64,000 bases of DNA from NCBI RefSeq assembly GCF_900112065.1, contig NZ_FOKE01000001.1:636828-700827 (forward strand), in the 5' to 3' direction. The stretch is from Cohnella sp. OV330 (GTDB lineage Bacteria; Bacillota; Bacilli; Paenibacillales; Paenibacillaceae). Positions 1 through 64,000 of this stretch are shown piece by piece (the stretch's first letter is position 1; every line of letters begins with the position of its first letter). Under the pieces are notes generated by a model. It was not told the DNA's origin. It saw only the letters and a program-made list of their open reading frames with translations, and searched no databases. The translations under genes were made by a program, and so were the position numbers.

Positions 1-100
1 GAGCATCGTCGCTACTCGGTATGCCCTGCTCCGGTATGGCCTGCTGCGGCAAGTCACGGCAGCGCGAGCCAGACATTGCGCCCCCGCTATCGCCGCGTTC

Positions 101-243
101 ATGCACAGAATATGTGCATCTTGGCTCTACACGGGCAATTCGCCGGCGCCATCGCGGCGTTCATGCACAGAATATGTGCATCTTGGCGTTGGCCGGGCGT
201 TGTGCTGACGCCATCACCGTGTACATGCACAGAATATGTGCAT
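101..243. repeat. Tandem hairpin repeat, 3 units, 61-62 bp period
   Basis: Three copies of a 20-bp element, ATGCACAGAATATGTGCATC, begin at 101, 163 and 224. Each is an inverted repeat (ATGCACA, 5-nt loop, TGTGCAT) that could fold in RNA or act as a palindromic site. The intervening sequence is less conserved but keeps a related ...GGCG-TTC lead-in. Reading frames across it are by-products of the repeat. Seen directly; function unknown. Confidence 0.85.
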
Positions 244-318
244 CCTGGCATCGTCGCCCGCGATCCTTACTCGCTGCCGCTTGACCGGCACATCGCCCCT
301 TCTCGCTGCCGCTCAGTA

Positions 319-523
319 GAATGTGTAGACGCAGGTCAACACTTCTCCTCTACTCGCTCCCGCTCGGAACAATGTATTGACCTACGTCAACACTTCGCCT
401 CTACTCGCTCCCGCTCGGCACAATGTATTGACCTACATCAACACTTCGCCTCTTCTCGCTCCCGCTCGGCACAATGTATTGACGTAGGTCAACACTTCAC
501 CCCGCTCGCGTCCGCTCAGCAGT
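319..523. repeat. Tandem repeat, 4 units of 51 bp
   Basis: Four units begin at 319, 370, 421 and 472. The core is CAATGTATTGACCTACGTCA, containing the short inverted repeat TTGAC-N4-GTCAA, followed by a C/T-rich linker (CTCGCTCCCGCTCGG). In the fourth unit the centre reads GTAGG instead of CTACG while the outer TTGAC/GTCAA stem is kept. Because 51 is divisible by three, long but meaningless open frames result. The GCACAAT segment before the core is shared with the 29.4-30.1 kb array. Confidence 0.85.
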
Positions 524-727
524 TGCCCATGCCCCATGCACGCCAGCAGTCAAATGAGTCCTACCACGAGCAGGGCCAGCGCCTGCTCCCGCAGGCTCCG
601 CGCAACTCGCCGCTCCGAAGCCCCGCTCCGGAGGCCGTTGCCCGACAACATCGCGTTAACTCCGCCCCCGGACCATACAAAAATGGAGCGAAGCACGCCG
701 CTCCACCCCAAAAACCATTCCTATAAC
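524..727. other. Intergenic stretch with no supported gene
   Basis: I see no convincing gene here. One 33-codon minus-strand frame exists at 550-651 but lacks recognisable family features (see rejected items). A small inverted repeat, TGGAGC...GCTCCA, lies at about 684-705. The sequence separates the repeat arrays from the guaA fragment. Confidence 0.5.
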
Positions 728-782
728 GTCGACGTCCGACTTGCCGTATTCACGCTTGGCAACCGGTTCTACCTGCCGCCTT
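728..782 (-). pseudogene. 55-bp fragment of guaA
   Basis: This segment matches guaA positions 8412-8467 (residues about 95-113, around [12 protein letters not shown]) with 51 identical bases, 4 substitutions and one single-base gap, in the same orientation. Similarity stops abruptly on both sides. Two of the three visibly changed codons are synonymous (GTC/GTA, CGC/CGT), so it looks like a decayed piece of a diverged guaA copy, not a chance match. It abuts the terminator of the neighbouring peptide/exporter cassette. Confidence 0.8.
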
Positions 783-813
783 AAAGAAAAAGACGCCTCA
801 GGCCTGGGGCGCC
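783..813 (-). terminator. Rho-independent terminator of the peptide/exporter cassette
   Basis: On the minus strand a stem GGCGCCCCAG/CTGAGGCGTC (one G-U pair, one mismatch) is followed by TTTTTCTTT. The hairpin includes the TGA stop codon of the last cassette gene, so transcription ends right at the end of the cassette. Confidence 0.8.
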
Positions 814-1406
814 ATTTGCTTCTTCTCGTGGGGCGTTATGATGGCCTCGGGCAGCGCCCCTCTTCGCGCCAATCGCGACGCGAGACCGCCTATCCAGGCG
901 TCCAGCTCGCTTAGCGGCGCCTTGTACAGCGCCAGCCCCTCGACGACGGTCCGCGCCGCGCCGGGTAGCCGCGCGATCCGCGCGAACAGCCGCTCGTTCG
1001 GATCATGATCGGCGACGGTCCAGAACTGTACGTACGCGGCGTCCGGATTGCCCTCGCGAATCGAATCGACGAGCGCCCTGGCAGCGGCGAGGAACACGAC
1101 CGGCGATCTGCTGTCCGGTTCGATGAAGACGGTCTCGATCTGGCAGTTCTCCCGGTCTTCGTACTCGCCGGGCCCGGTGCCGTAGACAAAGCCGAATGCG
1201 CCGATCTTCTCGTAGGAATCCTCGCCATGGATGAGCGTAGCCCTGCCGAGCGCAAGCGGACTTGCAAGGAAACTTAGCTTGATCGCGAAGGGATACGGCA
1301 TATTGAGCGCATCGTGGCGCGATATGAGATAACGAAGGTAGGAGGCATGGTCCATATCGAGCTCGCAGTTCCGAAATATCAAGCTCTCGCCCGCGCTTAG
1401 CGTCAT
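798..1406 (-). CDS. GNAT-fold protein, last gene of peptide/exporter cassette
   Basis: 202 aa if started at the ATG at 1406, which has TGGAGGTG six bases upstream; a TTG start at 1445 is possible but has no ribosome binding site. No named family is recognised with certainty. The central part (SLIFRNCEL; EKIGAFGFVYGTG; NCQIETVFI; then a helix FLAAARALVDSIREGN; AAYVQFWTV; a final NERLFARIA helix) follows the strand/helix order of GNAT acyltransferases, though the pyrophosphate-binding R/QxxGxG/A loop is not obvious. It lies 77 bp downstream of the 33-codon peptide gene, with GC-rich inverted repeats between them, and ends in the cassette terminator. Acylation of the peptide is inferred only from context; it could also be an immunity or binding protein. 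Confidence 0.75.
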   Translation of the reverse strand: MTLSAGESLIFRNCELDMDHASYLRYLISRHDALNMPYPFAIKLSFLASPLALGRATLIHGEDSYEKIGAFGFVYGTGPGEYEDRENCQIETVFIEPDSRSPVVFLAAARALVDSIREGNPDAAYVQFWTVADHDPNERLFARIARLPGAARTVVEGLALYKAPLSELDAWIGGLASRLARRGALPEAIITPHEKKQMAPQA

Positions 1407-1483
1407 GTCGGCCACCTCCAGACTTCGGTTAAATGTGCGGCGCAAGCACCGCCCAGCCGCGTTCGGCCGGGACGGCCGCTCTC

Positions 1484-1585
1484 TTACTTTTGAAGCTGGG
1501 CGCGGAGTTTATCGTTAACCAGGATGATTTTTCCGAAGCCGCTGCCTTTAACGACTTCCTTGATATCAGGCTTAGCAGGATACAT
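1484..1585 (-). CDS. 33-aa small peptide, candidate precursor of a modified exported peptide
   Basis: An ATG at 1585 is preceded by a full AAGGAGGT (1592-1599) with a 6-nt spacer, one of the strongest ribosome binding sites in the window. The product is 33 aa: an N-terminal YPAKPDIKEVV part, a glycine motif KGSGFGK (13-19), a hydrophobic IILV (20-23) and a basic tail ending in lysine. It has six Lys, one Arg and no Cys, Trp or Thr, so it is not a lanthipeptide- or sactipeptide-type core, and no double-glycine leader is evident. It sits 44 bp after one GNAT gene and 77 bp before another GNAT-fold gene, in an operon led by an ABC exporter. Inference: substrate of those enzymes and of the exporter. 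No homologue is recognised. Confidence 0.7.
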   Translation of the reverse strand: MYPAKPDIKEVVKGSGFGKIILVNDKLRAQLQK

Positions 1586-1629
1586 ACGACGACCTCCTTC
1601 GACAAATATTGGGTGATTGCCCAACACAA

Positions 1630-2145
1630 CTATACACGATTCCACTTTTCCAGAACAGACCTAATCTTGCCCACCGAGCCGGCGTATATCGTCTCCGGTC
1701 CCCATTCGCCGTCGCGGACGCCGCATGGCTCTACGAACTTCGCGTACAGCCTGTTCAAGTAGCGGTTATCGCTCTGCGCCGCCAGCCGGATCTCCCGCAC
1801 GCCCGGATGGCGCTCCGCGATCGTATGGACCATAAAGGCAAGTCCTTCGGAAAAAAGACGGCTTCCGCGGTATTCCCGGTCGGAGAGCGCGAGATCGATC
1901 AAGGCGACGTTTTTGTCGGCGAAGCCGTCGTCCCGCGTGCCGTGGAAGAAGACGCCGATGCCGACGGGGTGCCCGTCTTTTTTCGCCAGCACGAGATGAC
2001 CTTCCGTTAAGTACGAATAGATTAACGCCGTCGTGGCAAGCATCGAATACGAAGGGTGAACGTCTCGAATATGTTGAAGCATAAAAAGGCTGGCCTGCGC
2101 TAAATCGTCGTCCGTCTCGCATAACGTGAATTGAAAGTGAGCCAT
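1630..2145 (-). CDS. GNAT family N-acyltransferase
   Basis: 171 aa. The second half has the GNAT pattern: strand NVALIDLALSDREYRG with the acyl-CoA pyrophosphate loop region (EYRGSRLF), a long helix (EGLAFMVHTIAERHPG), strand EIRLAAQSDN and a helix with NRLYAKF. It would transfer an acetyl or longer acyl group from acyl-CoA to an amine. The ATG at 2145 lies only 6 bp after the exporter stop codon, so translation is probably coupled. The 33-codon peptide gene follows. By analogy with GNAT maturases that acylate ribosomal peptides, the likely acceptor is a lysine or the N-terminus of that peptide, but this is inference. A stand-alone acetyltransferase (tailoring or resistance) is the alternative. 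Confidence 0.85.
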   Translation of the reverse strand: MAHFQFTLCETDDDLAQASLFMLQHIRDVHPSYSMLATTALIYSYLTEGHLVLAKKDGHPVGIGVFFHGTRDDGFADKNVALIDLALSDREYRGSRLFSEGLAFMVHTIAERHPGVREIRLAAQSDNRYLNRLYAKFVEPCGVRDGEWGPETIYAGSVGKIRSVLEKWNRV

Positions 2146-2151
2146 CTACCT

Positions 2152-4335
2152 TCATCCTCTCTTCGGGGCACGTCTCAAGCGGCCATCCTCGGCTGTGGCG
2201 GACGCTTGCAACCTGCCGGCCATCGTGCGCTCGAGCGCCGCCATCGTAGCCGGCGACGATTCGACGAGTCTCCTGAACACCTCCCGGCGCATAGACAACA
2301 ATACCCCTGGCCCGAGCGCCCGCACGGTGGCCGTCCGCGGCACCTCCCGCATCAGCGCGATCTCGCCGAAGTAATCGCCGTCCTGCAGCGTGGCGACCCG
2401 CCTCGCTTCTCCTACGGGCTGCTCCTTCAGAACCTCAAACTTGCCGCGGACAATGATATAGAACGTGTGCCCCTCTTCGCCTTCGCGGACGATATCCTCG
2501 CCCTCCGCGCACGGTCGCGTGGAGAACAAGCCCGCAAGGCTCTCCAGGAGCCGCGGCTCGACATCCTCGAAAAAGGGCAGCCGGCCGAGCCGGTCCGCGC
2601 CGACTTCGGCATGCAGACCGTCCTCGGACAATGAAAAGCCCTGCTGCTTGTCCCACAAGCGCGCATATGCGCCGCCGAGGCCGAGGAGCTGCTCGTGCGT
2701 GCCGCTCTCGACGACTTCGCCCCGGTCGAATACGTAGATGCTGTCCGCCTCTACGACCGAGGAGAGCCGGTGCGTCACCGAGACGACGGTCTTGCGGCCG
2801 CGCAGCGACAGGACCAGCTCGTTGACCCGCGCCTCCGAGACCGTATCGAGCGCCGCGGTCACCTCGTCGAGCAGCAGCACGTCCGGATCGCGGAGCAGCG
2901 CCCGGGCCAGCGCGATGCGCTGGCGCTCGCCGCCGGAGAAGCTGGCCCCCTCGTGCCGAACGGTCGTATCGAGACCTTCCGGCCAACGGTCGACCGCCTC
3001 CTGCAGCCCGGCCCGGCGCGCCGCGTCGGTCACGTCGGCGTCGGTCAGGCCTTGCCGGTCCAGCAGCAGATTGTCCCGTACCGTCGTGTTGAACAGAAAC
3101 GTGTCCTGCCCCACGAGCAGCGCCAGTTCGCGAAGCCACCGTTCGCCGATCTCGCGCAAGTCGACGCCGTCCATCGCGACGCGACCCTGTCTCGGGTCGT
3201 AAAGGCGGGCGAGTAGCTGAAGCGCCGTGCTCTTGCCGGAGCCGCTGGCGCCGACAAAAGCCGTGTAGCTGCCGCCTTCGATGGCAAGCGATACGCCTCG
3301 CAGCTGATCCCCGCCTTCGCCGTAGCCGAAGGTCACGCTCTCCATCGCGATCCCGCGGATCGGGGCAGCAAGCGAGCGCGGTTCGGCAGGTTCGGGCACT
3401 TCGGACTCGCGCGCCATGATCTCGCCGATTCTGGCGAAGCTGACGCGCGCCTCGATGATCCCGGGAATGAGATAAGTAAGGTTGGTGGCGGACTGGCCAA
3501 CCGTCATGAACAGCGTGAAGAAGGCCATGAATCCGCCGATCGTCAGATCGCCCCGAAAGATCAGGTACCCGCCGATGCCGATCATGAGGCCGTTCAGGAT
3601 CATCAGCGATACCAGCGGGAGCCGCTCCATCCATGAGGTCACAAGACGCAAGCGCAGGCCGCTTCGCAGCATCTCTCCGACGAGCCGGGCGGCCAAGTCT
3701 CCGACCCGCGCCTGCTGATGGAGACTGCGGATCGTCTTGTGCCCCTTGACGGTCTCGTCGATCGCGTTCATGAATCGCTCCTGCGACGTCTTGAATCGCT
3801 GCTGGCCTTCCTCGGCCCGGCCTTGCAGCAGCTTGGGTCCGACGATCATGAGCGAAGCGCCCGCGATCATCACCAGCGTCAGCCGCCAGTCGAGCGTGAA
3901 CAGCATGACGAGACCGAGCGCGACGCTAAGCGTCTGCGCGAAAAGCAGCGGCACCGTCGCGCCCACGGTGCGCTCTACCGAGGCGGTATCCGTCGTGAAG
4001 CGGGACACCAGATCGCCCGTGCCGTATCGCTGGTAAAAGGAGATCGACTGCCGCTGCACCCGCTCGAACAGATCGAGCCGAAGCTTCGCGACGCCCTGGC
4101 CGACCAGTCTGCCGAGCGCGTAGTCGCCGGTCAGGGACGCCGCGATCGACAGCAAGCCCGCTCCGATCAGCAGACTCAGGATCAGCGCGAAGACGCCGCC
4201 ATCCTTGGGGACGAACGCCTCGTCGACGAGATACTTCAGACTGAGCGGAGCGGCGACGGCGTACGCGGCATCGATCAGCAGGCAGATCAGCAGCAGGGCG
4301 ATGAGCCCCCTGTAAGCGGAGAAATATTTAAGCAT
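2152..4335 (-). CDS. ABC exporter with C-terminal cyclic-nucleotide-binding domain
   Basis: 727 aa from the ATG at 4335 (TGGAG upstream); a longer TTG-started frame has no ribosome binding site. Residues 1-300 form a six-helix type-IV ABC exporter domain. The nucleotide-binding domain has Walker A GASGSGKST (362-370), signature FSGGE (466-470), Walker B and catalytic Glu VLLLDE (486-491), and H-loop THR. Residues about 575-690 form a cNMP-binding domain (FFEDV...; GDYFGEIAL; PRTATV), with the Gly-Glu and Arg expected of a cNMP pocket. No N-terminal C39 peptidase is present, so leader cleavage by the exporter is not expected. It is the first gene of the cassette and probably works as a homodimer exporting the cassette peptide; a lipid or drug substrate is the alternative. 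Confidence 0.9.
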   Translation of the reverse strand: MLKYFSAYRGLIALLLICLLIDAAYAVAAPLSLKYLVDEAFVPKDGGVFALILSLLIGAGLLSIAASLTGDYALGRLVGQGVAKLRLDLFERVQRQSISFYQRYGTGDLVSRFTTDTASVERTVGATVPLLFAQTLSVALGLVMLFTLDWRLTLVMIAGASLMIVGPKLLQGRAEEGQQRFKTSQERFMNAIDETVKGHKTIRSLHQQARVGDLAARLVGEMLRSGLRLRLVTSWMERLPLVSLMILNGLMIGIGGYLIFRGDLTIGGFMAFFTLFMTVGQSATNLTYLIPGIIEARVSFARIGEIMARESEVPEPAEPRSLAAPIRGIAMESVTFGYGEGGDQLRGVSLAIEGGSYTAFVGASGSGKSTALQLLARLYDPRQGRVAMDGVDLREIGERWLRELALLVGQDTFLFNTTVRDNLLLDRQGLTDADVTDAARRAGLQEAVDRWPEGLDTTVRHEGASFSGGERQRIALARALLRDPDVLLLDEVTAALDTVSEARVNELVLSLRGRKTVVSVTHRLSSVVEADSIYVFDRGEVVESGTHEQLLGLGGAYARLWDKQQGFSLSEDGLHAEVGADRLGRLPFFEDVEPRLLESLAGLFSTRPCAEGEDIVREGEEGHTFYIIVRGKFEVLKEQPVGEARRVATLQDGDYFGEIALMREVPRTATVRALGPGVLLSMRREVFRRLVESSPATMAALERTMAGRLQASATAEDGRLRRAPKRG

Positions 4336-4359
4336 AAAGTCTCCAGTGCCCTGGCGGGC

Positions 4360-4383
4360 GGTTGATAGCAAGATATATCAACC
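4360..4383. promoter_or_regulatory. Perfect inverted repeat overlapping the cassette promoter
   Basis: GGTTGATA (4360-4367), an 8-bp spacer and TATCAACC (4376-4383) form a perfect 8-bp dyad. It overlaps the -10 element and the expected transcription start of the exporter/peptide cassette. The position is that of a repressor operator. No regulator gene lies in the cassette, so the controlling protein is unknown. Confidence 0.65.
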
Positions 4384-4410
4384 ATATCGTACCTTTTTGA
4401 AAAGTGTCAA
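4381..4410 (-). promoter_or_regulatory. SigmaA-type promoter of the peptide/exporter cassette
   Basis: TTGACA (minus strand, 4410-4405), an 18-bp spacer, then TATGGT (4386-4381). The -35 is a perfect match. Transcription would start about 4374 and leave a roughly 40-nt leader before the exporter ATG at 4335. Confidence 0.75.
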
Positions 4411-4505
4411 TCCTTGTCGGACGATCGGCGCCAGCGGCAGTTGTGCGGCAGCATCGCATAACGCCGCGACTTCCGGCGCCCGAGACTGGGCACATCGATC
4501 AAACA

Positions 4506-4547
4506 TAAAAAAATCTCCGCTCCTTCTCATTAGAAGGAAGCGGAGAT
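4506..4547 (-). terminator. Terminator of the purine permease gene
   Basis: On the minus strand ATCTCCGCTTCCTTCT pairs with AGAAGGAGCGGAGAT (one bulged base) around a short loop, followed by TTTTTTT. It begins just after the pbuG-like stop codon. Confidence 0.9.
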
Positions 4548-4567
4548 CGCGTGCAGCGGAGTGTGGA

Positions 4568-5962
4568 TCAGCCTTCCGCGCCGATGAACACGTAACGCGC
4601 GATGACGAGCACGAACAGCACCCACATCAGCCAGTGAACCTGGTACTTCTTCTTGCCTGCCAGGTTGGCGATGACGGCCAGCACCACATACGAGATGATG
4701 CCGAACGAGATGCCGTTGGCGATGTTGTAGGTGAACGGCATCATGGCGATCGTCAGGAACGCCGGAATGCCCACGACGAGATCCTCGAAGTCAATCTCCT
4801 TGACGGACTGCATCATGAGCACGCCGACGATGATGAGCGCCGCGCTCGTCGCCGGAGACGGCACGAGCAGCGCGATCGGCGCGAGGAACAGCGACAACAG
4901 GAACAGCACGCCGGTCGTCGAGGACGTCAGACCCGTGCGGCCGCCTTCGGCGATGCCTGCGGAGCTCTCGACGAACGCGGTCATCGTGCTCGTGCCGAGC
5001 ATGGCGCCGCCGCTGACGGCTACGGCGTCGACGAGCATCGCTTTGCCGACGAGCTTGCGTCCCTTCTCCTTGTCCTTGAAGAAGCCGGCCCTGTTAGCCG
5101 TACCGACCATCGTGCCGAACGTGTCGAACAGCTCGACGAACGTAAACGTCGCGATCGCCGACAGGAGGCCGGTCGTCAGCAGGTCGCCGAAGTCGAAGTC
5201 CCAGAAGTTCAGCTTGCTGAAGTTCGGCACCCAGTCCGCCGACTTCAGCGTATCGAAGGTGACGACGTCCACGCCGGGGATCGCGCCGACCAGCGTCGTG
5301 ATCAGGATGCCGATGAGGATCGCGCCGCGCACGCGCAGCACCATCAAGGCGCTGATGACAAGCAGACCGAGCACGGTCAGCCAGACGGAAGGCTCCGTGA
5401 TGTCGCCCAGGTGGAAAATCGTCTCGTTGCTGTTCAGGTTGTTGTAGGAGCCTGCCGCATAATCGGCGAACGGGCTCAGCGAGATCGTCAGCAGGCCGCT
5501 GCCCTTGAGGCCGATGATCGTGATGAACAAGCCGATGCCGACCGTGATCGCCACCTTGATGCTGTCGGGAATCGCGACGATCAGCATCTGACGCACCTTG
5601 GTCACGGTCAGGATGATGAAGATAATACCCGAGATGAATACCGCGGCCAGCGCCATCGATGCGCTGATCTCATGCCCCGACGCCTTGGAGGCGACGACGG
5701 TCGTCGCGAAGTACGCGTTCAGGCCCATGCCCGGCGCGAGCGCGACCGGGAAGTTGACGAACAAGCCCATCGCGAGCGTAAAAATGCCGGCGCCCAGCGC
5801 CGTCGCGAGGAAAATGCCGTACGTGTCGAGACCCGTGCCGTTGCCCAGCACCAGCGGATTGACCGCCAGGATGTACGCCATCGTCATGAACGTCGTGATG
5901 CCGGCCATGATTTCCGTGCGTACGTTCGTACCGAATTCCTTCAGCTTAAAGAAACGTTCCAT
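4568..5962 (-). CDS. pbuG: Hypoxanthine/guanine permease (AzgA/PbuG-like, NCS2)
   Basis: 464 aa from the ATG at 5962 (GGGGAG 11 nt upstream; an in-frame TTG at 5971 is too close to it). The sequence is that of the AzgA-like branch of nucleobase:proton symporters: N-terminal KEFGTNVRTEIMAGITTFMTMAYI, the signature NFPVALAPGMGLNAYFA, FVELFDTFGTMVGTANRAG, and about 12 hydrophobic segments. It imports purine bases at the cytoplasmic membrane. The gene sits behind its own promoter, a purine riboswitch and an intrinsic terminator, which fits guanine/hypoxanthine control; guaA lies nearby. Choice between PbuG and PbuO specificity is by riboswitch type and is not certain. Confidence 0.92.
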   Translation of the reverse strand: MERFFKLKEFGTNVRTEIMAGITTFMTMAYILAVNPLVLGNGTGLDTYGIFLATALGAGIFTLAMGLFVNFPVALAPGMGLNAYFATTVVASKASGHEISASMALAAVFISGIIFIILTVTKVRQMLIVAIPDSIKVAITVGIGLFITIIGLKGSGLLTISLSPFADYAAGSYNNLNSNETIFHLGDITEPSVWLTVLGLLVISALMVLRVRGAILIGILITTLVGAIPGVDVVTFDTLKSADWVPNFSKLNFWDFDFGDLLTTGLLSAIATFTFVELFDTFGTMVGTANRAGFFKDKEKGRKLVGKAMLVDAVAVSGGAMLGTSTMTAFVESSAGIAEGGRTGLTSSTTGVLFLLSLFLAPIALLVPSPATSAALIIVGVLMMQSVKEIDFEDLVVGIPAFLTIAMMPFTYNIANGISFGIISYVVLAVIANLAGKKKYQVHWLMWVLFVLVIARYVFIGAEG

Positions 5963-6010
5963 CGTCTCCAAAGCTCCCCTTTCGCCCCTTTAAAGTTGGC
6001 GCCACAACCA

Positions 6011-6040
6011 AAAAAACCTAGAAGATGTTTCTCCTAGGTT
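6011..6040 (-). terminator. Regulated terminator of the purine riboswitch
   Basis: On the minus strand AACCTAGGAG, a 10-nt loop region and CTTCTAGGTT are followed by TTTTTTT, ending about 50 bp before the permease start. It is the expression platform: purine binding upstream should favour this terminator. Confidence 0.85.
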
Positions 6041-6104
6041 CCGCATAAAAACGCGTTCTCATGCGCGAAGCCCGATCGCTTCGATCGCTGCTTCGCCTTG
6101 CGCG

Positions 6105-6185
6105 TTTTTCCTAGCCAGGTCCTTTGCGGTGACCTTGTAGAGACATCCGGGCCAATCCCCGGAAATATACGAATCGATATGCAAT
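6105..6185 (-). ncRNA. Purine riboswitch aptamer (guanine/hypoxanthine type)
   Basis: The minus strand carries the conserved purine aptamer layout: CGTATA, P2 arm CCGGGGATTGGCCCGG, J2/3 TGTCTCTAC, P3 arm AGGTCACCGCAAAGGACCT, and J3/1 GGCTA. The J3/1 pyrimidine at the specificity position is C, as in guanine/hypoxanthine aptamers. The usual GACTA is GGCTA here, and P1 pairing is short, so it is a slightly divergent member. A large GC-rich stem and the terminator at 6011-6040 follow. Confidence 0.85.
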
Positions 6186-6210
6186 TGTTTTAAGTTATGG
6201 TCCCTCGCCT

Positions 6211-6240
6211 ATTCTAGAGCCGAAATTTGTCGGATGTCAA
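6211..6240 (-). promoter_or_regulatory. Promoter of the riboswitch-pbuG unit
   Basis: TTGACA (6240-6235), an 18-bp spacer and TAGAAT (6216-6211) on the minus strand, placing the transcript start just ahead of the purine aptamer. Confidence 0.75.
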
Positions 6241-6380
6241 CAGAAAACTGAATGTTAACAACCAAAACGAATGATTACGTTAATGATTTAGCAAAATTAT
6301 CAAGCAATCGCCTGCAAATGTATATTGTAAGCGGAATCAAAGTGAACATTCGAATAAAAGCACGCTGCTCTCTTGCTACC

Positions 6381-7133
6381 TCATCGCAGCTTCGTCGCCA
6401 GCAAGCCGAGATACTCCTTGAGGGCCGTCCCCGTCGTGGCTCCAGCCGCGCTGCTGGGCGCGAACAGACCGGGGTAAAAGGAGAAGCGTCCTCCGCTCGA
6501 GAGATAGTCCGTCGGGAAAGGCTCGGGTTCGACGCCGGCCAGTCGGAATTCCCGCATCGCCCGCGGCAGATGGAAGGCGGAGGTGACGAGAACGGGACGC
6601 GACAAGCCTGAGGACTTAAGCAATTCCGCCGTGTAGACCGCGTTTTGTTCGGTGTTCAACGAGCGGTTTTCCACGAGGATGTCGCCGTCCGGCACGCCAA
6701 GCCCGATCAGCTGCCTTCTGGCGATATCGGCTTCGTTGCCGCTATCGGAAAATACTTGTCCGCCCGAGAAAAGAATCGGCAGCCCAGTCGTCCGATGCAG
6801 CCGGACCGCCGTCATGAGCCGGTTGGCGGCCCCGCCGGACAGATTGCCCTCGCCGCCGAGATCGGGCGTCCCGCGCGTCGCCCCGCCGCCAAGCACGACG
6901 ATGACGTCGCCGCTCGCCGCGTTCGGTTGGTCGTATTGCCGTTCAAGCCCTTTGATCAACGGCTGGCTCGTTAACGGGATGACCGAGAGATAGAGCAGCA
7001 GCGCGACGGCGGCGATCAGCATAGCCGGCCGGCGCGACTTCCTCCATAGCCAGACCGAGGCGGAGAGCAGCAGCAGAACGAAGATCCCCGGCGGCAGCAC
7101 GAAGCTGTATATGAACTTAATGATATAAATCAG
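6381..7133 (-). CDS. YdcF/SanA-like (DUF218) membrane protein
   Basis: About 250 aa. Two N-terminal hydrophobic segments (IIKFIYSFVLPPGIFVLLLL; AMLIAAVALLLYLSVIP) precede a DUF218 domain with DVIVVLGGG, the central FSGG, RSLNTEQNA and VTSAFHLPRAM motifs. Family members (ElyC, SanA, YdcF) act at the cell envelope, with uncertain chemistry. The start is odd: the only upstream in-frame ATG (7190) lies inside the guaA terminator hairpin. The good ribosome binding site AAGGGAGG (about 7142-7149) points to a CTG start at 7133, giving Leu-Ile-Tyr-Ile. It follows guaA, probably with its own or read-through transcription. Confidence 0.8.
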   Translation of the reverse strand: MIYIIKFIYSFVLPPGIFVLLLLSASVWLWRKSRRPAMLIAAVALLLYLSVIPLTSQPLIKGLERQYDQPNAASGDVIVVLGGGATRGTPDLGGEGNLSGGAANRLMTAVRLHRTTGLPILFSGGQVFSDSGNEADIARRQLIGLGVPDGDILVENRSLNTEQNAVYTAELLKSSGLSRPVLVTSAFHLPRAMREFRLAGVEPEPFPTDYLSSGGRFSFYPGLFAPSSAAGATTGTALKEYLGLLATKLR

Positions 7134-7160
7134 CTGGACGCCCTCCCTTGACCGGTCATG

Positions 7161-7203
7161 AAAAATCCCTTTTATTTGCCTTTGGCGCAAATAAAAGGGA
7201 TTC
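7161..7203 (-). terminator. Terminator of guaA
   Basis: A perfect 16-bp stem, AATCCCTTTTATTTGC pairing with GCAAATAAAAGGGATT around a 7-nt loop, followed by a T run on the minus strand. Confidence 0.9.
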
Positions 7204-7208
7204 GCTTT

Positions 7209-8750
7209 TTATTCCCACTCGATCGTCGCCGGCGGCTTCGACGTGATGTCGTAGACGACGCGGTTGACGTCCCGTACTTCGTTGACGATACGCACGGAGA
7301 TCTTCTCCAGCACGTCCCACGGGATGCGCGCCCAATCGGCGGTCATGCCGTCTATGGAGGTCACCGCGCGGATGCCGACGGTATACGAGTACGTGCGTCC
7401 GTCGCCCATGACGCCGACGCTCTTCATGCCCGGCAGCGCCGTGAAGTACTGCCAGATCTCGCGGTCAAGCCCCGCCTTCGCGATCTCGTCGCGCAGGATC
7501 GCGTCGGACTCGCGCACGATCTCGAGCTTGTCCTCGGTCACTTCGCCCAGCACGCGGATCGCGAGACCCGGGCCCGGGAACGGCTGGCGCATGACGATCG
7601 CGTCAGGCAAGCCCAGCTCGGCGCCGACCTTGCGGACTTCGTCTTTGAACAGCGCCTTCAGCGGCTCGACGAGCTTGAACTTCATGTCTTCCGGCAGGCC
7701 GCCGACGTTGTGGTGCGACTTGATCGTCTGCGCCGTCGCGGTGCCGCTCTCGACGATGTCCGTGTACAGCGTGCCTTGCGCCAGGAAGGCGAAGTCGTCG
7801 AACTTCGCGGACTCTTCTTCGAAAACGCGAATGAAGTCGCCGCCGATGATCTTGCGCTTCTTCTCCGGATCGCTGACGCCCTTCAGGTTGCCCAGGAAAC
7901 GCTCGCTCGCATCGATCTTGACGACGTTCATCTCGAACTTGCCGACGAACGTGTCCATGACGCTCTCGGCTTCGCCCTTGCGCAGCAGGCCGTGGTCGAT
8001 GAACATGCAAGTCAGCTGGTCGCCGATCGCGCGGTGGATGAGCGCGGCCACGACGGACGAATCGACGCCGCCGGACAGCGCGCAGAGCACCTTCTGGTCG
8101 CCGACTTCGCGCTTGATCTCCGCGATCATGTCCTCGATGAACGACTCCATGCTCCAGTCGCCCCTGCAATCGCAGATGTTATACAGGAAGTTGCGGATCA
8201 TCTCGTTGCCGTATACGGAGTGACGAACCTCCGGGTGGAACTGCACGGCGTACATCCGGCGCTCCGGATGGCTCATGGCCGCGACCGGCGCATGCGGCGT
8301 GCTGGCGTCGACGCGGAAGCCCGCAGGCAGCTCGGTGACGTGGTCGCCGTGGCTCATCCAGACGGTCTGGCGCGTCTCGAGATCGCGGATCAGATGCGAA
8401 TCGGCCACGAAGTCGACGTCCGACTTGCCGTATTCGCGCTTGGCGGCCGGTTCGACCTTGCCGCCTTGCTGATGGGTGATCAGCTGCATGCCGTAGCAAA
8501 TGCCTAGGATCGGGACGCCGAGCTCGTAGACGCCCGGGTCGACGGAAGGCGCGCCTTCCGCATAGACGCTGGCAGGGCCGCCCGAGAAAACGATGCCTTT
8601 GGGATTAAGCGCGCGGAGCTTGTCCGCCGGCGTATTGTGGGGGAGCAGTTCGCTGTACACGCCCAGATCGCGGATCCGCCTGGCGATAAGCTGGTTGTAC
8701 TGGCCGCCGAAGTCGAGTACGACGATCATTTCATGCATTTGATTAGTCAC
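7209..8750 (-). CDS. guaA: GMP synthase (glutamine-hydrolysing)
   Basis: 513 aa, the normal length. It converts XMP, ATP and glutamine to GMP in the cytoplasm. The N-terminal class-I glutamine amidotransferase has nucleophile Cys85 in GICYGMQ and the His/Glu pair in FHPE (172-174). The ATP pyrophosphatase PP-loop is LSGGVDSS (225-232), and the C-terminal dimerisation domain ends in [12 protein letters not shown] at 8750 is the outermost start; ATGs at 8738 and 8729 are also possible, and the GGAGG about 15 nt upstream of the GTG fits an internal ATG poorly. A 56-bp internal piece (8412-8467) recurs as a degraded fragment at 728-782. Confidence 0.97.
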
Positions 8751-8842
8751 GAGAAGTAGACGAGCCTCCTATCCGGGCCTGACGCCGCCATACGGCGCCG
8801 GTGATGAACCGTGTTGCACGATAAACGGAATCGATTGAAGCT

Positions 8843-8871
8843 ATTATAGACTTGCTGCGTGACAGCGTCAA
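8843..8871 (-). promoter_or_regulatory. Promoter of guaA
   Basis: TTGACG (8871-8866), a 17-bp spacer and a perfect TATAAT (8848-8843) on the minus strand. The leader is about 85 nt; no riboswitch fold was recognised in it. Confidence 0.8.
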
Positions 8872-8977
8872 CCGGAGATCCCGCCGCCTCTCTGCTCGAT
8901 CTTCCCGCAATCAACGGCAGCTGAGAGGCGCTCCTCTACCCCGTACGCGATATCAAATCAGCAAGGCCGGCAGGAGT

Positions 8978-9020
8978 AAAAAACGGGCAGCGGGAGCGTT
9001 GAGATCTCCCGGTCTGCCCG
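8978..9020 (-). terminator. Terminator of the SLH surface protein gene
   Basis: CGGGCAG-A-CCGGGAG pairs with CTCCCG-CTGCCCG and is followed by TTTTTTAC on the minus strand, just after the surface protein stop codon. Confidence 0.9.
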
Positions 9021-9035
9021 GCTGCATGAGGAAGA

Positions 9036-12000
9036 TTAATGATCGATGAATTGCACGGCCACCAGCAGCCGTTTCAATGTCGCTGCCGCTTCCGCCCGGG
9101 TCGCGAAGGCTTCCGGACGCATTCGGCCGTCGGCCGCCCCGCGCATAATGCCGGCTGCGGCGATCCGTTCCGCCGCCGAGCGGGCCCAAGGCGAGATTTG
9201 CTCCTCGTCGGAGAAGCTTGCCCGTGCACCGTTGGATCCGGATGCCTTTGCCGGTTCCCCCGCAAGCGTCAGCGCATTGGCCAACATGAAGGCCATTTGC
9301 TCTCGCGTCACCTGGGCGTTCGGGTCGAACCGCTCCTCCGTCACGCCGCTCGCCAATCCAGCCTTCACGCCGGCCGCCACCTCCGGAGCGAACCAAGCGT
9401 TCGCGGGAACATCGGCAAAGGTCTGAGCCGTCGGATCTGTCTCTGTCTTCAGCCCCATCGCCCGCACGAGCAGGGCGAGGAATTCCGCGCGCGTAATCTT
9501 GCCGTTCGGGGCGAAACTCGTATCCGATACGCCCAGCACGATCTGCTTCGCGGCCAGCAGCTCCACGTCATCCTTCGCCCAGTGGCCGATCAGGTCATCG
9601 AACGAACGCTTCGTCGTTTCCATAATGGCATAGATGCTGTTGTGCGGCAAACGCATAGACATTTGCTTCTTGTCGTCGCTCCTCGTCCCGATGACGGCCG
9701 GAACGAAGGACAGCGACGAGGCGCCCGGATCATAGACGACGGCGGTATAGCTGCCGCCTTCCTTAATGCCCTCCAGAACGATCGCCCGAGCCATGTACGT
9801 GCCGCCGAAGTCCTTCACTTCAAGCGACCTGCCGCCTGTCGATACCGTAATTCGGAATTCGACGGCTTGACCGATCAGCTTCATCCCTTTGCCTCCGGCC
9901 AAGCGTTCCAGCTCGGTTCTCGTCGAGCCGGACACTTCCGACGCCCAGATATTCACCTTCATATGGTTCAAGTCGACTCCAAGCCGGGATGCGAGGTCCG
10001 CCAAATCAAGCACGCTCGCCTGCAGCTCGAAGCTGGAGCCGTTCAGCCGGGTCTCGAATAGAACGTCAGGGAACGTGGCCATCAGCGCCCCCAGCTTATC
10101 GGCCGGGAACTCCGCCTTCACGGTCTGCTCCGTATCGTCGATAACCAGGACAACCTTCGGAATGCCGACTTTATCGAGCTTATCCCGGATCTGATCTATC
10201 AGGTAGTCGGACAGTACGACCTTATCGATGACCGTCCCGTCCGCCTGAACCTCCTTCACGAGGTCCGGCGGCGCGATTCGGACCAGAATGCCTCCGTCCG
10301 GCGACGTATCGAATGTCGTTCGCGGACCGGAAGGAATGTCGGGCGACGCCGAGATGGACGAGATCGTGATCGTCTCTACCGCTTCGTTGCCGGCGGCATC
10401 TCGGGCATATACGGTATACGGCCCGTTCTCCGTCACCTCGAACGTTCCCGACGCGAGTATCGAAGTGCCGGCAGAGCCGTTCGCGAATTCGGAGACGCTG
10501 CGCGTGCCCGTCATCCAGCTCAGCTTCGCCAACGAGTTGCCCGCGGCCCGTTCCCCGTACACGGTCGCCGTCACCCCTACCTTTGCTTCAGAACTCGAAA
10601 CCTGAGTCGCCGCAAGCTCCAGCTCCGGGGCCACACCGATCAATCGAATGCCGCTCGTATCCGGCACGCTGAAGCTTAAAGGGGCTTGGGTGTCGTCCGA
10701 GATAAAAGTGACATCGGCGCCATCCGCCAAATCAAGCTGCGAAGCCGGCTGTATGCCGTCCTCATCCGCCATTCCTTCGGGAAGCGTATAACTGAAGGTT
10801 AACGTCTTCGTCGGCTCGCCTGCCGCGCCTGTATAAACCGCATATACAGACTGCGTCACCGAGCCGGTGCCCGCCGCAATCGGCAGCCTCGGCGTGCCCG
10901 TGACGCTCACCGGCTCCTCGTAGGTTAAGGTAAAGACAAGCTCTCCGTTCGTTCCGTACAGGCCGGACGCAGGTACATCCAGCACGACGCCGACTACCGT
11001 TAGTTCAAAAGCCGCGATCGCGTCGTTCAGCGTCGCCGATGCCGCGTCCAATTGCGCCTGTGTTTGTTTCGCCGCGTCATCCAACACCGCCTGCGCGGCG
11101 TCGATCGCCGTCTGCAGCGCGTTCCGGGCGCTTCCGGGCGCCTGTCCGACGCCCGTCCCCTCCGGACGATCCGTCAGCGCCTGCTCCGCCGTCGCGATCG
11201 CCGCGTTCAGCGCCGCCGGGTTGCCGGCCTGCAAAATATTGGTCAAGTCAATCGTCTTGACCGTCTCATTGCCTGCCATATCCCTTGCATATACCGTATA
11301 AGTTCCGTTGCTCGCCGCATCGAACGCTTTGGCGACCGTGACATCGGTACCTGAGACTGCGAAGTCGGACACGCTCTTGTTCCCGGGCAGCCACTTCAAG
11401 AGACTGAGCGAATTGCCGCTGCCGTTCGCCAGCGCCGATATGTTCACGGTAAGCGGATCGAACGTATCGCTCGTCGTCGAAGGCGTGAGCGTCAGATCGG
11501 GCGCAGCGGGCATGCTGACCTGGTGAGAGACGTTCGCGGACACTTGCGAAGTGTAGTTGCCGTCTCCCGAGTAACTGGCGCTAAGCGCATGCGTACTCAC
11601 GCTCAGCGCTGACGTCGTCCAGGTAGCGATGCCGCCGGTGAGCGGAACGCTGGTGACTAGCGAGGTAGATCCGTCTTTGAACTGGACCGTGCCGGTCGGC
11701 GTCTCCCAATCGCCGGTCACCGTAGCCGTCAACGTAACCGACTGCAGCTTGGTCGAAGAGGATGCCGGCGACACGCTTAGCGTTACCGATGGCGCAAACG
11801 TTAATCGGACCGGCGCCAGCGTCCCGCTGCCCCAAGTCCAGATTCTGCCATCGTCATCGATCGCGTACGATCGGCCGTAGCCGGCGGCAACCGACTTGAA
11901 ACGAATCGGCGTTCCGCCGTCCGTCACGGTCAGCTTGCCCGGCGATCCGTTGACTTTCGTGCCGTTGCCCAGCTGTCCTTGGTCGTTAAGCCCCCAGCTC

Positions 12001-12938
12001 CAAATGTCGCCGTTCGCGTCCAGGCCCAGCACGAATCGCTCTCCGGCGGATACGGAATCGAAGGCTACCGGAGCTCCGCCATCTTTGATCGCGCGTTTCG
12101 TGGGCGTTCCGTTGTCCGTCGTTCCTCCGTCTCCCAATTGGCCCGATTCGTTCTCGCCCCATGTCCAGACCTGTCCGCCGGCATCCACGGCGGCGTGCAG
12201 CATGTAAGAGGAGGAACTTCCCGAGCCGTTGCCCGTCGAGATCGATCGGAAGTCGACCGGTGCCCCGCCTCCGTCATTGAGCACGTATTTGCTCTTGACT
12301 AAACCGACTGCGTAGAGATTCCAAATCCGGTTGGACGTATCAAGCGCAATCGCATCTTCATTGTTGTCCGATATCTGATTGAATGCGACAGGACTTCCCC
12401 CATCGGCAATAGGCAGCTTGACCGGCTGATCGCCGATCGCGCGCCCCCATCCCCAAATGCTCCCGTCGCGGCTATCGATGGCGAACGAGGTGAGTCTGCC
12501 TCTCGCCATTCCCGTAAACGTAACATCCGTGCCGCCGTCCAATACGGGCAGCTTGGTCCAGGAAGACGAGCCCGGCAATGACGGGCCAACTCCATCCTGT
12601 AAGTAATCGCCCGCCCACCACAGGTGTCCCGAAGTGTCGAGCGCCGTGGAACCCGACCAGCCCGTCTTAACGTCCTGAAACGTCACGGGCGTTCCCCCGT
12701 AAGTCACATCGATCCTTCGGGGCGTCGACGCACTTGTCGTCGTCCCGTCGCCGAATTGGCCGGAGCTGTTGGATCCCCACGCCCAAATATAGCCGTCGTT
12801 ATCCAAAGCGACCGTCGTGCCGTACTCCGAGTTCACGGACTTAAACTTCAAGCCTGTCGCCGCGTTCGCCTGCGGGGGCACGAGCATCGGGCCTGCTAAT
12901 AGGAGAATCGCTAGAAATGCAATCAACAGTTTCTTCAA
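9036..12938 (-). CDS. S-layer-anchored surface protein with RCC1 repeats, Ig-like domains and SLH domains
   Basis: About 1300 aa from the TTG at 12938 (GGAAGGAAG upstream; TTG at 12959 also possible). A signal peptide (KKLLIAFLAILLLAGPMLVPPQANA) is followed by about five RCC1/alpha-tubulin-suppressor-like repeats (residues about 30-385, recurrent WAWGSNSSGQFGDGT and WSWGLNDQGQLGNGT). Then come a bacterial Ig-like domain, a three-helix FIVAR-like segment (NAAIATAEQALTD...), cadherin/Big-type segments with repeated NGTYTVYARDMAGNE and NGPYTVYARDAAGNE, and three C-terminal SLH motifs (FDDLIGHWAKDDV; FADVPANAWFAPEV; FSDEEQISPWARSA). It is exported and held on the wall by pyruvylated polymer. Ligand unknown. 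Monocistronic. Confidence 0.92.
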   Translation of the reverse strand: MKKLLIAFLAILLLAGPMLVPPQANAATGLKFKSVNSEYGTTVALDNDGYIWAWGSNSSGQFGDGTTTSASTPRRIDVTYGGTPVTFQDVKTGWSGSTALDTSGHLWWAGDYLQDGVGPSLPGSSSWTKLPVLDGGTDVTFTGMARGRLTSFAIDSRDGSIWGWGRAIGDQPVKLPIADGGSPVAFNQISDNNEDAIALDTSNRIWNLYAVGLVKSKYVLNDGGGAPVDFRSISTGNGSGSSSSYMLHAAVDAGGQVWTWGENESGQLGDGGTTDNGTPTKRAIKDGGAPVAFDSVSAGERFVLGLDANGDIWSWGLNDQGQLGNGTKVNGSPGKLTVTDGGTPIRFKSVAAGYGRSYAIDDDGRIWTWGSGTLAPVRLTFAPSVTLSVSPASSSTKLQSVTLTATVTGDWETPTGTVQFKDGSTSLVTSVPLTGGIATWTTSALSVSTHALSASYSGDGNYTSQVSANVSHQVSMPAAPDLTLTPSTTSDTFDPLTVNISALANGSGNSLSLLKWLPGNKSVSDFAVSGTDVTVAKAFDAASNGTYTVYARDMAGNETVKTIDLTNILQAGNPAALNAAIATAEQALTDRPEGTGVGQAPGSARNALQTAIDAAQAVLDDAAKQTQAQLDAASATLNDAIAAFELTVVGVVLDVPASGLYGTNGELVFTLTYEEPVSVTGTPRLPIAAGTGSVTQSVYAVYTGAAGEPTKTLTFSYTLPEGMADEDGIQPASQLDLADGADVTFISDDTQAPLSFSVPDTSGIRLIGVAPELELAATQVSSSEAKVGVTATVYGERAAGNSLAKLSWMTGTRSVSEFANGSAGTSILASGTFEVTENGPYTVYARDAAGNEAVETITISSISASPDIPSGPRTTFDTSPDGGILVRIAPPDLVKEVQADGTVIDKVVLSDYLIDQIRDKLDKVGIPKVVLVIDDTEQTVKAEFPADKLGALMATFPDVLFETRLNGSSFELQASVLDLADLASRLGVDLNHMKVNIWASEVSGSTRTELERLAGGKGMKLIGQAVEFRITVSTGGRSLEVKDFGGTYMARAIVLEGIKEGGSYTAVVYDPGASSLSFVPAVIGTRSDDKKQMSMRLPHNSIYAIMETTKRSFDDLIGHWAKDDVELLAAKQIVLGVSDTSFAPNGKITRAEFLALLVRAMGLKTETDPTAQTFADVPANAWFAPEVAAGVKAGLASGVTEERFDPNAQVTREQMAFMLANALTLAGEPAKASGSNGARASFSDEEQISPWARSAAERIAAAGIMRGAADGRMRPEAFATRAEAAATLKRLLVAVQFIDH

Positions 12939-13033
12939 CTCCGACTTCCTTCCCGGCAATCAATTAATAGATTAGTTAATACTATTTTATACCAATTCCC
13001 GTCTTCCGGTAGACTTTTTTCGACAAAAGCGCA

Positions 13034-13056
13034 AAAAGACTCCTGCCAACGGAGTC
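13034..13056 (-). terminator. Terminator after the peroxiredoxin gene
   Basis: GACTCC, a short loop and GGAGTC, followed on the minus strand by TTTTTGCG, lie about 55 bp beyond the bcp stop codon. Confidence 0.7.
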
Positions 13057-13109
13057 CTAGAAATTAAAAACGCCAATTATGAAGCGGTATCCCTATCCGA
13101 GCCGTGTCC

Positions 13110-13574
13110 TCACCCTTTTACCGCTGCCAGAACCTTCTCCGCATGCCCTTTCACCTTCACGTTGCGCCATTCTGCACGGAGCACGCCTTCCTCGTCGATA
13201 AGAAAAGTCGAGCGGACGATGCCCATATATTCCCTGCCGTACAGTTTCTTGAGCTGCCACACTCCGTATAGCTCCGCTACCCGGTGGTCGGGGTCCGACA
13301 ACAGCAGAAACGGCAATCCGAACTTGTCCGCGAATTTGCGATGCGCTTTAAGATCGTCCGGGCTCACGCCGAGCACGACGGCGCCGGAATCGCCGAACGC
13401 CGGATGCGCGTCGCGGAAATCGCACGATTCCTGCGTACACGTCGGCGTGTTGTCCTTCGGATAAAAGTAAAGCACGACCTTGCGGCCGCGATATTGACTC
13501 AGACTGACCGGTCCCTCCGCGCTCTCCAGCTCAAATTCGGGCGCGGGCGAGCCGACTTGAAGCGCTGCGTCCAC
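13110..13574 (-). CDS. bcp: Thioredoxin-dependent peroxiredoxin (Bcp/PrxQ)
   Basis: 154 aa, normal length. It reduces peroxides using thioredoxin. Peroxidatic Cys46 lies in the TPTCT motif and resolving Cys51 five residues later (CTQESC), the atypical two-Cys PrxQ arrangement. Conserved YFYPKDNTPTC and FLIDEEG are present. The GTG start at 13574 has AAGGAGAG upstream. Single gene with its own terminator; cytoplasmic antioxidant. Confidence 0.95.
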   Translation of the reverse strand: MDAALQVGSPAPEFELESAEGPVSLSQYRGRKVVLYFYPKDNTPTCTQESCDFRDAHPAFGDSGAVVLGVSPDDLKAHRKFADKFGLPFLLLSDPDHRVAELYGVWQLKKLYGREYMGIVRSTFLIDEEGVLRAEWRNVKVKGHAEKVLAAVKG

Positions 13575-13683
13575 TTGCTTCTCTCCTTTTTATCTACAGG
13601 TCTCCCCATAGCGTATCAGATGTCGTTGAAGGAGTAAAAGCATGTCGGCGGCGTCGCGGCAATTGACGTTATTTCCCGGGAAA

Positions 13684-13727
13684 AGAACAACCGGATTCGC
13701 CACCCCTCGCGGGTCTGACGAATCCGG
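13684..13727 (-). terminator. Probable terminator after the GH36 gene
   Basis: CCGGATTCG (13719-13727) and its perfect complement at 13691-13699 form a 9-bp stem about 25 bp past the GH36 stop codon, followed on the minus strand by TTGTTCTTTTCC. The T tract is weak. Confidence 0.6.
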
Positions 13728-13751
13728 TCATGAAGCGAAATCCCGCTCTGC

Positions 13752-15914
13752 TCAAGGGTTCTCGGCTGCGGCGAGCTCGATCTCGAGGCAGCATTCTCCG
13801 TTGCCTTTCGGCAATTGGACGGTGTAAAAGCGCGCGCAGGCGCTTCTAACTTCGACATCCTCGCCGTCAACGCGCGCGGATATCGGCGGCCTGTCGGAGA
13901 CGAAGCCGAACGGCCCGCCGCCTTCCCGGACTCGGACGCGCATCCTGCCGCGGCTGTCCGCCGCGCACGTCAGCACCGCATGCGAGCCGGCGAACTTGTC
14001 GAGCCTGCCGAGCGGCGCGAAGCCGTCCGAGAGCGGCGCGACGGTCCAGATCGCGCTGACGCCCGGCGCGAGATCGAGCGCGAGCGCCTCCCCGCGGCTC
14101 ACTATCTCTGCTTTGCCCGAGCCGTGCTCGTGCAGCGCGAACCGCTCGCCGCTCAAGCCCGGTACGTCTCCCGGCCCGATCGACGCCTCCATCCCGCCTG
14201 CCTCCGCGTCGATCCGGAAGAGCGCGATCACCCCGGCGCCGCCGGCCGTGTTCCACAGCTTGAGCGGCAGCGCCTCCCGCGTCGGATCCCGAAGCAAGCA
14301 GTCGAGAGCCGGCACCGCGACTCTGTCGCAGCGAAGCAGCGAGCCGTCGCGGTAGGCGAGCTGCCGCAGCAGCGCAGGATCGGTCTGGCCGGGCGGATCG
14401 CTCACGTAGACCGGGCCGCCGCTGATCGCCCGGAGCAGCGCGCCGGCGCGCGCATCCTGGTGCCGCGTCCAGAACATATCCCAGTCGCCCCAATAGAAGG
14501 CGCCGTGCCAATAAGAATTATAGGCGTTCTGCAGCGCGTGCTCCGCAAAGCCGCGCAGGTCCTGCGGCACGAAGTCGTCGCTGCTGCGCGACACGGCCGA
14601 TTTCGGACGGTGCCAGACATTTTCGGCGGCCATCCCCATGCAATTGATCAGCGCCGAGTCGAAGTGGAGCGCCACCGACGCTTCCAGCGATGCGTGCGCT
14701 GCCGAGGCGGCGTCTCCGACCGCGTGCGAACCTTCCCAGAAATTCGACACGGCGCTCTGGCTGTCCACCTTGACGAAGTCGACGCCTTGGCGCGACAGCC
14801 AATCGTGCCAACCGTGCCAGAAACCGAACGCTTCCCCGGGTTCGGGCGACGGGAGCAGCTGTCCGCGGGCGTTCGAACGCAAGAATCGGCCGTAGCCGCG
14901 CGCCTCCTCGCTCTGCGGATCGATGCCGCCCCAATAGCCCGCGATCGTATGCCATACGCCGACATGGCGGATGCCGAACCGGTTCTTGAGCAAGCCGACC
15001 GCGTGACCCAGCCCCTGCGGGAACTTCGCCGGATCCGCCTCGAACCGCGCCAGCTTGCCATCGCGTACGTCCGACCACCCGTCGTCGATCATGAACCAGC
15101 CCGCCGGTACGCCAAGACGCTGGAGCTCATCCGCCTTTTCCAATAGGCCTTCCTCGTTGACCTTATGGTAAAAGGCGTCCCAGCTGCACCATCCCAGACG
15201 ATCGAGTAGCGGCGGATAGGTCTTGGCGGAGCGCAGCAGGCCGGTTCTGCCGAGCGCCTCCGCGGCGGCGGCCGTATGTCGCTCGATCATCGCGTACGGA
15301 TCTTCTCCGACGCCCAGTACGAACGCGACGGCATCCATCCGCGTCATGCCTGTCCCGCCAGGTGTCAGCCGGATAACGATGCCACCTTCGTCGCCCGACA
15401 CGTCGGCGCGGACGGCGCCGCCGCTGACGGGCAGCACCTGCAAATAGCGTCCGGCGTCGCCGCAAAGCATCGATTGGGTCCGTTCGGGCACGTCCTTCCA
15501 GTCTGTGCCGAAGGCAGGCCGCGTCCACCAGTCCTTGTGCTGGTAGACGGCCATCCAGCGTCCGGGCGCGGCGCCCGCATCCAGCTGCAGCTCGATTGCG
15601 CAGGACGGCGCGAACGTCCGCTGGCGCCCGAAAACGTTGTCGTTCGCAAGCTCCGCCTCGACGCGTCCCTTCACGCAATCGCCCGACCGCCGGACGATTA
15701 ACGCGACGCGGATGCCGCCCGCCTCGTCCGAGAAGGCGTATCGGGTTTCGTTTAATGCATTTTCGTCGCTATTCGTCGACCTTTCCGCGACCCGCGGCAA
15801 CGGCAGCTCCGCGGACTTGCCGCCGGGTTCGGTAAGCCTTACCGTGCAGCGCACCTTCGACGCCTGGCCGCCGCCACCTTTCGCTCCCGAAGCGAGTAAC
15901 CATTCGAACATCAT
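13752..15914 (-). CDS. GH36-type alpha-galactosidase / raffinose-synthase-like (Sip1) enzyme
   Basis: 720 aa from tandem ATGs at 15914/15911 (AAGGAGG upstream). The C-terminal two thirds match the raffinose synthase/seed imbibition branch of GH36: RLGWCSWDAFYHKV, GWFMIDDGW, GVDFVKVDSQS with the nucleophile Asp in KVD, and SRSSDDF with the acid/base Asp. No signal peptide, so it acts in the cytoplasm on imported oligosaccharides. It is the last gene of the locus that includes the ROK kinase, SIS protein and GH38 alpha-mannosidase. Whether it hydrolyses alpha-galactosides or another alpha-glycoside cannot be told from sequence. Confidence 0.88.
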   Translation of the reverse strand: MMFEWLLASGAKGGGGQASKVRCTVRLTEPGGKSAELPLPRVAERSTNSDENALNETRYAFSDEAGGIRVALIVRRSGDCVKGRVEAELANDNVFGRQRTFAPSCAIELQLDAGAAPGRWMAVYQHKDWWTRPAFGTDWKDVPERTQSMLCGDAGRYLQVLPVSGGAVRADVSGDEGGIVIRLTPGGTGMTRMDAVAFVLGVGEDPYAMIERHTAAAAEALGRTGLLRSAKTYPPLLDRLGWCSWDAFYHKVNEEGLLEKADELQRLGVPAGWFMIDDGWSDVRDGKLARFEADPAKFPQGLGHAVGLLKNRFGIRHVGVWHTIAGYWGGIDPQSEEARGYGRFLRSNARGQLLPSPEPGEAFGFWHGWHDWLSRQGVDFVKVDSQSAVSNFWEGSHAVGDAASAAHASLEASVALHFDSALINCMGMAAENVWHRPKSAVSRSSDDFVPQDLRGFAEHALQNAYNSYWHGAFYWGDWDMFWTRHQDARAGALLRAISGGPVYVSDPPGQTDPALLRQLAYRDGSLLRCDRVAVPALDCLLRDPTREALPLKLWNTAGGAGVIALFRIDAEAGGMEASIGPGDVPGLSGERFALHEHGSGKAEIVSRGEALALDLAPGVSAIWTVAPLSDGFAPLGRLDKFAGSHAVLTCAADSRGRMRVRVREGGGPFGFVSDRPPISARVDGEDVEVRSACARFYTVQLPKGNGECCLEIELAAAENP

Positions 15915-15990
15915 CCGTGCCTCCTTCGACTTTCTTTTGGAGCCTCGCAAGCCGCAAATGCCGTACGAGCCCCGAGAGCTGCGCGTTGGT

Positions 15991-17046
15991 TCACGCCTCC
16001 AGCGCGTGCAACGCGACCGACAGGCTTGCCGCGTCCCCGACGTTCTCCCGCAGCTGCGACGGCAAGATCCGGCAAGCCGCGAGCGAGCGCGGCAGCGCCT
16101 CCCGACGCAGCGTCTCCAGCACGACCGGCGCCAGCAGCGGCTCCTGCCGCGCGTAAATGCTCCCGATGACGATCGCTTCGGGATTGAGCATGTCGACCAT
16201 CACGGCGAGGCCGCGGCCCAGCTCGATGCCGGTGACGCGTACGATCAGCGCGGCTAGCTCGTCTCCTTCCCGGGCCGCGTCGAAGATCATGCGAGCCGTT
16301 AGCGTTTGCTCGGCGCAGGCGCCGGTCGTAAGCGCGGTCGTCTTGCCCGCTTGCAGCCATTCCTCGATCATGCCGATGCCCAGCCTCGCCATGCCGCCGC
16401 CGCTGCAGAAGCCTTCGAAGGAGCCGGCCTTGCCGTATCCGACCGGACCTTCGTCACGCATGCGAATATGCCCGACCTCGCCCGCCATGTCGTTTACGCC
16501 TGTATAAAGCCTGCCGTTTAAAATCAATCCCGCGCCCATGCCGGTGCCGAAGGTGAGGAACGCCATATGGCGGGTGCCTCTCCCCGCGCCCCAGCGCCAC
16601 TCCGCCAGCGCGCAGGCGTTGGCGTCGTTCTGCAGCGCTGCCGGCACGCCGAACCGCTCGCGCAGCGGCGCGAGCACGTCGATGCCGTCCCAACCCGGCA
16701 GGTTGGGCGGCGACAGCACGAGGCCGGCCTCGCTGTCCAGCGGGCCGCCGCAGCTGACGCCGATCGCGGTCAGGCTGCTGCCTTGGACGCGAGGCGGCGA
16801 GCCCGCCGCAGCTTCAGTCGCCTCGGCCGATATCGCCGCTTCCCCGGCCGCTCCCGTCGCACTGCCGCCATGCTCGGCCAGCAGCGCATCGAGCGCGTTC
16901 ATCAACGCCCCTATCGCCTCCGAAGGGGTCCCGGGCGTCGGAAAGCTCGTTTTCCCAAGGATGTCGATCCCGCTCTTCGACGCCTCTCCAACGACAGCCG
17001 CGCACTTCGTGCCGCCGATATCCAGCCCCCCGAGCAGCCGTCTCAT
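15991..17046 (-). CDS. ROK family sugar kinase lacking the usual zinc-binding cysteines
   Basis: 351 aa. The ATG at 17046 overlaps the stop of the SIS gene (ATGA) with GAGGAGG upstream. The phosphate-binding LDIGGTK motif is at the N-terminus, and the QNDANA motif carries the catalytic Asp; FGTGMGAG and GEVGHIRM follow. In most ROK kinases GEIGH is followed by a CxCGxxGCxE zinc motif; here it is replaced by GPVGYGKAGSFEGFCSGGG with only one Cys. Some ROK subgroups share this substitution, so loss of activity should not be assumed. Likely phosphorylates a hexose or N-acyl sugar released by the neighbouring glycosidases. Confidence 0.88.
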   Translation of the reverse strand: MRRLLGGLDIGGTKCAAVVGEASKSGIDILGKTSFPTPGTPSEAIGALMNALDALLAEHGGSATGAAGEAAISAEATEAAAGSPPRVQGSSLTAIGVSCGGPLDSEAGLVLSPPNLPGWDGIDVLAPLRERFGVPAALQNDANACALAEWRWGAGRGTRHMAFLTFGTGMGAGLILNGRLYTGVNDMAGEVGHIRMRDEGPVGYGKAGSFEGFCSGGGMARLGIGMIEEWLQAGKTTALTTGACAEQTLTARMIFDAAREGDELAALIVRVTGIELGRGLAVMVDMLNPEAIVIGSIYARQEPLLAPVVLETLRREALPRSLAACRILPSQLRENVGDAASLSVALHALEA

Positions 17047-17672
17047 GGGAAAAACGCCTCCTCGAGCATGATGCACAGCGCATGATAGATCGGCAGATGC
17101 CGCTCCTGGATGTCCGGCGTCCGCTCGTAGGGCACGCGAATGGCGATGTCGCACAACGAAGCGAGCTTGCCGCCTCCGCGGCCGGTGAAGGCGATCGTCG
17201 CGAGACCCAGCGACTTGGCGACTTGGACCGCGCGCACGACGTTAACCGAATTGCCGGACGTGCTGAACACGACGAGCGTGTCCTCCGGCCTGCCGTATCC
17301 ATGCACCTGCTGCGCGAACACCATGTCGGCCGCCACGTCGTTGATGTACGCCGTCGCCAGCGCCGACTGGCTGACGAGCGAGATCGCCGGCAGCGCGCCC
17401 TGCAGCCTGTCCGCGATATACGCGCCTTCTTCGCCCCAGACGGCGAACCGCTCACGCTCGGCCTCGCCGAGCCGGCGCGGCGACATGAAGCCCTTCATCA
17501 GCTCGCCGACCACATGCTCGCAATCCGCGGCGCTGCCGCCGTTGCCGGCGAGCAGCATCTTGCCGCCTCTCTCGAACGAGCTGCGCGCGGTTTCATAGGC
17601 TCGCTCGATATCCGTGCGGCAGACGGCCAGCTCCGGATACTTCGCGATCAGGTCCTCCAGCGTCCGGCTCAT
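17043..17672 (-). CDS. SIS-domain phosphosugar isomerase-like protein (GmhA/DiaA type)
   Basis: 209 aa from the ATG at 17672 (GGAGGTG upstream). It shows the single SIS fold: GGKMLLAGNGGSAADCEHVVGE near residue 35, DTLVVFSTSGNSVNVV with the Ser/Thr phosphate-binding loop, and IQERHLPIYHALC at the C-terminus with the His typical of GmhA-like proteins. Members bind or isomerise phosphosugars. It is translationally coupled to the ROK kinase, suggesting kinase product and isomerase substrate may be the same. The substrate is not determinable; a heptose-phosphate role is only one option. Confidence 0.85.
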   Translation of the reverse strand: MSRTLEDLIAKYPELAVCRTDIERAYETARSSFERGGKMLLAGNGGSAADCEHVVGELMKGFMSPRRLGEAERERFAVWGEEGAYIADRLQGALPAISLVSQSALATAYINDVAADMVFAQQVHGYGRPEDTLVVFSTSGNSVNVVRAVQVAKSLGLATIAFTGRGGGKLASLCDIAIRVPYERTPDIQERHLPIYHALCIMLEEAFFP

Positions 17673-17734
17673 GCGCGGCACCTCCATTCCATCACTTTAT
17701 ATCGTTAAAAGTTTCTAGCGGACACGAGCATGAT

Positions 17735-17941
17735 AGCGGAACTTATTTCCGCTATCGCGCCAGCCAAGCACGGTTACGCGCATCTTAGCGGAACTTTTTT
17801 CCGCAATCGCACCAGCCAAGCTCGGTTACTCGCATCTAACGGAACCTTCTTCCGCTATTGCATCTGCCAGCCACGTTTACCGGCGCCTTAGCAGAACTTT
17901 TTTCCGCTATTGCACCTGCCGTAAACTCTCGCTCACACGCC
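17735..17941. repeat. Tandem hairpin repeat, 4 units of about 52 bp
   Basis: Units begin at 17735, 17787, 17838 and 17890. Each has an inverted repeat of the AGCGGAACTTTTTTCCGCT type (7-bp arms) followed by a linker (AATCGCACCAGCCAAGC...GGTTACTCGCATC). On the minus strand this reads GCAATAGCGGAA...TTCCGCTA, very similar to the 29.4 kb array. It lies just after the GH38 stop codon and before the SIS gene. Seen directly; similar motifs are common between genes in Paenibacillus (known from experience, not searched). Confidence 0.9.
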
Positions 17942-17965
17942 GCAGTTCAAACGGCCCGCTACAGC

Positions 17966-20401
17966 TCAAACGCCCCGCTCCAGCAGATCCGTCTCGACGA
18001 CCGGCTCCGCCGCGTCCCGCGGCACGCGGAACGTCTTGATCTCGCTGGGCCCGAGCTCGGCGCGGATGGTCCGCTCGAAACGCGGCAGGACGAGCTCCGC
18101 CACCGTGCGGCGTCCTTCCGTCTCATAAGCGCGGATGATCAAATCTCCGCTGCCGTCTTCCGCGATTTTCACCGCGCTCACGACGACATTGTCCGCTGAC
18201 GACGCCGCGTACGAATCGGACAGCGGCAGATCGCCCTCGTGATACGTCTCGATGACCGCCGTCGGCCTGCAGTTCAGCTCGGCCGCGCGATGCGCGGTGC
18301 CCGCCTGCTCCCAGCCGCCTTCATGCGGCAGCAGCGAATAATTGAATCGCTGGATGCCTTGGTCGATAAACGAATACTCGCCGTCCGGCTCCGGCACGAG
18401 CGGATCGTGATGCGCGTAGATCGGGCTGCGCAGCACGGTAAGCGCCAGCTCTTTGCCCGAGATGCTGTAGCTGTACTTGGCGTCGTTCAGCAAGCTTACG
18501 CCATAAATCTTGTTCGTCTGGCGCGTCAGCCCCGTGTAGTCGACCCAGCTCTGGCCCGGCTCCTCTTCGCCGTTGTGCTCGCGCTGGATCGTGCCGTATG
18601 GCGTCTCATACGTATGCTTGCTGAAGATGACGTTGATCGGGAACACGAGCTTCAGCATCTTAAACTTCTCGCGCCAGTCGACGGTCACGCTGACGTCGAT
18701 CAGCTCGCGGTCCGGGTACATCGCGAAGTCCTGCACGAGCTTCGAATCGCCGTACCGGCTCACGACGCGAATGACCGACTTGACCGGGCCATGCTCGATG
18801 CGCGACACTTTAACCGCCTTAAATTCCCCGGCAACCTTGTTAAAGTGAAGCACGTCGTGGCTCCACGTATCCGATTTGTCGTCGATGACGACCGCGCGGG
18901 CCGCAGGACCGGCGAACACGTCGTGTTCCGCCTTCTTGTCGCGCAGGCTCTTGATCGCGCCGGTATCGCGGTCGAATTCGAGGCGGAAGCGGCCGTTCTC
19001 GAGCACCAGGTCGCTCGCCGCGATCGGCGCGCCTACGGCCTTGAGCGACTCTGACTCCGCGACCAGCTTGTAGGTGCGATAGCCGAGCGGCGGCAGCACC
19101 GCCAAGAAGCTCAGGCGATAGCGTCCGCCCGAGGTTGCCTGCGACTGGACCGTCTGAAAAGGCACCGGCATATCGTTTTCGTCCGTCAGCACGGTCCTCG
19201 GCCCGATGCCGCCGACCTCGAGCTCCACGTTAACTTTGCTCGCCCAAGCATGCGGATTGAACACGACGATCGGCTTCATGCCCTCGTCCTGACCGATGCC
19301 GACGCGCCAGGAGATCGACTGCACCGCATCGTTCAGCGCGCGGTCCGCGATCGCCATCGCCTCGCCGAACAGGTAACGCGCATCCTCGTAGGCCGCCTCC
19401 AGGCTCGTGCCTGCCAGTATGTCGTGAAACTGGTTGAACAGCACGTTTTTCCACGCGCGTCCGAACGCCTCGAGCGGATACGGCTGCCCCGTGATCCAGG
19501 AAGCGAGCGCCGAGTACTTCTCTGCCGCGGCGAGACGGTTTTCGGCCTGCCGGTTCCACTGCTTGATGCCCGAGTGCGCGCTGTAGCAGCCGCTCGCGTG
19601 ATGCTGCAGATCGTCGTGGACGACCGGAAACGACAGTCCGGACGCCTCCATATCCGCAAAATACTGATCCGGCGTCGAGAATACGAGCTTCGGTAGCTCC
19701 GGATCGTCGTTCAGCGCGCGGATGCTCTCGATGTTTTCTTTGGTCGGGCCGCCGCCGTGATTGCCGACGCCGTAGAAGAACAGCAGATCGTTCAGCGGTT
19801 CCTTGAACTCGCCCAGCGCGCGGCGGACGTGACCGCCGAGCTCCTTGCCCCAGGACAGGTACTCGAACATGATGCGGAACGTCAGCACCTTCGAGCCGTC
19901 GTCCGACTGCCACCAGAACAGCCGGCTCGGGAGCCCCTTTTCGTTCGGCATCGGCCGCATCATGACGTAGTAATCCATGCCGCTCTTCTTCAGAATCTGC
20001 GGAAGCATGGCATTGTGGCCGAAGCTGTCGACGTTGTAGCCGACCTTCGCCGTCACGCCGAACTTTTCCATAAAGTAGCGCTGTCCGTACAGTCCCTGCC
20101 GCACGAACGACTCGCCGCTCGGAATGTTGCAGTCCGGCTGGATCCACCAGCCGCCGACGAGGTTCCAACGGCCTTCGGCCACCCGCCGACGGATCTCCTC
20201 GAACATGTCCGGCGCGTTGATCTCCACCCATTCGTACATGGCGGCCGAGCTGGACGTGAACACGAAGTCGTCGTACTCCTTCATGCGGTCGAGCGCCGAG
20301 CGGAACGTCGCCTTGACTTCCTGGAAGCCCTCCTGCCATTGCCACAGCCATACCGGGTCGAGGTGGGCGTTGCCGATCATGTAGAGCTTTCTGTGCTTCA
20401 T
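17966..20401 (-). CDS. GH38 alpha-mannosidase
   Basis: 811 aa. It has the GH38 zinc motif in NAHLDPVW (His13, Asp15) and the catalytic nucleophile Asp125 in YNVDSFGHN, followed by the helical and beta-sandwich domains typical of Firmicute and class II-like cytosolic alpha-mannosidases. No signal peptide. It would remove alpha-linked mannose from imported oligosaccharides. The ATG at 20401 immediately follows the FGGY kinase stop codon (20402), so the two are coupled. A 52-bp repeat array follows its stop codon. Confidence 0.95.
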   Translation of the reverse strand: MKHRKLYMIGNAHLDPVWLWQWQEGFQEVKATFRSALDRMKEYDDFVFTSSSAAMYEWVEINAPDMFEEIRRRVAEGRWNLVGGWWIQPDCNIPSGESFVRQGLYGQRYFMEKFGVTAKVGYNVDSFGHNAMLPQILKKSGMDYYVMMRPMPNEKGLPSRLFWWQSDDGSKVLTFRIMFEYLSWGKELGGHVRRALGEFKEPLNDLLFFYGVGNHGGGPTKENIESIRALNDDPELPKLVFSTPDQYFADMEASGLSFPVVHDDLQHHASGCYSAHSGIKQWNRQAENRLAAAEKYSALASWITGQPYPLEAFGRAWKNVLFNQFHDILAGTSLEAAYEDARYLFGEAMAIADRALNDAVQSISWRVGIGQDEGMKPIVVFNPHAWASKVNVELEVGGIGPRTVLTDENDMPVPFQTVQSQATSGGRYRLSFLAVLPPLGYRTYKLVAESESLKAVGAPIAASDLVLENGRFRLEFDRDTGAIKSLRDKKAEHDVFAGPAARAVVIDDKSDTWSHDVLHFNKVAGEFKAVKVSRIEHGPVKSVIRVVSRYGDSKLVQDFAMYPDRELIDVSVTVDWREKFKMLKLVFPINVIFSKHTYETPYGTIQREHNGEEEPGQSWVDYTGLTRQTNKIYGVSLLNDAKYSYSISGKELALTVLRSPIYAHHDPLVPEPDGEYSFIDQGIQRFNYSLLPHEGGWEQAGTAHRAAELNCRPTAVIETYHEGDLPLSDSYAASSADNVVVSAVKIAEDGSGDLIIRAYETEGRRTVAELVLPRFERTIRAELGPSEIKTFRVPRDAAEPVVETDLLERGV

Positions 20402-21964
20402 TTAAACGATATCCCCTTCCGTCAGGCGGGCGCCGCCCATACAGGTCAACGCCTCGTCGTAATCCGTGAAAATGCCCGCGCATACCGCCGCATGCACGGC
20501 CGCGCCGAAGGCGGCTTCTTCCCGCGCCCCGGTGAGCTCGATCGGCGCGCCGATCCGTTCCTCCAGCAGCCGGCGCAGCGCCGGGTTGCGGCGAAGGCCG
20601 TTGCCCGCGCCGACATGGCGCCGCACGCCGGCGAGAAACTCGGCCGGGAGCTGGGCGGCGAACGCTGCCAGCTCGTCCGCGACGCCCGCCAGCAAGCCGG
20701 CGGTCAGTGCCTGCGGCGTGAAGCCGGTCGCGTCCAGCCCCGCGATTCGCGCTTTGCGGTGCGGATCGGCCCGCGTGCCGAAGAACGCAGGGTCTACCCG
20801 CGGGAGCGTGCGCCCCTCGTCAAGCGCGCTCATCGCCCAGCCGTTCATGGCGGCATACAGCCGGTCGGCGGACACGCTGCCTTCGCCGCCGCCGAGCGCC
20901 TCCGCGATCTCGCGGTAGAACGAGGCGAGCAGCGCATAAGTTTTGCCGCCGCCGAGCGAAGCGCCGGACAACAGCCAGCCGCCGCCCGGAAACGGGCGCA
21001 GCTCGAGGCCCGCCGCCTCAACGGGCTCCGGCGCGTACAGCGACAACTGCGCGCCCGTCCCTACGTTGAAGAGCAAACTGCCCGCGAGCGCCGGCACGGT
21101 GCCGAGGTAGCTCGCCTGGTTGTCGCCGATGGCGGCGGCGACCGGAATGCCTTCGGGCGTCGTGCCCGCTAGCGCGCCTGACGGCCCTGCCAGCTCCGGC
21201 AGCATCGCCGCGTCGATGCCGGCGCGCGCTGCCGCGTCCGCGTCGAACGACCGGCTTCGCAGGTCGAACAAGCCGAGGCCCGCCGCCTGCGTGGCGTCTA
21301 CGAGCGGCGCCGTCCGGCCCGTGAGCCGCATCGCCGCGTAGTCGCCGACGGTGCACAGCTTGGCGGCCGCCTCTGGCACGCCGCCGGTCCGGCGCAGCAC
21401 GTCGTGCGTCAGCAGGCCGTAGCCTGACGGAACGGGAGAGCCTGTCAACGTCTCGAGCCGTTGGCGGTAGGTCGCCGCGCCTGCGGCCGCATTTTGACGA
21501 TCCGCCGTTTTCCTGCCGCCTGTCCCGCCAATGACCGTTCCCCGGTTATCCGTCGCCCCTCCGCCGTTCGCGTCTTCGTCCGCTCCGTCTGTCAGCAGCC
21601 GCTCGCCCCGCCCGTCCTGCCACGTGTAGAGGGGACTAACGGCCCTGCCGCTTCCGTCGACGTAGAGGATGCCGTGCATCTGCGCGGAGATGCCGATGGC
21701 CGCCGTCTCCGGTAGCAGGTCGCGCCATTCCTCGAGCATCGCGAGCAGCTCGTCCGCGATCCGATCCGGATCTTGCAGACGCTCGTCAGGCGCCTCTCCG
21801 GCAATCGCAGCGAGATTCGGCCGAACGATCGTCCGAACGACGGTCCCGCCCCGCGTATCGACCGCCGCGGCGCAAAGCGAGGTCGTGCCGACGTCGAGCC
21901 CGATGACGTACCGTTTGCCAGCTTCGATCGCCGCCCGCGCGGCATTTCCCCTATTTTCGGACAT
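20402..21964 (-). CDS. FGGY family carbohydrate kinase
   Basis: 520 aa; ATG at 21964 with GGAGGGG upstream. The N-terminal ATPase fold has IGLDVGTTS (21-29) and SAQMHGILYVD, then SPLYTWQDGRGE; the C-terminal half has GDNQASYLGTV, FNVGTGAQLS and SGASLGGGKTYA. It resembles the sedoheptulokinase-like branch of FGGY kinases. Residues about 124-165 are a low-complexity Gly/Ala/Thr/Asp-rich insertion that ordinary family members do not need. It is coupled to the GH38 gene; the natural substrate (a ketose, heptose or polyol) cannot be assigned. Confidence 0.9.
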   Translation of the reverse strand: MSENRGNAARAAIEAGKRYVIGLDVGTTSLCAAAVDTRGGTVVRTIVRPNLAAIAGEAPDERLQDPDRIADELLAMLEEWRDLLPETAAIGISAQMHGILYVDGSGRAVSPLYTWQDGRGERLLTDGADEDANGGGATDNRGTVIGGTGGRKTADRQNAAAGAATYRQRLETLTGSPVPSGYGLLTHDVLRRTGGVPEAAAKLCTVGDYAAMRLTGRTAPLVDATQAAGLGLFDLRSRSFDADAAARAGIDAAMLPELAGPSGALAGTTPEGIPVAAAIGDNQASYLGTVPALAGSLLFNVGTGAQLSLYAPEPVEAAGLELRPFPGGGWLLSGASLGGGKTYALLASFYREIAEALGGGEGSVSADRLYAAMNGWAMSALDEGRTLPRVDPAFFGTRADPHRKARIAGLDATGFTPQALTAGLLAGVADELAAFAAQLPAEFLAGVRRHVGAGNGLRRNPALRRLLEERIGAPIELTGAREEAAFGAAVHAAVCAGIFTDYDEALTCMGGARLTEGDIV

Positions 21965-22138
21965 GACGCCCCTCCTCCCCGCAGCCTTCCTTCAACCACG
22001 ATCCCGATCGACTTGACCGCATATCTCATCCTGCAAAAGTACACGATACATTCGTCAAAATGAGAATTGCCGCACGTAGCCTGCATATGTGCAGGATAGC
22101 GCCCTCTCATTCACGATTTTGCGGTCCATAAGCCTCGC

Positions 22139-22238
22139 TATCCTGCACTTTTGCTCGATCGTTTCGCTTGAAGCCGCACCTTCCGCTCTATCCCGCACTT
22201 TTGCGCGATAGCTTCGCTCGAAGTCGCGCCTTCCGCTC
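22139..22238. repeat. Tandem repeat, 2 units of 50 bp
   Basis: Two units start at 22139 and 22189 (TATCCYGCACTTTTGC...CTTCCGCTC). The second contains CTATC-C-CGC/GCG-C-GATAG around an ACTTTT loop and a second small hairpin CTTCG-CT-CGAAG. A more degenerate relative (TGCATATGTGCAGGATA) lies near 22082-22098. The array abuts the amidohydrolase stop codon inside the transport/catabolism locus. Confidence 0.75.
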
Positions 22239-23496
22239 AACTCAACCCTTCCAACCCGTACAGCTCGATGACGTTGCCGCGGAAGATGCGGTTCGCGAAG
22301 TCGATCGCCTCGGCCTCGCTCAGCGCTCCCGCTTCCGCTTTTTCGCTCAGCGTTTCGGATACGATCCGCTTGGCCAGTTTCAGATGCGCATAAGTGCCTT
22401 CGATATGGTTGTAATCTCCGCCGTAGCCCTGGATCTTGCTCGCCGGGATCATCTCGATCGCCTGATGCAGCGTCTCCTTGGCCGCGGTCGGCGTGATGAT
22501 GTAGATCCAGGTGAAGTCCGCGTACGCGTTCGGGAAGTTCTTGACCATGCTGAGGTATACCTGATGAAACGGGAAGCCGGCATGCAGCAGCACGAAGCGC
22601 GCATCGGGATAATCCAGCAGCAGCGGCACGAGGTGTTCGGGGTTGGAACGTCCGATGATGTTGCCGTCGCCCGACACGCTCGTCTCGTGATGGCCGGTAT
22701 GAATCTGCACGGGCAGGCCGATCGCGGTCGACCGTTCGATGACGTGCCGGATCATGTAATCCTGAAGCGGCCGCAGCTCGCTCTCCGTCATGATCGCGCC
22801 GCCGAGCAGCCGGTCGTAGAGGCGCTCCGCGTCGTCGCGCGCCGGATTGCCGCAGGCAAGCGTCCGCCAGTATGCGTGGCCCAGCTTGGTGGCGACCATG
22901 CCTTCTTGCTTGTATCGTTGCAGCAGGCCGTCCGTTTCGTCCAGATAGGCGTGGAACGATCGCGCTTCCGCGTCCTTGTCCATCGCCCGCCAGACCGAGA
23001 GGAGGTCCTCCGTCGTATTCAAATTAAAGGTGAAGTCGAGGAACATGATCGGCCGGAACCGGTCGTAGCCGAGATCCGTCGTCTGGATGAGCGTGAATGC
23101 CAGATCGATGCCCGACCGTTCGCCGAGCACCTCGTCGTACCAGCCGGGATTCGCGCTGGCCGCGAGCACGCTCGCATTCGCTTGCAGGATGCCGTCCGCG
23201 TTCCAATCGCGGAGGCCGTGCAGCTCCTCCATCGCCTGCTTGAACATGCGGGCATAAGTCGTGTTGGACGTGCGTTGCCAGTACTTCAGAAAAACGGTGG
23301 CCCGTTCTTCGTCGGACAAGCCGAGGCGACGGTCGAGCGCGCCGCGCTTCATGCCTGCGGAGATCAAGTCGGATTCCAGGTAGTGCAGCAGCGAGAAAAG
23401 GTCGTGATTTTCCCTGCGGCGAATCGAAGGCGTCGCCAGGTGCTCGTGCGCGTCGATAATGCGGAGCTGTCGGATGTGATCGTGTATGGTTTGCAT
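22237..23496 (-). CDS. Amidohydrolase-superfamily protein
   Basis: 419 aa. It begins with the metal-binding IIDAHEHL motif of amidohydrolases (His-x-His), has VQIHTGHHE and FVLLHAGFPFH in the middle and a late Asp in GYGGDYNH, which together form the expected metal-centre ligands of a TIM-barrel hydrolase. Length and layout are near amidohydrolase-2 and uronate-isomerase-related proteins; no specific reaction can be named. It sits between the sugar-binding lipoprotein and the FGGY kinase, so a sugar lactone, uronate or related intermediate is plausible. ATG at 23496 with AGGAGAG upstream. Confidence 0.82.
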   Translation of the reverse strand: MQTIHDHIRQLRIIDAHEHLATPSIRRRENHDLFSLLHYLESDLISAGMKRGALDRRLGLSDEERATVFLKYWQRTSNTTYARMFKQAMEELHGLRDWNADGILQANASVLAASANPGWYDEVLGERSGIDLAFTLIQTTDLGYDRFRPIMFLDFTFNLNTTEDLLSVWRAMDKDAEARSFHAYLDETDGLLQRYKQEGMVATKLGHAYWRTLACGNPARDDAERLYDRLLGGAIMTESELRPLQDYMIRHVIERSTAIGLPVQIHTGHHETSVSGDGNIIGRSNPEHLVPLLLDYPDARFVLLHAGFPFHQVYLSMVKNFPNAYADFTWIYIITPTAAKETLHQAIEMIPASKIQGYGGDYNHIEGTYAHLKLAKRIVSETLSEKAEAGALSEAEAIDFANRIFRGNVIELYGLEGLS

Positions 23497-23704
23497 CTCT
23501 TCTGTCTCTCCTTCCGTGAGCCCGTGCAGGTCTTGCGGTTCGCCCGGGCCGTCCGGACGGCCGGAACGACGGTTCGTACGGGAAGGCTCCCGGCCGCTCG
23601 TCGTCCCGGCTCCGCTCGCTGCCGGTCGGCAGCGGCGGTTCCGGTCGAGTAGGACCCTTTTGTCCGTCCATCCGTTACTCAGTGGCTTAAATCGTAGATA
23701 CGCT
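23497..23704. other. Gap between binding protein and amidohydrolase genes
   Basis: About 208 bp with no supported gene, promoter or terminator. Confidence 0.5.
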
Positions 23705-25075
23705 TTAGTCGACCTTCAGTTCGGGGAAGGCGTTTTTGACTTCCTTCTTGAAGCTCGCGACGACTTTGTCGTAATCCGTCTTGTTCGCGACGCCTTGGCC
23801 CGCCGTCTTGCGCCACAGGCTCAGGATCTCTTCGCCGTACTTGTCGGCGGACAGCGCAGGCAGCTTCGTGACGGTGTCGTAGTAAGGCTTCAGGATGTTC
23901 TGGTCGCCGAAGAAGCTCGACTTGAACGAGTCCATATTGTCTTGGTATACCGTAGCGAGACCCGGCATGTTGCCCGTCTTGCCGAGGTTGTAAGTCTGCC
24001 ATTCGGAGCTTGCGATATACTTAATGAATTCATAGGCCAGTTCCTTGTTCGGCGACTTGTCGTAAATGCCGCGGTACGTGCCGCCGGTGTAGAAGCCGAG
24101 CGGCGTAGACGCGACGCCGAATTTGCCGACGGCTTTGTCGTCCTTGTTGTCGATCATGAAGCCTGCCCATGCCGGCATGGACGTCAGCACGACCGTGCCG
24201 CTGTTCAGCGCCGTGCCCCAGCCCGCCGACATGAATTCCAGCTTGGCGTCGACGTTGTTCTCGCGAATCTTTTGTTGAACCGCGTACGTGTCTTTCCACT
24301 TCGGGTCAATGTTGAGCGCGCCGTCTTTCACCCACGGCTCCGTGTTGTACGCCATGATGTCGAACAAATCCCCGGCGTTCTCGATGAGGTGGACTTTGCC
24401 GCCGCTTTGGTCATACACCTTCTTGCCGGTCTCGATCAGCTTATCCCAGTCGCTCACCATCGCGCCGATCTCGGTTGCGTCGTCCGTGCCGAGGTATTTC
24501 TTCGCCGTTTCCTTCAGGTACCAGAAGCCGCCCGGAGACGAGTGATCGGAGATCGCCTTCAGCTTGCCGTCGGAGGAACGTCCGAGTCCTTGTACGTAAG
24601 GCACGTAGTCCTTGACCAGGTCTTCGCCGCCCATCGCGGACAGGTCTGCCAGAAACTTGGAGTCGATGAACTTGCCGATGTAGCCGCGCTCCAGGTCGAA
24701 GATATCGGGCAGGTCCTTGCCGCTTTGCAGCGCGGTCAGCAGCTTCGTTTGATATTGATCGCCAGGGAACATCTTGACTTCAACCTGTACGCCCGGGTTC
24801 TTTTCCATGAACTTCGCGGCCATGTCTTTCACCTGGTCGAAAAACGTCCAGATGACGAGCTTGCCGGACAGCGCGCTCGGCGCCGCGGATTCGCTAGCGG
24901 AGGCCGATGACGAAGGAGAGGCGGGCTCGGAGGCCGACGCCGACGGAGATGCCGAATCCGATGCCGAAGACGACGGAGATGCGTTGTTGCCGTTATTGTT
25001 GCCGCCGCAAGCGGACAGCAGCGTAAGGATAAGGATGAGCGCCAGCGATACGGGAAGCCATGATTTTCTTTTCAA
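23705..25075 (-). CDS. Sugar ABC transporter substrate-binding lipoprotein (family 1)
   Basis: 456 aa; TTG start at 25075 preceded by AAAGGGGCG. The lipoprotein signal peptide ends in the lipobox LLSAC, followed by a Ser/Ala/Pro/Glu-rich linker (about residues 30-66). The mature domain is of the MalE/UgpB type (KLVIWTFFDQVKDMAAKFMEKNPG; WDKLIETGKKVYDQ; YEFIKYIASSEWQ). It captures a sugar or oligosaccharide outside the membrane for the two permeases encoded upstream. No ATPase gene is present, so a shared MsmX-type ATPase is likely. Confidence 0.93.
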   Translation of the reverse strand: MKRKSWLPVSLALILILTLLSACGGNNNGNNASPSSSASDSASPSASASEPASPSSSASASESAAPSALSGKLVIWTFFDQVKDMAAKFMEKNPGVQVEVKMFPGDQYQTKLLTALQSGKDLPDIFDLERGYIGKFIDSKFLADLSAMGGEDLVKDYVPYVQGLGRSSDGKLKAISDHSSPGGFWYLKETAKKYLGTDDATEIGAMVSDWDKLIETGKKVYDQSGGKVHLIENAGDLFDIMAYNTEPWVKDGALNIDPKWKDTYAVQQKIRENNVDAKLEFMSAGWGTALNSGTVVLTSMPAWAGFMIDNKDDKAVGKFGVASTPLGFYTGGTYRGIYDKSPNKELAYEFIKYIASSEWQTYNLGKTGNMPGLATVYQDNMDSFKSSFFGDQNILKPYYDTVTKLPALSADKYGEEILSLWRKTAGQGVANKTDYDKVVASFKKEVKNAFPELKVD

Positions 25076-25232
25076 AGCAATCGCCCCTTTAGATCGTTTA
25101 GTGAGAACCTAAAGCTTGTCATACACCGGGTTCCTTGCGGTTGACTGCGCTTTCACAACTCCTTCAGTCCGTACGGGACCCGCATCACCTCTTTCGCGAA
25201 GTGTCATTGTCGTTCAATAGGTCCGTTTCCGC

Positions 25233-26060
25233 TTAGCCTTTGACTGCGCCTGCCGCTACGCCGCTGATGATCTGTTTCGACATCAAGGCGAAGAAGACGA
25301 GCAGCGGGATGACGGAGATGGCGATGCCGACATACTGGGCGCCGAAGTCGGAGGAGAACGCCGACTTGACGCTGGCGATCATGACGGGAAGGGTCTGCTT
25401 GTCGTTGTCGAACAGGATGATCATCGGGGTCAGGAAGTCGTTCCATTTGCCGATGAAGGAGAAGATCGCGAGCGTCGCGATGGCCGGCCCCATGAGCGGG
25501 AGCACGATCCGGTGGAAGATCCGCCACTCCCCGCAGCCGTCGATCCGCCCGGATTCGATGATCTCGTCGGGGATCGAAGCGTCCGCGAACTGGCGCATCA
25601 GGAAGATGCCGAACGCGTTGTACAACGATTGAAGCAGCAGCGGCCAGTACGTATCGGTCAGCTGCAGCATGCTCATGACCTTATAAAAGCCGATGATGCC
25701 GAGTTGTCCCGGGATCATCATCGTGCCGAGTACGAACAAGAACAGGAAGTTCCGGTAGCGGAAGCGGTACTTGGAGAAGCCGAAGCCCGCCAACGCCGCG
25801 AAGTAGACGTTGAGGATCGTCGCCGTGACCGAGATGAACACGGTGTTCGCGAAGCCGCGCCAGATGTTGACGGAGCCGACGAGCCGGTTATAGTTGTTCG
25901 CAAGCTCCGTGCCGGGCCACAGCAGCAGCTTGCTGGCGATCTCGGAGTTCGCGTGGGTCGACGTAATGAGCATGCTGTAGAAAGGAACGAGACAAACGAA
26001 CGAGACGGCGGCCAGCAAGAGATACAGCAAGGCTTTGGTGTGGGTATATCCGGATCTCAT
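25233..26060 (-). CDS. Carbohydrate ABC transporter permease (MalG-like)
   Basis: 275 aa with six membrane segments. The cytoplasmic EAA loop is IPDEIIESGRIDGCGEWRIFHRIVLPLMGPA, which contacts the ATPase. It pairs with the MalF-like permease encoded 15 bp upstream and the lipoprotein encoded downstream. ATG at 26060 with GGAGGCG upstream. Confidence 0.95.
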   Translation of the reverse strand: MRSGYTHTKALLYLLLAAVSFVCLVPFYSMLITSTHANSEIASKLLLWPGTELANNYNRLVGSVNIWRGFANTVFISVTATILNVYFAALAGFGFSKYRFRYRNFLFLFVLGTMMIPGQLGIIGFYKVMSMLQLTDTYWPLLLQSLYNAFGIFLMRQFADASIPDEIIESGRIDGCGEWRIFHRIVLPLMGPAIATLAIFSFIGKWNDFLTPMIILFDNDKQTLPVMIASVKSAFSSDFGAQYVGIAISVIPLLVFFALMSKQIISGVAAGAVKG

Positions 26061-26074
26061 ATGCGAGGCGCCTC

Positions 26075-26947
26075 CTATTCCTTTGTTCTCGTGGCCAGTG
26101 TCGTGATCGCGGTGAAAAACATAACGACGACGAAGATTCCGTAGGCGACGGCCGAACCATAGCTGTAGTCGAAGTTTTTGAATGCGGTCTCATACAGGTA
26201 CATGATCATCGTGCGCGTCGAGTTGCCCGGACCGTCCCCCAGCATGAGGGGCGCGTCGAACAGTTGCAGGCCCCCGATGACCGAGGTGATGAAAGTGAAC
26301 AGCATGACCGGGCGGAGCAGCGGCAGAATGATCCGGCGGATGATGATCGGCTTCGTCGCCCCGTCCACCTCGGCAGCCTCGTATACTTCCTTGGAAATGC
26401 CCTGTAGACCGGCGATGAAGATAATGAGATTAAACCCGAAGTATTGCCAGCAGATGACGCCCGCGACGATGATCCGCGACCACCAGGGATTGTTGAACCA
26501 ATTGACCGGATCGTTGACGAGGCCGATGTTCATGAGCACCTTGTTGATGCTGCCCGTCTGCCAGTCGAACATGAGGCTGAACAGAACGCCGAGCGTGACC
26601 GGCGTGACGATGTGCGGGAAGTAGAATACCGCCCGGAAAAAATGCTTGCCCCGGATGAACCGTTCGTTCAGGATGAGCGCGAGCCCGAGCGCGAGCAAGA
26701 TCTGCGGGACGATCGACATGATCCAGATAATTAGCGTGCTGCCGATCGTCTGGAAGAAGAAGCTGTCGTGAATCAGTCGGGTATAGTTGGCGGCGCCGAC
26801 GTATACCGGATCGCTGAAGCCGTCCCACTTGGTCAGGCTGAGATAGAAGGTATACAGAATCGGCGCCAGGCCGATGAGCAGAAATCCGATAAAAAACGGC
26901 GCGATGAAAATGTAACCGTAGAAGGACTTGTTGATTTTCGTGTTCAT
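26075..26947 (-). CDS. Carbohydrate ABC transporter permease (MalF-like)
   Basis: 290 aa from the ATG at 26947 (GAGGG upstream; TTG 26956 also in frame). Six membrane helices, with N-terminal FYGYIFIAPFFIGFLLIGLAP and EAA loop KEVYEAAEVDGATKPIIIRRI. First transporter gene after the LacI regulator, separated by 20 bp, so probably co-transcribed with it and controlled by it. Confidence 0.94.
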   Translation of the reverse strand: MNTKINKSFYGYIFIAPFFIGFLLIGLAPILYTFYLSLTKWDGFSDPVYVGAANYTRLIHDSFFFQTIGSTLIIWIMSIVPQILLALGLALILNERFIRGKHFFRAVFYFPHIVTPVTLGVLFSLMFDWQTGSINKVLMNIGLVNDPVNWFNNPWWSRIIVAGVICWQYFGFNLIIFIAGLQGISKEVYEAAEVDGATKPIIIRRIILPLLRPVMLFTFITSVIGGLQLFDAPLMLGDGPGNSTRTMIMYLYETAFKNFDYSYGSAVAYGIFVVVMFFTAITTLATRTKE

Positions 26948-26967
26948 GCGCATCAACCCTCTTTTAA

Positions 26968-27984
26968 TCAGATGGAAGTCGGTCTGTCGCAGGAATCGCG
27001 GACGACTAGATGGGGCTTCAGCAAGCTGAAAGAGCGGCTGTCGACACTCTCATACTCCCCCTCGATCCGGCGGAATAATCCGTCGGCCGCCAGCATGCCG
27101 ATCTCCTGGAACGGCTGCCGCACGGTCGTGAGCGACGGGAACACCCACTCCGAGATCGAGATGTCGTCGAAGCCGACGAGCGAGAGCCGCGAAGGCACGC
27201 TCAGTCCCTGCTCCTGGATCGCCCGGAGCGCGCCGATCGCCGTCTCGTCGTTCGAAGCCACGACGGCCGTGAATCCCCCGACCTTCAGCAGCTTGCGCAT
27301 CGCCTCGTAGCCCCCTTGGTTGCTCCAATCGGACTCTGAGATCCAGGCCGGGTTCGCCGCCAGACCGAGCGCCTCCATCGATTGGCGGAAGCCCTTGAGC
27401 CGATACTTGCTCGCGCCGGCATGCGGCGGGCCCGCGATGTAGGCGATCTCCCGGTGGCCGAGGCCGTGCAAGTAACTCACGATCTCCTCAAGGCCTGCAG
27501 CGTTGTCGACGTCGACCGACATGAGCCCTTCCATCTCGCCGTGATCTCCGACGAGCGCGATCGGGTAGGCCGAGTCTCTGAATTCGGCCAAGTCTTCCTC
27601 GGTCCGCTTCTGGAAGCTGACGAGGATCAGCCCGTCGACCTGGCCCTCGTACAGCAGCGACAAGAACTCCCGCTCGCTGCCGTAATTGGACGTCCAGCTG
27701 TAGAAGATACAATTGAAGCCTCTGCGCCCCGCGACGATCTCGATGCCGCGGATGATGCCCGAGTAGAACACGTTCGAGATATTGTCGACGACGACGCCGA
27801 TCGTGTTGGTCTTATCCATGACCAGCCTGCGGGCATTGGCGTTGCGGTGAAAGTTAAGCTCCTCGATCGCCCGGTCCAGCGCCTCCTGCGTGGCGCGCTT
27901 GACCTTCTGCCCGTTGAGATAACGGGATACCGTGCTTTTGGAAGTATTGGCAAGTCTCGCTACGTCGTGAATGGTAGGTCCCAT
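26968..27984 (-). CDS. LacI/GalR family transcriptional regulator
   Basis: 338 aa from the ATG at 27984. An in-frame extension of 95 residues upstream is leader RNA, because it crosses two of the operators. The N-terminal helix-turn-helix is PTIHDVARLANTSKSTVSRYLNG with the hinge helix NANARRLVM; a periplasmic-binding-protein-like effector domain follows (IGVVVDNISNVFYSGIIRGIE; PSRLSLVGFDDISISEW). It should repress its own gene and the downstream ABC transporter/catabolic genes by binding GGGAACGTTCCC, three copies of which lie in its leader, and be released by a sugar from the locus. Confidence 0.95.
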   Translation of the reverse strand: MGPTIHDVARLANTSKSTVSRYLNGQKVKRATQEALDRAIEELNFHRNANARRLVMDKTNTIGVVVDNISNVFYSGIIRGIEIVAGRRGFNCIFYSWTSNYGSEREFLSLLYEGQVDGLILVSFQKRTEEDLAEFRDSAYPIALVGDHGEMEGLMSVDVDNAAGLEEIVSYLHGLGHREIAYIAGPPHAGASKYRLKGFRQSMEALGLAANPAWISESDWSNQGGYEAMRKLLKVGGFTAVVASNDETAIGALRAIQEQGLSVPSRLSLVGFDDISISEWVFPSLTTVRQPFQEIGMLAADGLFRRIEGEYESVDSRSFSLLKPHLVVRDSCDRPTSI

Positions 27985-28103
27985 GGTTCTTCCTGCTTTC
28001 CTTGGATGGTGTAGGTTCTCGCCAACGTTCAGGTCGCTTCGGCGCCCCTTATGGTACGCCGGCGACCGACGGAGCAAGTAACCACCGATGAACGGATGAT
28101 TTC

Positions 28104-28115
28104 GGGAACGTTCCC
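28104..28115. promoter_or_regulatory. LacI-type operator 1 (GGGAACGTTCCC)
   Basis: A perfect 12-bp palindrome with the central CG typical of LacI/GalR operators, 120 bp upstream of the regulator start codon. A TAAAAT -10-like sequence abuts it on the minus strand. Confidence 0.85.
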
Positions 28116-28248
28116 ATTTTAACACGAGACCGGAAATTGCGGTATTTCTTCGTTGCGATGTTGCGAAAGATTGCTCTACGTCGTACCGCCAAATTTCATT
28201 CGACACGAATGCGACAACCAACTCTACCCTTATCTGCAACGACTCAAG

Positions 28249-28262
28249 CAAAAACGCTTTCA
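28249..28262 (-). promoter_or_regulatory. Possible CcpA cre site
   Basis: TGAAAGCGTTTTTG on the minus strand matches the cre consensus except near its 3' end. It sits 10 bp from operator 2, in the leader of a sugar utilisation locus, where carbon catabolite repression would be expected. Confidence 0.4.
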
Positions 28263-28272
28263 ATTTCATTTT

Positions 28273-28284
28273 GGGAACGTTCCT
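28273..28284. promoter_or_regulatory. LacI-type operator 2 (GGGAACGTTCCT)
   Basis: Same palindrome with one end base changed. It lies 169 bp from operator 1, close to an integral number of helical turns, which would suit DNA looping. Confidence 0.8.
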
Positions 28285-28439
28285 ATTTTTTTGATAAAAG
28301 AGACCGGCGAAACTTAAGTTTCTGCGTTCGTTGATACGACGGCTCGCTATTACCGTGTCGTTGCTCCCCCTACACGAAGCGGCTCAGCCAGCACTCTGTT
28401 TTACGCTAACCTTGCTCATTCATTGCATCGCATTGTTTT

Positions 28440-28451
28440 GGGAACGTTCCC
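28440..28451. promoter_or_regulatory. LacI-type operator 3 (GGGAACGTTCCC)
   Basis: A third perfect palindrome 167 bp from operator 2 and about 25-35 bp downstream of the predicted transcription start, a roadblock position. Extended match TTGGGAACGTTCCCAA. Confidence 0.85.
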
Positions 28452-28480
28452 AATTATGATATTAAAATGTGTATGCGCTT

Positions 28481-28509
28481 ATATTACAAACATAACGTCC
28501 TCTTGTCAA
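28481..28509 (-). promoter_or_regulatory. SigmaA promoter of the LacI/ABC sugar locus
   Basis: TTGACA (28509-28504), a 17-bp spacer and TAATAT (28486-28481) on the minus strand. Transcription from here gives a leader of about 490 nt containing all three operators. Confidence 0.75.
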
Positions 28510-28606
28510 TAGCTCGACAGCGGTTTTCCTCGTCCTGCGTTCCACTTGCAGCGGATGGAAGTTAACGGTATATTTGATCCTATAAATACCTTTGCGCGTG
28601 AAGAAC

Positions 28607-28638
28607 ACCGCCTCTCCAACTGGAGAAGGCGGTTTTTT
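28607..28638 (+). terminator. Intrinsic terminator-like hairpin ahead of the broken nuclease-like gene
   Basis: ACCGCCTCTCC and GGAGAAGGCGGT form a strong stem followed by TTTTTT on the plus strand. Only about 30 bp later comes AGGGGGAG and a TTG start, so this could be an attenuator or the end of a short upstream transcript (weak -35/-10 TTGCAG and TATATT around 28549-28577). Confidence 0.7.
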
Positions 28639-28667
28639 ATGTTCTATTTTAGGGGGAGATCGCAATA

Positions 28668-29318
28668 TTGGACGAACAGTAAGCTCGATGGCTGGAGGAG
28701 CAGCGCCGGGGCCGGACAGGCGAATCGCTGCGCAGGCTTACAGAAGGACATGCGTTTAACGAGTCCCTATTCGCCAAACAAATCTGGTTGTCGGCGGTGG
28801 GCAACTTCGATTACCTATATGCGGAATACGAGGTTCCGGGCTTTGGCGAGGGCTCGTTCTTCATCGATCATGCCTACTTGAGGCCGCCGCACAAGGTCGG
28901 ATGGGAGATCGACGATTTCAGCACGCATGGGCAGCACGCAAGTCGCCGTACGTTTGAATACGAGCGTGAAAGGCAGAACCTGCTGGTGCTGGATGGGTGG
29001 ACCGTCTTTCGCCTGCCGCTGGATATGATCCGGGAGCGCCCGCGCAAGTGCCAGCAATTCGTGCTTCAGACGCTTGGCAGATTGTACGGAGACTTCGGAG
29101 CGGACAAAGAAATAACGCTTCCGCTTAAGCAGCGTGAGATCTTGCGGTTTGCTCATAAGCTGCAACGGCCTTTTACCCCCGCCGATATACGCGTCTTTCT
29201 TGGCACTGGCGACAAACTAACACGCTTGTTGCTTCATGATCTCGTCATGAAAGGATGGCTGGACGCAGCGTCGGGCACACAGCGAGTTAGGTCGTTTCAA
29301 CTTCGGAAAAGGCATTGA
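28668..29318 (+). pseudogene. PD-(D/E)XK nuclease-like protein with winged-helix C-terminus, disrupted by an early stop
   Basis: AGGGGGAG precedes a TTG at 28668, but the fifth codon is TAA (28680-28682). Reading on in the same frame gives a continuous coding sequence (ARWLEEQRRGRTGESLRR, then LFAKQIWLSAVGNFDYLYAEY) to 29318. The middle has the DUF559/VSR-like layout: Asp in FFIDHAYL, Glu-x-Asp in GWEIDD, then RRTFEYERERQNLLVLDGW, suggesting a restriction-endonuclease-like fold. A winged-helix-like segment follows (LTRLLLHDLVMKGWLD). No good restart site follows the stop, so the product is probably lost or very poorly made. The family call is moderate confidence. Confidence 0.65.
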
Positions 29319-29330
29319 TAATGCGAATAA

Positions 29331-29378
29331 GGCGCTCAGCACTTGTTGCATACGTGTCTTACAGCCGTGCTGAGCGCC
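29331..29378. other. Long inverted repeat after the nuclease-like pseudogene
   Basis: GGCGCTCAGCAC (29331-29342) and GTGCTGAGCGCC (29367-29378) form a perfect 12-bp stem with a 24-nt loop. There is no T tract. The ACTGAGC/GCTCAGT motif also occurs in every unit of the adjacent 51-bp array. Confidence 0.75.
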
Positions 29379-29398
29379 GCTCCTCGCTAAGCTCCACC

Positions 29399-30090
29399 AT
29401 TCGCACGATGGGCGGTATTACGCACCACGCCATTCGCACAATAGCGGCACTGAATACCGTTTACCTCGCGTGGCCCCTCCATTCGCACAATAGCGGCTCT
29501 GAGCACCGTTATTGCCTCACACAGCCCCAAAATTCGCACTATAGCGGCACCGAGGACCTTTATTACCTCGCGTGGCCCCGCCATTCGCACAATAGCGGCA
29601 CTGAGCACCGTTATTGTCCCCCGTGGCCCCGCCATTTGCACAATAGCGGTACTGAGCACCGTTATTGCCTCGCACGGCCCCACCATGCGCACAATAGCGG
29701 CACTGAACACCGTTATTGTCCCCCGCGGCCCCGCCATTCGCACAATAGCGGCACTGAACACCGTTATTACCTCGCGTGGCCCCGCCATTCGCACAATAGC
29801 GGCACTGAGCACCGTTATTGCCTCGCACAGCCCCACCATTCGCACAATAGCGGCACTGAGCACCGTTATTGCCTCACACAGCCCCACCATTCGCACAATA
29901 GCGGCACTGAGCACCGTTATTGTCCCCCGTGGCCCCGCCATTCGCACAATAGCGGCACTGAACACCGTTATTACCTCGCACGGCCCCACCATGCGCACAA
30001 TAGCGGTACTGAGCACCGTTATTACCTCGCGAGGCCCCGCCATTCGCTCAATAGCGGAACTTTCTTCCGCTATCACCTCCCACCCTACCC
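29399..30090. repeat. Tandem hairpin array, 13 units of 51 bp plus a truncated unit
   Basis: Units start at 29431, 29480, 29531, then every 51 bp at 29582, 29633, 29684, 29735, 29786, 29837, 29888, 29939, 29990 and 30041; a shortened unit precedes at 29399. Each has CATTCGCACAATAGCGG, a 9-nt loop (CACTGAGCA) and CCGTTATT, so the RNA forms an 8-bp stem with one G-U pair, followed by a C-rich linker (GCCTCGCACGGCCCCAC). The last unit has the AGCGGAACTTTCTTCCGCT hairpin of the 17.7 kb array. The array directly abuts the permease stop codon. Both strands stay open because 51 is a multiple of three; no protein is inferred. Confidence 0.95.
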
Positions 30091-30894
30091 CTAGCTCCCC
30101 GCCCCCCGGTAGCGCTTCACGCCGCGGTTCCATACCGCGAGGCCGATGCCCGCGGCGATGAGGCCGACGACTGGCGTCATCCACGCCATGAAGACGTCGC
30201 GGTGCGCCTCGAGGAAGAACATCGCCGGGTACACGCCGACGAAGGCAAACGGCAGCACCCAGGTGAGCAAAAAGCGGATGCCCCGGTTGTAGATCTGGAC
30301 CGGATAGCGGCCGTAGCTCTGAATGTTGTACATAAGCGGGATGATGCCCGTCGGCGCGTCGGAGTAGAAAGAGATCGCCGCCAGCGTTACATAGATCCCC
30401 GTGTAGATGAGCACCGAGCCCAGCACCATGACGACGAGCACGAACGGGTCGTACCAGTCGAACGCGAGCCCGAGTTTCCCCCACGCCGTGCCCATGATCG
30501 CGAGCCCCACGAGCGAGGAGACGAGCGACGGCGGGTCTACGTTTTCCAGCATGACCTGCGCCAGAGAGTGGGCGGGCCGCGTCAGCACGCGGTCCATCTC
30601 GCCCTTGATGATGTAGCGGTCGCCGAAGTTCCATAGATTCGTGAAGGCGCCGAACACCCCTTGCGCGATCATGAAGTAGCCGTAGACGAATACGACCTCG
30701 GATTCGCTCCAGTCCCCGAGCGTCGGGGTATGCTGGAACACGATAAAGATGAACACGAGATTCGTCAGCGAGAACAGCAGGTCGCTCACGACCTCGACCC
30801 AGAAGTCGGCGCGGTAAGTCAGCTTCACTTTGGCGTAGTTGGCGATGTATTCCTTAAACAATCCGAACGTGTAGCCCAATCTGGACAGTCTCAT
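30091..30894 (-). CDS. ABC-2 type exporter permease (pfam06182-like), second subunit
   Basis: 267 aa with about six membrane helices (SLTNLVFIFIVF; FVYGYFMIAQGVFGAF; FVLVVMVLGSVLIYTGIYV; WVLPFAFVGVYPAMFFLE; PVVGLIAAGIGLAVW). The N-terminal YIANYAKVKLTYRADFWVEV and the central RPAHSLAQVMLE are typical of the DUF990/ABC2_membrane_6 permeases. It is the third gene of a three-gene exporter operon with the permease at 30904 and the ATPase at 31695. Substrate unknown; such systems export drugs, lipids or lantibiotics. Its 3' end runs straight into the 51-bp repeat array. Confidence 0.9.
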   Translation of the reverse strand: MRLSRLGYTFGLFKEYIANYAKVKLTYRADFWVEVVSDLLFSLTNLVFIFIVFQHTPTLGDWSESEVVFVYGYFMIAQGVFGAFTNLWNFGDRYIIKGEMDRVLTRPAHSLAQVMLENVDPPSLVSSLVGLAIMGTAWGKLGLAFDWYDPFVLVVMVLGSVLIYTGIYVTLAAISFYSDAPTGIIPLMYNIQSYGRYPVQIYNRGIRFLLTWVLPFAFVGVYPAMFFLEAHRDVFMAWMTPVVGLIAAGIGLAVWNRGVKRYRGAGS

Positions 30895-30903
30895 ATCTCT
30901 TCG

Positions 30904-31698
30904 TCAACCTCCTTGCACGAACAGCCGCTTACGCGCCGACCGCCACATGAGCACGATCGGGACGACGAGGACCGCGAACCAGCCGATTTGAATGAGCAGC
31001 GCGTGCCAAGTCTCCGCCTCGCTCGTCCTGCCCGTGAACACCGAGCTCGGCAAATACGTAATCGCCTGGAACGGCAGCCAGTCCATGGCCGCCCGCCCCC
31101 ATGCCGGGAAAAAGGCGATCGGCACGACGACGCCGGACAGCAGGTCGACGAGCACGCGTTTCAAGCGCATGAGCCCCTCGTTGTTCTCGACGAAGAAAGC
31201 GAAGAGGCCGGTCAAAATGTTGAGCTGGGTGTTGATCAGGAAGCTGAACCAGATCATGACGAAAAACACGATCCAGCGCATCGGATCCGACGGAAGCGTC
31301 ACATGGAACAGCAGCGTCGCCAGAATCATCCCCGGCACCATGAACAGCAGCAGGCGAAACACGCCCTCGCCGAAGCCCTGCATCATTTTCACCATTAAAT
31401 AATTGATCGGCCGCGTCATCTGCACCGCCACGCTGCCGTCGCGAATCTCGTTCGAGATCTCGCGGTCCAGGTTGTTGAAGTAAAAAGCGCGCGCCATCCA
31501 AGACACGGCCACGTAAGTCGTCATCTGCTCGACCGTAAAGCCTGCCAGTGTCTCGGCCTCGCCGTAGATCGCTTTCCACAGGAAGTAGTACGCGCCGATG
31601 TTAATGGCATAAACGATGATACCGCTATAATAATTAACGCGGTAAGCGAGCATCGTCAAAAAGCGGATGCGAATAAATTCGAAGTAAGCGGCGTTCAC
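30904..31698 (-). CDS. ABC-2 type exporter permease (pfam06182-like), first subunit
   Basis: 264 aa, about six membrane segments, with FIRIRFLTMLAYRVNYYSGIIVYAI at the N-terminus and DREISNEIRDGSVAVQMTRPINYLMVKM, the region that matches its paralogous partner. The start at 31698 overlaps the ATPase stop by 4 bp, so the two are coupled, and the next permease starts after 9 bp. The pair probably forms a heterodimeric channel. Confidence 0.9.
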   Translation of the reverse strand: MNAAYFEFIRIRFLTMLAYRVNYYSGIIVYAINIGAYYFLWKAIYGEAETLAGFTVEQMTTYVAVSWMARAFYFNNLDREISNEIRDGSVAVQMTRPINYLMVKMMQGFGEGVFRLLLFMVPGMILATLLFHVTLPSDPMRWIVFFVMIWFSFLINTQLNILTGLFAFFVENNEGLMRLKRVLVDLLSGVVVPIAFFPAWGRAAMDWLPFQAITYLPSSVFTGRTSEAETWHALLIQIGWFAVLVVPIVLMWRSARKRLFVQGG

Positions 31699-32861
31699 GG
31701 CTTGGTCGCCTCCGCCTGTGCGGTAGGCCGCGAACTGTCGGTGCTTGCGTTATCGCTCACTGTACCGTTGTCTGCGCCATTTTCAGCGCCGTTTGCTTCT
31801 CCGCCGCCTTCTCCATCGTCTCGGCCGCCGGGACCGCCGACCGCCAGCGCCTCCGCCGGCGTCTGCGCGCTGCCCGTCCGGTAAATCTCGCGCACGATCT
31901 CCTCGGTGTTCGTCTCGATGATCTTGATATCGCTGATCTCCATCGTGCCGACGACGCGCGACAGCACCTCCGACACGTTGATCTCGAGCGGAATCCATAC
32001 CGTCGCGGTATACGCGTCGCCGAGACTCCACTTGACGTCCAAGCCGTCCGTCAACGCGGCCAATCTGTCCACCCGCACCGCGTCGCCGAACGTGAAGACG
32101 ACCTCGCGGCCTTTGCCCCAGCGCGTCTTCAGCTCTTCCAGCCCGCCGTCGTAGATGATCCTGCCGTCGTCCAGCATGATGACGCGCGAGCAGAGCGCTT
32201 CGATGTCCTGCAGATCGTGCGTCGTGAGCAGGATCGTCGTGCCGCGTTCGCGATTGATCCGTTTCAGGAACTCGCGGATCTCCGTCTTCACGACGATGTC
32301 GAGGCCGATCGTGGGCTCGTCCAGGAACAAAATCGATGGATTGTGCAGCAGCGCCGCCGCCAGCTCGCAGCGCATCCGCTGGCCGAGGCTCAGCTTCCGC
32401 ACCGGGCGGTTCAATAGCTCGCCGAGCGATAGCGTCTCGACGAGTTCGTCAAGCAGACGCTTGAAGTCGTTTTCGCCGACGCCGTACACCTTGCGCAGCA
32501 GCCGGAACGATTCGATGACGCCGATGTCCCACCACAACTGACTCCGCTGCCCGAACACGACGCCGATGCCTTGGACGAACTTTTCCCTTTCCTTATGCGG
32601 CACGTAGCCGTTGACCTTGATATGCCCGGACGTCGGGACGAGGATGCCGGTCAGCATCTTGATCGTCGTCGACTTGCCGGCGCCGTTCTCCCCGATATAG
32701 CCGCAAATCTCGCCCTGCGGGATCTGGAAGCTGATGTCCTTGACCGCGGTCACTTCCGTATATTCGCGCTTGAAAAGGTCTTTTAGCGCCCCGCCGATGC
32801 CTTCGCGGTTTTTCTGAACATTGAACTGCTTGCGCAGATCGCGTACGTCGATGGCTAACAT
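31695..32861 (-). CDS. ABC exporter ATP-binding protein with acidic C-terminal tail
   Basis: 388 aa. Walker A GENGAGKST, signature LSLGQRMRCE, Walker B ILFLDEPT and the switch His in TTHD are all intact (NatA/DrrA type). Residues up to about 330 cover the ATPase and accessory domain; the last about 50 residues are a low-complexity Gly/Asn/Asp/Glu/Ser tail not needed for the fold. ATG at 32861 with GGAGGAAT upstream. First gene of the operon; divergent from the LCP gene. Confidence 0.94.
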   Translation of the reverse strand: MLAIDVRDLRKQFNVQKNREGIGGALKDLFKREYTEVTAVKDISFQIPQGEICGYIGENGAGKSTTIKMLTGILVPTSGHIKVNGYVPHKEREKFVQGIGVVFGQRSQLWWDIGVIESFRLLRKVYGVGENDFKRLLDELVETLSLGELLNRPVRKLSLGQRMRCELAAALLHNPSILFLDEPTIGLDIVVKTEIREFLKRINRERGTTILLTTHDLQDIEALCSRVIMLDDGRIIYDGGLEELKTRWGKGREVVFTFGDAVRVDRLAALTDGLDVKWSLGDAYTATVWIPLEINVSEVLSRVVGTMEISDIKIIETNTEEIVREIYRTGSAQTPAEALAVGGPGGRDDGEGGGEANGAENGADNGTVSDNASTDSSRPTAQAEATKP

Positions 32862-32889
32862 TCCATATTCCTCCGTGATTCGACTTAAC

Positions 32890-32919
32890 TTGATTCGAGT
32901 CGTGCGGGAACTATATAAT
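32890..32919 (+). promoter_or_regulatory. Promoter of the LCP gene
   Basis: TTGATT (32890-32895), an 18-bp spacer and a perfect TATAAT (32914-32919), about 50 bp before the LCP start codon, in the divergent gap shared with the ABC exporter operon. Confidence 0.75.
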
Positions 32920-32969
32920 TCAATATGATATCTTACAGGAGATTGATCTTAACGTAAAACGAAGGGAAC

Positions 32970-34001
32970 ATGAGGATGCGCAGTCAGCCGCGAAAAAAAA
33001 GAAGATGGCCCCTTTACACGGGTCTCTCCATATTGGCGATCGTCATCGCCTTTGTCGCATGGTACGTCTATAGCGGGTACCATGCGCTGGACCGGCTCGA
33101 AAAACCGAAGGAAGACTCGATTTTCAGCAACGTGCCCGAGAAGCCTGAGGAACAGCCGCCCGAATGGACCGGCTCCGAACGCGTCAATGTCCTGCTTATG
33201 GGCGGGGACAACCGGGGACTTACTAAGGGTGAAGCGCCTCGATCCGACTCGATGCTCATCGCTTCGTTCGACCCGACGTCAAAGAAGGTTCACCTCTTCT
33301 CGATCTTGCGCGATACGTACGTGAAGATTCCGGGACACGGCTCGGATCGTCTCAACGCGGCGCTCTCGATCGGCGGGCCCAACCTGTCCATGAAGACGAT
33401 CTCCGAATTGACCGGTCTTGATATCCAGTATTATGTGTACGCGGACTTCCAGGGCTTCATCAAGCTGGTGGACGCGATCGGCGGCGTGGACTTTTATGTA
33501 GAAAAGGACATGAAATATACGTCTGCAGCCGACAAGCACCTGTACGATATCGATCTGAAACAGGGGCAGCAGCATCTCGACGGCGATCATGCGCTGCAGT
33601 ACGTGCGCTTCCGTCACGACAAGCTCAGCGACTTTACGCGCACCGAGCGCCAGCGCGCCTTCCTCGGCGCGGTCGCCGACAAGCTGCAGTCCGGCTGGAA
33701 CTTGATTAAGCTGCCGATCATACTCAACAAAGTCGTGCCTTATGTCGATACCAACATGTCGGTCAACGACATGTGGAAGCTCGCCAGCCTCGGTTACAAG
33801 TCGCACCAGGCCGGCTCCGCGCAGCTGCCGCCGATGGATAATCTGGTCGAGCAGAACATCGGAGGCTCGACGATCGGCATTCGCGACGAGGACAAGCTGC
33901 GCGAGTACATCCAGGAAGTGCTCGCCTCGGATTCGTCGGCGGCTTCGGCTTCGCCTTCTCCGTCCGGCTCTGCTTCTGCGTCCGCGAGCGCCACGCCATA
34001 A
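32970..34001 (+). CDS. LytR-CpsA-Psr (LCP) family wall-polymer ligase
   Basis: 343 aa. A short basic N-terminus (RKKRRW) and one membrane helix (LYTGLSILAIVIAFVAWYVY) anchor an extracellular LCP domain: VNVLLMGGDNRG, RSDSMLIASFDP, FSILRDTYVKIPGHG, and DHALQYVRFRHDK, with the catalytic arginines in RDTYV and RFRHD. LCP enzymes transfer teichoic acid or capsule precursors from the lipid carrier to peptidoglycan. The last about 25 residues are a Ser/Ala/Pro-rich tail. ATG at 32970 with GAAGGGA upstream. Confidence 0.94.
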   Translation: MRMRSQPRKKRRWPLYTGLSILAIVIAFVAWYVYSGYHALDRLEKPKEDSIFSNVPEKPEEQPPEWTGSERVNVLLMGGDNRGLTKGEAPRSDSMLIASFDPTSKKVHLFSILRDTYVKIPGHGSDRLNAALSIGGPNLSMKTISELTGLDIQYYVYADFQGFIKLVDAIGGVDFYVEKDMKYTSAADKHLYDIDLKQGQQHLDGDHALQYVRFRHDKLSDFTRTERQRAFLGAVADKLQSGWNLIKLPIILNKVVPYVDTNMSVNDMWKLASLGYKSHQAGSAQLPPMDNLVEQNIGGSTIGIRDEDKLREYIQEVLASDSSAASASPSPSGSASASASATP

Positions 34002-34023
34002 ACTTCACGTTCGCCAAGATGGG

Positions 34024-34046
34024 GACCGCCGATTCGGCGGTCTCTT
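34024..34046 (+). terminator. Probable terminator after the LCP gene
   Basis: GACCGCCGATTCGGCGGTC forms an 8-bp stem, followed by TCTT. The T tract is short, so read-through into hemL is possible. Confidence 0.55.
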
Positions 34047-34097
34047 CACGTTCGCTCGCTTCAGACCCCTATCCCATTCGCTCAGGAGGCCCCTTAT

Positions 34098-35432
34098 ATG
34101 CCGAATCCTCAAGCAAGCCCGAATCCAAGACCCGAATCCGCGCGCCTTTACGAAGAAGCCCAGCGCCATATCGTCGGCGGCGTCAACAGCCCGTCGCGCT
34201 CCTTCAAGGCCGTCGGCGGCGGCGCGCCCGTGTTCATGCAGCGCGCCGAAGGCGCCTACTTCTGGGACGTGGACGGCAACCGCTACCTCGACTATCTGGC
34301 CGCATTCGGCCCGATCATCACCGGCCACGCGCATCCGCACGTCACTTCGGCGATCGTGCGCGCCGCGCAGAACGGCACGCTGTACGGCACGCCGACCGAA
34401 GGCGAGGTCACGCTCGCGCGCATGCTGAAGGACGCGATCCCGTCGCTGGATAAAGTGCGCTTCGTCAACTCCGGCACCGAAGCCGTCATGACGACGATCC
34501 GCGTCGCGCGCGCGGCCACCGGGCGCAACAAGATCGTCAAGTTCGCCGGCTGCTACCACGGCCACTCCGACCTTGTGCTCGTCGCCGCGGGCTCGGGGCC
34601 CTCGACGCTGGGCATTCCCGATAGCGCGGGCATCCCGGTCAGCATCGCAAGCGAAGTGATCACTGTGCCTTTCAACGACGCCGAAGGACTGCGGCTCGCG
34701 CTCGAGGCTTGGGGCGACGATGTGGCCGCCGTCATGATCGAGCCGATCGTCGGCAACTTCGGCATGGTGATGCCGAAGCCGGGCTTCCTCGAGGACGTGT
34801 GCCGCATGGCCCGCGCGGCCGGCGCGCTCGTCATTTACGACGAGGTCATCACGGCGTTCCGGTTTCATTACGGCACGACGCAGACATACGCTGCGGCGTT
34901 CCCGGACCTTGCCGCGATCGAGCCGGACCTGACGGCGCTCGGCAAGATCATCGGCGGCGGCCTGCCGATCGGCGCCTACGGCGGCCGCGCCGAGATCATG
35001 GCGCAGGTCGCGCCGCTCGGCCCCGCCTACCAGGCGGGCACGATGGCCGGCAACCCCGCCTCCATCGCGGCGGGTATCGCCTGCCTCGAGGTGCTGCGCG
35101 AGCCGGGCGTCTACGCGCGCATGGAGGCGCTCGGCACGCGCCTCGCCGACGGCCTGCGCGAATCCGCGGCGCGTAACGGCGTGCCGCTGACGGTCAACCG
35201 CATCGCGGGCGCGATCTCGACTCACTTCTGCGACCACCCCGTCACGAACTACGACGAGGCGCAGGATACCGACGGCGAACGCTTCGCGGCGTTCTTCCGC
35301 GAGATGCTGTCGCGCAGTATCTATCTGGCGCCGTCCAAGTACGAAGCGTGGTTCCTGACGACCGCGCATACGGACGCGGACATCGACAGGACGCTCGAAG
35401 CGGCGGAGGAGAGCTTTAAGGCGATTCGGTAG
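34098..35432 (+). CDS. hemL: Glutamate-1-semialdehyde 2,1-aminomutase
   Basis: 444 aa. It makes 5-aminolevulinate from glutamate-1-semialdehyde in the C5 haem pathway, using PLP. Seen: [63 protein letters not shown] and the PLP lysine in [17 protein letters not shown], then [15 protein letters not shown] at 34098 with AGGAGG eight bases upstream. No other hem genes adjoin, so this may be the second (GsaB-type) copy or a stand-alone hemL. Confidence 0.96.
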
Positions 35433-35466
35433 CCGCCGGAAGAGGAAGAGGAACACGAGCTCGGCA

Positions 35467-35715
35467 CGGAACCGCACATTTTTTGTGCGGTTCTTGTGCA
35501 TGCGGCGCGGGCGCTCGGCATAGAGCCTTGCGTCCATGCGGACGCGACGCAGAACCGCACATTTCTTGTGCGGTTTTCGTGCATACGGCGCAGGCGCGCG
35601 GCTAGAGCCTTGCGTCCATGCGGACGCGATGCAAAACCGCACATTTTTTGTGCGGTTCTCGTTTATGTAGCGCTATACACGCAAAATAACCGCACAGAGT
35701 TTGTGCGGTTTTTTG
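35467..35715. repeat. Four consecutive terminator-like hairpins between convergent genes
   Basis: AACCGCACATTTTTTGTGCG-type hairpins (9-bp arms) recur at about 35470, 35553, 35635 and 35688. The first three lie in an 82-83 bp tandem unit that also carries GCCTTGCGTCCATGCGGACG; the fourth is a diverged copy with loop GAGTTT and a run of T. They separate hemL (plus) from the HxlR gene (minus) and could terminate transcription in both directions. Confidence 0.85.
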
Positions 35716-35758
35716 TGATGATCTAGCGGTTGCTCGAGGAGGGCGCGTGCGTTACGCC

Positions 35759-36133
35759 TTATTCGGACGCCGCCGCGCCGAGGAGTGCTTCCGCTTCCGC
35801 TTCCGGCTCGGCCCGTCCGCAGGGCGCCTCCGCCCGCGCCCATTCGCTCATCGCGGCGAAGATCGGCTGCAGCCTGCGGCCGCTGTCCGTGAGCTCGTAT
35901 TCGACGTGCAGCGGCACGCCGGGATAAAGCGTTCGCGTCACGATTCCCTTCTCTTCCAACATCCGCAACCGGTCGGTCAATGTCTTCGGGCTAATCGGAT
36001 GGAGCGATCGCCTCAGTTCCCCGAACCGCTTGACATCGTTGAACAGGTCGCGCAGCAGCGGCAGCGTCCATTTGCCGTCCAAAATTTCCAGCAGCGGTTC
36101 GATCGTGCCTTGGCATGCCTGGTCCGGTTTCAT
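35759..36133 (-). CDS. HxlR-type winged-helix transcriptional regulator
   Basis: 124 aa from the ATG at 36133 (CGGAGG upstream; the ATG at 36157 has no ribosome binding site). The core CQGTIEPLLEILDGKWTLPLLRDL, FGELRRSLHPISPKTLTDRLRMLEEKGIV and YELTDSGRRLQPI is the HxlR/MarR-like DNA-binding fold; the N-terminal Cys is common in redox- or electrophile-sensing members. The C-terminus is Glu/Ala-rich. Divergent from the dehalogenase-like and DHFR-like genes, which it probably controls. Confidence 0.93.
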   Translation of the reverse strand: MKPDQACQGTIEPLLEILDGKWTLPLLRDLFNDVKRFGELRRSLHPISPKTLTDRLRMLEEKGIVTRTLYPGVPLHVEYELTDSGRRLQPIFAAMSEWARAEAPCGRAEPEAEAEALLGAAASE

Positions 36134-36272
36134 CTGATATCGTCCTCCGTAGTTCATTTTATGAAACTATTGCACTTAATTGTAACTACTTTTCAAATGT
36201 ACCATAAGCCTTTACTCTGTGAACAGGGTTGATCGAGCGCGCGATCGACAACCGGGAAAGGAGGGCGTGAGC

Positions 36273-37169
36273 ATGCAAAGACCATTCGAAGTCGATCCCG
36301 CGGAGTATCCGTTCGAGGATCGGTGGCTGCCGTACCGGGACGGCACCATTCACTACGTGGACGAGGGCCGGGGACAGACCGTTCTGCTCCTGCACGGCAA
36401 TCCCACCTGGTCTTATCTTTACCGCAACGTCATCAAGGCGCTGCGTGGGGAGTGCCGCCTGATCGCGTTGGATTACCCCGGCATGGGGATGTCCCGCGCG
36501 CCGTCCGGCTACGGCTATACGCCTCAGGAGCATTCGGAGGCGCTCGGCGAGCTGATCGCGTCGCTCGGTCTGACGGACATCGTCCTGGTCGTTCAGGACT
36601 GGGGAGGTCCGATCGGACTGAACTATGCGGTACGCAACAGGGACAACGTTCGGGGCATCGTGCTCATGAACACTTGGGCATGGCCCGCCAAGCTGGCCGC
36701 GATGAAGCTCTTCTCCGTCGCCATGGGCGGCTGGCCCTTCGGTTACTGGCTGCAGACCAGACGCAATTTTTTCGCACGCAAGATTCTGCCGAGCGGCATC
36801 CATCAAGCGAACAAAGTAACAAAGACGCTCGCAAAAGCCTACACGGACCCGTACCCTACGCCGGCATCGAGAATGCCGACCTGGGTTTTCCCCCGCAGCA
36901 TCCGGAAAGCGCGGAAATGGCTCGCCGGCATCGAAGCAGGGCTTCCGGCCATGGCCGATCTGCCCGCCCGGATCGTCTGGGGAGCGCGCGACAGCGCGGG
37001 GTTCCCGCTTGGCGAGATGCGAAGATGGCAGAGCTACCTGCCGAACAGCGACGCCGAGATATTGGAGGACGCATCGCACTACGTCCAGGAGGACCGGCCC
37101 GATCGGGTCGCGGCAAGCATACGGAGCGTCATTGAACGCATTCAACGACAATCGGAGGTTCGACTATGA
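36273..37169 (+). CDS. Alpha/beta-hydrolase, haloalkane dehalogenase-like
   Basis: 298 aa from the ATG at 36273 (AAAGGAGG upstream). It has HGNPTWSYLYR (41-51) and nucleophile Asp109 in VVQDWGGPIG, with Trp110 and Asn43 in the positions of the halide-binding pair in haloalkane dehalogenases, and a late His in ASHYVQEDRPDRV. These features favour C-halogen hydrolysis, but many relatives annotated this way have other substrates. Its stop overlaps the next start (ATGA), forming a two-gene operon divergent from the HxlR regulator. Confidence 0.85.
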   Translation: MQRPFEVDPAEYPFEDRWLPYRDGTIHYVDEGRGQTVLLLHGNPTWSYLYRNVIKALRGECRLIALDYPGMGMSRAPSGYGYTPQEHSEALGELIASLGLTDIVLVVQDWGGPIGLNYAVRNRDNVRGIVLMNTWAWPAKLAAMKLFSVAMGGWPFGYWLQTRRNFFARKILPSGIHQANKVTKTLAKAYTDPYPTPASRMPTWVFPRSIRKARKWLAGIEAGLPAMADLPARIVWGARDSAGFPLGEMRRWQSYLPNSDAEILEDASHYVQEDRPDRVAASIRSVIERIQRQSEVRL

Positions 37170-37678
37170 AAACCATTCTATGGGCAACGTTGACGGCAAA
37201 CGGAAATTACGCGCAATCGGGTCCTGAAAATCCCCCCAAGCCGGAGGCGCTGGGCGACTTCGCCGCGCAGGCCAAGGCAGCGGGCAATTTCATCGTAGGC
37301 CGGCGGACATACGAGGCGATGGCGGGCAACGGAGGCGGTGGCGGCCCGTTCGCGGATCTCGACATCGTCGTCGTCTCCGCAAGCGCGAAGGATTTGCCCG
37401 GCGTCACGATCGCGGGCACGCCCCAAGAAGCGCTTGATTATCTTCGGGACAGAGGGCATTCGACCGCGCTGTTGTCCGGCGGAGGCGCGCTTCATCAAGC
37501 CTTTCTCGGCCAAGGCCTCGTCGACGAGCTTATTTTCAATATCGCTCCCGTACTGGAGGGCAAAGGACTTAACATCCTGCTCGACCAAGAGAAATATGCC
37601 TTCCAAGAAGTATCGCTGATCGATACCAAACCGCTCGGAGGCGGCGTCGTGCAGCTTAGGTACGCGCTGGCGCGATAA
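37166..37678 (+). CDS. Dihydrofolate reductase/RibD C-terminal-like reductase
   Basis: 170 aa. It fits the RibD_C/DHFR-like family: N-terminal strand MKTILWATLTANGNYA, NFIVGRRTYEAM, DIVVVSASAKDLPGV, LLSGGGALHQAFLGQGLVDELIFNIAPVLEGKG. Such stand-alone proteins are NAD(P)H-dependent reductases of unknown substrate, often controlled by HxlR-type regulators. Translation is coupled to the upstream hydrolase. Confidence 0.9.
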   Translation: MKTILWATLTANGNYAQSGPENPPKPEALGDFAAQAKAAGNFIVGRRTYEAMAGNGGGGGPFADLDIVVVSASAKDLPGVTIAGTPQEALDYLRDRGHSTALLSGGGALHQAFLGQGLVDELIFNIAPVLEGKGLNILLDQEKYAFQEVSLIDTKPLGGGVVQLRYALAR

Positions 37679-37732
37679 AAAGGCTTCCGCACGATCTGAA
37701 TCCCGCGCATTCCCAAAAAACGCACGAAGAAA

Positions 37733-37760
37733 AAGACGGCCCGCGGGGCCGCCTTTTTCG
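37733..37760. terminator. Bidirectional terminator
   Basis: AAAAAGACGGCCCGCGGGGCCGCCTTTTTC: GGCGGCCCC/GGGCCGTC-type stem with A run before and T run after, serving the reductase gene (plus) and the small acidic protein gene (minus). Confidence 0.85.
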
Positions 37761-37768
37761 TTGCCTGC

Positions 37769-38095
37769 TCACTCGGACTTGGCGCGGTCGTCGTACCGCC
37801 CGTCCGCTTCCTTCGCCAGCTTGCGGTACGCCGCCGTCTCTTCGGCGACGGGATCCCGCTCCGTCTGGATCCGGATCTCCCAGCGAGGGGACAAGCGAGC
37901 GAGCGCTTCCTCGTTCGGATCGCCGGTCGCCGGCTCTCCTTCGGTCAGCTGCCTCACGAGCTCCGCCTCCGCGCCGGACATGAAGGCCGCCTCGTCGTCC
38001 ACGTATTCCTCTGCCGCCCGCGCGGCGAGTCCCTCCGGACGCTCCGGCTGCGGCTGCGATTGGTCGAATCTTCCGTCCGATCGATCGTCGCGCAT
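37769..38095 (-). CDS. Small acidic protein of unknown function
   Basis: 108 aa, very hydrophilic, rich in Glu, Asp, Arg and Ala, no membrane segment or signal peptide. The central FMSGAEAELVRQLTEGEPATGDPNEEALARLSPRWEIRIQ and the C-terminal ERDPVAEETAAYRKLAKEADGRYDD look like a conserved small protein of spore formers, but I cannot name the family with confidence. ATG at 38095 preceded by AAAGGAG; terminator shared with the convergent reductase gene. Confidence 0.75.
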   Translation of the reverse strand: MRDDRSDGRFDQSQPQPERPEGLAARAAEEYVDDEAAFMSGAEAELVRQLTEGEPATGDPNEEALARLSPRWEIRIQTERDPVAEETAAYRKLAKEADGRYDDRAKSE

Positions 38096-38203
38096 CGTTG
38101 TCGCACTCCTTTCTTAAGTAGCATGATCCGTATGCCTTACTCTCATGTACCCCAAGCGGGATCAAATGCTTAAGTGTGGAAACGATACCGCGAGCGAAGA
38201 CGC

Positions 38204-39040
38204 TTAAGCGTCCGCAAGCGCCTTCAACAATTCATCGTGAATCAGGCCGTTGCTGGCAGCGATATCGCGAACGCCAAGCGAATAAGGCTGGCCGTTCTGG
38301 TCGGTGACGACGCCGCCGGATTCCGCGATCATCAGCGCGCCCGCGGCCAGATCCCAGGCGTTCAGCCCGACCTCCCAGAAGCCGGTGAGCCGGCCCGCGG
38401 CGACATAGGCCATGTGCAGCGCGGCGGAGCCGGAGCTGCGGACGTTGCGCACTTGCGGCGCGAGCGCCAGCGTCTGCTTGAGATTGCGCGGCAGCGCCGA
38501 GATATGGTCCGCCGGGAAGCCGGTGGCCAGCAGGCTTTGCGCGAGCCCGGGCTCGGCCGACACCTGCATCCGTTTGCCGTGAACGTAGGCGCCCTTCCCC
38601 TTCTCCGCGACGAACAACTCGTCTCGCGACGGATCGTAGATGACCCCGACGATCACTTCCCCGCGATAGGCGAGCGCGATCGATACCGAGTAGAACGGGA
38701 ATCCGTGCACGTAATTGGTCGTTCCGTCGACCGGATCCACGATCCATAGGTACTCGCTGCCGCCCATTTTGGCGATCGATTGCGCCGAAGCCTCCGGCCC
38801 GGGCTCGACGCCCTCCTCGCCCAAAAACGAGTGGGTCGGATAGTGCGTCGCGAGCAGGTTGCGGATGAGCCGCTCGGAGCCCTTGTCCACTTCGGTAACG
38901 AGATCGTGCTTCGAAAATTTAAGATCGGGCGCCGCGAACTGCCCGATCCTGCTCTTGATCCACTCGCCCGCCTTGGAAGCGCAGTTGATCGCGACGGCCG
39001 TGAAGCTCTTGCCCCCGATCGTATTCGGATTGTCGCTCAT
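38204..39040 (-). CDS. suhB: Inositol monophosphatase family protein
   Basis: 278 aa from the ATG at 39040 (GATGAGG upstream; ATG 39055 also possible). The two family motifs are complete: FLGEEG and WIVDPVDGTTNYVHGFPFYSVSIAL (Mg-binding Glu, Asp, Asp), and the C-terminal NAWDLAAGALMIAESGGVVTD. It hydrolyses inositol phosphate or related phosphomonoesters (possibly NADP or fructose-1,6-bisphosphate in some homologues). Single gene. Confidence 0.93.
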   Translation of the reverse strand: MSDNPNTIGGKSFTAVAINCASKAGEWIKSRIGQFAAPDLKFSKHDLVTEVDKGSERLIRNLLATHYPTHSFLGEEGVEPGPEASAQSIAKMGGSEYLWIVDPVDGTTNYVHGFPFYSVSIALAYRGEVIVGVIYDPSRDELFVAEKGKGAYVHGKRMQVSAEPGLAQSLLATGFPADHISALPRNLKQTLALAPQVRNVRSSGSAALHMAYVAAGRLTGFWEVGLNAWDLAAGALMIAESGGVVTDQNGQPYSLGVRDIAASNGLIHDELLKALADA

Positions 39041-39176
39041 GTCCTCATCCCTCATTACGCATTATGAATTCGTATCGCTACAACCGCTTGTCTACCGTTG
39101 ATCTCTCTACTTATACGCGACGGCGCGACGGCGCGTTCCGGCGCTTGGCCCTGCCGCTTGAAGGAAGGGCTTCAAG

Positions 39177-39995
39177 CTACATCTCGGTCGCGCCCTTGAA
39201 GATGAGATACCCAGCCATGATGAGCAAGGTCACGCGCAGCAGCCACATGAGTTGCGGCCCGGACAGCCTCGATGCGACGATCGCGCCGGCGCGGCCGCCA
39301 ATCAGCGCGCCTGGCGCTAGCGCCAGGAATAGCGGCCAATCGATGTTCCCGTTGTACAGGTGCACGGTGCTGCCCAATATCGAGGACAGGAAAATGACGA
39401 ACATCGAGCTTGCCGTGGCGACATGCGGCGGAAACCTGAACAGAATCACCATGATCGGCACGAACAGCGAACCGCCGCCGATCCCGAACAAACCCGAGCA
39501 GAGCCCGACGGCGAAGCCGATCGTCAGCGCGAGCGGCAGGTTGTATCCGTACACGTGAACGGTGCCCGAGCCGTCGGCGAACGATCGCTTGATCGGCCAA
39601 TCGATGCGCAGCGGCTTCATCCGCTCGCGGGCCAGCATCAAGCCGAACATCGCGAGCATAAACAGGCCGAACGCCAGCTGAAACGGCCCCTGCGGGATGT
39701 AATCGGTCACCAGCGCGCCGATCATGGCTGCGGGTCCGCTCGTGGCGAAGAACAGCCAGCCGCTGCGAAAATCGACCTTGCCCTGCTTGCGGTACGTCCA
39801 GGTGGACGTCAGCGCCGTGAAGATCAGCACGGCCAGCGAGGTGCCGACCGCCGTCTGCGATGACACGTCCTCGCCGAGCAGGCTCGGCCCCAGCAGCACG
39901 AGCGCGGGCACGATGATGATGCCGCCCCCCAACCCGACGATGCTGCCGAACAGGGCGGCGACGATGCCGATCAGTACGAGGATCATTGTAGCCAA
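39177..39995 (-). CDS. TauE/SafE family sulfite/anion exporter
   Basis: 272 aa, eight predicted membrane helices in two similar halves: GIVAALFGSIVGLGGGIIIVPALVLLG and AVGLCSGLFGIGGGSLFVPIMVILF, the two glycine-rich repeats that define the family. Exports sulfite, sulfoacetate or related anions, or takes up thiosulfate in some members. TTG start at 39995 with GGGAGA upstream; single gene. Confidence 0.93.
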   Translation of the reverse strand: MATMILVLIGIVAALFGSIVGLGGGIIIVPALVLLGPSLLGEDVSSQTAVGTSLAVLIFTALTSTWTYRKQGKVDFRSGWLFFATSGPAAMIGALVTDYIPQGPFQLAFGLFMLAMFGLMLARERMKPLRIDWPIKRSFADGSGTVHVYGYNLPLALTIGFAVGLCSGLFGIGGGSLFVPIMVILFRFPPHVATASSMFVIFLSSILGSTVHLYNGNIDWPLFLALAPGALIGGRAGAIVASRLSGPQLMWLLRVTLLIMAGYLIFKGATEM

Positions 39996-40331
39996 CTGCC
40001 ATTCTCCCTATTTGGTTCTTGTTGGATTGATTCACTTTATTATACCTGTACCGGACCAGGAAGCGAAGCATCGGTTATAGAAAGGGGAACCGGAAGCCGC
40101 ATCGGCTGCTGTGCTGGTAACTACACGCAATGCTGCCGGACTCAGATGACGCTATTTGAGCGCAATACGGGGAAATAGGCGGTCGTGCGGACACAGCGTA
40201 CGTTATTCGGTCCAAAGTCGGGCTTCCGCACCCTGTTCAGGCAAAATAACGGATCGAGAGTCCGCACGCCTCTCCCAGAACGCTATCCGCGTTAAAATAA
40301 CGCCTTTACGGTCCGTTTGCACCTCATGGCT
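39996..40331. repeat. Intergenic region with degenerate 51-bp repeat
   Basis: No gene seen. Two copies of an AAAATAACG-N-CGGWCCG-type segment start at 40243 and 40294, exactly 51 bp apart, with weaker related sequence (GTTATTCGGTCC, 40202-40213; AAATAGGCGGTC) before them. The units are much more decayed than the other arrays. Confidence 0.5.
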
Positions 40332-40432
40332 GCGAAGCGAGCATCGAATCTCTGCGAATCTCCGCGAAATCCCGTGAAACGCCCGCGAATCCCTCGCGAT
40401 ACACCTGCGATTCACTCGCGAAGCTCCCGCGA
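40332..40432. repeat. Helically phased GCGA repeat, about 11-bp period
   Basis: GCGA (or one-base variants TCGA/GTGA) recurs at 40332, about 40344, 40354, 40364, 40374, 40385, 40396, 40407, 40418 and 40429, i.e. every 10-12 bp over 100 bp, in units such as CCGCGAATCC. It ends about 20 bp from the uvsE stop codon. Confidence 0.75.
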
Positions 40433-40453
40433 GAACCTGGCTCGCCCCCCAGC

Positions 40454-41497
40454 TCACTTATCGATCTCTACGCTGGCCCCGTCCACGATCCGGATATCCC
40501 CGGCACCGGCCTCCGCGGCTGCGCGAAGATCGTCCATCAGCTTGAACAGCGCCTCGTCCTTCCGCTTGGCTTCGATCATCACGTCGACGGCGGGCGTCGA
40601 TCCGGCGATCGCGCGCAAAAACGAGAGCAGCGGCTCCAACGACACGTGATCGGCATGCCCCCGCGGATCGGTGGCGCTTTTAGGGGTGGAGACGTGAATT
40701 TTGGGCGGCAAGAGCGCGTGCGGAGGCGCCCCTTCTGCAATGCCGTCCGCCTCGCGCTGAAGTCCGTTCCAGCCGTAGTCCAGCCATGTGCGCTGAATTC
40801 GGTCCCAGAGCGATTCGGGCGCGATGTCCTCCGGGTTGTTGACCGCATGATGATGAATGTCGAGCACCATCGGGACGCCGGCTTCCTCGCTGATCGCGAG
40901 CGTTTCGGCCGCCGTGAACGTCTTGTCGTCGTTCTCGAGCGTCATCCGCCGGACGATGCGCGGCTCGAGCGCGCCGAACTGCGCGAGGAAACGCCGGCCC
41001 GCCGCCTCCTTGTCGCCGTAGGTGCCGCCGACGTGGATGTTGCAGGTCGCCCGCTCGTCCAGCCCCATCAGCTCGAACATCCGGACGTGATGGTTCAAGT
41101 CCTTGAACGAATTGCGCAGCACCTCCGGCCGCGGCGTGCTGAAGACGGTGAAGTGGTCCGGGTGAAACGAAACGCGGATGCCCGTCTCGCGGACATAAGC
41201 GCCGACCGCGGCGAAATCATTCGCAAGGATCGTATAGGGGTCCCAGTCGGCCAGCGCGTCATGCGTCGCGAGCGGAATAAGCTTGGACGTGAGCCGGTAG
41301 AGGTGGATGTCCGAGTATTTGCAGTGGCTGAGCAGGCGCTGCGTCTGCTGCAGGTTCTCCTGCGCGATGCGCGCAAGCCGCAGCAGCGCGCCTTCGCGGT
41401 CCGGCAGCTTGCTGAAGTTCGTATAGGTCATCGTGCGAGACGGGGATGCGTTCTCCAGCTGCACGGACATGGCGACAAAGCCGAACCTGACGAGCAC
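40454..41497 (-). CDS. uvsE: UV DNA damage endonuclease
   Basis: 347 aa from the GTG at 41497 (AAAGGAGG upstream). It nicks DNA 5' of UV photoproducts. Family features: N-terminal VRFGFVAMSVQLENASPSRTMTYTNF, FHPDHFTVFSTPRPEVL, NIHVGGTYGDKEAAGRRF, LENDDKTF, and HHHAVNNP, giving the His/Glu/Asp metal ligands of the TIM barrel. A phased GCGA repeat follows its stop codon. Single gene. Confidence 0.95.
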   Translation of the reverse strand: MLVRFGFVAMSVQLENASPSRTMTYTNFSKLPDREGALLRLARIAQENLQQTQRLLSHCKYSDIHLYRLTSKLIPLATHDALADWDPYTILANDFAAVGAYVRETGIRVSFHPDHFTVFSTPRPEVLRNSFKDLNHHVRMFELMGLDERATCNIHVGGTYGDKEAAGRRFLAQFGALEPRIVRRMTLENDDKTFTAAETLAISEEAGVPMVLDIHHHAVNNPEDIAPESLWDRIQRTWLDYGWNGLQREADGIAEGAPPHALLPPKIHVSTPKSATDPRGHADHVSLEPLLSFLRAIAGSTPAVDVMIEAKRKDEALFKLMDDLRAAAEAGAGDIRIVDGASVEIDK

Positions 41498-41684
41498 GGA
41501 ACCGCCTCCTTTTAACATGAAGTGTACCCTTTGCGGGCACGGCCCACCCACGCATTGCGCAAAAAGAGATCCCTTTGTATGTAAATAACGATATGCAAAA
41601 TAAAAACGCCACCCCGCCAAGCATCGCTGCTCGAACGGAGTGACGCGAACTGTAGAGGAATGCCGCAACTTGTGACGCAGGACT

Positions 41685-42875
41685 TCATCCGATCGGACTG
41701 TCCGCCGCTTTCTTCGAATAGACCTCGCGGCCCCGGACAAAGGTGGACTGCAGCTCCAGCGCGCCGTCCAACACGAGGAAATCGGCGTCCATCCCCGCTT
41801 CCAGCCTTCCCTTGCGCCCCGATACGCCGATCTGCCGGGCCGGGACCTCCGTCAGCGAAGGCAGCACCTCCTCCAGCGGGCGGCCTGTGAACCGCAGTAC
41901 GTTTCGGAGCGCCTGAAGCATCGTAAGGCTGCTGCCCGCGAGACTCGAACCGTCCTTCAGCCACACCTGCCCGTCCTTCATCGTCGTATCCCCGTATTCT
42001 CCGTCGGGCAGTCCCGCGCAGTAGACGGCGTCGGTAATGACGCACACGCCGCGCGCTCCCTTGACGTCGTACAGCAGCTTGACCGCATCCGGATGGACGT
42101 GGATGCCGTCGGCGATCAGCTCCGTCGCGAGCTCCGGGCAGATCAGTCCGGCGCCGGCCACGCCCGGCTCCCGATGATGGAACGGGCTCATGCCGTTGAA
42201 GTGATGCGTCGTCTGCGTCGCCCCATGCCGGATCGCCTCGCGCATCTGCGCCAGCGTCGCGTCGGAATGGCCGACGGACACGGTGACGCCCGCCCGGGAC
42301 AGGCGCTCCGCCGCCTCCATGCCGCCTTCGATCTCGGGCGCGAGCGTGACGAGCCGGATGAGGCCCCCGGCCGCCTCGAGATAGCGGCCCAGCTCGTCCG
42401 GATTCGCCGGACGAATATTCGCTTTGTCCTGCGCTCCGCAGCGGATCGGGTTCAAGAACGGGCCCTCCAGATGGACGCCGAGCAGCTCCGCGCCTTCGAG
42501 TCCCCGCGCGGCTGCCTTGACGGCGTTCCGCAAAGCATCGGCAATCTCCGCCTCGGCGGCGGACTCGGTCGTCGCCAGAAAAGAGGTCGTGCCGTTCGCC
42601 GCGTGATACAGGCTCATCCCGTTCAATCCCTCGTACGTGGCGTCCATCGCTTGCCAGCCGCCGCCGCCGTGCACGTGCTGGTCGATCAAACCGGGAATCA
42701 CGGTTTTCCCGCCCAGGTCCAGAACCTGCGCCTCCGCCGCTTCCAGCTCCGCGCCGCCGACGGCTTCGATCCGTCCGTCGGCGCCGATCAGCAGGCGTCC
42801 GTCTTCGATCCTGCCGGCGCCCGCGTAGATCGTTCCGTTCGTCGCTAGCAATGGGCGCCCGATGCTATTCGTCAT
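41685..42875 (-). CDS. nagA: N-acetylglucosamine-6-phosphate deacetylase
   Basis: 396 aa. It deacetylates GlcNAc-6-phosphate. Seen: PGLIDQHVHGGGGWQAMDATYEGL (metal His-x-His), GVHLEGPFLNPIRCGAQ with the metal Glu, VSVGHSDATLAQMREA, THHFNGMSP and the catalytic Asp in VCVITDAVY. Start at 42875 overlaps the end of the ROK kinase gene by 11 bp, so both are coupled. No nagB lies in the window. Confidence 0.95.
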   Translation of the reverse strand: MTNSIGRPLLATNGTIYAGAGRIEDGRLLIGADGRIEAVGGAELEAAEAQVLDLGGKTVIPGLIDQHVHGGGGWQAMDATYEGLNGMSLYHAANGTTSFLATTESAAEAEIADALRNAVKAAARGLEGAELLGVHLEGPFLNPIRCGAQDKANIRPANPDELGRYLEAAGGLIRLVTLAPEIEGGMEAAERLSRAGVTVSVGHSDATLAQMREAIRHGATQTTHHFNGMSPFHHREPGVAGAGLICPELATELIADGIHVHPDAVKLLYDVKGARGVCVITDAVYCAGLPDGEYGDTTMKDGQVWLKDGSSLAGSSLTMLQALRNVLRFTGRPLEEVLPSLTEVPARQIGVSGRKGRLEAGMDADFLVLDGALELQSTFVRGREVYSKKAADSPIG

Positions 42876-43869
42876 GTTCGCTGCTCCTCTCCCTTGACCA
42901 ATTGTCGATCGCGAAGCGCACGGCGCCCACGAGGCCGGCCTTGTCCTGCAGCTTGCCCGGCACCACGGCCGGCCTCCACTCCGCTTCGGGGATATGCACG
43001 GCCAGCTCGTCGCGGATGGGCTGCAGCAGATAGTCGCCCGCCGCGGCCACGCCGCCTCCGACGATGATCATCCGCGGATCGACGGCAAAGGCGAGCGCGG
43101 CCAGCTTGCGGCCGAGCGCGCGCCCTACGAACCGGAAGATGTCCGCAGCCGCGGCGTCGCCCGCCTGGCAAGCCAGGAAAACGTCGAGCGCGGTGATCGG
43201 ACGCGCCAGGGTCGCCAAGGACGTAGGCTTGCCGCCGCGCACGGCCTCTTCGGCGAGCCTCGCGATGCCCGGCGCCGAAGCGATCGTCTCGAGACAGCCG
43301 CGCTTGCCGCAGTTGCACGGCGCGTCCAGGCCGTCCACGCGGTCATGCCCGATCTCGCCGGCCAACAGGCGGCTCCCCCGCACCAAGACGCCGTCCATCA
43401 TGATGCCCGCCGACAGCCCCGTCCCCACCGTAATGCAGACCAGGTCGGCGCAGCCTTCGCCCGCCCCCGCTGCGGCTTCGCCCAAAGTATATAGCCTGAC
43501 GTCGTTGTCGATGTAGACCGGCGCCCCCAGGCGGCGGCTCATCGCTTCCGCGAAGCGCACGTTTTTCCAGCCCATGTTCGAGGCGTCCAGCGCCATCCCG
43601 CTCGCGGTATCCACCCAGCCGGGAACGCCGAACCCGGCGGCGGCGATATCGCGGTATCCGTGCGCCAAGGCGAGCGCTTGGATCTCCAGGCCCAGCCGGT
43701 CGATGAATTCGGCCGGATCGGACGTCGGACGGCGCGGATCCGCGCGCATCGTCGCGAGCCGCCGCTCGCCGAGCGGCAAGCCGCGCTCGTCGAACAGGCC
43801 GATCACCGTGTTCGTCCCGCCGATATCCGCGCCGATAAAGGCCGCGCCAGACTTTCCCGACTTCGCCAT
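42865..43869 (-). CDS. ROK family glucokinase / N-acetylhexosamine kinase
   Basis: 334 aa; ATG 43869 with CGGAGGT upstream. ATP-binding ADIGGTN (14-20), catalytic Asp in DNDVRL (about 123), GEIGHDRV and a complete zinc motif CNCGKRGC (Cys185, 187, 190s), in contrast to the ROK protein at 15991. Coupling to nagA suggests it makes the substrate of NagA, i.e. phosphorylates GlcNAc (or glucose). No helix-turn-helix domain, so it is not a ROK repressor. Confidence 0.93.
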   Translation of the reverse strand: MAKSGKSGAAFIGADIGGTNTVIGLFDERGLPLGERRLATMRADPRRPTSDPAEFIDRLGLEIQALALAHGYRDIAAAGFGVPGWVDTASGMALDASNMGWKNVRFAEAMSRRLGAPVYIDNDVRLYTLGEAAAGAGEGCADLVCITVGTGLSAGIMMDGVLVRGSRLLAGEIGHDRVDGLDAPCNCGKRGCLETIASAPGIARLAEEAVRGGKPTSLATLARPITALDVFLACQAGDAAAADIFRFVGRALGRKLAALAFAVDPRMIIVGGGVAAAGDYLLQPIRDELAVHIPEAEWRPAVVPGKLQDKAGLVGAVRFAIDNWSRERSSEHDE

Positions 43870-44136
43870 CCATGCATACCTCCGTCGCGCAAACGCCTAA
43901 TATAGCTTCCATGGTAGAACGAATCGGGCTTCGGGCAAACGGGCCGATCTTAATTTATACTGCGGGACTCTTATCCTTAATCCCGATCCGCGAAGCAATC
44001 CCGGCTATCCGGCGGGGCGCCCCGGAGTGATTAAGATCCACCCAGTAAAAAGCGCGATCGCCTCATCGCCACGATGCCGCGCCTGAAGTAGACTAGACTG
44101 GATCGCGAGGGATTCCCTACAAGGAGCTGTAAAGAG

Positions 44137-45345
44137 ATGGAGAAAATCGTCATCGAAGTCGGATATTCGCCCGCGTCCGCGGCAGGCGGGGCGACCCGAG
44201 CCATTCAATCGGCGATCGATTATGCGGCCAATCTCGGGGGCGGTACGGTCAAGCTCGGCGAAGGCGTCTACGCGCTGGACGGCACGCTGCATCTGAGATC
44301 GCGCGTGCGGCTCGAAGGCATCCCCGGCCGGACGGTGCTGCTTCAGGGCGAGGAGCGGCTCTCCGAGCTCGCATGCGACGCCGACAGGCACGAGCGTCAG
44401 GCCGCGGTCATGGACCCCGGCCGCTTCGAGATCGGACAGACCGTTACGATCCGCAAAGCCGAGTCGAGCATGCTGTTCGGGGACACGGTCGCCGTCGTCG
44501 TCGGCAAGGAGGGGCAGGTTCTACACCTCGACCGCGAGCTGCACGCCACCGTGCTGATGGACGAGGGAGGCATCGTGACCACGCAATCTCCCGTCGTCGC
44601 CGCCTACGACTGCGAGCGGATCGAGCTGTACGGCCTGACCGTCCGGGGCAGCGAGAAAGCGGTTACGTTAGCCGAAGGCTGCCGCAGCGCGGGCATCTAC
44701 CTGTACGGGGTCGCGGACGCCCGGATCGAACGCTGCACGGTGCGCGCGTATAAGGGAGACGGCATCAGCTACCAGCACTGCTCCGACATCGTCGTCGAGG
44801 ATTGCGATTCCGTCGGCAACGCCGGCAAAGGCGTCCACCCCGGGAGCGGCACGTCCCGCACGCAGATCGTGAACAGCCGCTTCGACGACAACGGCCTGGA
44901 CGGCATCTTCCTCTGCTGGCGCGTGCAGGACAGCGTCGTGGAAGGCTGCACGGCCGTCGGCAACGGGATGAACGGCTTGTCCATCGGGCACAAGGACATT
45001 CGCAACATCATCCGCTTCAATCGTTTCTCGGACAACGGCTACTATGGCATATTCTTCCGCAACGAAAAAGAACCGATGTCGGCCAGCTACAACCGGGTCG
45101 AAGGGAACACGATTGAAGACAACGGCTCGGAGGACATGGGCTACATCGGCATTCGAATGCGAGGGTATACGCACGACGTAGAGCTCGTATCGAACCGGAT
45201 CTCCTTTTCCAAAGCGCCGCCGGAGCGGACGATCGGCATCTGCCTGGAGCCGCATACGTCGAAAATCACGCTCGGGGACAACAAGTTCGCGGGCTGCGCG
45301 CTGCGAACGCACGACCACTGGCTGCCCGACGGCCGGCATGAATAA
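44137..45345 (+). CDS. Right-handed parallel beta-helix protein
   Basis: 402 aa, no signal peptide. It starts with GGATRAIQSAIDYAANLGGGTVKLGEGVYALDGTLHLRSRVRLEG, the pectate-lyase-3-like entry to a beta helix, followed by PbH1-type coils (AGIYLYGVADARIERCTVR; GDGISYQHCSDIVVEDCDS; NGLDGIFLCWRVQDSVVEGC; NGYYGIFFRNEKEPMSASYNRVEGNTIEDN). Members act on or bind polysaccharides (lyases, epimerases, hydrolases); the reaction is not clear. Convergent with the two-component genes of the polysaccharide locus, which suggests a related role. ATG with AAGGAGCTG upstream. Confidence 0.88.
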   Translation: MEKIVIEVGYSPASAAGGATRAIQSAIDYAANLGGGTVKLGEGVYALDGTLHLRSRVRLEGIPGRTVLLQGEERLSELACDADRHERQAAVMDPGRFEIGQTVTIRKAESSMLFGDTVAVVVGKEGQVLHLDRELHATVLMDEGGIVTTQSPVVAAYDCERIELYGLTVRGSEKAVTLAEGCRSAGIYLYGVADARIERCTVRAYKGDGISYQHCSDIVVEDCDSVGNAGKGVHPGSGTSRTQIVNSRFDDNGLDGIFLCWRVQDSVVEGCTAVGNGMNGLSIGHKDIRNIIRFNRFSDNGYYGIFFRNEKEPMSASYNRVEGNTIEDNGSEDMGYIGIRMRGYTHDVELVSNRISFSKAPPERTIGICLEPHTSKITLGDNKFAGCALRTHDHWLPDGRHE

Positions 45346-45351
45346 AAAAGG

Positions 45352-45386
45352 GAAGCCGTTCCTGCGCTGCTGCCGGACGGCTTTCT
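45352..45386. terminator. Bidirectional terminator between beta-helix and histidine kinase genes
   Basis: GAAGCCGT...ACGGCTTTC stem with an A run before (AATAAAAAAG) and TTTCTT after, between two convergent stop codons. Confidence 0.75.
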
Positions 45387-45402
45387 TGCGGTTGAGGCAT
45401 CT

Positions 45403-47208
45403 TCAGATCGCATCCCGCTGCGCAGGATCGGCGTCCAGGATCGGATGCGAGATTCCGATGACCGTCCCGCCTTCATCCCTGTTTTCGATCTGCAGTCCGT
45501 ACCGTTCGCCGAAATAAAGCGCCAGCCGTTCGTGGACGTTGCGCAAGCCGACCCCTTTGCGCTGATGGGGGATGTTCCTCTCGGCGGTCAACAGCCCGGC
45601 GCGGAGCGCCTCCGGAATGCCGGGGCCGTTGTCCACGATCTCGAACTGGAGCCGGTATGGCTCGAGACTGCCCCGAATCAGAATCTTGACGGCCTCTCCG
45701 TCGCCGGCATGCCGGGTGCCGTGCTTGATCGCGTTCTCTACGAGCGGCTGAAGCATGAGCCGCATGCAGGGCAGCGGCAGGATGTCTTCGTCGATCATAT
45801 AGACGACCCGGATCGAAGTATCCTGGCGCGCGGACTGAATGGCAACGTAAGCCTTGACGTGCTCGATCTCGCGTTCGACCGTCGTCAGCTCCCGTCCGTC
45901 GTTCAAGCTCAGCCGCAGCAGGTTGCCGAGCGACCGGACCATCTCGCTGATATCGGACGCTTGCCTGCTTTCGGCTTTCCAGCGAATCGCCTCGAGCGTG
46001 TTGTACAAAAAGTGCGGGTTGATCTGATGCGTAAGCACCTGAAATTCCAGTTCTTTTTTGTCCTTCGCCTCTTTCTCCGCGCTGCTGACCAGTTCGTCGA
46101 TTTTCCGCACCATATTGTCGAAGCCCATATAGAGCCAGCCGATCTCGTCCGAACGCTTCAACTGCGGCCAGTTGTGCACCGTCTCCCCATGCTCTACTTT
46201 GCGCATCGCTTTGACGAGCTTCTGAATCGGATTGGTGAACCTATACGTGAAAAAGGCGACCGTAAAGACCGAAATCGCGAGATAGAACAGCAGAAAGAGA
46301 AAGCTGATGCGCTCGATGCCCGATACCGGCCTCGTAAGTACCGATACGGGAATGAGGCTGAGCACCTTCCAATCGTTATGGGTCAGCGTCGCGTACGTCG
46401 CCATATACTGCACGCCTTCGATCGTGAGCCGGCTCGCGGCCTCCGTAGACTGCTTGAGGAAACCATCCAGCTCGGGCGAATCGAATCGGGTCCCGATTCG
46501 TTCCGTTTCCTGGTGGTAGACGATCGTATTGTTCTCGTTCAGCAGCACGACCTGCTGGCGATCTACCATTTTAACCGGCGCCAGATACTCGCTCAGCGTG
46601 CTCGCCTTGATGTCGGCGATGACGAAGCCCAGCGGCTTGGACTGGTTCAGTCCGTACAATTGCTTGATTTTCGACAGGAACGGCTCCTTGTAGAGGATCG
46701 GATTGTCCTGCGGGAGGAACAGCTGCCAGTAAGGAGACTTCATCTCCTTGGCCAGACGGAACCAAGCCTGGCTCTCGATGTCTTCGTCCTGGTAGATCGT
46801 GTGCGTAAAAGTCGGATAACGCGACGGCTCGATCGGGAAGATCCGGATCGTGTACGCATGCGTGTTTCTGTTCAGCAAGCTGGTATACTGGACGAGCCTG
46901 GACGTGATCTCCAGCTCCTCCAGCTCACCCGACGGCCTTATGCTGAGCAGCTCCTGCATGTCCTTAGAATACATGATCTCGCTCTGGGCGTTGTCCACCA
47001 GGTCGAGATAATTGTCTAGCACCTTCGCGTTCTTGACCATCATCTCCATGGACACGAAAGAGCTTACGTCTTGAATGGCCTTGATGGACTTGGAATAGGC
47101 AAAGTACCCGATGAACAAAAAGGGAAGCACGACGATCAGGAAAAACAAAAGAATCACTTGGCGGCGAATCGAGAATCGGCCCAGCTGGGTTCGAACCGTT
47201 CTAATCAT
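45403..47208 (-). CDS. YesM-like sensor histidine kinase
   Basis: 601 aa. One N-terminal membrane helix (QVILLFFLIVVLPFLFIGYFAY), a roughly 260-residue extracellular sensor region, a second helix (ISFLFLLFYLAISVFTVAFF), HAMP, then the His_kinase domain with phospho-acceptor His in LTHQINPHFLYNTLEAIRW and an HATPase with VENAIKHG, DNGPGIP and GVGLRNVHERL. It senses an external or membrane signal, often through a sugar-binding lipoprotein, and phosphorylates the response regulator whose gene overlaps its start by 8 bp. Confidence 0.96.
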   Translation of the reverse strand: MIRTVRTQLGRFSIRRQVILLFFLIVVLPFLFIGYFAYSKSIKAIQDVSSFVSMEMMVKNAKVLDNYLDLVDNAQSEIMYSKDMQELLSIRPSGELEELEITSRLVQYTSLLNRNTHAYTIRIFPIEPSRYPTFTHTIYQDEDIESQAWFRLAKEMKSPYWQLFLPQDNPILYKEPFLSKIKQLYGLNQSKPLGFVIADIKASTLSEYLAPVKMVDRQQVVLLNENNTIVYHQETERIGTRFDSPELDGFLKQSTEAASRLTIEGVQYMATYATLTHNDWKVLSLIPVSVLTRPVSGIERISFLFLLFYLAISVFTVAFFTYRFTNPIQKLVKAMRKVEHGETVHNWPQLKRSDEIGWLYMGFDNMVRKIDELVSSAEKEAKDKKELEFQVLTHQINPHFLYNTLEAIRWKAESRQASDISEMVRSLGNLLRLSLNDGRELTTVEREIEHVKAYVAIQSARQDTSIRVVYMIDEDILPLPCMRLMLQPLVENAIKHGTRHAGDGEAVKILIRGSLEPYRLQFEIVDNGPGIPEALRAGLLTAERNIPHQRKGVGLRNVHERLALYFGERYGLQIENRDEGGTVIGISHPILDADPAQRDAI

Positions 47209-48829
47209 GCCGGCCGCTCCGGCTGTTGCGGTACTCCTGCGGCGTGCAGCCGTAAGCTCGTTTGAACAGCTTGGCGAAGTGGACGGGATCCTGGTAACCG
47301 ACCATATAGCTGATCTGATAAACCTTGTACCTGAGATCGCCGAGCCGGTCCGCCGCGTTTTTCAGGCGCACGTCGGTCAGATACTCCAGGAAGTTCATGT
47401 CGGTTTCTTTTTTGAACAGCTTGCTGAGCCATACCGGCGTCACGTGCACGCGGTCGGCGACCATTTGCAGCGTCAGGTTTTCCTGATACCGCTCATGGAT
47501 GATGCGCTGGGCCTCGTCTACGATCTGGCTGCGCGATCCCGACTGCGACTTGATGCTCTCCGCCGCCTTCAGCAGCTGCTCCGTCGCCTGCTCCCTGAGC
47601 GACTCCAGCGTATCGAAGCGTTCGAGATGCTCCCAGAGCGCGATCGGATGCTTTTCCCAGGACGTTTCCTTCCAGCCCGCCGTCTTCTGCGCGGCCCGGA
47701 ATACGTCGAGCAGCCACTCGAACGTGCGCTGCTGGAGGTCCTTCGGATGCTTGACCTCCCAGGACTTGGCCAGCCTCGGAAACCCGGCCATCGTCTCCCG
47801 GATCTCCCTGTCGGTACCGTACTTCAAGATCTCCACGATTTCCTTTGGATTGGCCAGCTGGTACTCGTGACGGTCGCCGAGGTCCTCTTCGGACGCCGCC
47901 TCCGCCTCGCTTCCCTGAAGCCGCCGGCTGACGAGCGACTCCATCGCGCTGCCGTACAGATGGGACAGCTGCTGATGGCCGCCTTTTCCGACGGCCTCGC
48001 CCATGTCCAGCCGGATATCCAGCGTATGCCCGATCCGTTCGCGGGCTTCCTCCAGCAAGTCCGCGCGGGGCTCCGCGATGTCCGCTTCAGACTGCTCGAG
48101 GATCGCGATCCAGTCGTCCTGCTCGGACCTGAATAGCACTTGGCGGCCGGGATGCCGCGCGGCGATCGCCTGCACGAGCAGCGCCCCGACGTCCGCGAGC
48201 AGCGCGTCCTTGTCCATGGCGGACGATTTGAGTGTAAGCGCCTTCAGGCTGTCAATTCCAAACACCGCGAACCGGAGCCGCCCGTCGAGCAGCCACGCGA
48301 GATCCAGCTGCCCCAGCTTGTGCTCGGTCCGCGCCGCGGGATCCTCCCGGTAGGAGCGGCCGATCAGCTGGCGCAGGAGCTCTTCCCTGATCTTGGGGAC
48401 GGCCGACTCGTATCCCTGCCGGATGAGGCTGCGGCGCAGCTCGCTTTCGCTCTTCTCGCGCTGGCGCTGGAGCGCCACCGTAACCGCCTTGAACAAGTCG
48501 TTTTTGTCCAGCGGCTTGAGCAGGTAATCCGATACGCCGAGCTTGAAAGCTTCCTTGGCATAATGAAAATCGTCGAAGCCGCTGACGACGATCATGTCGC
48601 CTTCGTACTTCTCCTGCGCGAGCGTCTCGATCAGCTTCAAGCCGGACATGCGCGGCATGCGAATATCCGTAACGATCAAGTCCGGCCGGCGCGCGAGCGC
48701 CAGCTCCAGCGCCGTATCGCCGTCGTCGGCGTCCAGCACCTCGTCGACGCCCCACGCCGACCAGGGGATCTGTTTGACAAGACCGTTGCGAATTTCCCTT
48801 TCGTCGTCGACTATCAAGATCCGGACCAT
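47201..48829 (-). CDS. YesN-like response regulator with AraC DNA-binding domain
   Basis: 542 aa from the ATG at 48829 (GAGGAGG upstream). The receiver domain has ILIVDDE, phospho-acceptor Asp in LIVTDIRMPRMSG and YLLKPLDK. A roughly 280-residue middle region of unknown fold precedes a C-terminal AraC double helix-turn-helix (LTLQMVADRVHVTPVWLSKLFKKE; QISYMVGYQDPVHFAKLFKRAYGCTPQEYR). Likely activates the neighbouring glycosidase/transporter operon. Overlaps the kinase gene by 8 bp. Confidence 0.96.
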   Translation of the reverse strand: MVRILIVDDEREIRNGLVKQIPWSAWGVDEVLDADDGDTALELALARRPDLIVTDIRMPRMSGLKLIETLAQEKYEGDMIVVSGFDDFHYAKEAFKLGVSDYLLKPLDKNDLFKAVTVALQRQREKSESELRRSLIRQGYESAVPKIREELLRQLIGRSYREDPAARTEHKLGQLDLAWLLDGRLRFAVFGIDSLKALTLKSSAMDKDALLADVGALLVQAIAARHPGRQVLFRSEQDDWIAILEQSEADIAEPRADLLEEARERIGHTLDIRLDMGEAVGKGGHQQLSHLYGSAMESLVSRRLQGSEAEAASEEDLGDRHEYQLANPKEIVEILKYGTDREIRETMAGFPRLAKSWEVKHPKDLQQRTFEWLLDVFRAAQKTAGWKETSWEKHPIALWEHLERFDTLESLREQATEQLLKAAESIKSQSGSRSQIVDEAQRIIHERYQENLTLQMVADRVHVTPVWLSKLFKKETDMNFLEYLTDVRLKNAADRLGDLRYKVYQISYMVGYQDPVHFAKLFKRAYGCTPQEYRNSRSGRHD

Positions 48830-49046
48830 CGCGCCGCCTCCTCGGATTTTCACTGTCATCATGCGCATCCATAACGGGAATGAGGCTATGATCTCCATTT
48901 TGCGCAGGGTCTCCCCGCTGCGCTATGGGCCATTCTAGATCAATGCAGGGCGTTTTTAGCTCTGTTGCGAGGCTGAGATGCCGATTCGTCTTCTGGCTCA
49001 ATATTTCTCCTTCGATGGCACCCATTCCTTCCCAAAAAAGAGAAAA

Positions 49047-49107
49047 ACACCGATTCCGATAAAATCCGCACGACGCGATGCGGACTCGTTCGGTATCGGT
49101 GCTCACG
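49047..49107 (-). terminator. Terminator of the glycosidase operon
   Basis: On the minus strand CACCGATACCGA...TCGGAATCGGTG encloses an inner TCCGCA/TGCGGA hairpin and is followed by TTTTTCTC, about 30 bp after the last gene. Confidence 0.8.
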
Positions 49108-49136
49108 AAGGCAGCGCAGCTAGAGCAGCGTGTCTG

Positions 49137-49619
49137 TCAGATAAACAGAGGAGGGACGTTTTCGGTCAGCTCCAGCACCCCTACGATCTCCTCGTCGGAA
49201 TTGCGGACCGGAAAGTAGACCGTCTCTCCGGTCCCCCGGTCCCGGCGCGTAGGCCGCCCGGAAAACGCGCGCAAAATATCCGGCCAAAGCGTCATAATGT
49301 CGGCGCCTTCGGACGGCAGCGCGCCGCCGGCGACCATAACCTCGCCGAGCGCGGGGTTCTCGGGCCGCCGGATCCATAGCGCCGCATAGGGACGGCGGAG
49401 CGGATCGATCCGCTCCGTCAGCAGGAGCACCCGCTTCAGGGCGTTGAAGTGATCTTCCACGAAGTCGATCTCGTCGCCCAGCGCGAATTGGCTGTCCGTG
49501 CCGGCGACCTTCAGCGGATATTCGCGCCGCTCGGGCGGCATGACGTCTTCTAGGAAGTCGCCCGGCAGAAACAACGCGCCCAGCCTTGCGATTTCCATCA
49601 AGCTGTACGTTTTCGGCAT
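49137..49619 (-). CDS. Protein of unknown function, possible PAS-like domain
   Basis: 160 aa, no signal peptide or membrane helix; not recognised. The C-terminal part (RRDRGTGETVYFPVRNSDEEIVGVLELTENV) has the strand-turn-strand look of the end of a PAS domain, and the N-terminal SLMEIARLGALFLPGDFLEDVMPP is helix-rich. It starts 17 bp after the DUF4091-like gene and is the last gene of the glycosidase operon. A ligand sensor or accessory protein is possible, but this is only inference. Confidence 0.75.
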   Translation of the reverse strand: MPKTYSLMEIARLGALFLPGDFLEDVMPPERREYPLKVAGTDSQFALGDEIDFVEDHFNALKRVLLLTERIDPLRRPYAALWIRRPENPALGEVMVAGGALPSEGADIMTLWPDILRAFSGRPTRRDRGTGETVYFPVRNSDEEIVGVLELTENVPPLFI

Positions 49620-49635
49620 CGCGATTTTCGCCTCC

Positions 49636-51423
49636 TTATCCCAGAATCGCCCACAAGCTTTGTTTCAGATCGTTAAACGTTTCCGATGGCCGGCCCTCGT
49701 GCAGCGACGCCTGGGGCGCCTCGCTGAACATGGCGTTTTCCCACTCGTAGGGCGGCCTGTCGAGAAAATTCGGCTTGCCGGGCCACCAAGCTCCCGGCGC
49801 CAGGCCGAACGAATCGACGATCGCCTCGGCCATCCGCGCCCTGCCGAGCCCGGCAGGTTGCTCGCCGATCCACTGCTCCATGCAGTCCGCGACCTGCATC
49901 GCGCCCCGAAGCGCCTTGAGCCGGATCGACGGGATCGGTCCCTCGAGGCCGAACAGTTCGTCTCCAGGGTAGAACATCGTCTCGCTGCCTTCCGCATCGG
50001 GGGTCACTTGCCAACCGTCCCCCCACTTCGTGTTTTCCCAATACACGAATCCATCCACGCCTCGCGCCACGGCGGCCAGCGGCGAGATCGCGGTGGCGAG
50101 CAGGGGCCGGGAGATGCGCTCCGCCCCGCCGTAGGTCCATATCTCGCAGCCGGCATCGCGCAGCACGTCCAGACTCTCCGGAAACCAGGAAAACATCTGG
50201 TGATTGACGACCCACAGCTTGATGAGATCCGCGTACTTCCCGAAGTGCAGCCCATAGCTCCAGCTGGCATCGGTACGGAAGATGAACTTCGCGCCGCTCT
50301 CCTTCTCCAGCACGTCCTTCGCCAGATCGTAATAAATGTCGTTAACCTTCTCGTCCCAGACGAACCGCGTCTCGTCTCCGTCGTAAGGGAACAGCTTATA
50401 CCGCTTTTTGTGGTTCAGGAAAAGCTCGAACTTCGTCCGCAGCCAACCGCGCTCGGTGAAGTGACGGTGGAATTCCTCCATGATCCCGGCGAATTCCGTG
50501 CGATAGCCCTTCGTCCCGAACTTCGCGTAGTCGGCCGGCCAGTGGAAGTTGAACGGCAAATACATATACGGAATCGGGATCGCGCCGCGCTTCGTGCCTT
50601 CGAATGCCGAGCCGTCCAGATAAGGACCGAAGTGCTCGTCGAACGTCGACCAGTCCTTGACGCGCATCTCCTTGCCTCGGCCCTCGATCTCGGGAATAAA
50701 TGCGGCGGGGATGCGACCCGAATGCTCGTATGGCAAATAATGCAGCAGGCAGCGGTGCTCGTGGGCCATGCGGAAAAACGCCTGCTCCGTCCTGAAATAC
50801 GTGCCGTCCTCGTAGCGGTCCGGATTGCGCCTCAGGCTGCCGATACGGCGCGACAGGTTGTCGGCGTAGCTGTTCAGGTCGGCGATCACCAGCGATTCGT
50901 CCGGCACGGCCGTTTGAAGAACGCGCAGCCGAATCTCGTGCGTATCGATCCCGCTGCCCGTCGTCACGCGGATCGCGCCGCGGTAATCCCCCGCCCGGAC
51001 GCCGGCAGGGACGAACAGGTCCACCCAGACGGCCGCGTAGGCTTGGCCCTCGACTTCGTTCGCGGCCGAGATCGCGGACAAGGTGCGGGGCCCCGCGTCT
51101 CCGCCGTCCAGCGGCACCAAAGCGTCGGGGTAATACCGACCTTTCACGCGATGATACCACTGCGCGAAAAAGACGAATTCGCCGGCGCCGATCTCGTCGT
51201 GCTCGCCCCGAAGGGGATCGGCCTCGAAGCGGATCGCGGACGGACCCGCGCCATCGAGCCTGACGATCAACTGAAAAGATAAGTACGCGTTGCGCGGAGA
51301 AGCCGGATTCGACGAAACCTCGGCCAGCTCGGCCAGCGACCCGGTGCGGGCCTGCTCCTCGAGCACCTCCCCGGTCTGCGGACAGACGCGGACCATATCG
51401 TGAATCAGATAGCTGCTGCTCAT
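49636..51423 (-). CDS. DUF4091-type putative glycoside hydrolase
   Basis: 595 aa, cytoplasmic. A beta-sandwich N-terminus (YLSFQLIVRL...AIRFEADPL; AVWVDLFVPAGVRAGDYRGAIRV) precedes a TIM-barrel-like region (FEGTKRGAIPIPYMYLPFNFHWPADYAKFG; AKFIFRTDASW; GCEIWTYGG; VDGFVYWENTKWGDGW). This layout is that of DUF4091 proteins, which occur in polysaccharide utilisation loci and are thought to be glycosidases. Its start overlaps the GH2 stop by 4 bp. Specificity unknown. Confidence 0.82.
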   Translation of the reverse strand: MSSSYLIHDMVRVCPQTGEVLEEQARTGSLAELAEVSSNPASPRNAYLSFQLIVRLDGAGPSAIRFEADPLRGEHDEIGAGEFVFFAQWYHRVKGRYYPDALVPLDGGDAGPRTLSAISAANEVEGQAYAAVWVDLFVPAGVRAGDYRGAIRVTTGSGIDTHEIRLRVLQTAVPDESLVIADLNSYADNLSRRIGSLRRNPDRYEDGTYFRTEQAFFRMAHEHRCLLHYLPYEHSGRIPAAFIPEIEGRGKEMRVKDWSTFDEHFGPYLDGSAFEGTKRGAIPIPYMYLPFNFHWPADYAKFGTKGYRTEFAGIMEEFHRHFTERGWLRTKFELFLNHKKRYKLFPYDGDETRFVWDEKVNDIYYDLAKDVLEKESGAKFIFRTDASWSYGLHFGKYADLIKLWVVNHQMFSWFPESLDVLRDAGCEIWTYGGAERISRPLLATAISPLAAVARGVDGFVYWENTKWGDGWQVTPDAEGSETMFYPGDELFGLEGPIPSIRLKALRGAMQVADCMEQWIGEQPAGLGRARMAEAIVDSFGLAPGAWWPGKPNFLDRPPYEWENAMFSEAPQASLHEGRPSETFNDLKQSLWAILG

Positions 51424-53981
51424 GCCCTAACCTCCTGTCGCTGCGTTTGTTTGGCGTTGAGCGCCGAGACGGCGATGTCCGAAGCGGAGATGCGGGTCCC
51501 CTTGCGATTCGTCGCCAGCACCGTCCTGCGCTCGCCCGGCAGCAGGTTGAAGTAGTTGTCCGAGAACATCGCGTGATCGATCGGGCACTCCAGCTTGACG
51601 AACCGGGCGAACGTATCGGTCTGAATCGTGACGCGCACGCCTTCCGGTCCTTCTTCCTTGGTCACCTGCAGCCGGCAGGGACTGAACCGCAGATCCTTTT
51701 GCTCGGCGAAAAAGAAATGATTGTCGTAAACGTCCTCCCGCGCGCTGCGCGCGAACATGAACCGGGACCGCTTGTCGATGACGCCAAGGCGCCACTCGAT
51801 CTCGGCGGGCGCATACTCGACGATCTTCATGGACGCATTGGCCGCGACGCGAACCTCGAACGACTGCTCGTAGATCGACTGGCCGAAGCAGCTGCGCACG
51901 CCGACCGCGATCGTATCGTCGAATGTCTCGTCGCTGTCGTTGGTCATCCAGACGGAGATCCGTCCTTCGTTCTCCTTGAACGACAGCAGCAGCGGATGAT
52001 AGAAGCGGCGGGCATAGTAGTATGAGGCCTTCGGGAACAAGTAATAGTCGATCAGGCTCCAGCTGATGCCCGGCCAGCAGTCGTTGAGCTGCCAGATCAG
52101 GGAGCCCCCGTTCTCGGGCATGCGCCTGCGGAAGTGCTCGACGCCGAACTTGAGCCCCTCCGCCTGGCACAGCATCGAGAAGTCGATGTACTCGTCCAGA
52201 TCGCGCGGCAGTCCCGAGTAACCCGCCATCGTGATGGTCGCCTTTTCAGGCTCGTAGTCCTTGTTGCGATAATCCACCTCGAAGCTGCCGTAGTAGAGCT
52301 CTTCCTCCGGAATGGTGCGCCGCAGCGTCTCCTTCACCGTGCTGCCGTGAATGCCGAACTCGCTGCTGAACTTGGAGGTGTCCTCCGCGAATCGCCGGTA
52401 GGAGATGCCGTACGGCGAGACGTCCATCTTGGAGGCTTCGCCGTAATGGCGCGGATAAACGTCGCCCGCCCACACGGCCCAGTTGTGCGTATCTCCTTCG
52501 TCGAAGCTGTTCGGATCGTTGCCGCCCCAAGGCGAGCTGGGCCAATAGAGACGCGTCGGGTCGAGCTGCTCCAGCAGCTCGGGCATCAGCTCGTGGAAAA
52601 TTTTCGCGCCATAGAATCGCGTGTCGCTGCGGTAATGCATCTTTTCGCTATGGATGGCCTGGCTCTCGTTGTTGCCCGCCCAGATCGCGATGCACGGATA
52701 GCTGCGCAGCGCCTTCACGTTGGCCACGATCTCCGCCCGTACGCTGGCCATGAACGCCTCGTCGTAATCGGGCACCTCGCTGCAGGAGAACATGAAGTCC
52801 TGCCATACCAGCAGGCCTTGACGGGAGCAGGCCCGGTAGAACGCCGCCTTTTCATAGACGCCGCCGCCCCAGACGCGCAGCATGTTCATGTTCGCTTCGC
52901 GGGACAGCGTCACGAGGTCCTCGTACCGCTCGTCCGGAATCGCGCCGATGAAGTTGTGGGCGGGAATCCAGTTCGCGCCCTTGGCGTAGATCGGTCTCCC
53001 GTTGAGTACGAACTGGAAGCGGGGGCTGCCGCTCTCCGATTGAAGACGGACCTCGATCGTGCGAATGCCGACCTCCTCGGACAACGTATCGACGAGCTCG
53101 CCGTCCGCCAGCAGATTCACGGTCAGGTCGTACAGGAAGGGCTCGCCGTGATCGAACGTCCACCAGAGCGAAGGCTGCTCCACCGCGAACCGTACGCTGA
53201 TCTTGCCGTCCGTCGCATCCGTCTCGTACCTAACTTCGCCGTCGCGTCCGCGCAGGATCGTCTCGGCCGTCAGTCGCGCGTCTGCGCCGCGATGCCTGAC
53301 TTCGGCCTCGACCTCGACCTCCGCGCGGTCCGGACCGATCGACAGCGTCTTGAAGTTCAGGTGCGCGAGCCGCGCCGCATGGACAACCTTCAGGCGGGCT
53401 TCCTTCCAAATGCCGGCGGTCACGATGCGGGGGCTCCAGTCCCACGAGAAATTGCATGCGCACTTGCGCAGCCAGATCCGTTCGTAATTGACCTTGGACC
53501 AGAAGCGGGAGACGTCCTGCTTCGCCGCGTATTCGACGACCGGATCGAAGCGGACGACGAGCACGTTGCCCGTTTCCTTCAGCTTGCCGGCGAGCTCCGC
53601 CTCGACGGGCAGGAACATATTGTCGGAGAGGGCGACCGATTCGCCGTTCACGAATACCTCCGCGAGCGTGTCAAGGCCGTCAAGCTCCAGCATCAGGCTG
53701 GCCGTATCCGCAGCGTTCGGACGGTCGAATACCGTGCGGTACACCCACGTTTTTCGCTCGATCCAGAGGCAAGCCTGGTCGTTGGTCGAATAGAACGGGT
53801 CCTCGATGCGCCCGTGCGCCAGGAGCGTCGAATGCACGTCCCCCGGCACCGCCGCAGCCAGCCACTCCCCATCGTCGAAGCTCGTAGCGTGCACGGCTTC
53901 CGGAATGTTCTCCCTGTCGTCGAAGCCTTGTATTTTCCAACCGCGGTCCAGCTCTACAGCGTTCGTCTTGATCGGTATCAT
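51420..53981 (-). CDS. GH2 family beta-mannosidase-like enzyme
   Basis: 853 aa. Sugar-binding and Ig-like domains (AAVPGDVHSTLLAHGRIEDPFY; WVYRTVF; LELDGLDTLAEVFVNG) come before the TIM barrel (NMLRVWGGGVYEKAAFY; acid/base Glu in IWAGNNES; nucleophile Glu in SSEFGIHG) and a C-terminal beta domain. The GDVHSTLL and AGNNES wording is closer to beta-mannosidases than to beta-galactosidases. No signal peptide, so acts on imported oligosaccharides. Fourth catabolic gene of the operon. Confidence 0.92.
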   Translation of the reverse strand: MIPIKTNAVELDRGWKIQGFDDRENIPEAVHATSFDDGEWLAAAVPGDVHSTLLAHGRIEDPFYSTNDQACLWIERKTWVYRTVFDRPNAADTASLMLELDGLDTLAEVFVNGESVALSDNMFLPVEAELAGKLKETGNVLVVRFDPVVEYAAKQDVSRFWSKVNYERIWLRKCACNFSWDWSPRIVTAGIWKEARLKVVHAARLAHLNFKTLSIGPDRAEVEVEAEVRHRGADARLTAETILRGRDGEVRYETDATDGKISVRFAVEQPSLWWTFDHGEPFLYDLTVNLLADGELVDTLSEEVGIRTIEVRLQSESGSPRFQFVLNGRPIYAKGANWIPAHNFIGAIPDERYEDLVTLSREANMNMLRVWGGGVYEKAAFYRACSRQGLLVWQDFMFSCSEVPDYDEAFMASVRAEIVANVKALRSYPCIAIWAGNNESQAIHSEKMHYRSDTRFYGAKIFHELMPELLEQLDPTRLYWPSSPWGGNDPNSFDEGDTHNWAVWAGDVYPRHYGEASKMDVSPYGISYRRFAEDTSKFSSEFGIHGSTVKETLRRTIPEEELYYGSFEVDYRNKDYEPEKATITMAGYSGLPRDLDEYIDFSMLCQAEGLKFGVEHFRRRMPENGGSLIWQLNDCWPGISWSLIDYYLFPKASYYYARRFYHPLLLSFKENEGRISVWMTNDSDETFDDTIAVGVRSCFGQSIYEQSFEVRVAANASMKIVEYAPAEIEWRLGVIDKRSRFMFARSAREDVYDNHFFFAEQKDLRFSPCRLQVTKEEGPEGVRVTIQTDTFARFVKLECPIDHAMFSDNYFNLLPGERRTVLATNRKGTRISASDIAVSALNAKQTQRQEVRA

Positions 53982-54084
53982 CGTCCATTCCTTCCCGGCC
54001 TTCGCCTCGAACCGCCTTGTGTTATGCAGCTATCTATCATGTTAGAGAGGACGCCGTTCTTTATAAACGAGACATTGCTGGCTT

Positions 54085-55158
54085 TTACTGAGAAGCTTTT
54101 GTCCGCTGAGAGCGTATCCATTCGCCGACGGCCAGCAGCCCTAGCCCTTGCGTGAACGGGGTGACTTGAAGCGGAACGGTCTGATAGCCTTCCAGATCGG
54201 CTTGAACGGCCGTCCCCGAGGATCCGCCTTGGACATTCCCTTCGCTATCGATGTTCGCCATAACGGCCGTCATCGCCCGATCCGCCGCCGGCTTGAATTT
54301 CTCGTCCACGAGACGAAGACGGATGCCTTTCAATATGCCGTAGGCGACGCCTGCCGTGACCGAGGTCTCCAGATAACTGTCCGGCCGATCCAGCACGGTG
54401 CGCCACAAGCCCGATTCATCCTGCAGCCGCGCGAGCGCGTCGAGCTGCTCGTTCAACATCCCTACGGCCAGCCTCTTCTCCTGCGTGTCCTCCGGCTCGT
54501 ACTGCAAGATATCGACCGCGCTGGCCGTGACCCAGGCGTTGCCTCTGCCCCACAAAAATCCGAGGGGCTTGGACGCGACATCGTCCCATCCATGAAAATA
54601 CAGCTTGCTCGACTCGTCTTTTAATTTGGTCATGTGGAGGACGAGCTGCTTCACCGCTTCGCGTACGTAGCTTTTCTCGCCAAGCTCGGCGCCTCGTCTG
54701 GCCAGATAGATGACGCTCACGAATAAGGTGTCCGCCCATATCTCAGCAGCAGCGCCTCCGTTGCTCATGAAGTGCGGGATCGCGCCGCTAGGCGTTCTTT
54801 TTTGTTCCCGCATGAGGTAACGGTCGTACCGGTCGCAAATTTTCTCGTATTCGGGGTCGTTCTTGCGTTCGCGCAGCGATAGCACCGCATTCAGCGGCAT
54901 CGTCGAATTGACGCAGACGTTATTCATCCCGCTGTCGATCTTGGCGTCGATCCATTGCCGCATTTCTTCGTACCAGCCGGCATGAGGGGCGATGTCGTGC
55001 GCCTCCGCGATGCCGTAGAAGGCGACGCCGATGCTCCAATCCCATCGCGCCCAACGCCACTCGATATCATCGTGCTCGTCCTGGCCGAATTTCCGGCTCA
55101 GCGACAACGTTTGTCGTACGATTCGGTTCAGATGTTCGACCGCCGTTGAAGTTTCCAA
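54085..55158 (-). CDS. GH105 (GH88-like) unsaturated uronyl hydrolase
   Basis: 357 aa from a TTG at 55158 (AAGGGGAG upstream). An (alpha/alpha)6-barrel protein: DIEWRWARWDWSIGVAFYGI, MPLNAVLSLRER, FMSNGGAAAEIWADTLFVSVIYLAR with the catalytic Asp, GFLWGRGNAWVTASAVD, and the final LQVTPFTQGLGLLAVGEW. Family members remove 4,5-unsaturated galacturonate or glucuronate left by polysaccharide lyases. Next to GH78, this points to rhamnose-uronate oligosaccharides as substrate. Confidence 0.93.
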   Translation of the reverse strand: METSTAVEHLNRIVRQTLSLSRKFGQDEHDDIEWRWARWDWSIGVAFYGIAEAHDIAPHAGWYEEMRQWIDAKIDSGMNNVCVNSTMPLNAVLSLRERKNDPEYEKICDRYDRYLMREQKRTPSGAIPHFMSNGGAAAEIWADTLFVSVIYLARRGAELGEKSYVREAVKQLVLHMTKLKDESSKLYFHGWDDVASKPLGFLWGRGNAWVTASAVDILQYEPEDTQEKRLAVGMLNEQLDALARLQDESGLWRTVLDRPDSYLETSVTAGVAYGILKGIRLRLVDEKFKPAADRAMTAVMANIDSEGNVQGGSSGTAVQADLEGYQTVPLQVTPFTQGLGLLAVGEWIRSQRTKASQ

Positions 55159-55192
55159 GTCATGCTCCCCTTCCCGCGACTCGCTACAGCTT

Positions 55193-57412
55193 TTATTCTC
55201 TAATGATCGGCACGCCTTCCGGCGCCTCGATCGCAAGCTCCCCATGCGCGTATGCAATGCGGATCGTCCCCGTGCGCACGCGGCACGCGAAGTCGAAGCG
55301 CTCCAACGCGTCCGGGATCCGCGGCGCCAGCCTGATGGCTTCCCACCCCGGAGCCGCGGGCTTCAGACCCATGATTTCTTCGATGAACAACGGAATCGGC
55401 GCGCTGGCCCACGGATGGCACAGACTGGTGTTCCACTTCTGCTCCTTGCCCCACGCCTCGAAGCAAGTCGTCGCGCCTTCTTTTACCATGTTCCCCCATG
55501 AATGTGCGTCCTCCGCCGTCAGCCTGGCGTACACGTAAGCCGTATCGCCTGCCGCCGCCAGCGCCTTCAACAGGAAGTAGGCGAAATAAACGCCGCAGTT
55601 CATATTCCTGCCCTTAAGCCAAGAGACGACGGACGCAACCGCGTCGTCAGGCACGAGCCCGAACAGCAGCGGAAGCGCGTTCGCATGCAAAGAGGCGTGC
55701 TTCGAGCCGATCGCGTCGACGAATCGCCGATTTTCCGCGTCGTAGAACGCCCGCACGAATTCGTCGCGAAACCGCTCCAGCCCGGCCGTTGATTCCTCCG
55801 AATCCGGGTCCGTCCCTAATGTCGCGCGGATGTCGGCAAGCGCCTTGCGCGCGCCGTAGTAGAAAGCGTTGACCACGTTGTGGCAGCCGGGTCCGACCGG
55901 GCGCGTGAGCGGGAAATCGTAGCCGTCGCGCAGCCCATCCGGCCAATCGACGAGGTTCCACTTGTCGCTGACGTGCTCGAGCAGCCCGCTCGCCGAGCGA
56001 TAGCGATCGAAATGCCGAATCATCGCGCCGGCGATCGGCTCCATCTCGCGCAGGAAATCAAGATCTCCGCTGTGACGATAATATTCGAGAAGCTGCATAG
56101 GCCACTGAAAAGAAAAATCGGCGATCTCCTGCATGAAGCTTCCCGGCGCCACCGCCATGCCGCCCGGGCAAATATGCCGCGCGGCGAGCGCAAAATCGGC
56201 CAGCGCCTTTTTGACCATCCGCAAATCGCCCGTCGCATACAGGTGAGCGTGCATGATTACCGTGTTGTCGCCCAGGTATTGGCCTTTTTCGCGGCTCGGG
56301 CAGTCGACGAACTGTTCCTGCGTGCCGTATTGCAAGCCGCTGCGGCATATCGTCCAGACCTGACGGAGCATCGCGTCCGACGCGTCGAACCGGCAGGCGT
56401 CGCCGTCAAACGGATAGTGACGCACGATCGCCGCGAACGATGCCGGTCGGATCGCGGTCGGCGAGCCGATCACCTCGACATAACGAAACGCCTTGTATTC
56501 GAAAGGCTCCAGCACGTCAAGCCCGCCCGACAGCGTCCACCATTCGCTGTACTTGCAGTTGCAGCGCATGTCGTATCGCACATGCTCGCCGGTGTCGTCC
56601 AGCTCTTCCCCGCAGCGAATTTCCAGACGTTCGCCCGGCGCTCCGCGCGCTTCCATCGTGAACTGGCCGGTCAGTTCCGTTCCGAAATCGATCACGTAGC
56701 GTCCGGGTTCCGGATTGGCCACCGACGCGGGGGGCCGCCAATACACGGCGAGCGGCGGCGTTGATTGCAGCGCTAGGAGATGGTCGTCATCCTCCGCCGC
56801 ATGGCAAGCTTTCCATGCGTTGTCGTCGTACGCCTTCTCCCGCCAGCCGCGCTCCTCGAGCCGGCTGTCGATATGCTCGAGAAACTGCGTCCGATAACCG
56901 ACCGTCTCCGCGGTGCCATCGCCGTATTGGCGGGCGACGGCATATTTCCAGGTATCGTCGCTCGCCAGCAGCAGCCGGTCGTCCGCGAACAGCTCGGCGA
57001 TCATGCCCTGCCGCAAGTCGCCGCTATTGTAGGCGCGATTGATTAATCCCTGATAGTACACATGCACGGCGATCACGTTGTCGCCTGGACGCAGCCATTG
57101 CGTGACGTCCAAGCGCATGTACGGATAATGAAACGCATACCCTTGCGCGGGGCCCTGCGCGACGAACGCGCCGTTCAGGTACAGCTTGAAATAATCGTCC
57201 GCCGAAATATCGAGCCACATCCGTTTGCCCGCGCATTCGTCCGCCCCGAGCGTAAAGACCCGGCGAACCAGCATATGCCGATTCAGCAGCTCGACCGGGT
57301 GCTCGGGCAGGTCGAACGGCTCGAGCTCCTTATGCAGCAAATGCAGCGGCGCGAACCCGCCGAAGTCGGCGTCCTGAATCCATCTCGCCCGCCACGTCTT
57401 GGTCGTATCCAA
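55193..57412 (-). CDS. GH78 alpha-L-rhamnosidase
   Basis: About 739 aa from the TTG at 57412, which has GGAGG nine bases upstream; the ATG at 57430 directly abuts a GGAG and is less likely. N-terminal beta domains (WLDISADDYFKLYLNGAFVAQGPAQGY; GYRTQFLEHID) lead to the (alpha/alpha)6 barrel with the family motif DCPSREKGQYLGD carrying the general-acid Glu, then WPMQLLEYYRHSGD and a C-terminal beta domain. Cytoplasmic; releases rhamnose from imported oligosaccharides. Follows the binding-protein gene across a 67-bp gap with a hairpin. Confidence 0.9.
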   Translation of the reverse strand: MDTTKTWRARWIQDADFGGFAPLHLLHKELEPFDLPEHPVELLNRHMLVRRVFTLGADECAGKRMWLDISADDYFKLYLNGAFVAQGPAQGYAFHYPYMRLDVTQWLRPGDNVIAVHVYYQGLINRAYNSGDLRQGMIAELFADDRLLLASDDTWKYAVARQYGDGTAETVGYRTQFLEHIDSRLEERGWREKAYDDNAWKACHAAEDDDHLLALQSTPPLAVYWRPPASVANPEPGRYVIDFGTELTGQFTMEARGAPGERLEIRCGEELDDTGEHVRYDMRCNCKYSEWWTLSGGLDVLEPFEYKAFRYVEVIGSPTAIRPASFAAIVRHYPFDGDACRFDASDAMLRQVWTICRSGLQYGTQEQFVDCPSREKGQYLGDNTVIMHAHLYATGDLRMVKKALADFALAARHICPGGMAVAPGSFMQEIADFSFQWPMQLLEYYRHSGDLDFLREMEPIAGAMIRHFDRYRSASGLLEHVSDKWNLVDWPDGLRDGYDFPLTRPVGPGCHNVVNAFYYGARKALADIRATLGTDPDSEESTAGLERFRDEFVRAFYDAENRRFVDAIGSKHASLHANALPLLFGLVPDDAVASVVSWLKGRNMNCGVYFAYFLLKALAAAGDTAYVYARLTAEDAHSWGNMVKEGATTCFEAWGKEQKWNTSLCHPWASAPIPLFIEEIMGLKPAAPGWEAIRLAPRIPDALERFDFACRVRTGTIRIAYAHGELAIEAPEGVPIIRE

Positions 57413-57454
57413 CCGAATCCGCCTCCGCATCTCCAGACGAAAGGGCCGTGCCGT

Positions 57455-57469
57455 CAGCGCTTTGCGCTG
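57455..57469. other. Intercistronic hairpin
   Basis: CAGCGC-TTT-GCGCTG, a perfect 6-bp stem, between the binding-protein gene and GH78. Such hairpins often protect the abundant binding-protein mRNA and lower expression of the genes after it. Confidence 0.55.
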
Positions 57470-57496
57470 TCCGGAACGACCCTGTCGCCTATAGGC

Positions 57497-59221
57497 TTAC
57501 TTCGCCGCTTCCTTCGCGGCGTCTTGGTAAATTTGCGTTGCAGCTTGGTTGATCTTATCGAGTCCTTTTTCCTTAAGCGTCTTCTCGAGTCCTTGCCAGA
57601 TACCGTCGAGCTTGGCCGGGTCCTTCTCGAGGATAAATTTCGGAAGGGTTTTGCCCCATTCGGCAATGGCGTCCGTATTGAACTTTTTCATCTCGTCCGT
57701 ACCCTTGCCCGCAGTGCGCGGATAAGTCTTTTCAACGCCCTTGACGAGCAGATCGGATTGCGTTTTGGCTCCGTATTTCGCCAACGTATCGACCACGACC
57801 GGGCTCGTGGTTTTCGAGATCCAGCTTTCCGAGTATTGCCACATCGCATAATCGCCGTCCGACAGAGTGAATCCGGCACCATAGTTGGTCGACATCTGAC
57901 GGGCGTAGCCGAGGCCCACATCCTCCCAGAACGTATCCGGGTGCGTCTTGTATTGATCGACGAGCCAATCCGTCACGACACGTTTCCCGTTCTCGACGGT
58001 ATAGTGCTTGCCTTCAAATCCCCAGCCGATAAGAATTTGGTTTTCAAGCTTGAACATATCGTCGTAGAACTCGATGATGCGAGCCGGATCCTTGGCGTTT
58101 TTCGTGATCGACAGCCACATTTCGCCGCCGCGGTTTGCTTCTTTGCTTGGCGTCGCGACCATTTTCGTCTTCCCTGGCGCCACGATGTCGAACCAGACGT
58201 AGGCGTGGTCGGCCATGTTGTTGCTCTCCAGCGAGCCGTTGCAGTCGCTTCCGCCTCCGAATATGACGAGCACGCGGCCCTGGTTACATTTCGTCGTAAA
58301 CTGTTCTTGCGTCTGAACGAGCGATTCGGGATCGAAGAGCCCTTCCTTGTTCATTTGGTTCAAGAATTTAAAGAAGTCGGTATAGCCTGGCTCGAAGAAG
58401 CGATATCTAGCGTTCAACTGATCGTCCACGTAATAGCCTGCAGTATTCGCGAAGCCGGCATACTGGCGTGCCGCACTATCGAAATTGTTGTATAACATAT
58501 TCGCCTCGCCGAAGTTGGAGAAGCCGATGGTCTTGCCTCCTCCGATCTCCGGATTTTTTTTCGCGTAGTCCGCGACGATTTTATGGACATCTTCGAGCGT
58601 CTTAATCTGCGGATATCCGGCTTCCTTCAGAACGGCGGTTTGGATGGCGATCCATCCCTTTTGCGTGAGATCGTTCACCTTATCGGTCGGAGGCTGCAGC
58701 AGGCCGTATATTTTTCCGTCGTTTTTATCTTGAAGCAAGGACAAGTCATTATGATATGCTTTCATAATGTTAGGCCCATGTTCCTTGATGAGATCGGTCA
58801 GATCGAGTACAGCCTTCGCTTGAATATACGATTGCAGCGTGTTGTCGTGAATGTTGATGACTTCGGGGTAATCGCCTGCGGCGAGCCATACGTTCATCTT
58901 CGTCCGGAAGTCGCCGGTGATGATGTCCCATTTGATGGTGGCGCCCGTGCGCTTCGTAATTTCCTTCGCCACATCGCTGGACCAGTTCATGTTCGGGTTG
59001 TCCGTGTTCATCGTGAACGTGAACGGCGTCTTCTCGGCCGAGGTAGCCGACGCAGACGGCTCCGCCGACGCGGAAGCGGTTCCAGAAGCGGTTGGGCTTG
59101 GACTTGGGCTCGCGCTTTGCGAGGACTCCGCGCCGTTATTGCTCTTGGAGCATGCCGTCACCAGCATGATCGCGGTCAACAGTAAGACGCTTAACAAATT
59201 AAGCTTGCTCTTTTTCCACAT
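57497..59221 (-). CDS. LplA-like sugar-binding lipoprotein
   Basis: 574 aa; ATG with GGAGG upstream. Signal peptide with lipobox LVTAC, then a Ser/Pro/Thr/Ala-rich linker (about 30-62), then a large family-1-like binding domain (PFTFTMNTDNPNMNWSSDVAKEITKRTGA; AAGDYPEVINIHD; MWLSITKNAKDPARIIEFYDDMF) of the LplA/YtcQ type, longer than MalE-type proteins. It feeds oligosaccharides to the two permeases encoded upstream. Confidence 0.93.
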   Translation of the reverse strand: MWKKSKLNLLSVLLLTAIMLVTACSKSNNGAESSQSASPSPSPTASGTASASAEPSASATSAEKTPFTFTMNTDNPNMNWSSDVAKEITKRTGATIKWDIITGDFRTKMNVWLAAGDYPEVINIHDNTLQSYIQAKAVLDLTDLIKEHGPNIMKAYHNDLSLLQDKNDGKIYGLLQPPTDKVNDLTQKGWIAIQTAVLKEAGYPQIKTLEDVHKIVADYAKKNPEIGGGKTIGFSNFGEANMLYNNFDSAARQYAGFANTAGYYVDDQLNARYRFFEPGYTDFFKFLNQMNKEGLFDPESLVQTQEQFTTKCNQGRVLVIFGGGSDCNGSLESNNMADHAYVWFDIVAPGKTKMVATPSKEANRGGEMWLSITKNAKDPARIIEFYDDMFKLENQILIGWGFEGKHYTVENGKRVVTDWLVDQYKTHPDTFWEDVGLGYARQMSTNYGAGFTLSDGDYAMWQYSESWISKTTSPVVVDTLAKYGAKTQSDLLVKGVEKTYPRTAGKGTDEMKKFNTDAIAEWGKTLPKFILEKDPAKLDGIWQGLEKTLKEKGLDKINQAATQIYQDAAKEAAK

Positions 59222-59300
59222 TGTTGCGACCTCCGATTTTTTATTTGATTTATTATTTCATACCGTCCTCTTCGCTTGCTTACCGGAGTTGGCAATGAAA

Positions 59301-60182
59301 TCAGTCCTTCATAGCCCCGAGCGTCATGCCTTGAACGAAATATTTTTGCAGGAACGGATAGACGAGCAGGATCGGTACGGTAACGAGAATCGTTAACGTC
59401 GCTTTGATGGTAAGCGGCGATATAATTCGTCTCCCCACGCCGTCTCCGCCCTCCGAATTACTCGTTTCGACGGTCTGAATCATCTTCTGCAGCTCGTATT
59501 GCAGGACGGCGAGCTTCTCGTTGCGGCTGTTGTACAGGTAGTTGTCGAACCACGAGTTCCATGCGCCGACGGCGGCATAGAGCGCGACCGTGGCCACGAC
59601 CGGAAGACTGATCCACAAGATAATCTGCGTATAGACCCGAAAATCGTTCGCGCCGTCGATATGCGCCGACTCGACGAGTCCGTCGGGCAGCTGCTCGAAG
59701 AACGTTCTCATGACGAAGACGTAAAAAGCGCTCACGATGCCTGGAACGATATAAACGAGAAAGGTGTTCATCAGCCCCAAATTCTTCATCAGCAGATAGG
59801 TGGGAATCAACCCCCCGCTGACGTACATGGTGATGATGAGGATGAAGCTGAACAGCTTGCGGAATACAAAATCCCGGCGGCTGAGCACGTATGCGAGCAT
59901 CCCGCAGCAAAAGACGGTTATCACCGTATGGATCACCGTACGCAGCACGGAATTGAGCGCCGCCCTGGCAAGCTTGCCGTTCTCGAAGACATAAGCGTAA
60001 TTCTCGAGCGTAAACTTACGGGGCAGCAGATACAGGCCGCCTTTCAAGGCATCCGTAGTCTCGTTAAGCGAAATGATAAGCAAATAAAGGAAGGGGTATA
60101 CGGTCGATATGGCGGCGATCGCGAGCAGCACGTAGAGAAAGGCATCGACGATTCGTTCGCCCATAGTCCGGTGCAGAAGCAT
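59301..60182 (-). CDS. LplC/YtcP-like sugar ABC permease
   Basis: 293 aa from the ATG at 60182 (GGAG upstream). Six membrane helices (AFLYVLLAIAAISTVYPFLYLLIISL onward) and the EAA loop LPDGLVESAHIDGANDFRVYTQIILWISLP. Second permease of the operon, 41 bp after the LplB-like gene. Confidence 0.94.
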   Translation of the reverse strand: MLLHRTMGERIVDAFLYVLLAIAAISTVYPFLYLLIISLNETTDALKGGLYLLPRKFTLENYAYVFENGKLARAALNSVLRTVIHTVITVFCCGMLAYVLSRRDFVFRKLFSFILIITMYVSGGLIPTYLLMKNLGLMNTFLVYIVPGIVSAFYVFVMRTFFEQLPDGLVESAHIDGANDFRVYTQIILWISLPVVATVALYAAVGAWNSWFDNYLYNSRNEKLAVLQYELQKMIQTVETSNSEGGDGVGRRIISPLTIKATLTILVTVPILLVYPFLQKYFVQGMTLGAMKD

Positions 60183-60223
60183 GGTGGGATTCTCTCCAAT
60201 CGTCAAGGATAAGTTCTAACCAT

Positions 60224-61195
60224 TTAAAAGAGGTTGGATTTGTATCTTCTGGCAATCGCGTTCACGATCAGCACGAGCGTCATGCTGACGACGGAATTGA
60301 AGATGCCGACGGCCGTACCGAACGAGAAGTCCCCTTCGTTCAAACCGATCCTAAGCGCCAGTATCGAGATAACCTCGGAATATTCCGAATTGATCACGTT
60401 GCCTAGCAGGAACTGCGATTCAAAGCCGCCGGTCATCAGATAGCCGATATCGAGGATGGTCAGCAGCACCAACGTAGGAATGATCGACGGGAGGACGATA
60501 TACTTCACGCGCTGCCAGCGGCTTGCGCCGTCGACGTGCGCCGCATCGTACAGACCCGGGTCGATGCCGGAGATCGCGGCCAGGTAGATGATCGCGCCCC
60601 AGCCGAATCCTTTCCACGTCATGATGATCGTGTGCAGGGTCCAGAACCACGTGGCCTTGCCGAAGAAGAAGATCCCTTCGTCGATCCAGCCCAGCTTGAT
60701 CATCAGCTCATTGACCAACCCGCCGTCCGGGGAAAGCAGCATGACGAAGATATTCGCTACGACGACCATGGACACGAAGTGCGGCAAGTAGGTCATCGTC
60801 TGAACGATCCGGACGAAGCCCTTGCTCCTCAGCTCGCTGAGGACGATGGCCAGCGCGACGGCGCAGGCGGTCCCCAATGCCAGCTGCATCGAATTCATGA
60901 CGATATTGTTGCGCAAGTCCTGGAGGAAGCCGTCGTGCCCGAGCAGCGTTCGAAAATGCGTAAACCCGACCCACTTCGCGTCCAGCAAGCTCTGTCCGAT
61001 ATGATAATCCTTGAATGCCATAAGCCAGCCCCACAGCGGCACGAACTGGAACAGCGCCAAATGCAGCATGATCGGAACGGACATCCATATTAGGACATGC
61101 TGTTTTTTGATTTTCTTCCAATACAGGGAAGCCCGCAACGTCTTTCTGCTGTTTATTGGAATCGGTTTCAATTCTGAAACAGCCTTCATACTCAT
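60224..61195 (-). CDS. LplB-like sugar ABC permease
   Basis: 323 aa from the ATG at 61195 (GGAGG seven bases upstream; ATG 61201 is too close to it). Six membrane helices and EAA loop DPGLYDAAHVDGASRWQRVKYIVLPSI. First gene of the long minus-strand operon running through SBP, GH78, GH105, GH2 and DUF4091. No ATPase is encoded, so a shared MsmX-type ATPase is likely. Confidence 0.94.
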   Translation of the reverse strand: MSMKAVSELKPIPINSRKTLRASLYWKKIKKQHVLIWMSVPIMLHLALFQFVPLWGWLMAFKDYHIGQSLLDAKWVGFTHFRTLLGHDGFLQDLRNNIVMNSMQLALGTACAVALAIVLSELRSKGFVRIVQTMTYLPHFVSMVVVANIFVMLLSPDGGLVNELMIKLGWIDEGIFFFGKATWFWTLHTIIMTWKGFGWGAIIYLAAISGIDPGLYDAAHVDGASRWQRVKYIVLPSIIPTLVLLTILDIGYLMTGGFESQFLLGNVINSEYSEVISILALRIGLNEGDFSFGTAVGIFNSVVSMTLVLIVNAIARRYKSNLF

Positions 61196-61201
61196 TCCCA
61201 T

Positions 61202-61429
61202 TCCTCCATCCTGTTGGACCTATTTTATCACCCGGCACGAACCGCTTTATATCTCTTAAAATTGTTGTTTACTAGGTGATTTTTAAACTTCGGGGAGAAT
61301 CCTTCGTGGGGGTCAAATCTGCCCCCCTAAATGATAAACCTGCCCTATAGGAAGCTTTCCGGCGCGGATGCTACAATGAATTGACATTTTTCGGCTTTCG
61401 GCTAAAGCAGGAAAGGAGCGCATGTCCTC
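61202..61429. other. Divergent regulatory gap
   Basis: Separates the Lpl-type operon (minus) from the ACT-MFS gene (plus). It holds GGGGG-TCAAATCTG-CCCCC (about 61311-61329), an inverted repeat that may be a regulator site, and a TACAAT -10-like sequence at 61372 without a clear -35 for the plus-strand gene. Confidence 0.5.
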
Positions 61430-62851
61430 ATGGCTACCCATATCGTTTCGTTAACGGTGAACAATCGGCCCGGCGTGCTGGCGAACGTCTCGGAGCTGTT
61501 CGGGCGGATCGGCTGCAATATCGAGAAACTGTCGGTCCGAGCCGGCAAGCAGCCGGCCGTCGCGCGGATGAAGGTGGCGGTCTCGATCGATGCCGGCAGC
61601 CTGGACGGCGTGACCGCGCGTCTGGCGGGGCTGCTCGACGTGATCCAGGTCAAGACCAAGGCGCGGCGCCATTGGCGCGAGCCGGTCGCGATCGGCCGGA
61701 CCTCCGCCTTCTGGATCGTCGCCTACAGCTTGTTCATTACGCTGTTCGGCACGAATCTGCCGGCCCCGCTCTACGCGCTGTACCGGGCGCAGTGGCATTT
61801 GCCGCCGGCGGTCATGACGCTCCTGTTCGCCGCCTATGCCATCGTCGTGATTCCCGTCATCCTCGTCGCCGGGCCGTTGTCGGATCGAATCGGACGGGGC
61901 AAGCTGCTGCTCTCCGGCATCCTGTTCGCCCTGCTCGGCTCGATCTGTTTCCTCTTGGCCGACGGGCCGGTCATGCTGGTGCTGTCCCGCATGCTGCAGG
62001 GGGTGTCGGTCGGCATCATGAACGGGGTCGCGGTGGCGGCCATGACGGAGCTCGGCGGCATGCAGGCGCGGAGCCAGGCCGCTCTCGCGGGCTCCGCGGC
62101 CGTGACCGCCGGCAATGCGCTGGGCCCTGTCGTATCCGGCTTCCTGGGCGAACTCGCCGCTCATCCGACGCGCCTTCCCTTCGCGCTTCATGCGATGCTG
62201 GTCTTTCCGAGCATCGTGGGGCTCTGGCTCATCGGAAATAAAGGCGAACGGGCGCGCGGCAAAATTCGGATCCGCTTGCCGGCAGTGCCGCGGGCGATTC
62301 GTCCCGCGCTGTATGCTGCCGCGGGCACATCGTTCATCTCCTGGTCCATCATGAGCCTGGTCACTGCGATCCTCCCGGCTTACCTCCCCGATATCGTCGG
62401 CGAATCGAGCCTGATCGCTTCCGGCGTCGGGCTCGCCCTCGTTCTCGGGCTGTCCGCCTGGGCCCAGATCCGGAGCGGGCGCTACCCGCTGCTCGCCAAC
62501 CTTACGGTCGGCTACCTGCTGCTCGCGACGGGTCTTGCCGTGCTTCTCGCCGCCGCGGCTGCCAAATCTCCGGCGCTGCTCGCGCTGTCCGCCGTCATGC
62601 TCGGGCTGGGCCATGGCCCCTGCTACGCCCGAAGCCTTCGCTACGTCAACGAATCCGTACCGGACGAATACCGCGGCCAGGCCGTATCGATCTATTACGG
62701 CGTGACTTATATGGGCGTCAGCCTCCCGATCCTCGGGCTCGGCATCGCCGCGCAGCGGCTCGGGCTCTTGCCCGCCATCTGTATATTCGCCGGCGTGACG
62801 GTCGGCCTGATGGCTTGGAGCTTGTACCGGTGGAAGCGGCACCTCGCCTGA
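61430..62851 (+). CDS. MFS transporter with N-terminal ACT domain
   Basis: 473 aa. Residues 1-75 are an ACT domain closely like the acetolactate synthase small subunit (HIVSLTVNNRPGVLANVSEL; IGCNIEKLSV; LLDVIQVK). From about residue 90 a 12-helix major facilitator follows: SLFITLFGTNLPAPLYALY, the loop motif GPLSDRIGRGKLL, GHGPCYARSLRYVNESVPDEYRGQAVSIYYG. A regulatory domain that binds amino acids fused to a transporter suggests allosteric control of efflux, perhaps of branched-chain amino acids. The junction is in frame with no stop, and the ATG has AAAGGAG upstream. Convergent with the last gene. Confidence 0.88.
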   Translation: MATHIVSLTVNNRPGVLANVSELFGRIGCNIEKLSVRAGKQPAVARMKVAVSIDAGSLDGVTARLAGLLDVIQVKTKARRHWREPVAIGRTSAFWIVAYSLFITLFGTNLPAPLYALYRAQWHLPPAVMTLLFAAYAIVVIPVILVAGPLSDRIGRGKLLLSGILFALLGSICFLLADGPVMLVLSRMLQGVSVGIMNGVAVAAMTELGGMQARSQAALAGSAAVTAGNALGPVVSGFLGELAAHPTRLPFALHAMLVFPSIVGLWLIGNKGERARGKIRIRLPAVPRAIRPALYAAAGTSFISWSIMSLVTAILPAYLPDIVGESSLIASGVGLALVLGLSAWAQIRSGRYPLLANLTVGYLLLATGLAVLLAAAAAKSPALLALSAVMLGLGHGPCYARSLRYVNESVPDEYRGQAVSIYYGVTYMGVSLPILGLGIAAQRLGLLPAICIFAGVTVGLMAWSLYRWKRHLA

Positions 62852-62877
62852 CCGCATCGGACAGATCGGCCCGCCAT

Positions 62878-62929
62878 AAAAAAGAACCGCCGGATCAGCT
62901 TCGAGGCTGATGCCGGCGGTTCTTTTTCT
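62878..62929. terminator. Bidirectional terminator
   Basis: AAAAAAGAACCGCCGG...CCGGCGGTTCTTTTTC: a long stem of about 10 bp with A run before and T run after, between convergent genes. Confidence 0.92.
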
Positions 62930-62953
62930 TATCTTCGTTTACGGCTTATTCAC

Positions 62954-64000
62954 TCAGTACACTTCCAGCTCCGCAAGCTGCATTCTGTAATAATTGGAAT
63001 CGCTCGGATTTTGACGCAAGCTGGTCCCCGTCACCTTGACATAACGGGCCTGTGCCGAGGCGAAGCTGAAGGACTGCACGGCTCCGCCTGGCAACGCGTA
63101 AGCAGTACGGCTCACGACCGTGCTCCAAGTCGTCCCGTCAGTGGAGACTTGAATCGTAAAATCGACAGGGAAGCCATATCCCGCGTTCCCCGTATCATTA
63201 CGCGGGTATAAGCTGACCTGGCTAATCGTCGCTGCCGTCCCCAAATCTACCATGATCCATTCGGTATGATTGGAAGTAAGCGAATCGTTGCTGGTCCATC
63301 CATATTTTCCGGAAACGGAATTGCGTTCGCCGTCGACAACTTTCCCTACACTCCAGTTGGTCGTATTGTAGGTGCTGCTTGCCGTCACCGTCTTCCCTAG
63401 CGCCAGATTGGCAAGCGGCGCTGCGGACGCTTGCGAGGAGTTCGCGCTCTCGCCTCCGTTATAAAGGGAGCTGACCACGTAATAGTACGTCGTCCCGTTC
63501 GTCACCGTCTGGTCGGTGTACGTGACCGCAGTGACGCTCGACGCGATCGTCGTGTACGGACCGCCGCTGACCGTCGCGCGCTTCACGTTGTAGCCGGTTG
63601 CGCCGCTCACTGCCGTCCAGTTGACGGTCACGGAGCCGCCGCCCCCTGTCGCCGTGACTCCCGTCGGCACGGGATTGGGCACGGTGACGGACGCTGCCGT
63701 CGAATCCGGGCTCGTGCCGCCGGCGCTAACGGCCGCGACGACATAATAATAAGTCGCGCCCGCCGCAACGGTGCTATCCGTGTACGCGTTCGTCGTAACG
63801 CCCGTCGCCAGGGACGTGTATGGGCCGCCGCTGACCGTCGCGCGCTTCACGTTATAGCTCGTCGCGCCGGACGAGGCGTTCCAACTCAGCTGGACGGCGC
63901 CGCCGTAGACGCTGCCCGTGACGCTGGTCGGCGCAAGCGGCGCCGCGCTCACTTCGTCCGCTCCGATATCGTAAGCGGAGCCGGTCGGTCGCTGTTGTCC
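62954..64000 (-). CDS. Secreted protein with two FN3 domains and a C-terminal F5/8C (discoidin) domain, partial
   Basis: 348 aa visible; the frame stays open to the window edge, so this is the C-terminal part of a larger gene. The visible N-terminal stretch GQQRPTGSAYDIGADE is typical of the end of right-handed beta-helix/choice-of-anchor-Q proteins. Two fibronectin type III repeats follow (PTSVTGSVYGGAVQLSWNAS; PTGVTATGGGGSVTVNWTAV), each with YNVKRATVSGGPYT, then an F5/8 type C carbohydrate-binding domain (LALGKTVTASSTYN; KYGWTSNDS; WIMVDLGTAATISQVSLY; ARYVKVTGTSL; MQLAELEVY). Likely an extracellular polysaccharide-degrading enzyme. Confidence 0.88.
   Translation of the reverse strand, partial: GQQRPTGSAYDIGADEVSAAPLAPTSVTGSVYGGAVQLSWNASSGATSYNVKRATVSGGPYTSLATGVTTNAYTDSTVAAGATYYYVVAAVSAGGTSPDSTAASVTVPNPVPTGVTATGGGGSVTVNWTAVSGATGYNVKRATVSGGPYTTIASSVTAVTYTDQTVTNGTTYYYVVSSLYNGGESANSSQASAAPLANLALGKTVTASSTYNTTNWSVGKVVDGERNSVSGKYGWTSNDSLTSNHTEWIMVDLGTAATISQVSLYPRNDTGNAGYGFPVDFTIQVSTDGTTWSTVVSRTAYALPGGAVQSFSFASAQARYVKVTGTSLRQNPSDSNYYRMQLAELEVY

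Follow-up and report, generated by a model that had tools for sequence, protein, structure and literature searches.

Organization of the unit in Cohnella sp. OV330

The window, that is, the entire stretch of 64,000 nt analysed here, contains a compact unit encoded on the minus strand and consisting of genes for an ABC exporter, a GNAT-family protein (GNAT1), a short peptide and a second GNAT-fold protein (GN2). The exporter gene (2152..4335) encodes a fused permease and ATPase with a C-terminal cNMP-binding domain (Pfam domains ABC_membrane, ABC_tran and cNMP_binding); the ATG start was used for these boundaries, and a TTG at 4371 is likewise open. The genes for GNAT1 (1630..2145; 171 aa), the peptide (1484..1585; 33 residues, M-Y-P...KGSGFGKI...NDKLR...K) and GN2 (798..1406; 202 aa) follow, the ATG of the peptide gene being preceded, at a distance of 6 bases, by the ribosome-binding site AAGGAGGT (1592..1599). 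A promoter-like site on the same strand, TTGACA-18-TATGGT (4381..4410; 10 of 12 consensus matches), is also readable upstream of the near relatives L029, L031 and L034, and a dyad with perfect 8-bp arms, GGTTGATA-N8-TATCAACC (4360..4383), read from the sequence, may be an operator. The consensus promoter and the dyad proposed in an earlier note on this DNA are both readable in the window itself; the dyad is poorly kept in the relatives, being partial in L031 and L034 and missing from L029, and the terminator proposed alongside them is weak, since the sense-strand hairpin near 794-811 contains a mismatch and the terminator scan calls the opposite strand only.

Conservation of the peptide gene and purifying selection on it

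Judged by its sequence conservation, the 33-codon frame is a real gene under purifying selection, because 14 other Cohnella genomes keep the frame and its dN/dS is low. The peptide was found in 15 of 37 Cohnella genomes, including that of the window (four further rows with E > 0.4 are left aside), and is flanked by both GNAT genes in all 15 systems. Pairwise dN/dS values ranged from 0.12 to 0.54 in 14 of 15 comparisons, which are not independent of one another, the fifteenth being saturated. Conservation and dN/dS together rule out a chance frame and bear out the earlier proposal of a 33-codon gene. The window's peptide, which the earlier note found to fit none of the common RiPP core types, has no match in Pfam or NCBIfam. 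The middle segment, KGSGFG, is its best-conserved part in Cohnella.

Two classes of peptides accompany the GNAT pair

Beyond Cohnella, two peptide classes can be distinguished. Class 1, to which the window's peptide belongs, is cationic, begins with M-[FIVY]-P, lacks Cys and has a closing NDxLR or NEQxR motif; among 116 distinct peptides of 30-43 residues, residue 2 is F, I, V or Y in 112, Cys is absent from all 116, lysines are present in every one, and the net charge is +2 to +7. Class 2 peptides start with Met-Gly in 17 of 18 cases, lack Lys in 9 of 18 and are mostly encoded on the strand opposite to the GNAT pair. Six systems carry two peptides.

Within the Paenibacillaceae, the window's own family, a short peptide gene lies near 74 of 76 GNAT pairs examined, with 66 pairs accompanied by class 1 (64 by HMM; L114 and L166 assigned apart from the HMM) and 8 by class 2. 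These 76 pairs were drawn from 82 regions, three peptide-only and three GN2-only regions being excluded, one of the latter ending at a contig edge. Only three class 1 matches occur elsewhere in the 1.10 Mb of family regions. As for the two exceptions, one region is partly masked, and in the second (L185) a homologue of the peptide occurs ~21 kb away. Loss of the frame where both GNATs are kept had been set beforehand as the test of the association, and its outcome, like the 15 intact Cohnella systems, favours the proposed tie between peptide and GNAT pair. The earlier note had asked whether the peptide gene always lies between the two GNAT genes: it does so in the 15 Cohnella systems, whereas gene order varies more widely, and the peptide gene often closes the operon or sits on the opposite strand.

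In other families of the order, a class 1 peptide is present in all 40 regions with a strong GN2 score; the peptides of these regions played no part in training, and both GNATs were detected in 38 of them. No class 1 match lies elsewhere in the 0.54 Mb spanned by all 60 outside-family regions. The 20 regions with weak GN2 scores yielded three class 1 and three class 2 peptides by HMM and, by inspection alone, seven more of class 2 and four class 1-like peptides ending in KRA, leaving L254, L259 and L265 with no assignable peptide. In a control on 11 of these 20 regions, restricted to short frames with strong ribosome sites, Met-Gly starts were found in 10 of 13 frames in GN2-GNAT1 gaps versus 2 of 34 elsewhere, the gaps having been picked after class 2 was seen. 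Incomplete sets also occur: GNAT1 and peptide with GN2 not found (L090/L261 and L251), GN2 and peptide with GNAT1 not found (L217 and L241), GN2 alone with no peptide (L183 and L184) and peptide copies without GNATs (L078, L081/L099, L098 and L113).

Distribution of the unit

A genome-wide search of 394 genomes with the profile built from the 15 Cohnella peptides yielded 41 rows from 36 of them, and 37 of these rows are located at GNAT pairs; the GN2 search reached 75 of the same 394 genomes. The GN2 profile matched 78 of 296 sampled genomes of Paenibacillales. A wide spread across the phylum was rejected, the window's own genome being the sole match in a sample of 398, although a Metabacillus locus (L077) exists. 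An origin from phages, plasmids or viruses was rejected, the window's GN2 being unmatched in plasmid and phage records and its profile giving no confirmed match in viral contigs. Assignment to known anti-phage defence was likewise discarded: PADLOC (E 0.001) matched neither the two GNATs nor the peptide, and the ABC protein solely through its ATPase and cNMP regions. In the literature searched, we recognised no paper describing a unit of a peptide and a GNAT pair.

The exporter, which the earlier note had treated as a constant part of the cassette, turned out to be optional, so that an exporter-dependent cassette is ruled out: it is present in 10 of 15 Cohnella systems, and a related ABC protein adjoins 37 of 76 pairs, with a cNMP domain in 29 of the 36 scanned. 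Pfam detected no C39 or other peptidase domain in the window's ABC protein or in these 36. With regard to an additional maturase such as a lanthionine synthetase, clustering of neighbouring frames of at least 70 aa across the 15 Cohnella contexts brought out no other family that accompanies the unit, some but not all of these neighbours having been named with a family library.

GNAT1 and GN2 are paralogues with degenerate CoA-binding loops

GNAT1 belongs to the GNAT superfamily by its fold, modelled for a relative, and by its match to Pfam Acetyltransf_1 (PF00583; 28.2 bits, cut-off 20.7). GN2 has no Pfam match above the cut-off; the profiles of the two families are homologous over nearly their full length (hhalign 99.7%), as anticipated by the early description of GN2 as a second GNAT-fold gene, and in the tree the two form separate GNAT clades (support 100/100 each). 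A sequence search of solved structures with the GNAT1 profile gave no match, and one with the GN2 profile gave three weak rows, of which 8osp (E 0.86) is an acetyltransferase. Structure comparison placed the protein N-alpha-acetyltransferases Ard1, Naa50 and NatC among the top matches of the GNAT1 model, together with many other GNATs.

The CoA-binding P-loop, R/Q-x-x-G-x-G/A, is not intact in either protein. Its first Arg is retained in all 74 GNAT1 and in 74 of 75 GN2 sequences, and the small-residue positions, mapped with a single yardstick GNAT because a second one showed a gap in the alignment, hold Arg in 60 of 74 (G site) and Phe in 73 of 74 (G/A site) GNAT1 sequences, and mostly Arg or Thr followed by Phe (63 of 75) in GN2. 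Because both proteins are devoid of the small residues of this loop, plain acetyl-CoA chemistry appears doubtful. The motif B Tyr is retained in GNAT1.

In an AlphaFold2 model of a read-through chain from a relative's system, both proteins are well folded (pTM 0.83; 322 of 437 residues at pLDDT >= 90), and GNAT1 and GN2 are predicted to form a heterodimer, a pairing that derives from this artificial chain and was judged without its coordinates. The peptide was not confidently placed in either of two models (pLDDT < 50 in the read-through chain and 51-57 in the other).

A possible peptide-modifying GNAT pair

We tentatively favour, at slightly below an even chance, a model in which the GNAT heterodimer modifies the peptide by adding a group, most probably on the N-terminal amine, and the ABC exporter, where present, then exports the product. 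GNAT1 and GN2 would pair as a split GNAT, with GNAT1, which keeps the motif B Tyr, probably carrying the active site and GN2 supplying a binding groove. The peptide would be the substrate, and the presence of two peptides in some systems is as expected of substrates. Modification of the N-terminus is suggested by the M-[FIVY]-P start of class 1 and the Met-Gly start of class 2, half of which is without lysine; the lysines of class 1 may alternatively be modified on their side chains. A CoA loop of the ordinary kind would not be what binds the donor, for which acyl carrier protein and aminoacyl-tRNA, used by other GNAT-fold enzymes, are candidates. In systems with an ABC protein, the latter is the putative exporter of the modified peptide. 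An acylated product and a pheromone or toxin role, as raised by the earlier note, would be conceivable, simple acetyl-CoA chemistry being disfavoured by the degenerate loop of both GNATs. A more far-reaching version, which we consider possible and on the unlikely side, is that of a new Paenibacillales-wide class of leaderless micropeptides (~20-43 residues), modified N-terminally by a split GNAT that is an obligate heterodimer, dispenses with the CoA loop and uses a donor such as acyl carrier protein or aminoacyl-tRNA. Its substrates would form two lineages, one of cationic M-[FIVY]-P peptides with in-line genes and one of Met-Gly peptides with genes on the opposite strand.

Of the alternatives, it is improbable, albeit worth serious consideration, that the peptide is a small subunit or regulator binding the GNAT pair, the true substrate, a small molecule or a protein, lying elsewhere. 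The peptide strictly accompanies both GNATs, its conserved KGSGFG middle could be a binding motif, and the 1-base overlap between the peptide stop and the GN2 start in 19 listed rows suggests coupled translation; nevertheless, second peptides, orphan copies and a class 2 encoded on the other strand better suit substrates. Less likely again is self-protection, whereby the GNAT pair would merely inactivate an antibacterial peptide within the producing cell by N-acetylation, as PamZ does with paenilamicin, or bind it as an immunity pair: the peptides are cationic, PamZ N-terminally acetylates an antibiotic that is likewise a cationic peptide (PMC9054821), and an exporter adjoins about half of the pairs, whereas the CoA loops are degenerate and, in our judgement, the peptides are conserved beyond what is usual for antibacterials. 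We give slightly less credence still to an ordinary acetyl-CoA-dependent peptide N-acetyltransferase producing an acetylated secreted peptide, which would fit the GNAT fold and the N-terminal acetyltransferases among the structural matches of GNAT1, but not the loss of the two small P-loop residues from both proteins in most members. Finally, a regulatory leader or coupling device with an inert product, conceivable for a short frame located 5' of GN2 in many systems, is highly improbable given the low dN/dS and the frequent position of the peptide gene at the operon end or on the other strand.

Comparison with known systems and significance

Tandem GNATs with one P-loop-less domain that act on peptide amines are described for PamZ (PMC9054821) and NpuN, the latter with a clear P-loop in just one of its domains (PMC13060382). 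The selidamides and nostolysamides, GNAT-acylated RiPPs with NpuN as the tandem GNAT, resemble the unit described here in that a ribosomal peptide gene adjoins a GNAT gene (PMC13060382 and PMC9505594). By contrast, in the NpuN-related GNAT cluster the precursors bear leaders of the NHLP or Nif11 kind, with lanthionine chemistry in those characterised (PMC13060382), whereas the Cohnella-type unit has two separate GNAT genes, no intact P-loop, no other gene family accompanying it in the 15 Cohnella contexts and class 1 peptides that, at 30-43 residues, do not contain a long leader of the NHLP/Nif11 type. In a further known group, GNATs place a lipid on the peptide N-terminus (PMC13060382); class 1 peptides, being devoid of Cys, could not form lanthionine. 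PamZ of Paenibacillus larvae is similar in having two GNAT domains, one without a P-loop, and in having a cationic peptide as substrate, which it modifies at the N-terminal amine (PMC9054821); it differs in being a single chain with one intact P-loop that modifies a polyketide-peptide hybrid, paenilamicin, in a self-resistance role.

Collectively, these results link a hitherto unannotated micropeptide family to a specific GNAT1/GN2 pair. If the pair modifies the peptide, three genes would suffice as a minimal pathway for a modified ribosomal peptide, the GNAT fold would be operating in the absence of the customary CoA loop, and the GNAT pair would provide a genome-mining handle for peptides missed by peptide searches; if the peptide is instead a subunit, the binding of a micropeptide by paired GNATs would still be unusual.

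Conservation of the peptide gene in Cohnella

Within 3.6 kb, the minus strand of the window encodes an ABC exporter with a cNMP-binding domain (2152-4335), a GNAT protein (GNAT1, 1630-2145), a 33-codon frame (1484-1585) and a second protein of ~200 residues (GN2, 798-1406). The short frame is preceded by a ribosome site, AAGGAGGT (1599-1592, minus strand), located six bases ahead of its ATG at 1585. Two tandem arrays, at 77-249 and 289-498, lie just downstream of the cassette; in that order, they comprise 2.8 copies with a period of 62, containing the palindrome TGCACAGAATATGTGCA, and 4.1 copies with a period of 51.

Protein searches (E < 1e-3) detected the peptide in 15 of the 37 Cohnella genomes, including that of the window, four more rows with E > 0.4 being set aside. 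In all 15 systems, the same two genes flank the peptide on the same strand, the placement between two GNATs being one that the earlier note proposed to check. Ten residues are invariant across the 15 rows (M1, K13, G14, S15, G16, F17, I20, N24, L27 and R28), and dN/dS of the peptide gene ranged from 0.12 to 0.54 in 14 non-independent pairwise comparisons, one further comparison being saturated. The neighbouring genes are common only to the near clade of the window and differ elsewhere, so that the unit is not conserved merely through regional conservation. Judging from these sequence comparisons, the 33-codon frame is a real gene. At one locus (L031, genome G009), GNAT1 and GN2 each span two frames and both might be frameshifted or misread; the peptide frame is open.

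Two classes of peptides

The peptides fall into two main classes. Class 1 includes 116 distinct peptides of 30-43 residues, with start codons picked by the strength of the ribosome site; position 2 is F, I, V or Y in 112 and position 3 is P in 91. None contains Cys, all contain Lys, the net charge is +2 to +7 and 115 of the 116 carry a closing Arg motif. Class 2 consists of 18 peptides of 21-31 residues, of which 17 start with Met-Gly (e.g. MGAPAC.., MGDPG.., MGQSGC..), 9 lack Lys and 12 contain a Cys. Their genes, preceded by strong ribosome sites, lie between GN2 and GNAT1 and run on the opposite strand (L167, L170, L182, L186-L190, L249, L250, L252, L253, L255-L258, L262 and L267). In the GN2-GNAT1 gaps of 11 regions, Met-Gly starts were found in 10 of 13 short frames with strong ribosome sites, versus 2 of 34 in the remainder of those regions. 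When the first eight class-2 peptides were searched against the 37 Cohnella genomes, five genomes yielded strong matches (E < 1e-8), all of them source rows, and 13 further genomes only weak rows (E of 0.048 or worse). By inspection only, a third, class-1-like type ending in KRA was seen beside divergent GNAT pairs (L260, L263, L264 and L266).

Association of the peptides with the GNAT pair

Among 394 genomes of the family to which the window belongs, as grouped by the genome database used, the peptide profile matches 36 and the GN2 profile 75. We examined 82 regions, including the window (one more fetched region, devoid of the peptide, was not counted); exclusion of three peptide-only and three GN2-only regions left 76 pairs. 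A class-1 peptide was identified by HMM within 700 bases, always on the same strand, at 64 of these, two further pairs (L114 and L166) have a class-1 peptide overlooked in the HMM run, and eight have a class-2 peptide, tying the frame to the GNAT pair in line with the earlier proposal, although this count is partly circular because most of the peptides used to train the HMMs came from the same regions. No such circularity affects the 15-row Cohnella profile, which was run across whole genomes: 37 of its 41 rows were located at GNAT pairs, the remaining four being three orphan peptides and one match inside a long unrelated frame.

From the listed GN2-profile matches, we also took 60 regions from other families of the Paenibacillales, 40 scoring strongly (one per genome) and 20 scoring weakly or representing second loci. 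The HMMs had been trained on no peptide from any of these regions, though nine of them are apparently on contigs of already named loci. Class 1 was present in all 40 strongly scoring regions, with both GNATs detected in 38, and an assignable peptide in 17 of the other 20, for 11 of those by inspection only. Across 0.54 Mb of these outside regions, no class-1 match occurred away from the units. The gene orders observed were GNAT1-peptide-GN2, GN2-GNAT1-peptide, GN2-ABC-GNAT1-peptide and peptide-GN2-GNAT1. The GN2 profile matched 78 of 296 genomes and 22 of 48 genera in the order-level sample, and only the genome of the window among 398 genomes sampled across the phylum. At a Metabacillus litoralis locus (L077), both GNAT genes occur together with the peptide gene and a gene for an ABC protein.

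The exporter, presented in the earlier note as part of the cassette, is optional: a related ABC protein adjoins 10 of the 15 Cohnella systems and 37 of the 76 pairs, with the cNMP domain found in 29 of the 36 proteins scanned (one truncated protein was outside the scan). The association has exceptions, including GNAT1 and peptide with GN2 not found (L090 and L261, apparently one species, and L251), GN2 and peptide with GNAT1 not found (L217 and L241), GN2 accompanied by neither GNAT1 nor peptide (L183 and L184) and class-1 peptides without adjacent GNATs (L078; L081 and L099, apparently on the same contig; L098; L113). Among the genomes with orphan peptides, G281 has a pair ~21 kb off, and the full system is present at another place in both G277 and G373.

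A proposed split GNAT pair and its possible activity

No family model in Pfam, NCBIfam or PADLOC names the peptide or GN2 of the window, and no description of the unit was found in the open-licence papers searched. Relatives of both GNATs, where named, are hypothetical or uncharacterized proteins, GN2 once being an N-acetyltransferase domain-containing protein. Alignment of the profiles of GN2 and GNAT1 (hhalign, 99.7%) covers almost their full length, and the two form separate clades, both supported at 100/100, in a tree built from 105 rows of which 89 differ; by homology, the two proteins are one family. An AlphaFold2 model of a natural read-through of one Cohnella system, with all three genes in one frame, predicted both GNATs well (mean pLDDT 85.4, pTM 0.83) and did not place the peptide; read from the pTM alone, the two domains may form a defined pair. 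In a second model, of GNAT1 with the peptide (17 true peptide rows), the peptide is uncertain (pLDDT 51-57), with a C-terminal helix.

The small-residue positions of the CoA loop are occupied in GNAT1 by Arg (60/74) and Phe (73/74), and the aligned positions are altered in GN2 as well, the leading Arg being retained in both. The loop was mapped using an ordinary GNAT of a neighbouring locus and its modelled place ahead of helix 3; the alignment of another reference GNAT contained a gap. Tyr134, which we take, by analogy with other GNATs, to be the general acid, is retained in GNAT1 (99%), and GN2 has Phe or another residue at this place among the rows listed. PamZ and NpuN are described as tandem GNATs acting on peptide amines, with a clear P-loop in one domain and not in the other (PMC9054821, PMC13060382). 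In the present unit, each domain has a gene of its own and both loops are degenerate. The altered loops and this comparison lead us to favour, with somewhat less than even confidence, the reading that GNAT1 and GN2 act as a split pair and would modify the peptide, most probably at the N-terminal end, the donor of the attached group being bound otherwise than in the usual GNAT manner. The N-terminus would be the probable site because the first residues are conserved in both classes and half of the class-2 peptides lack Lys.
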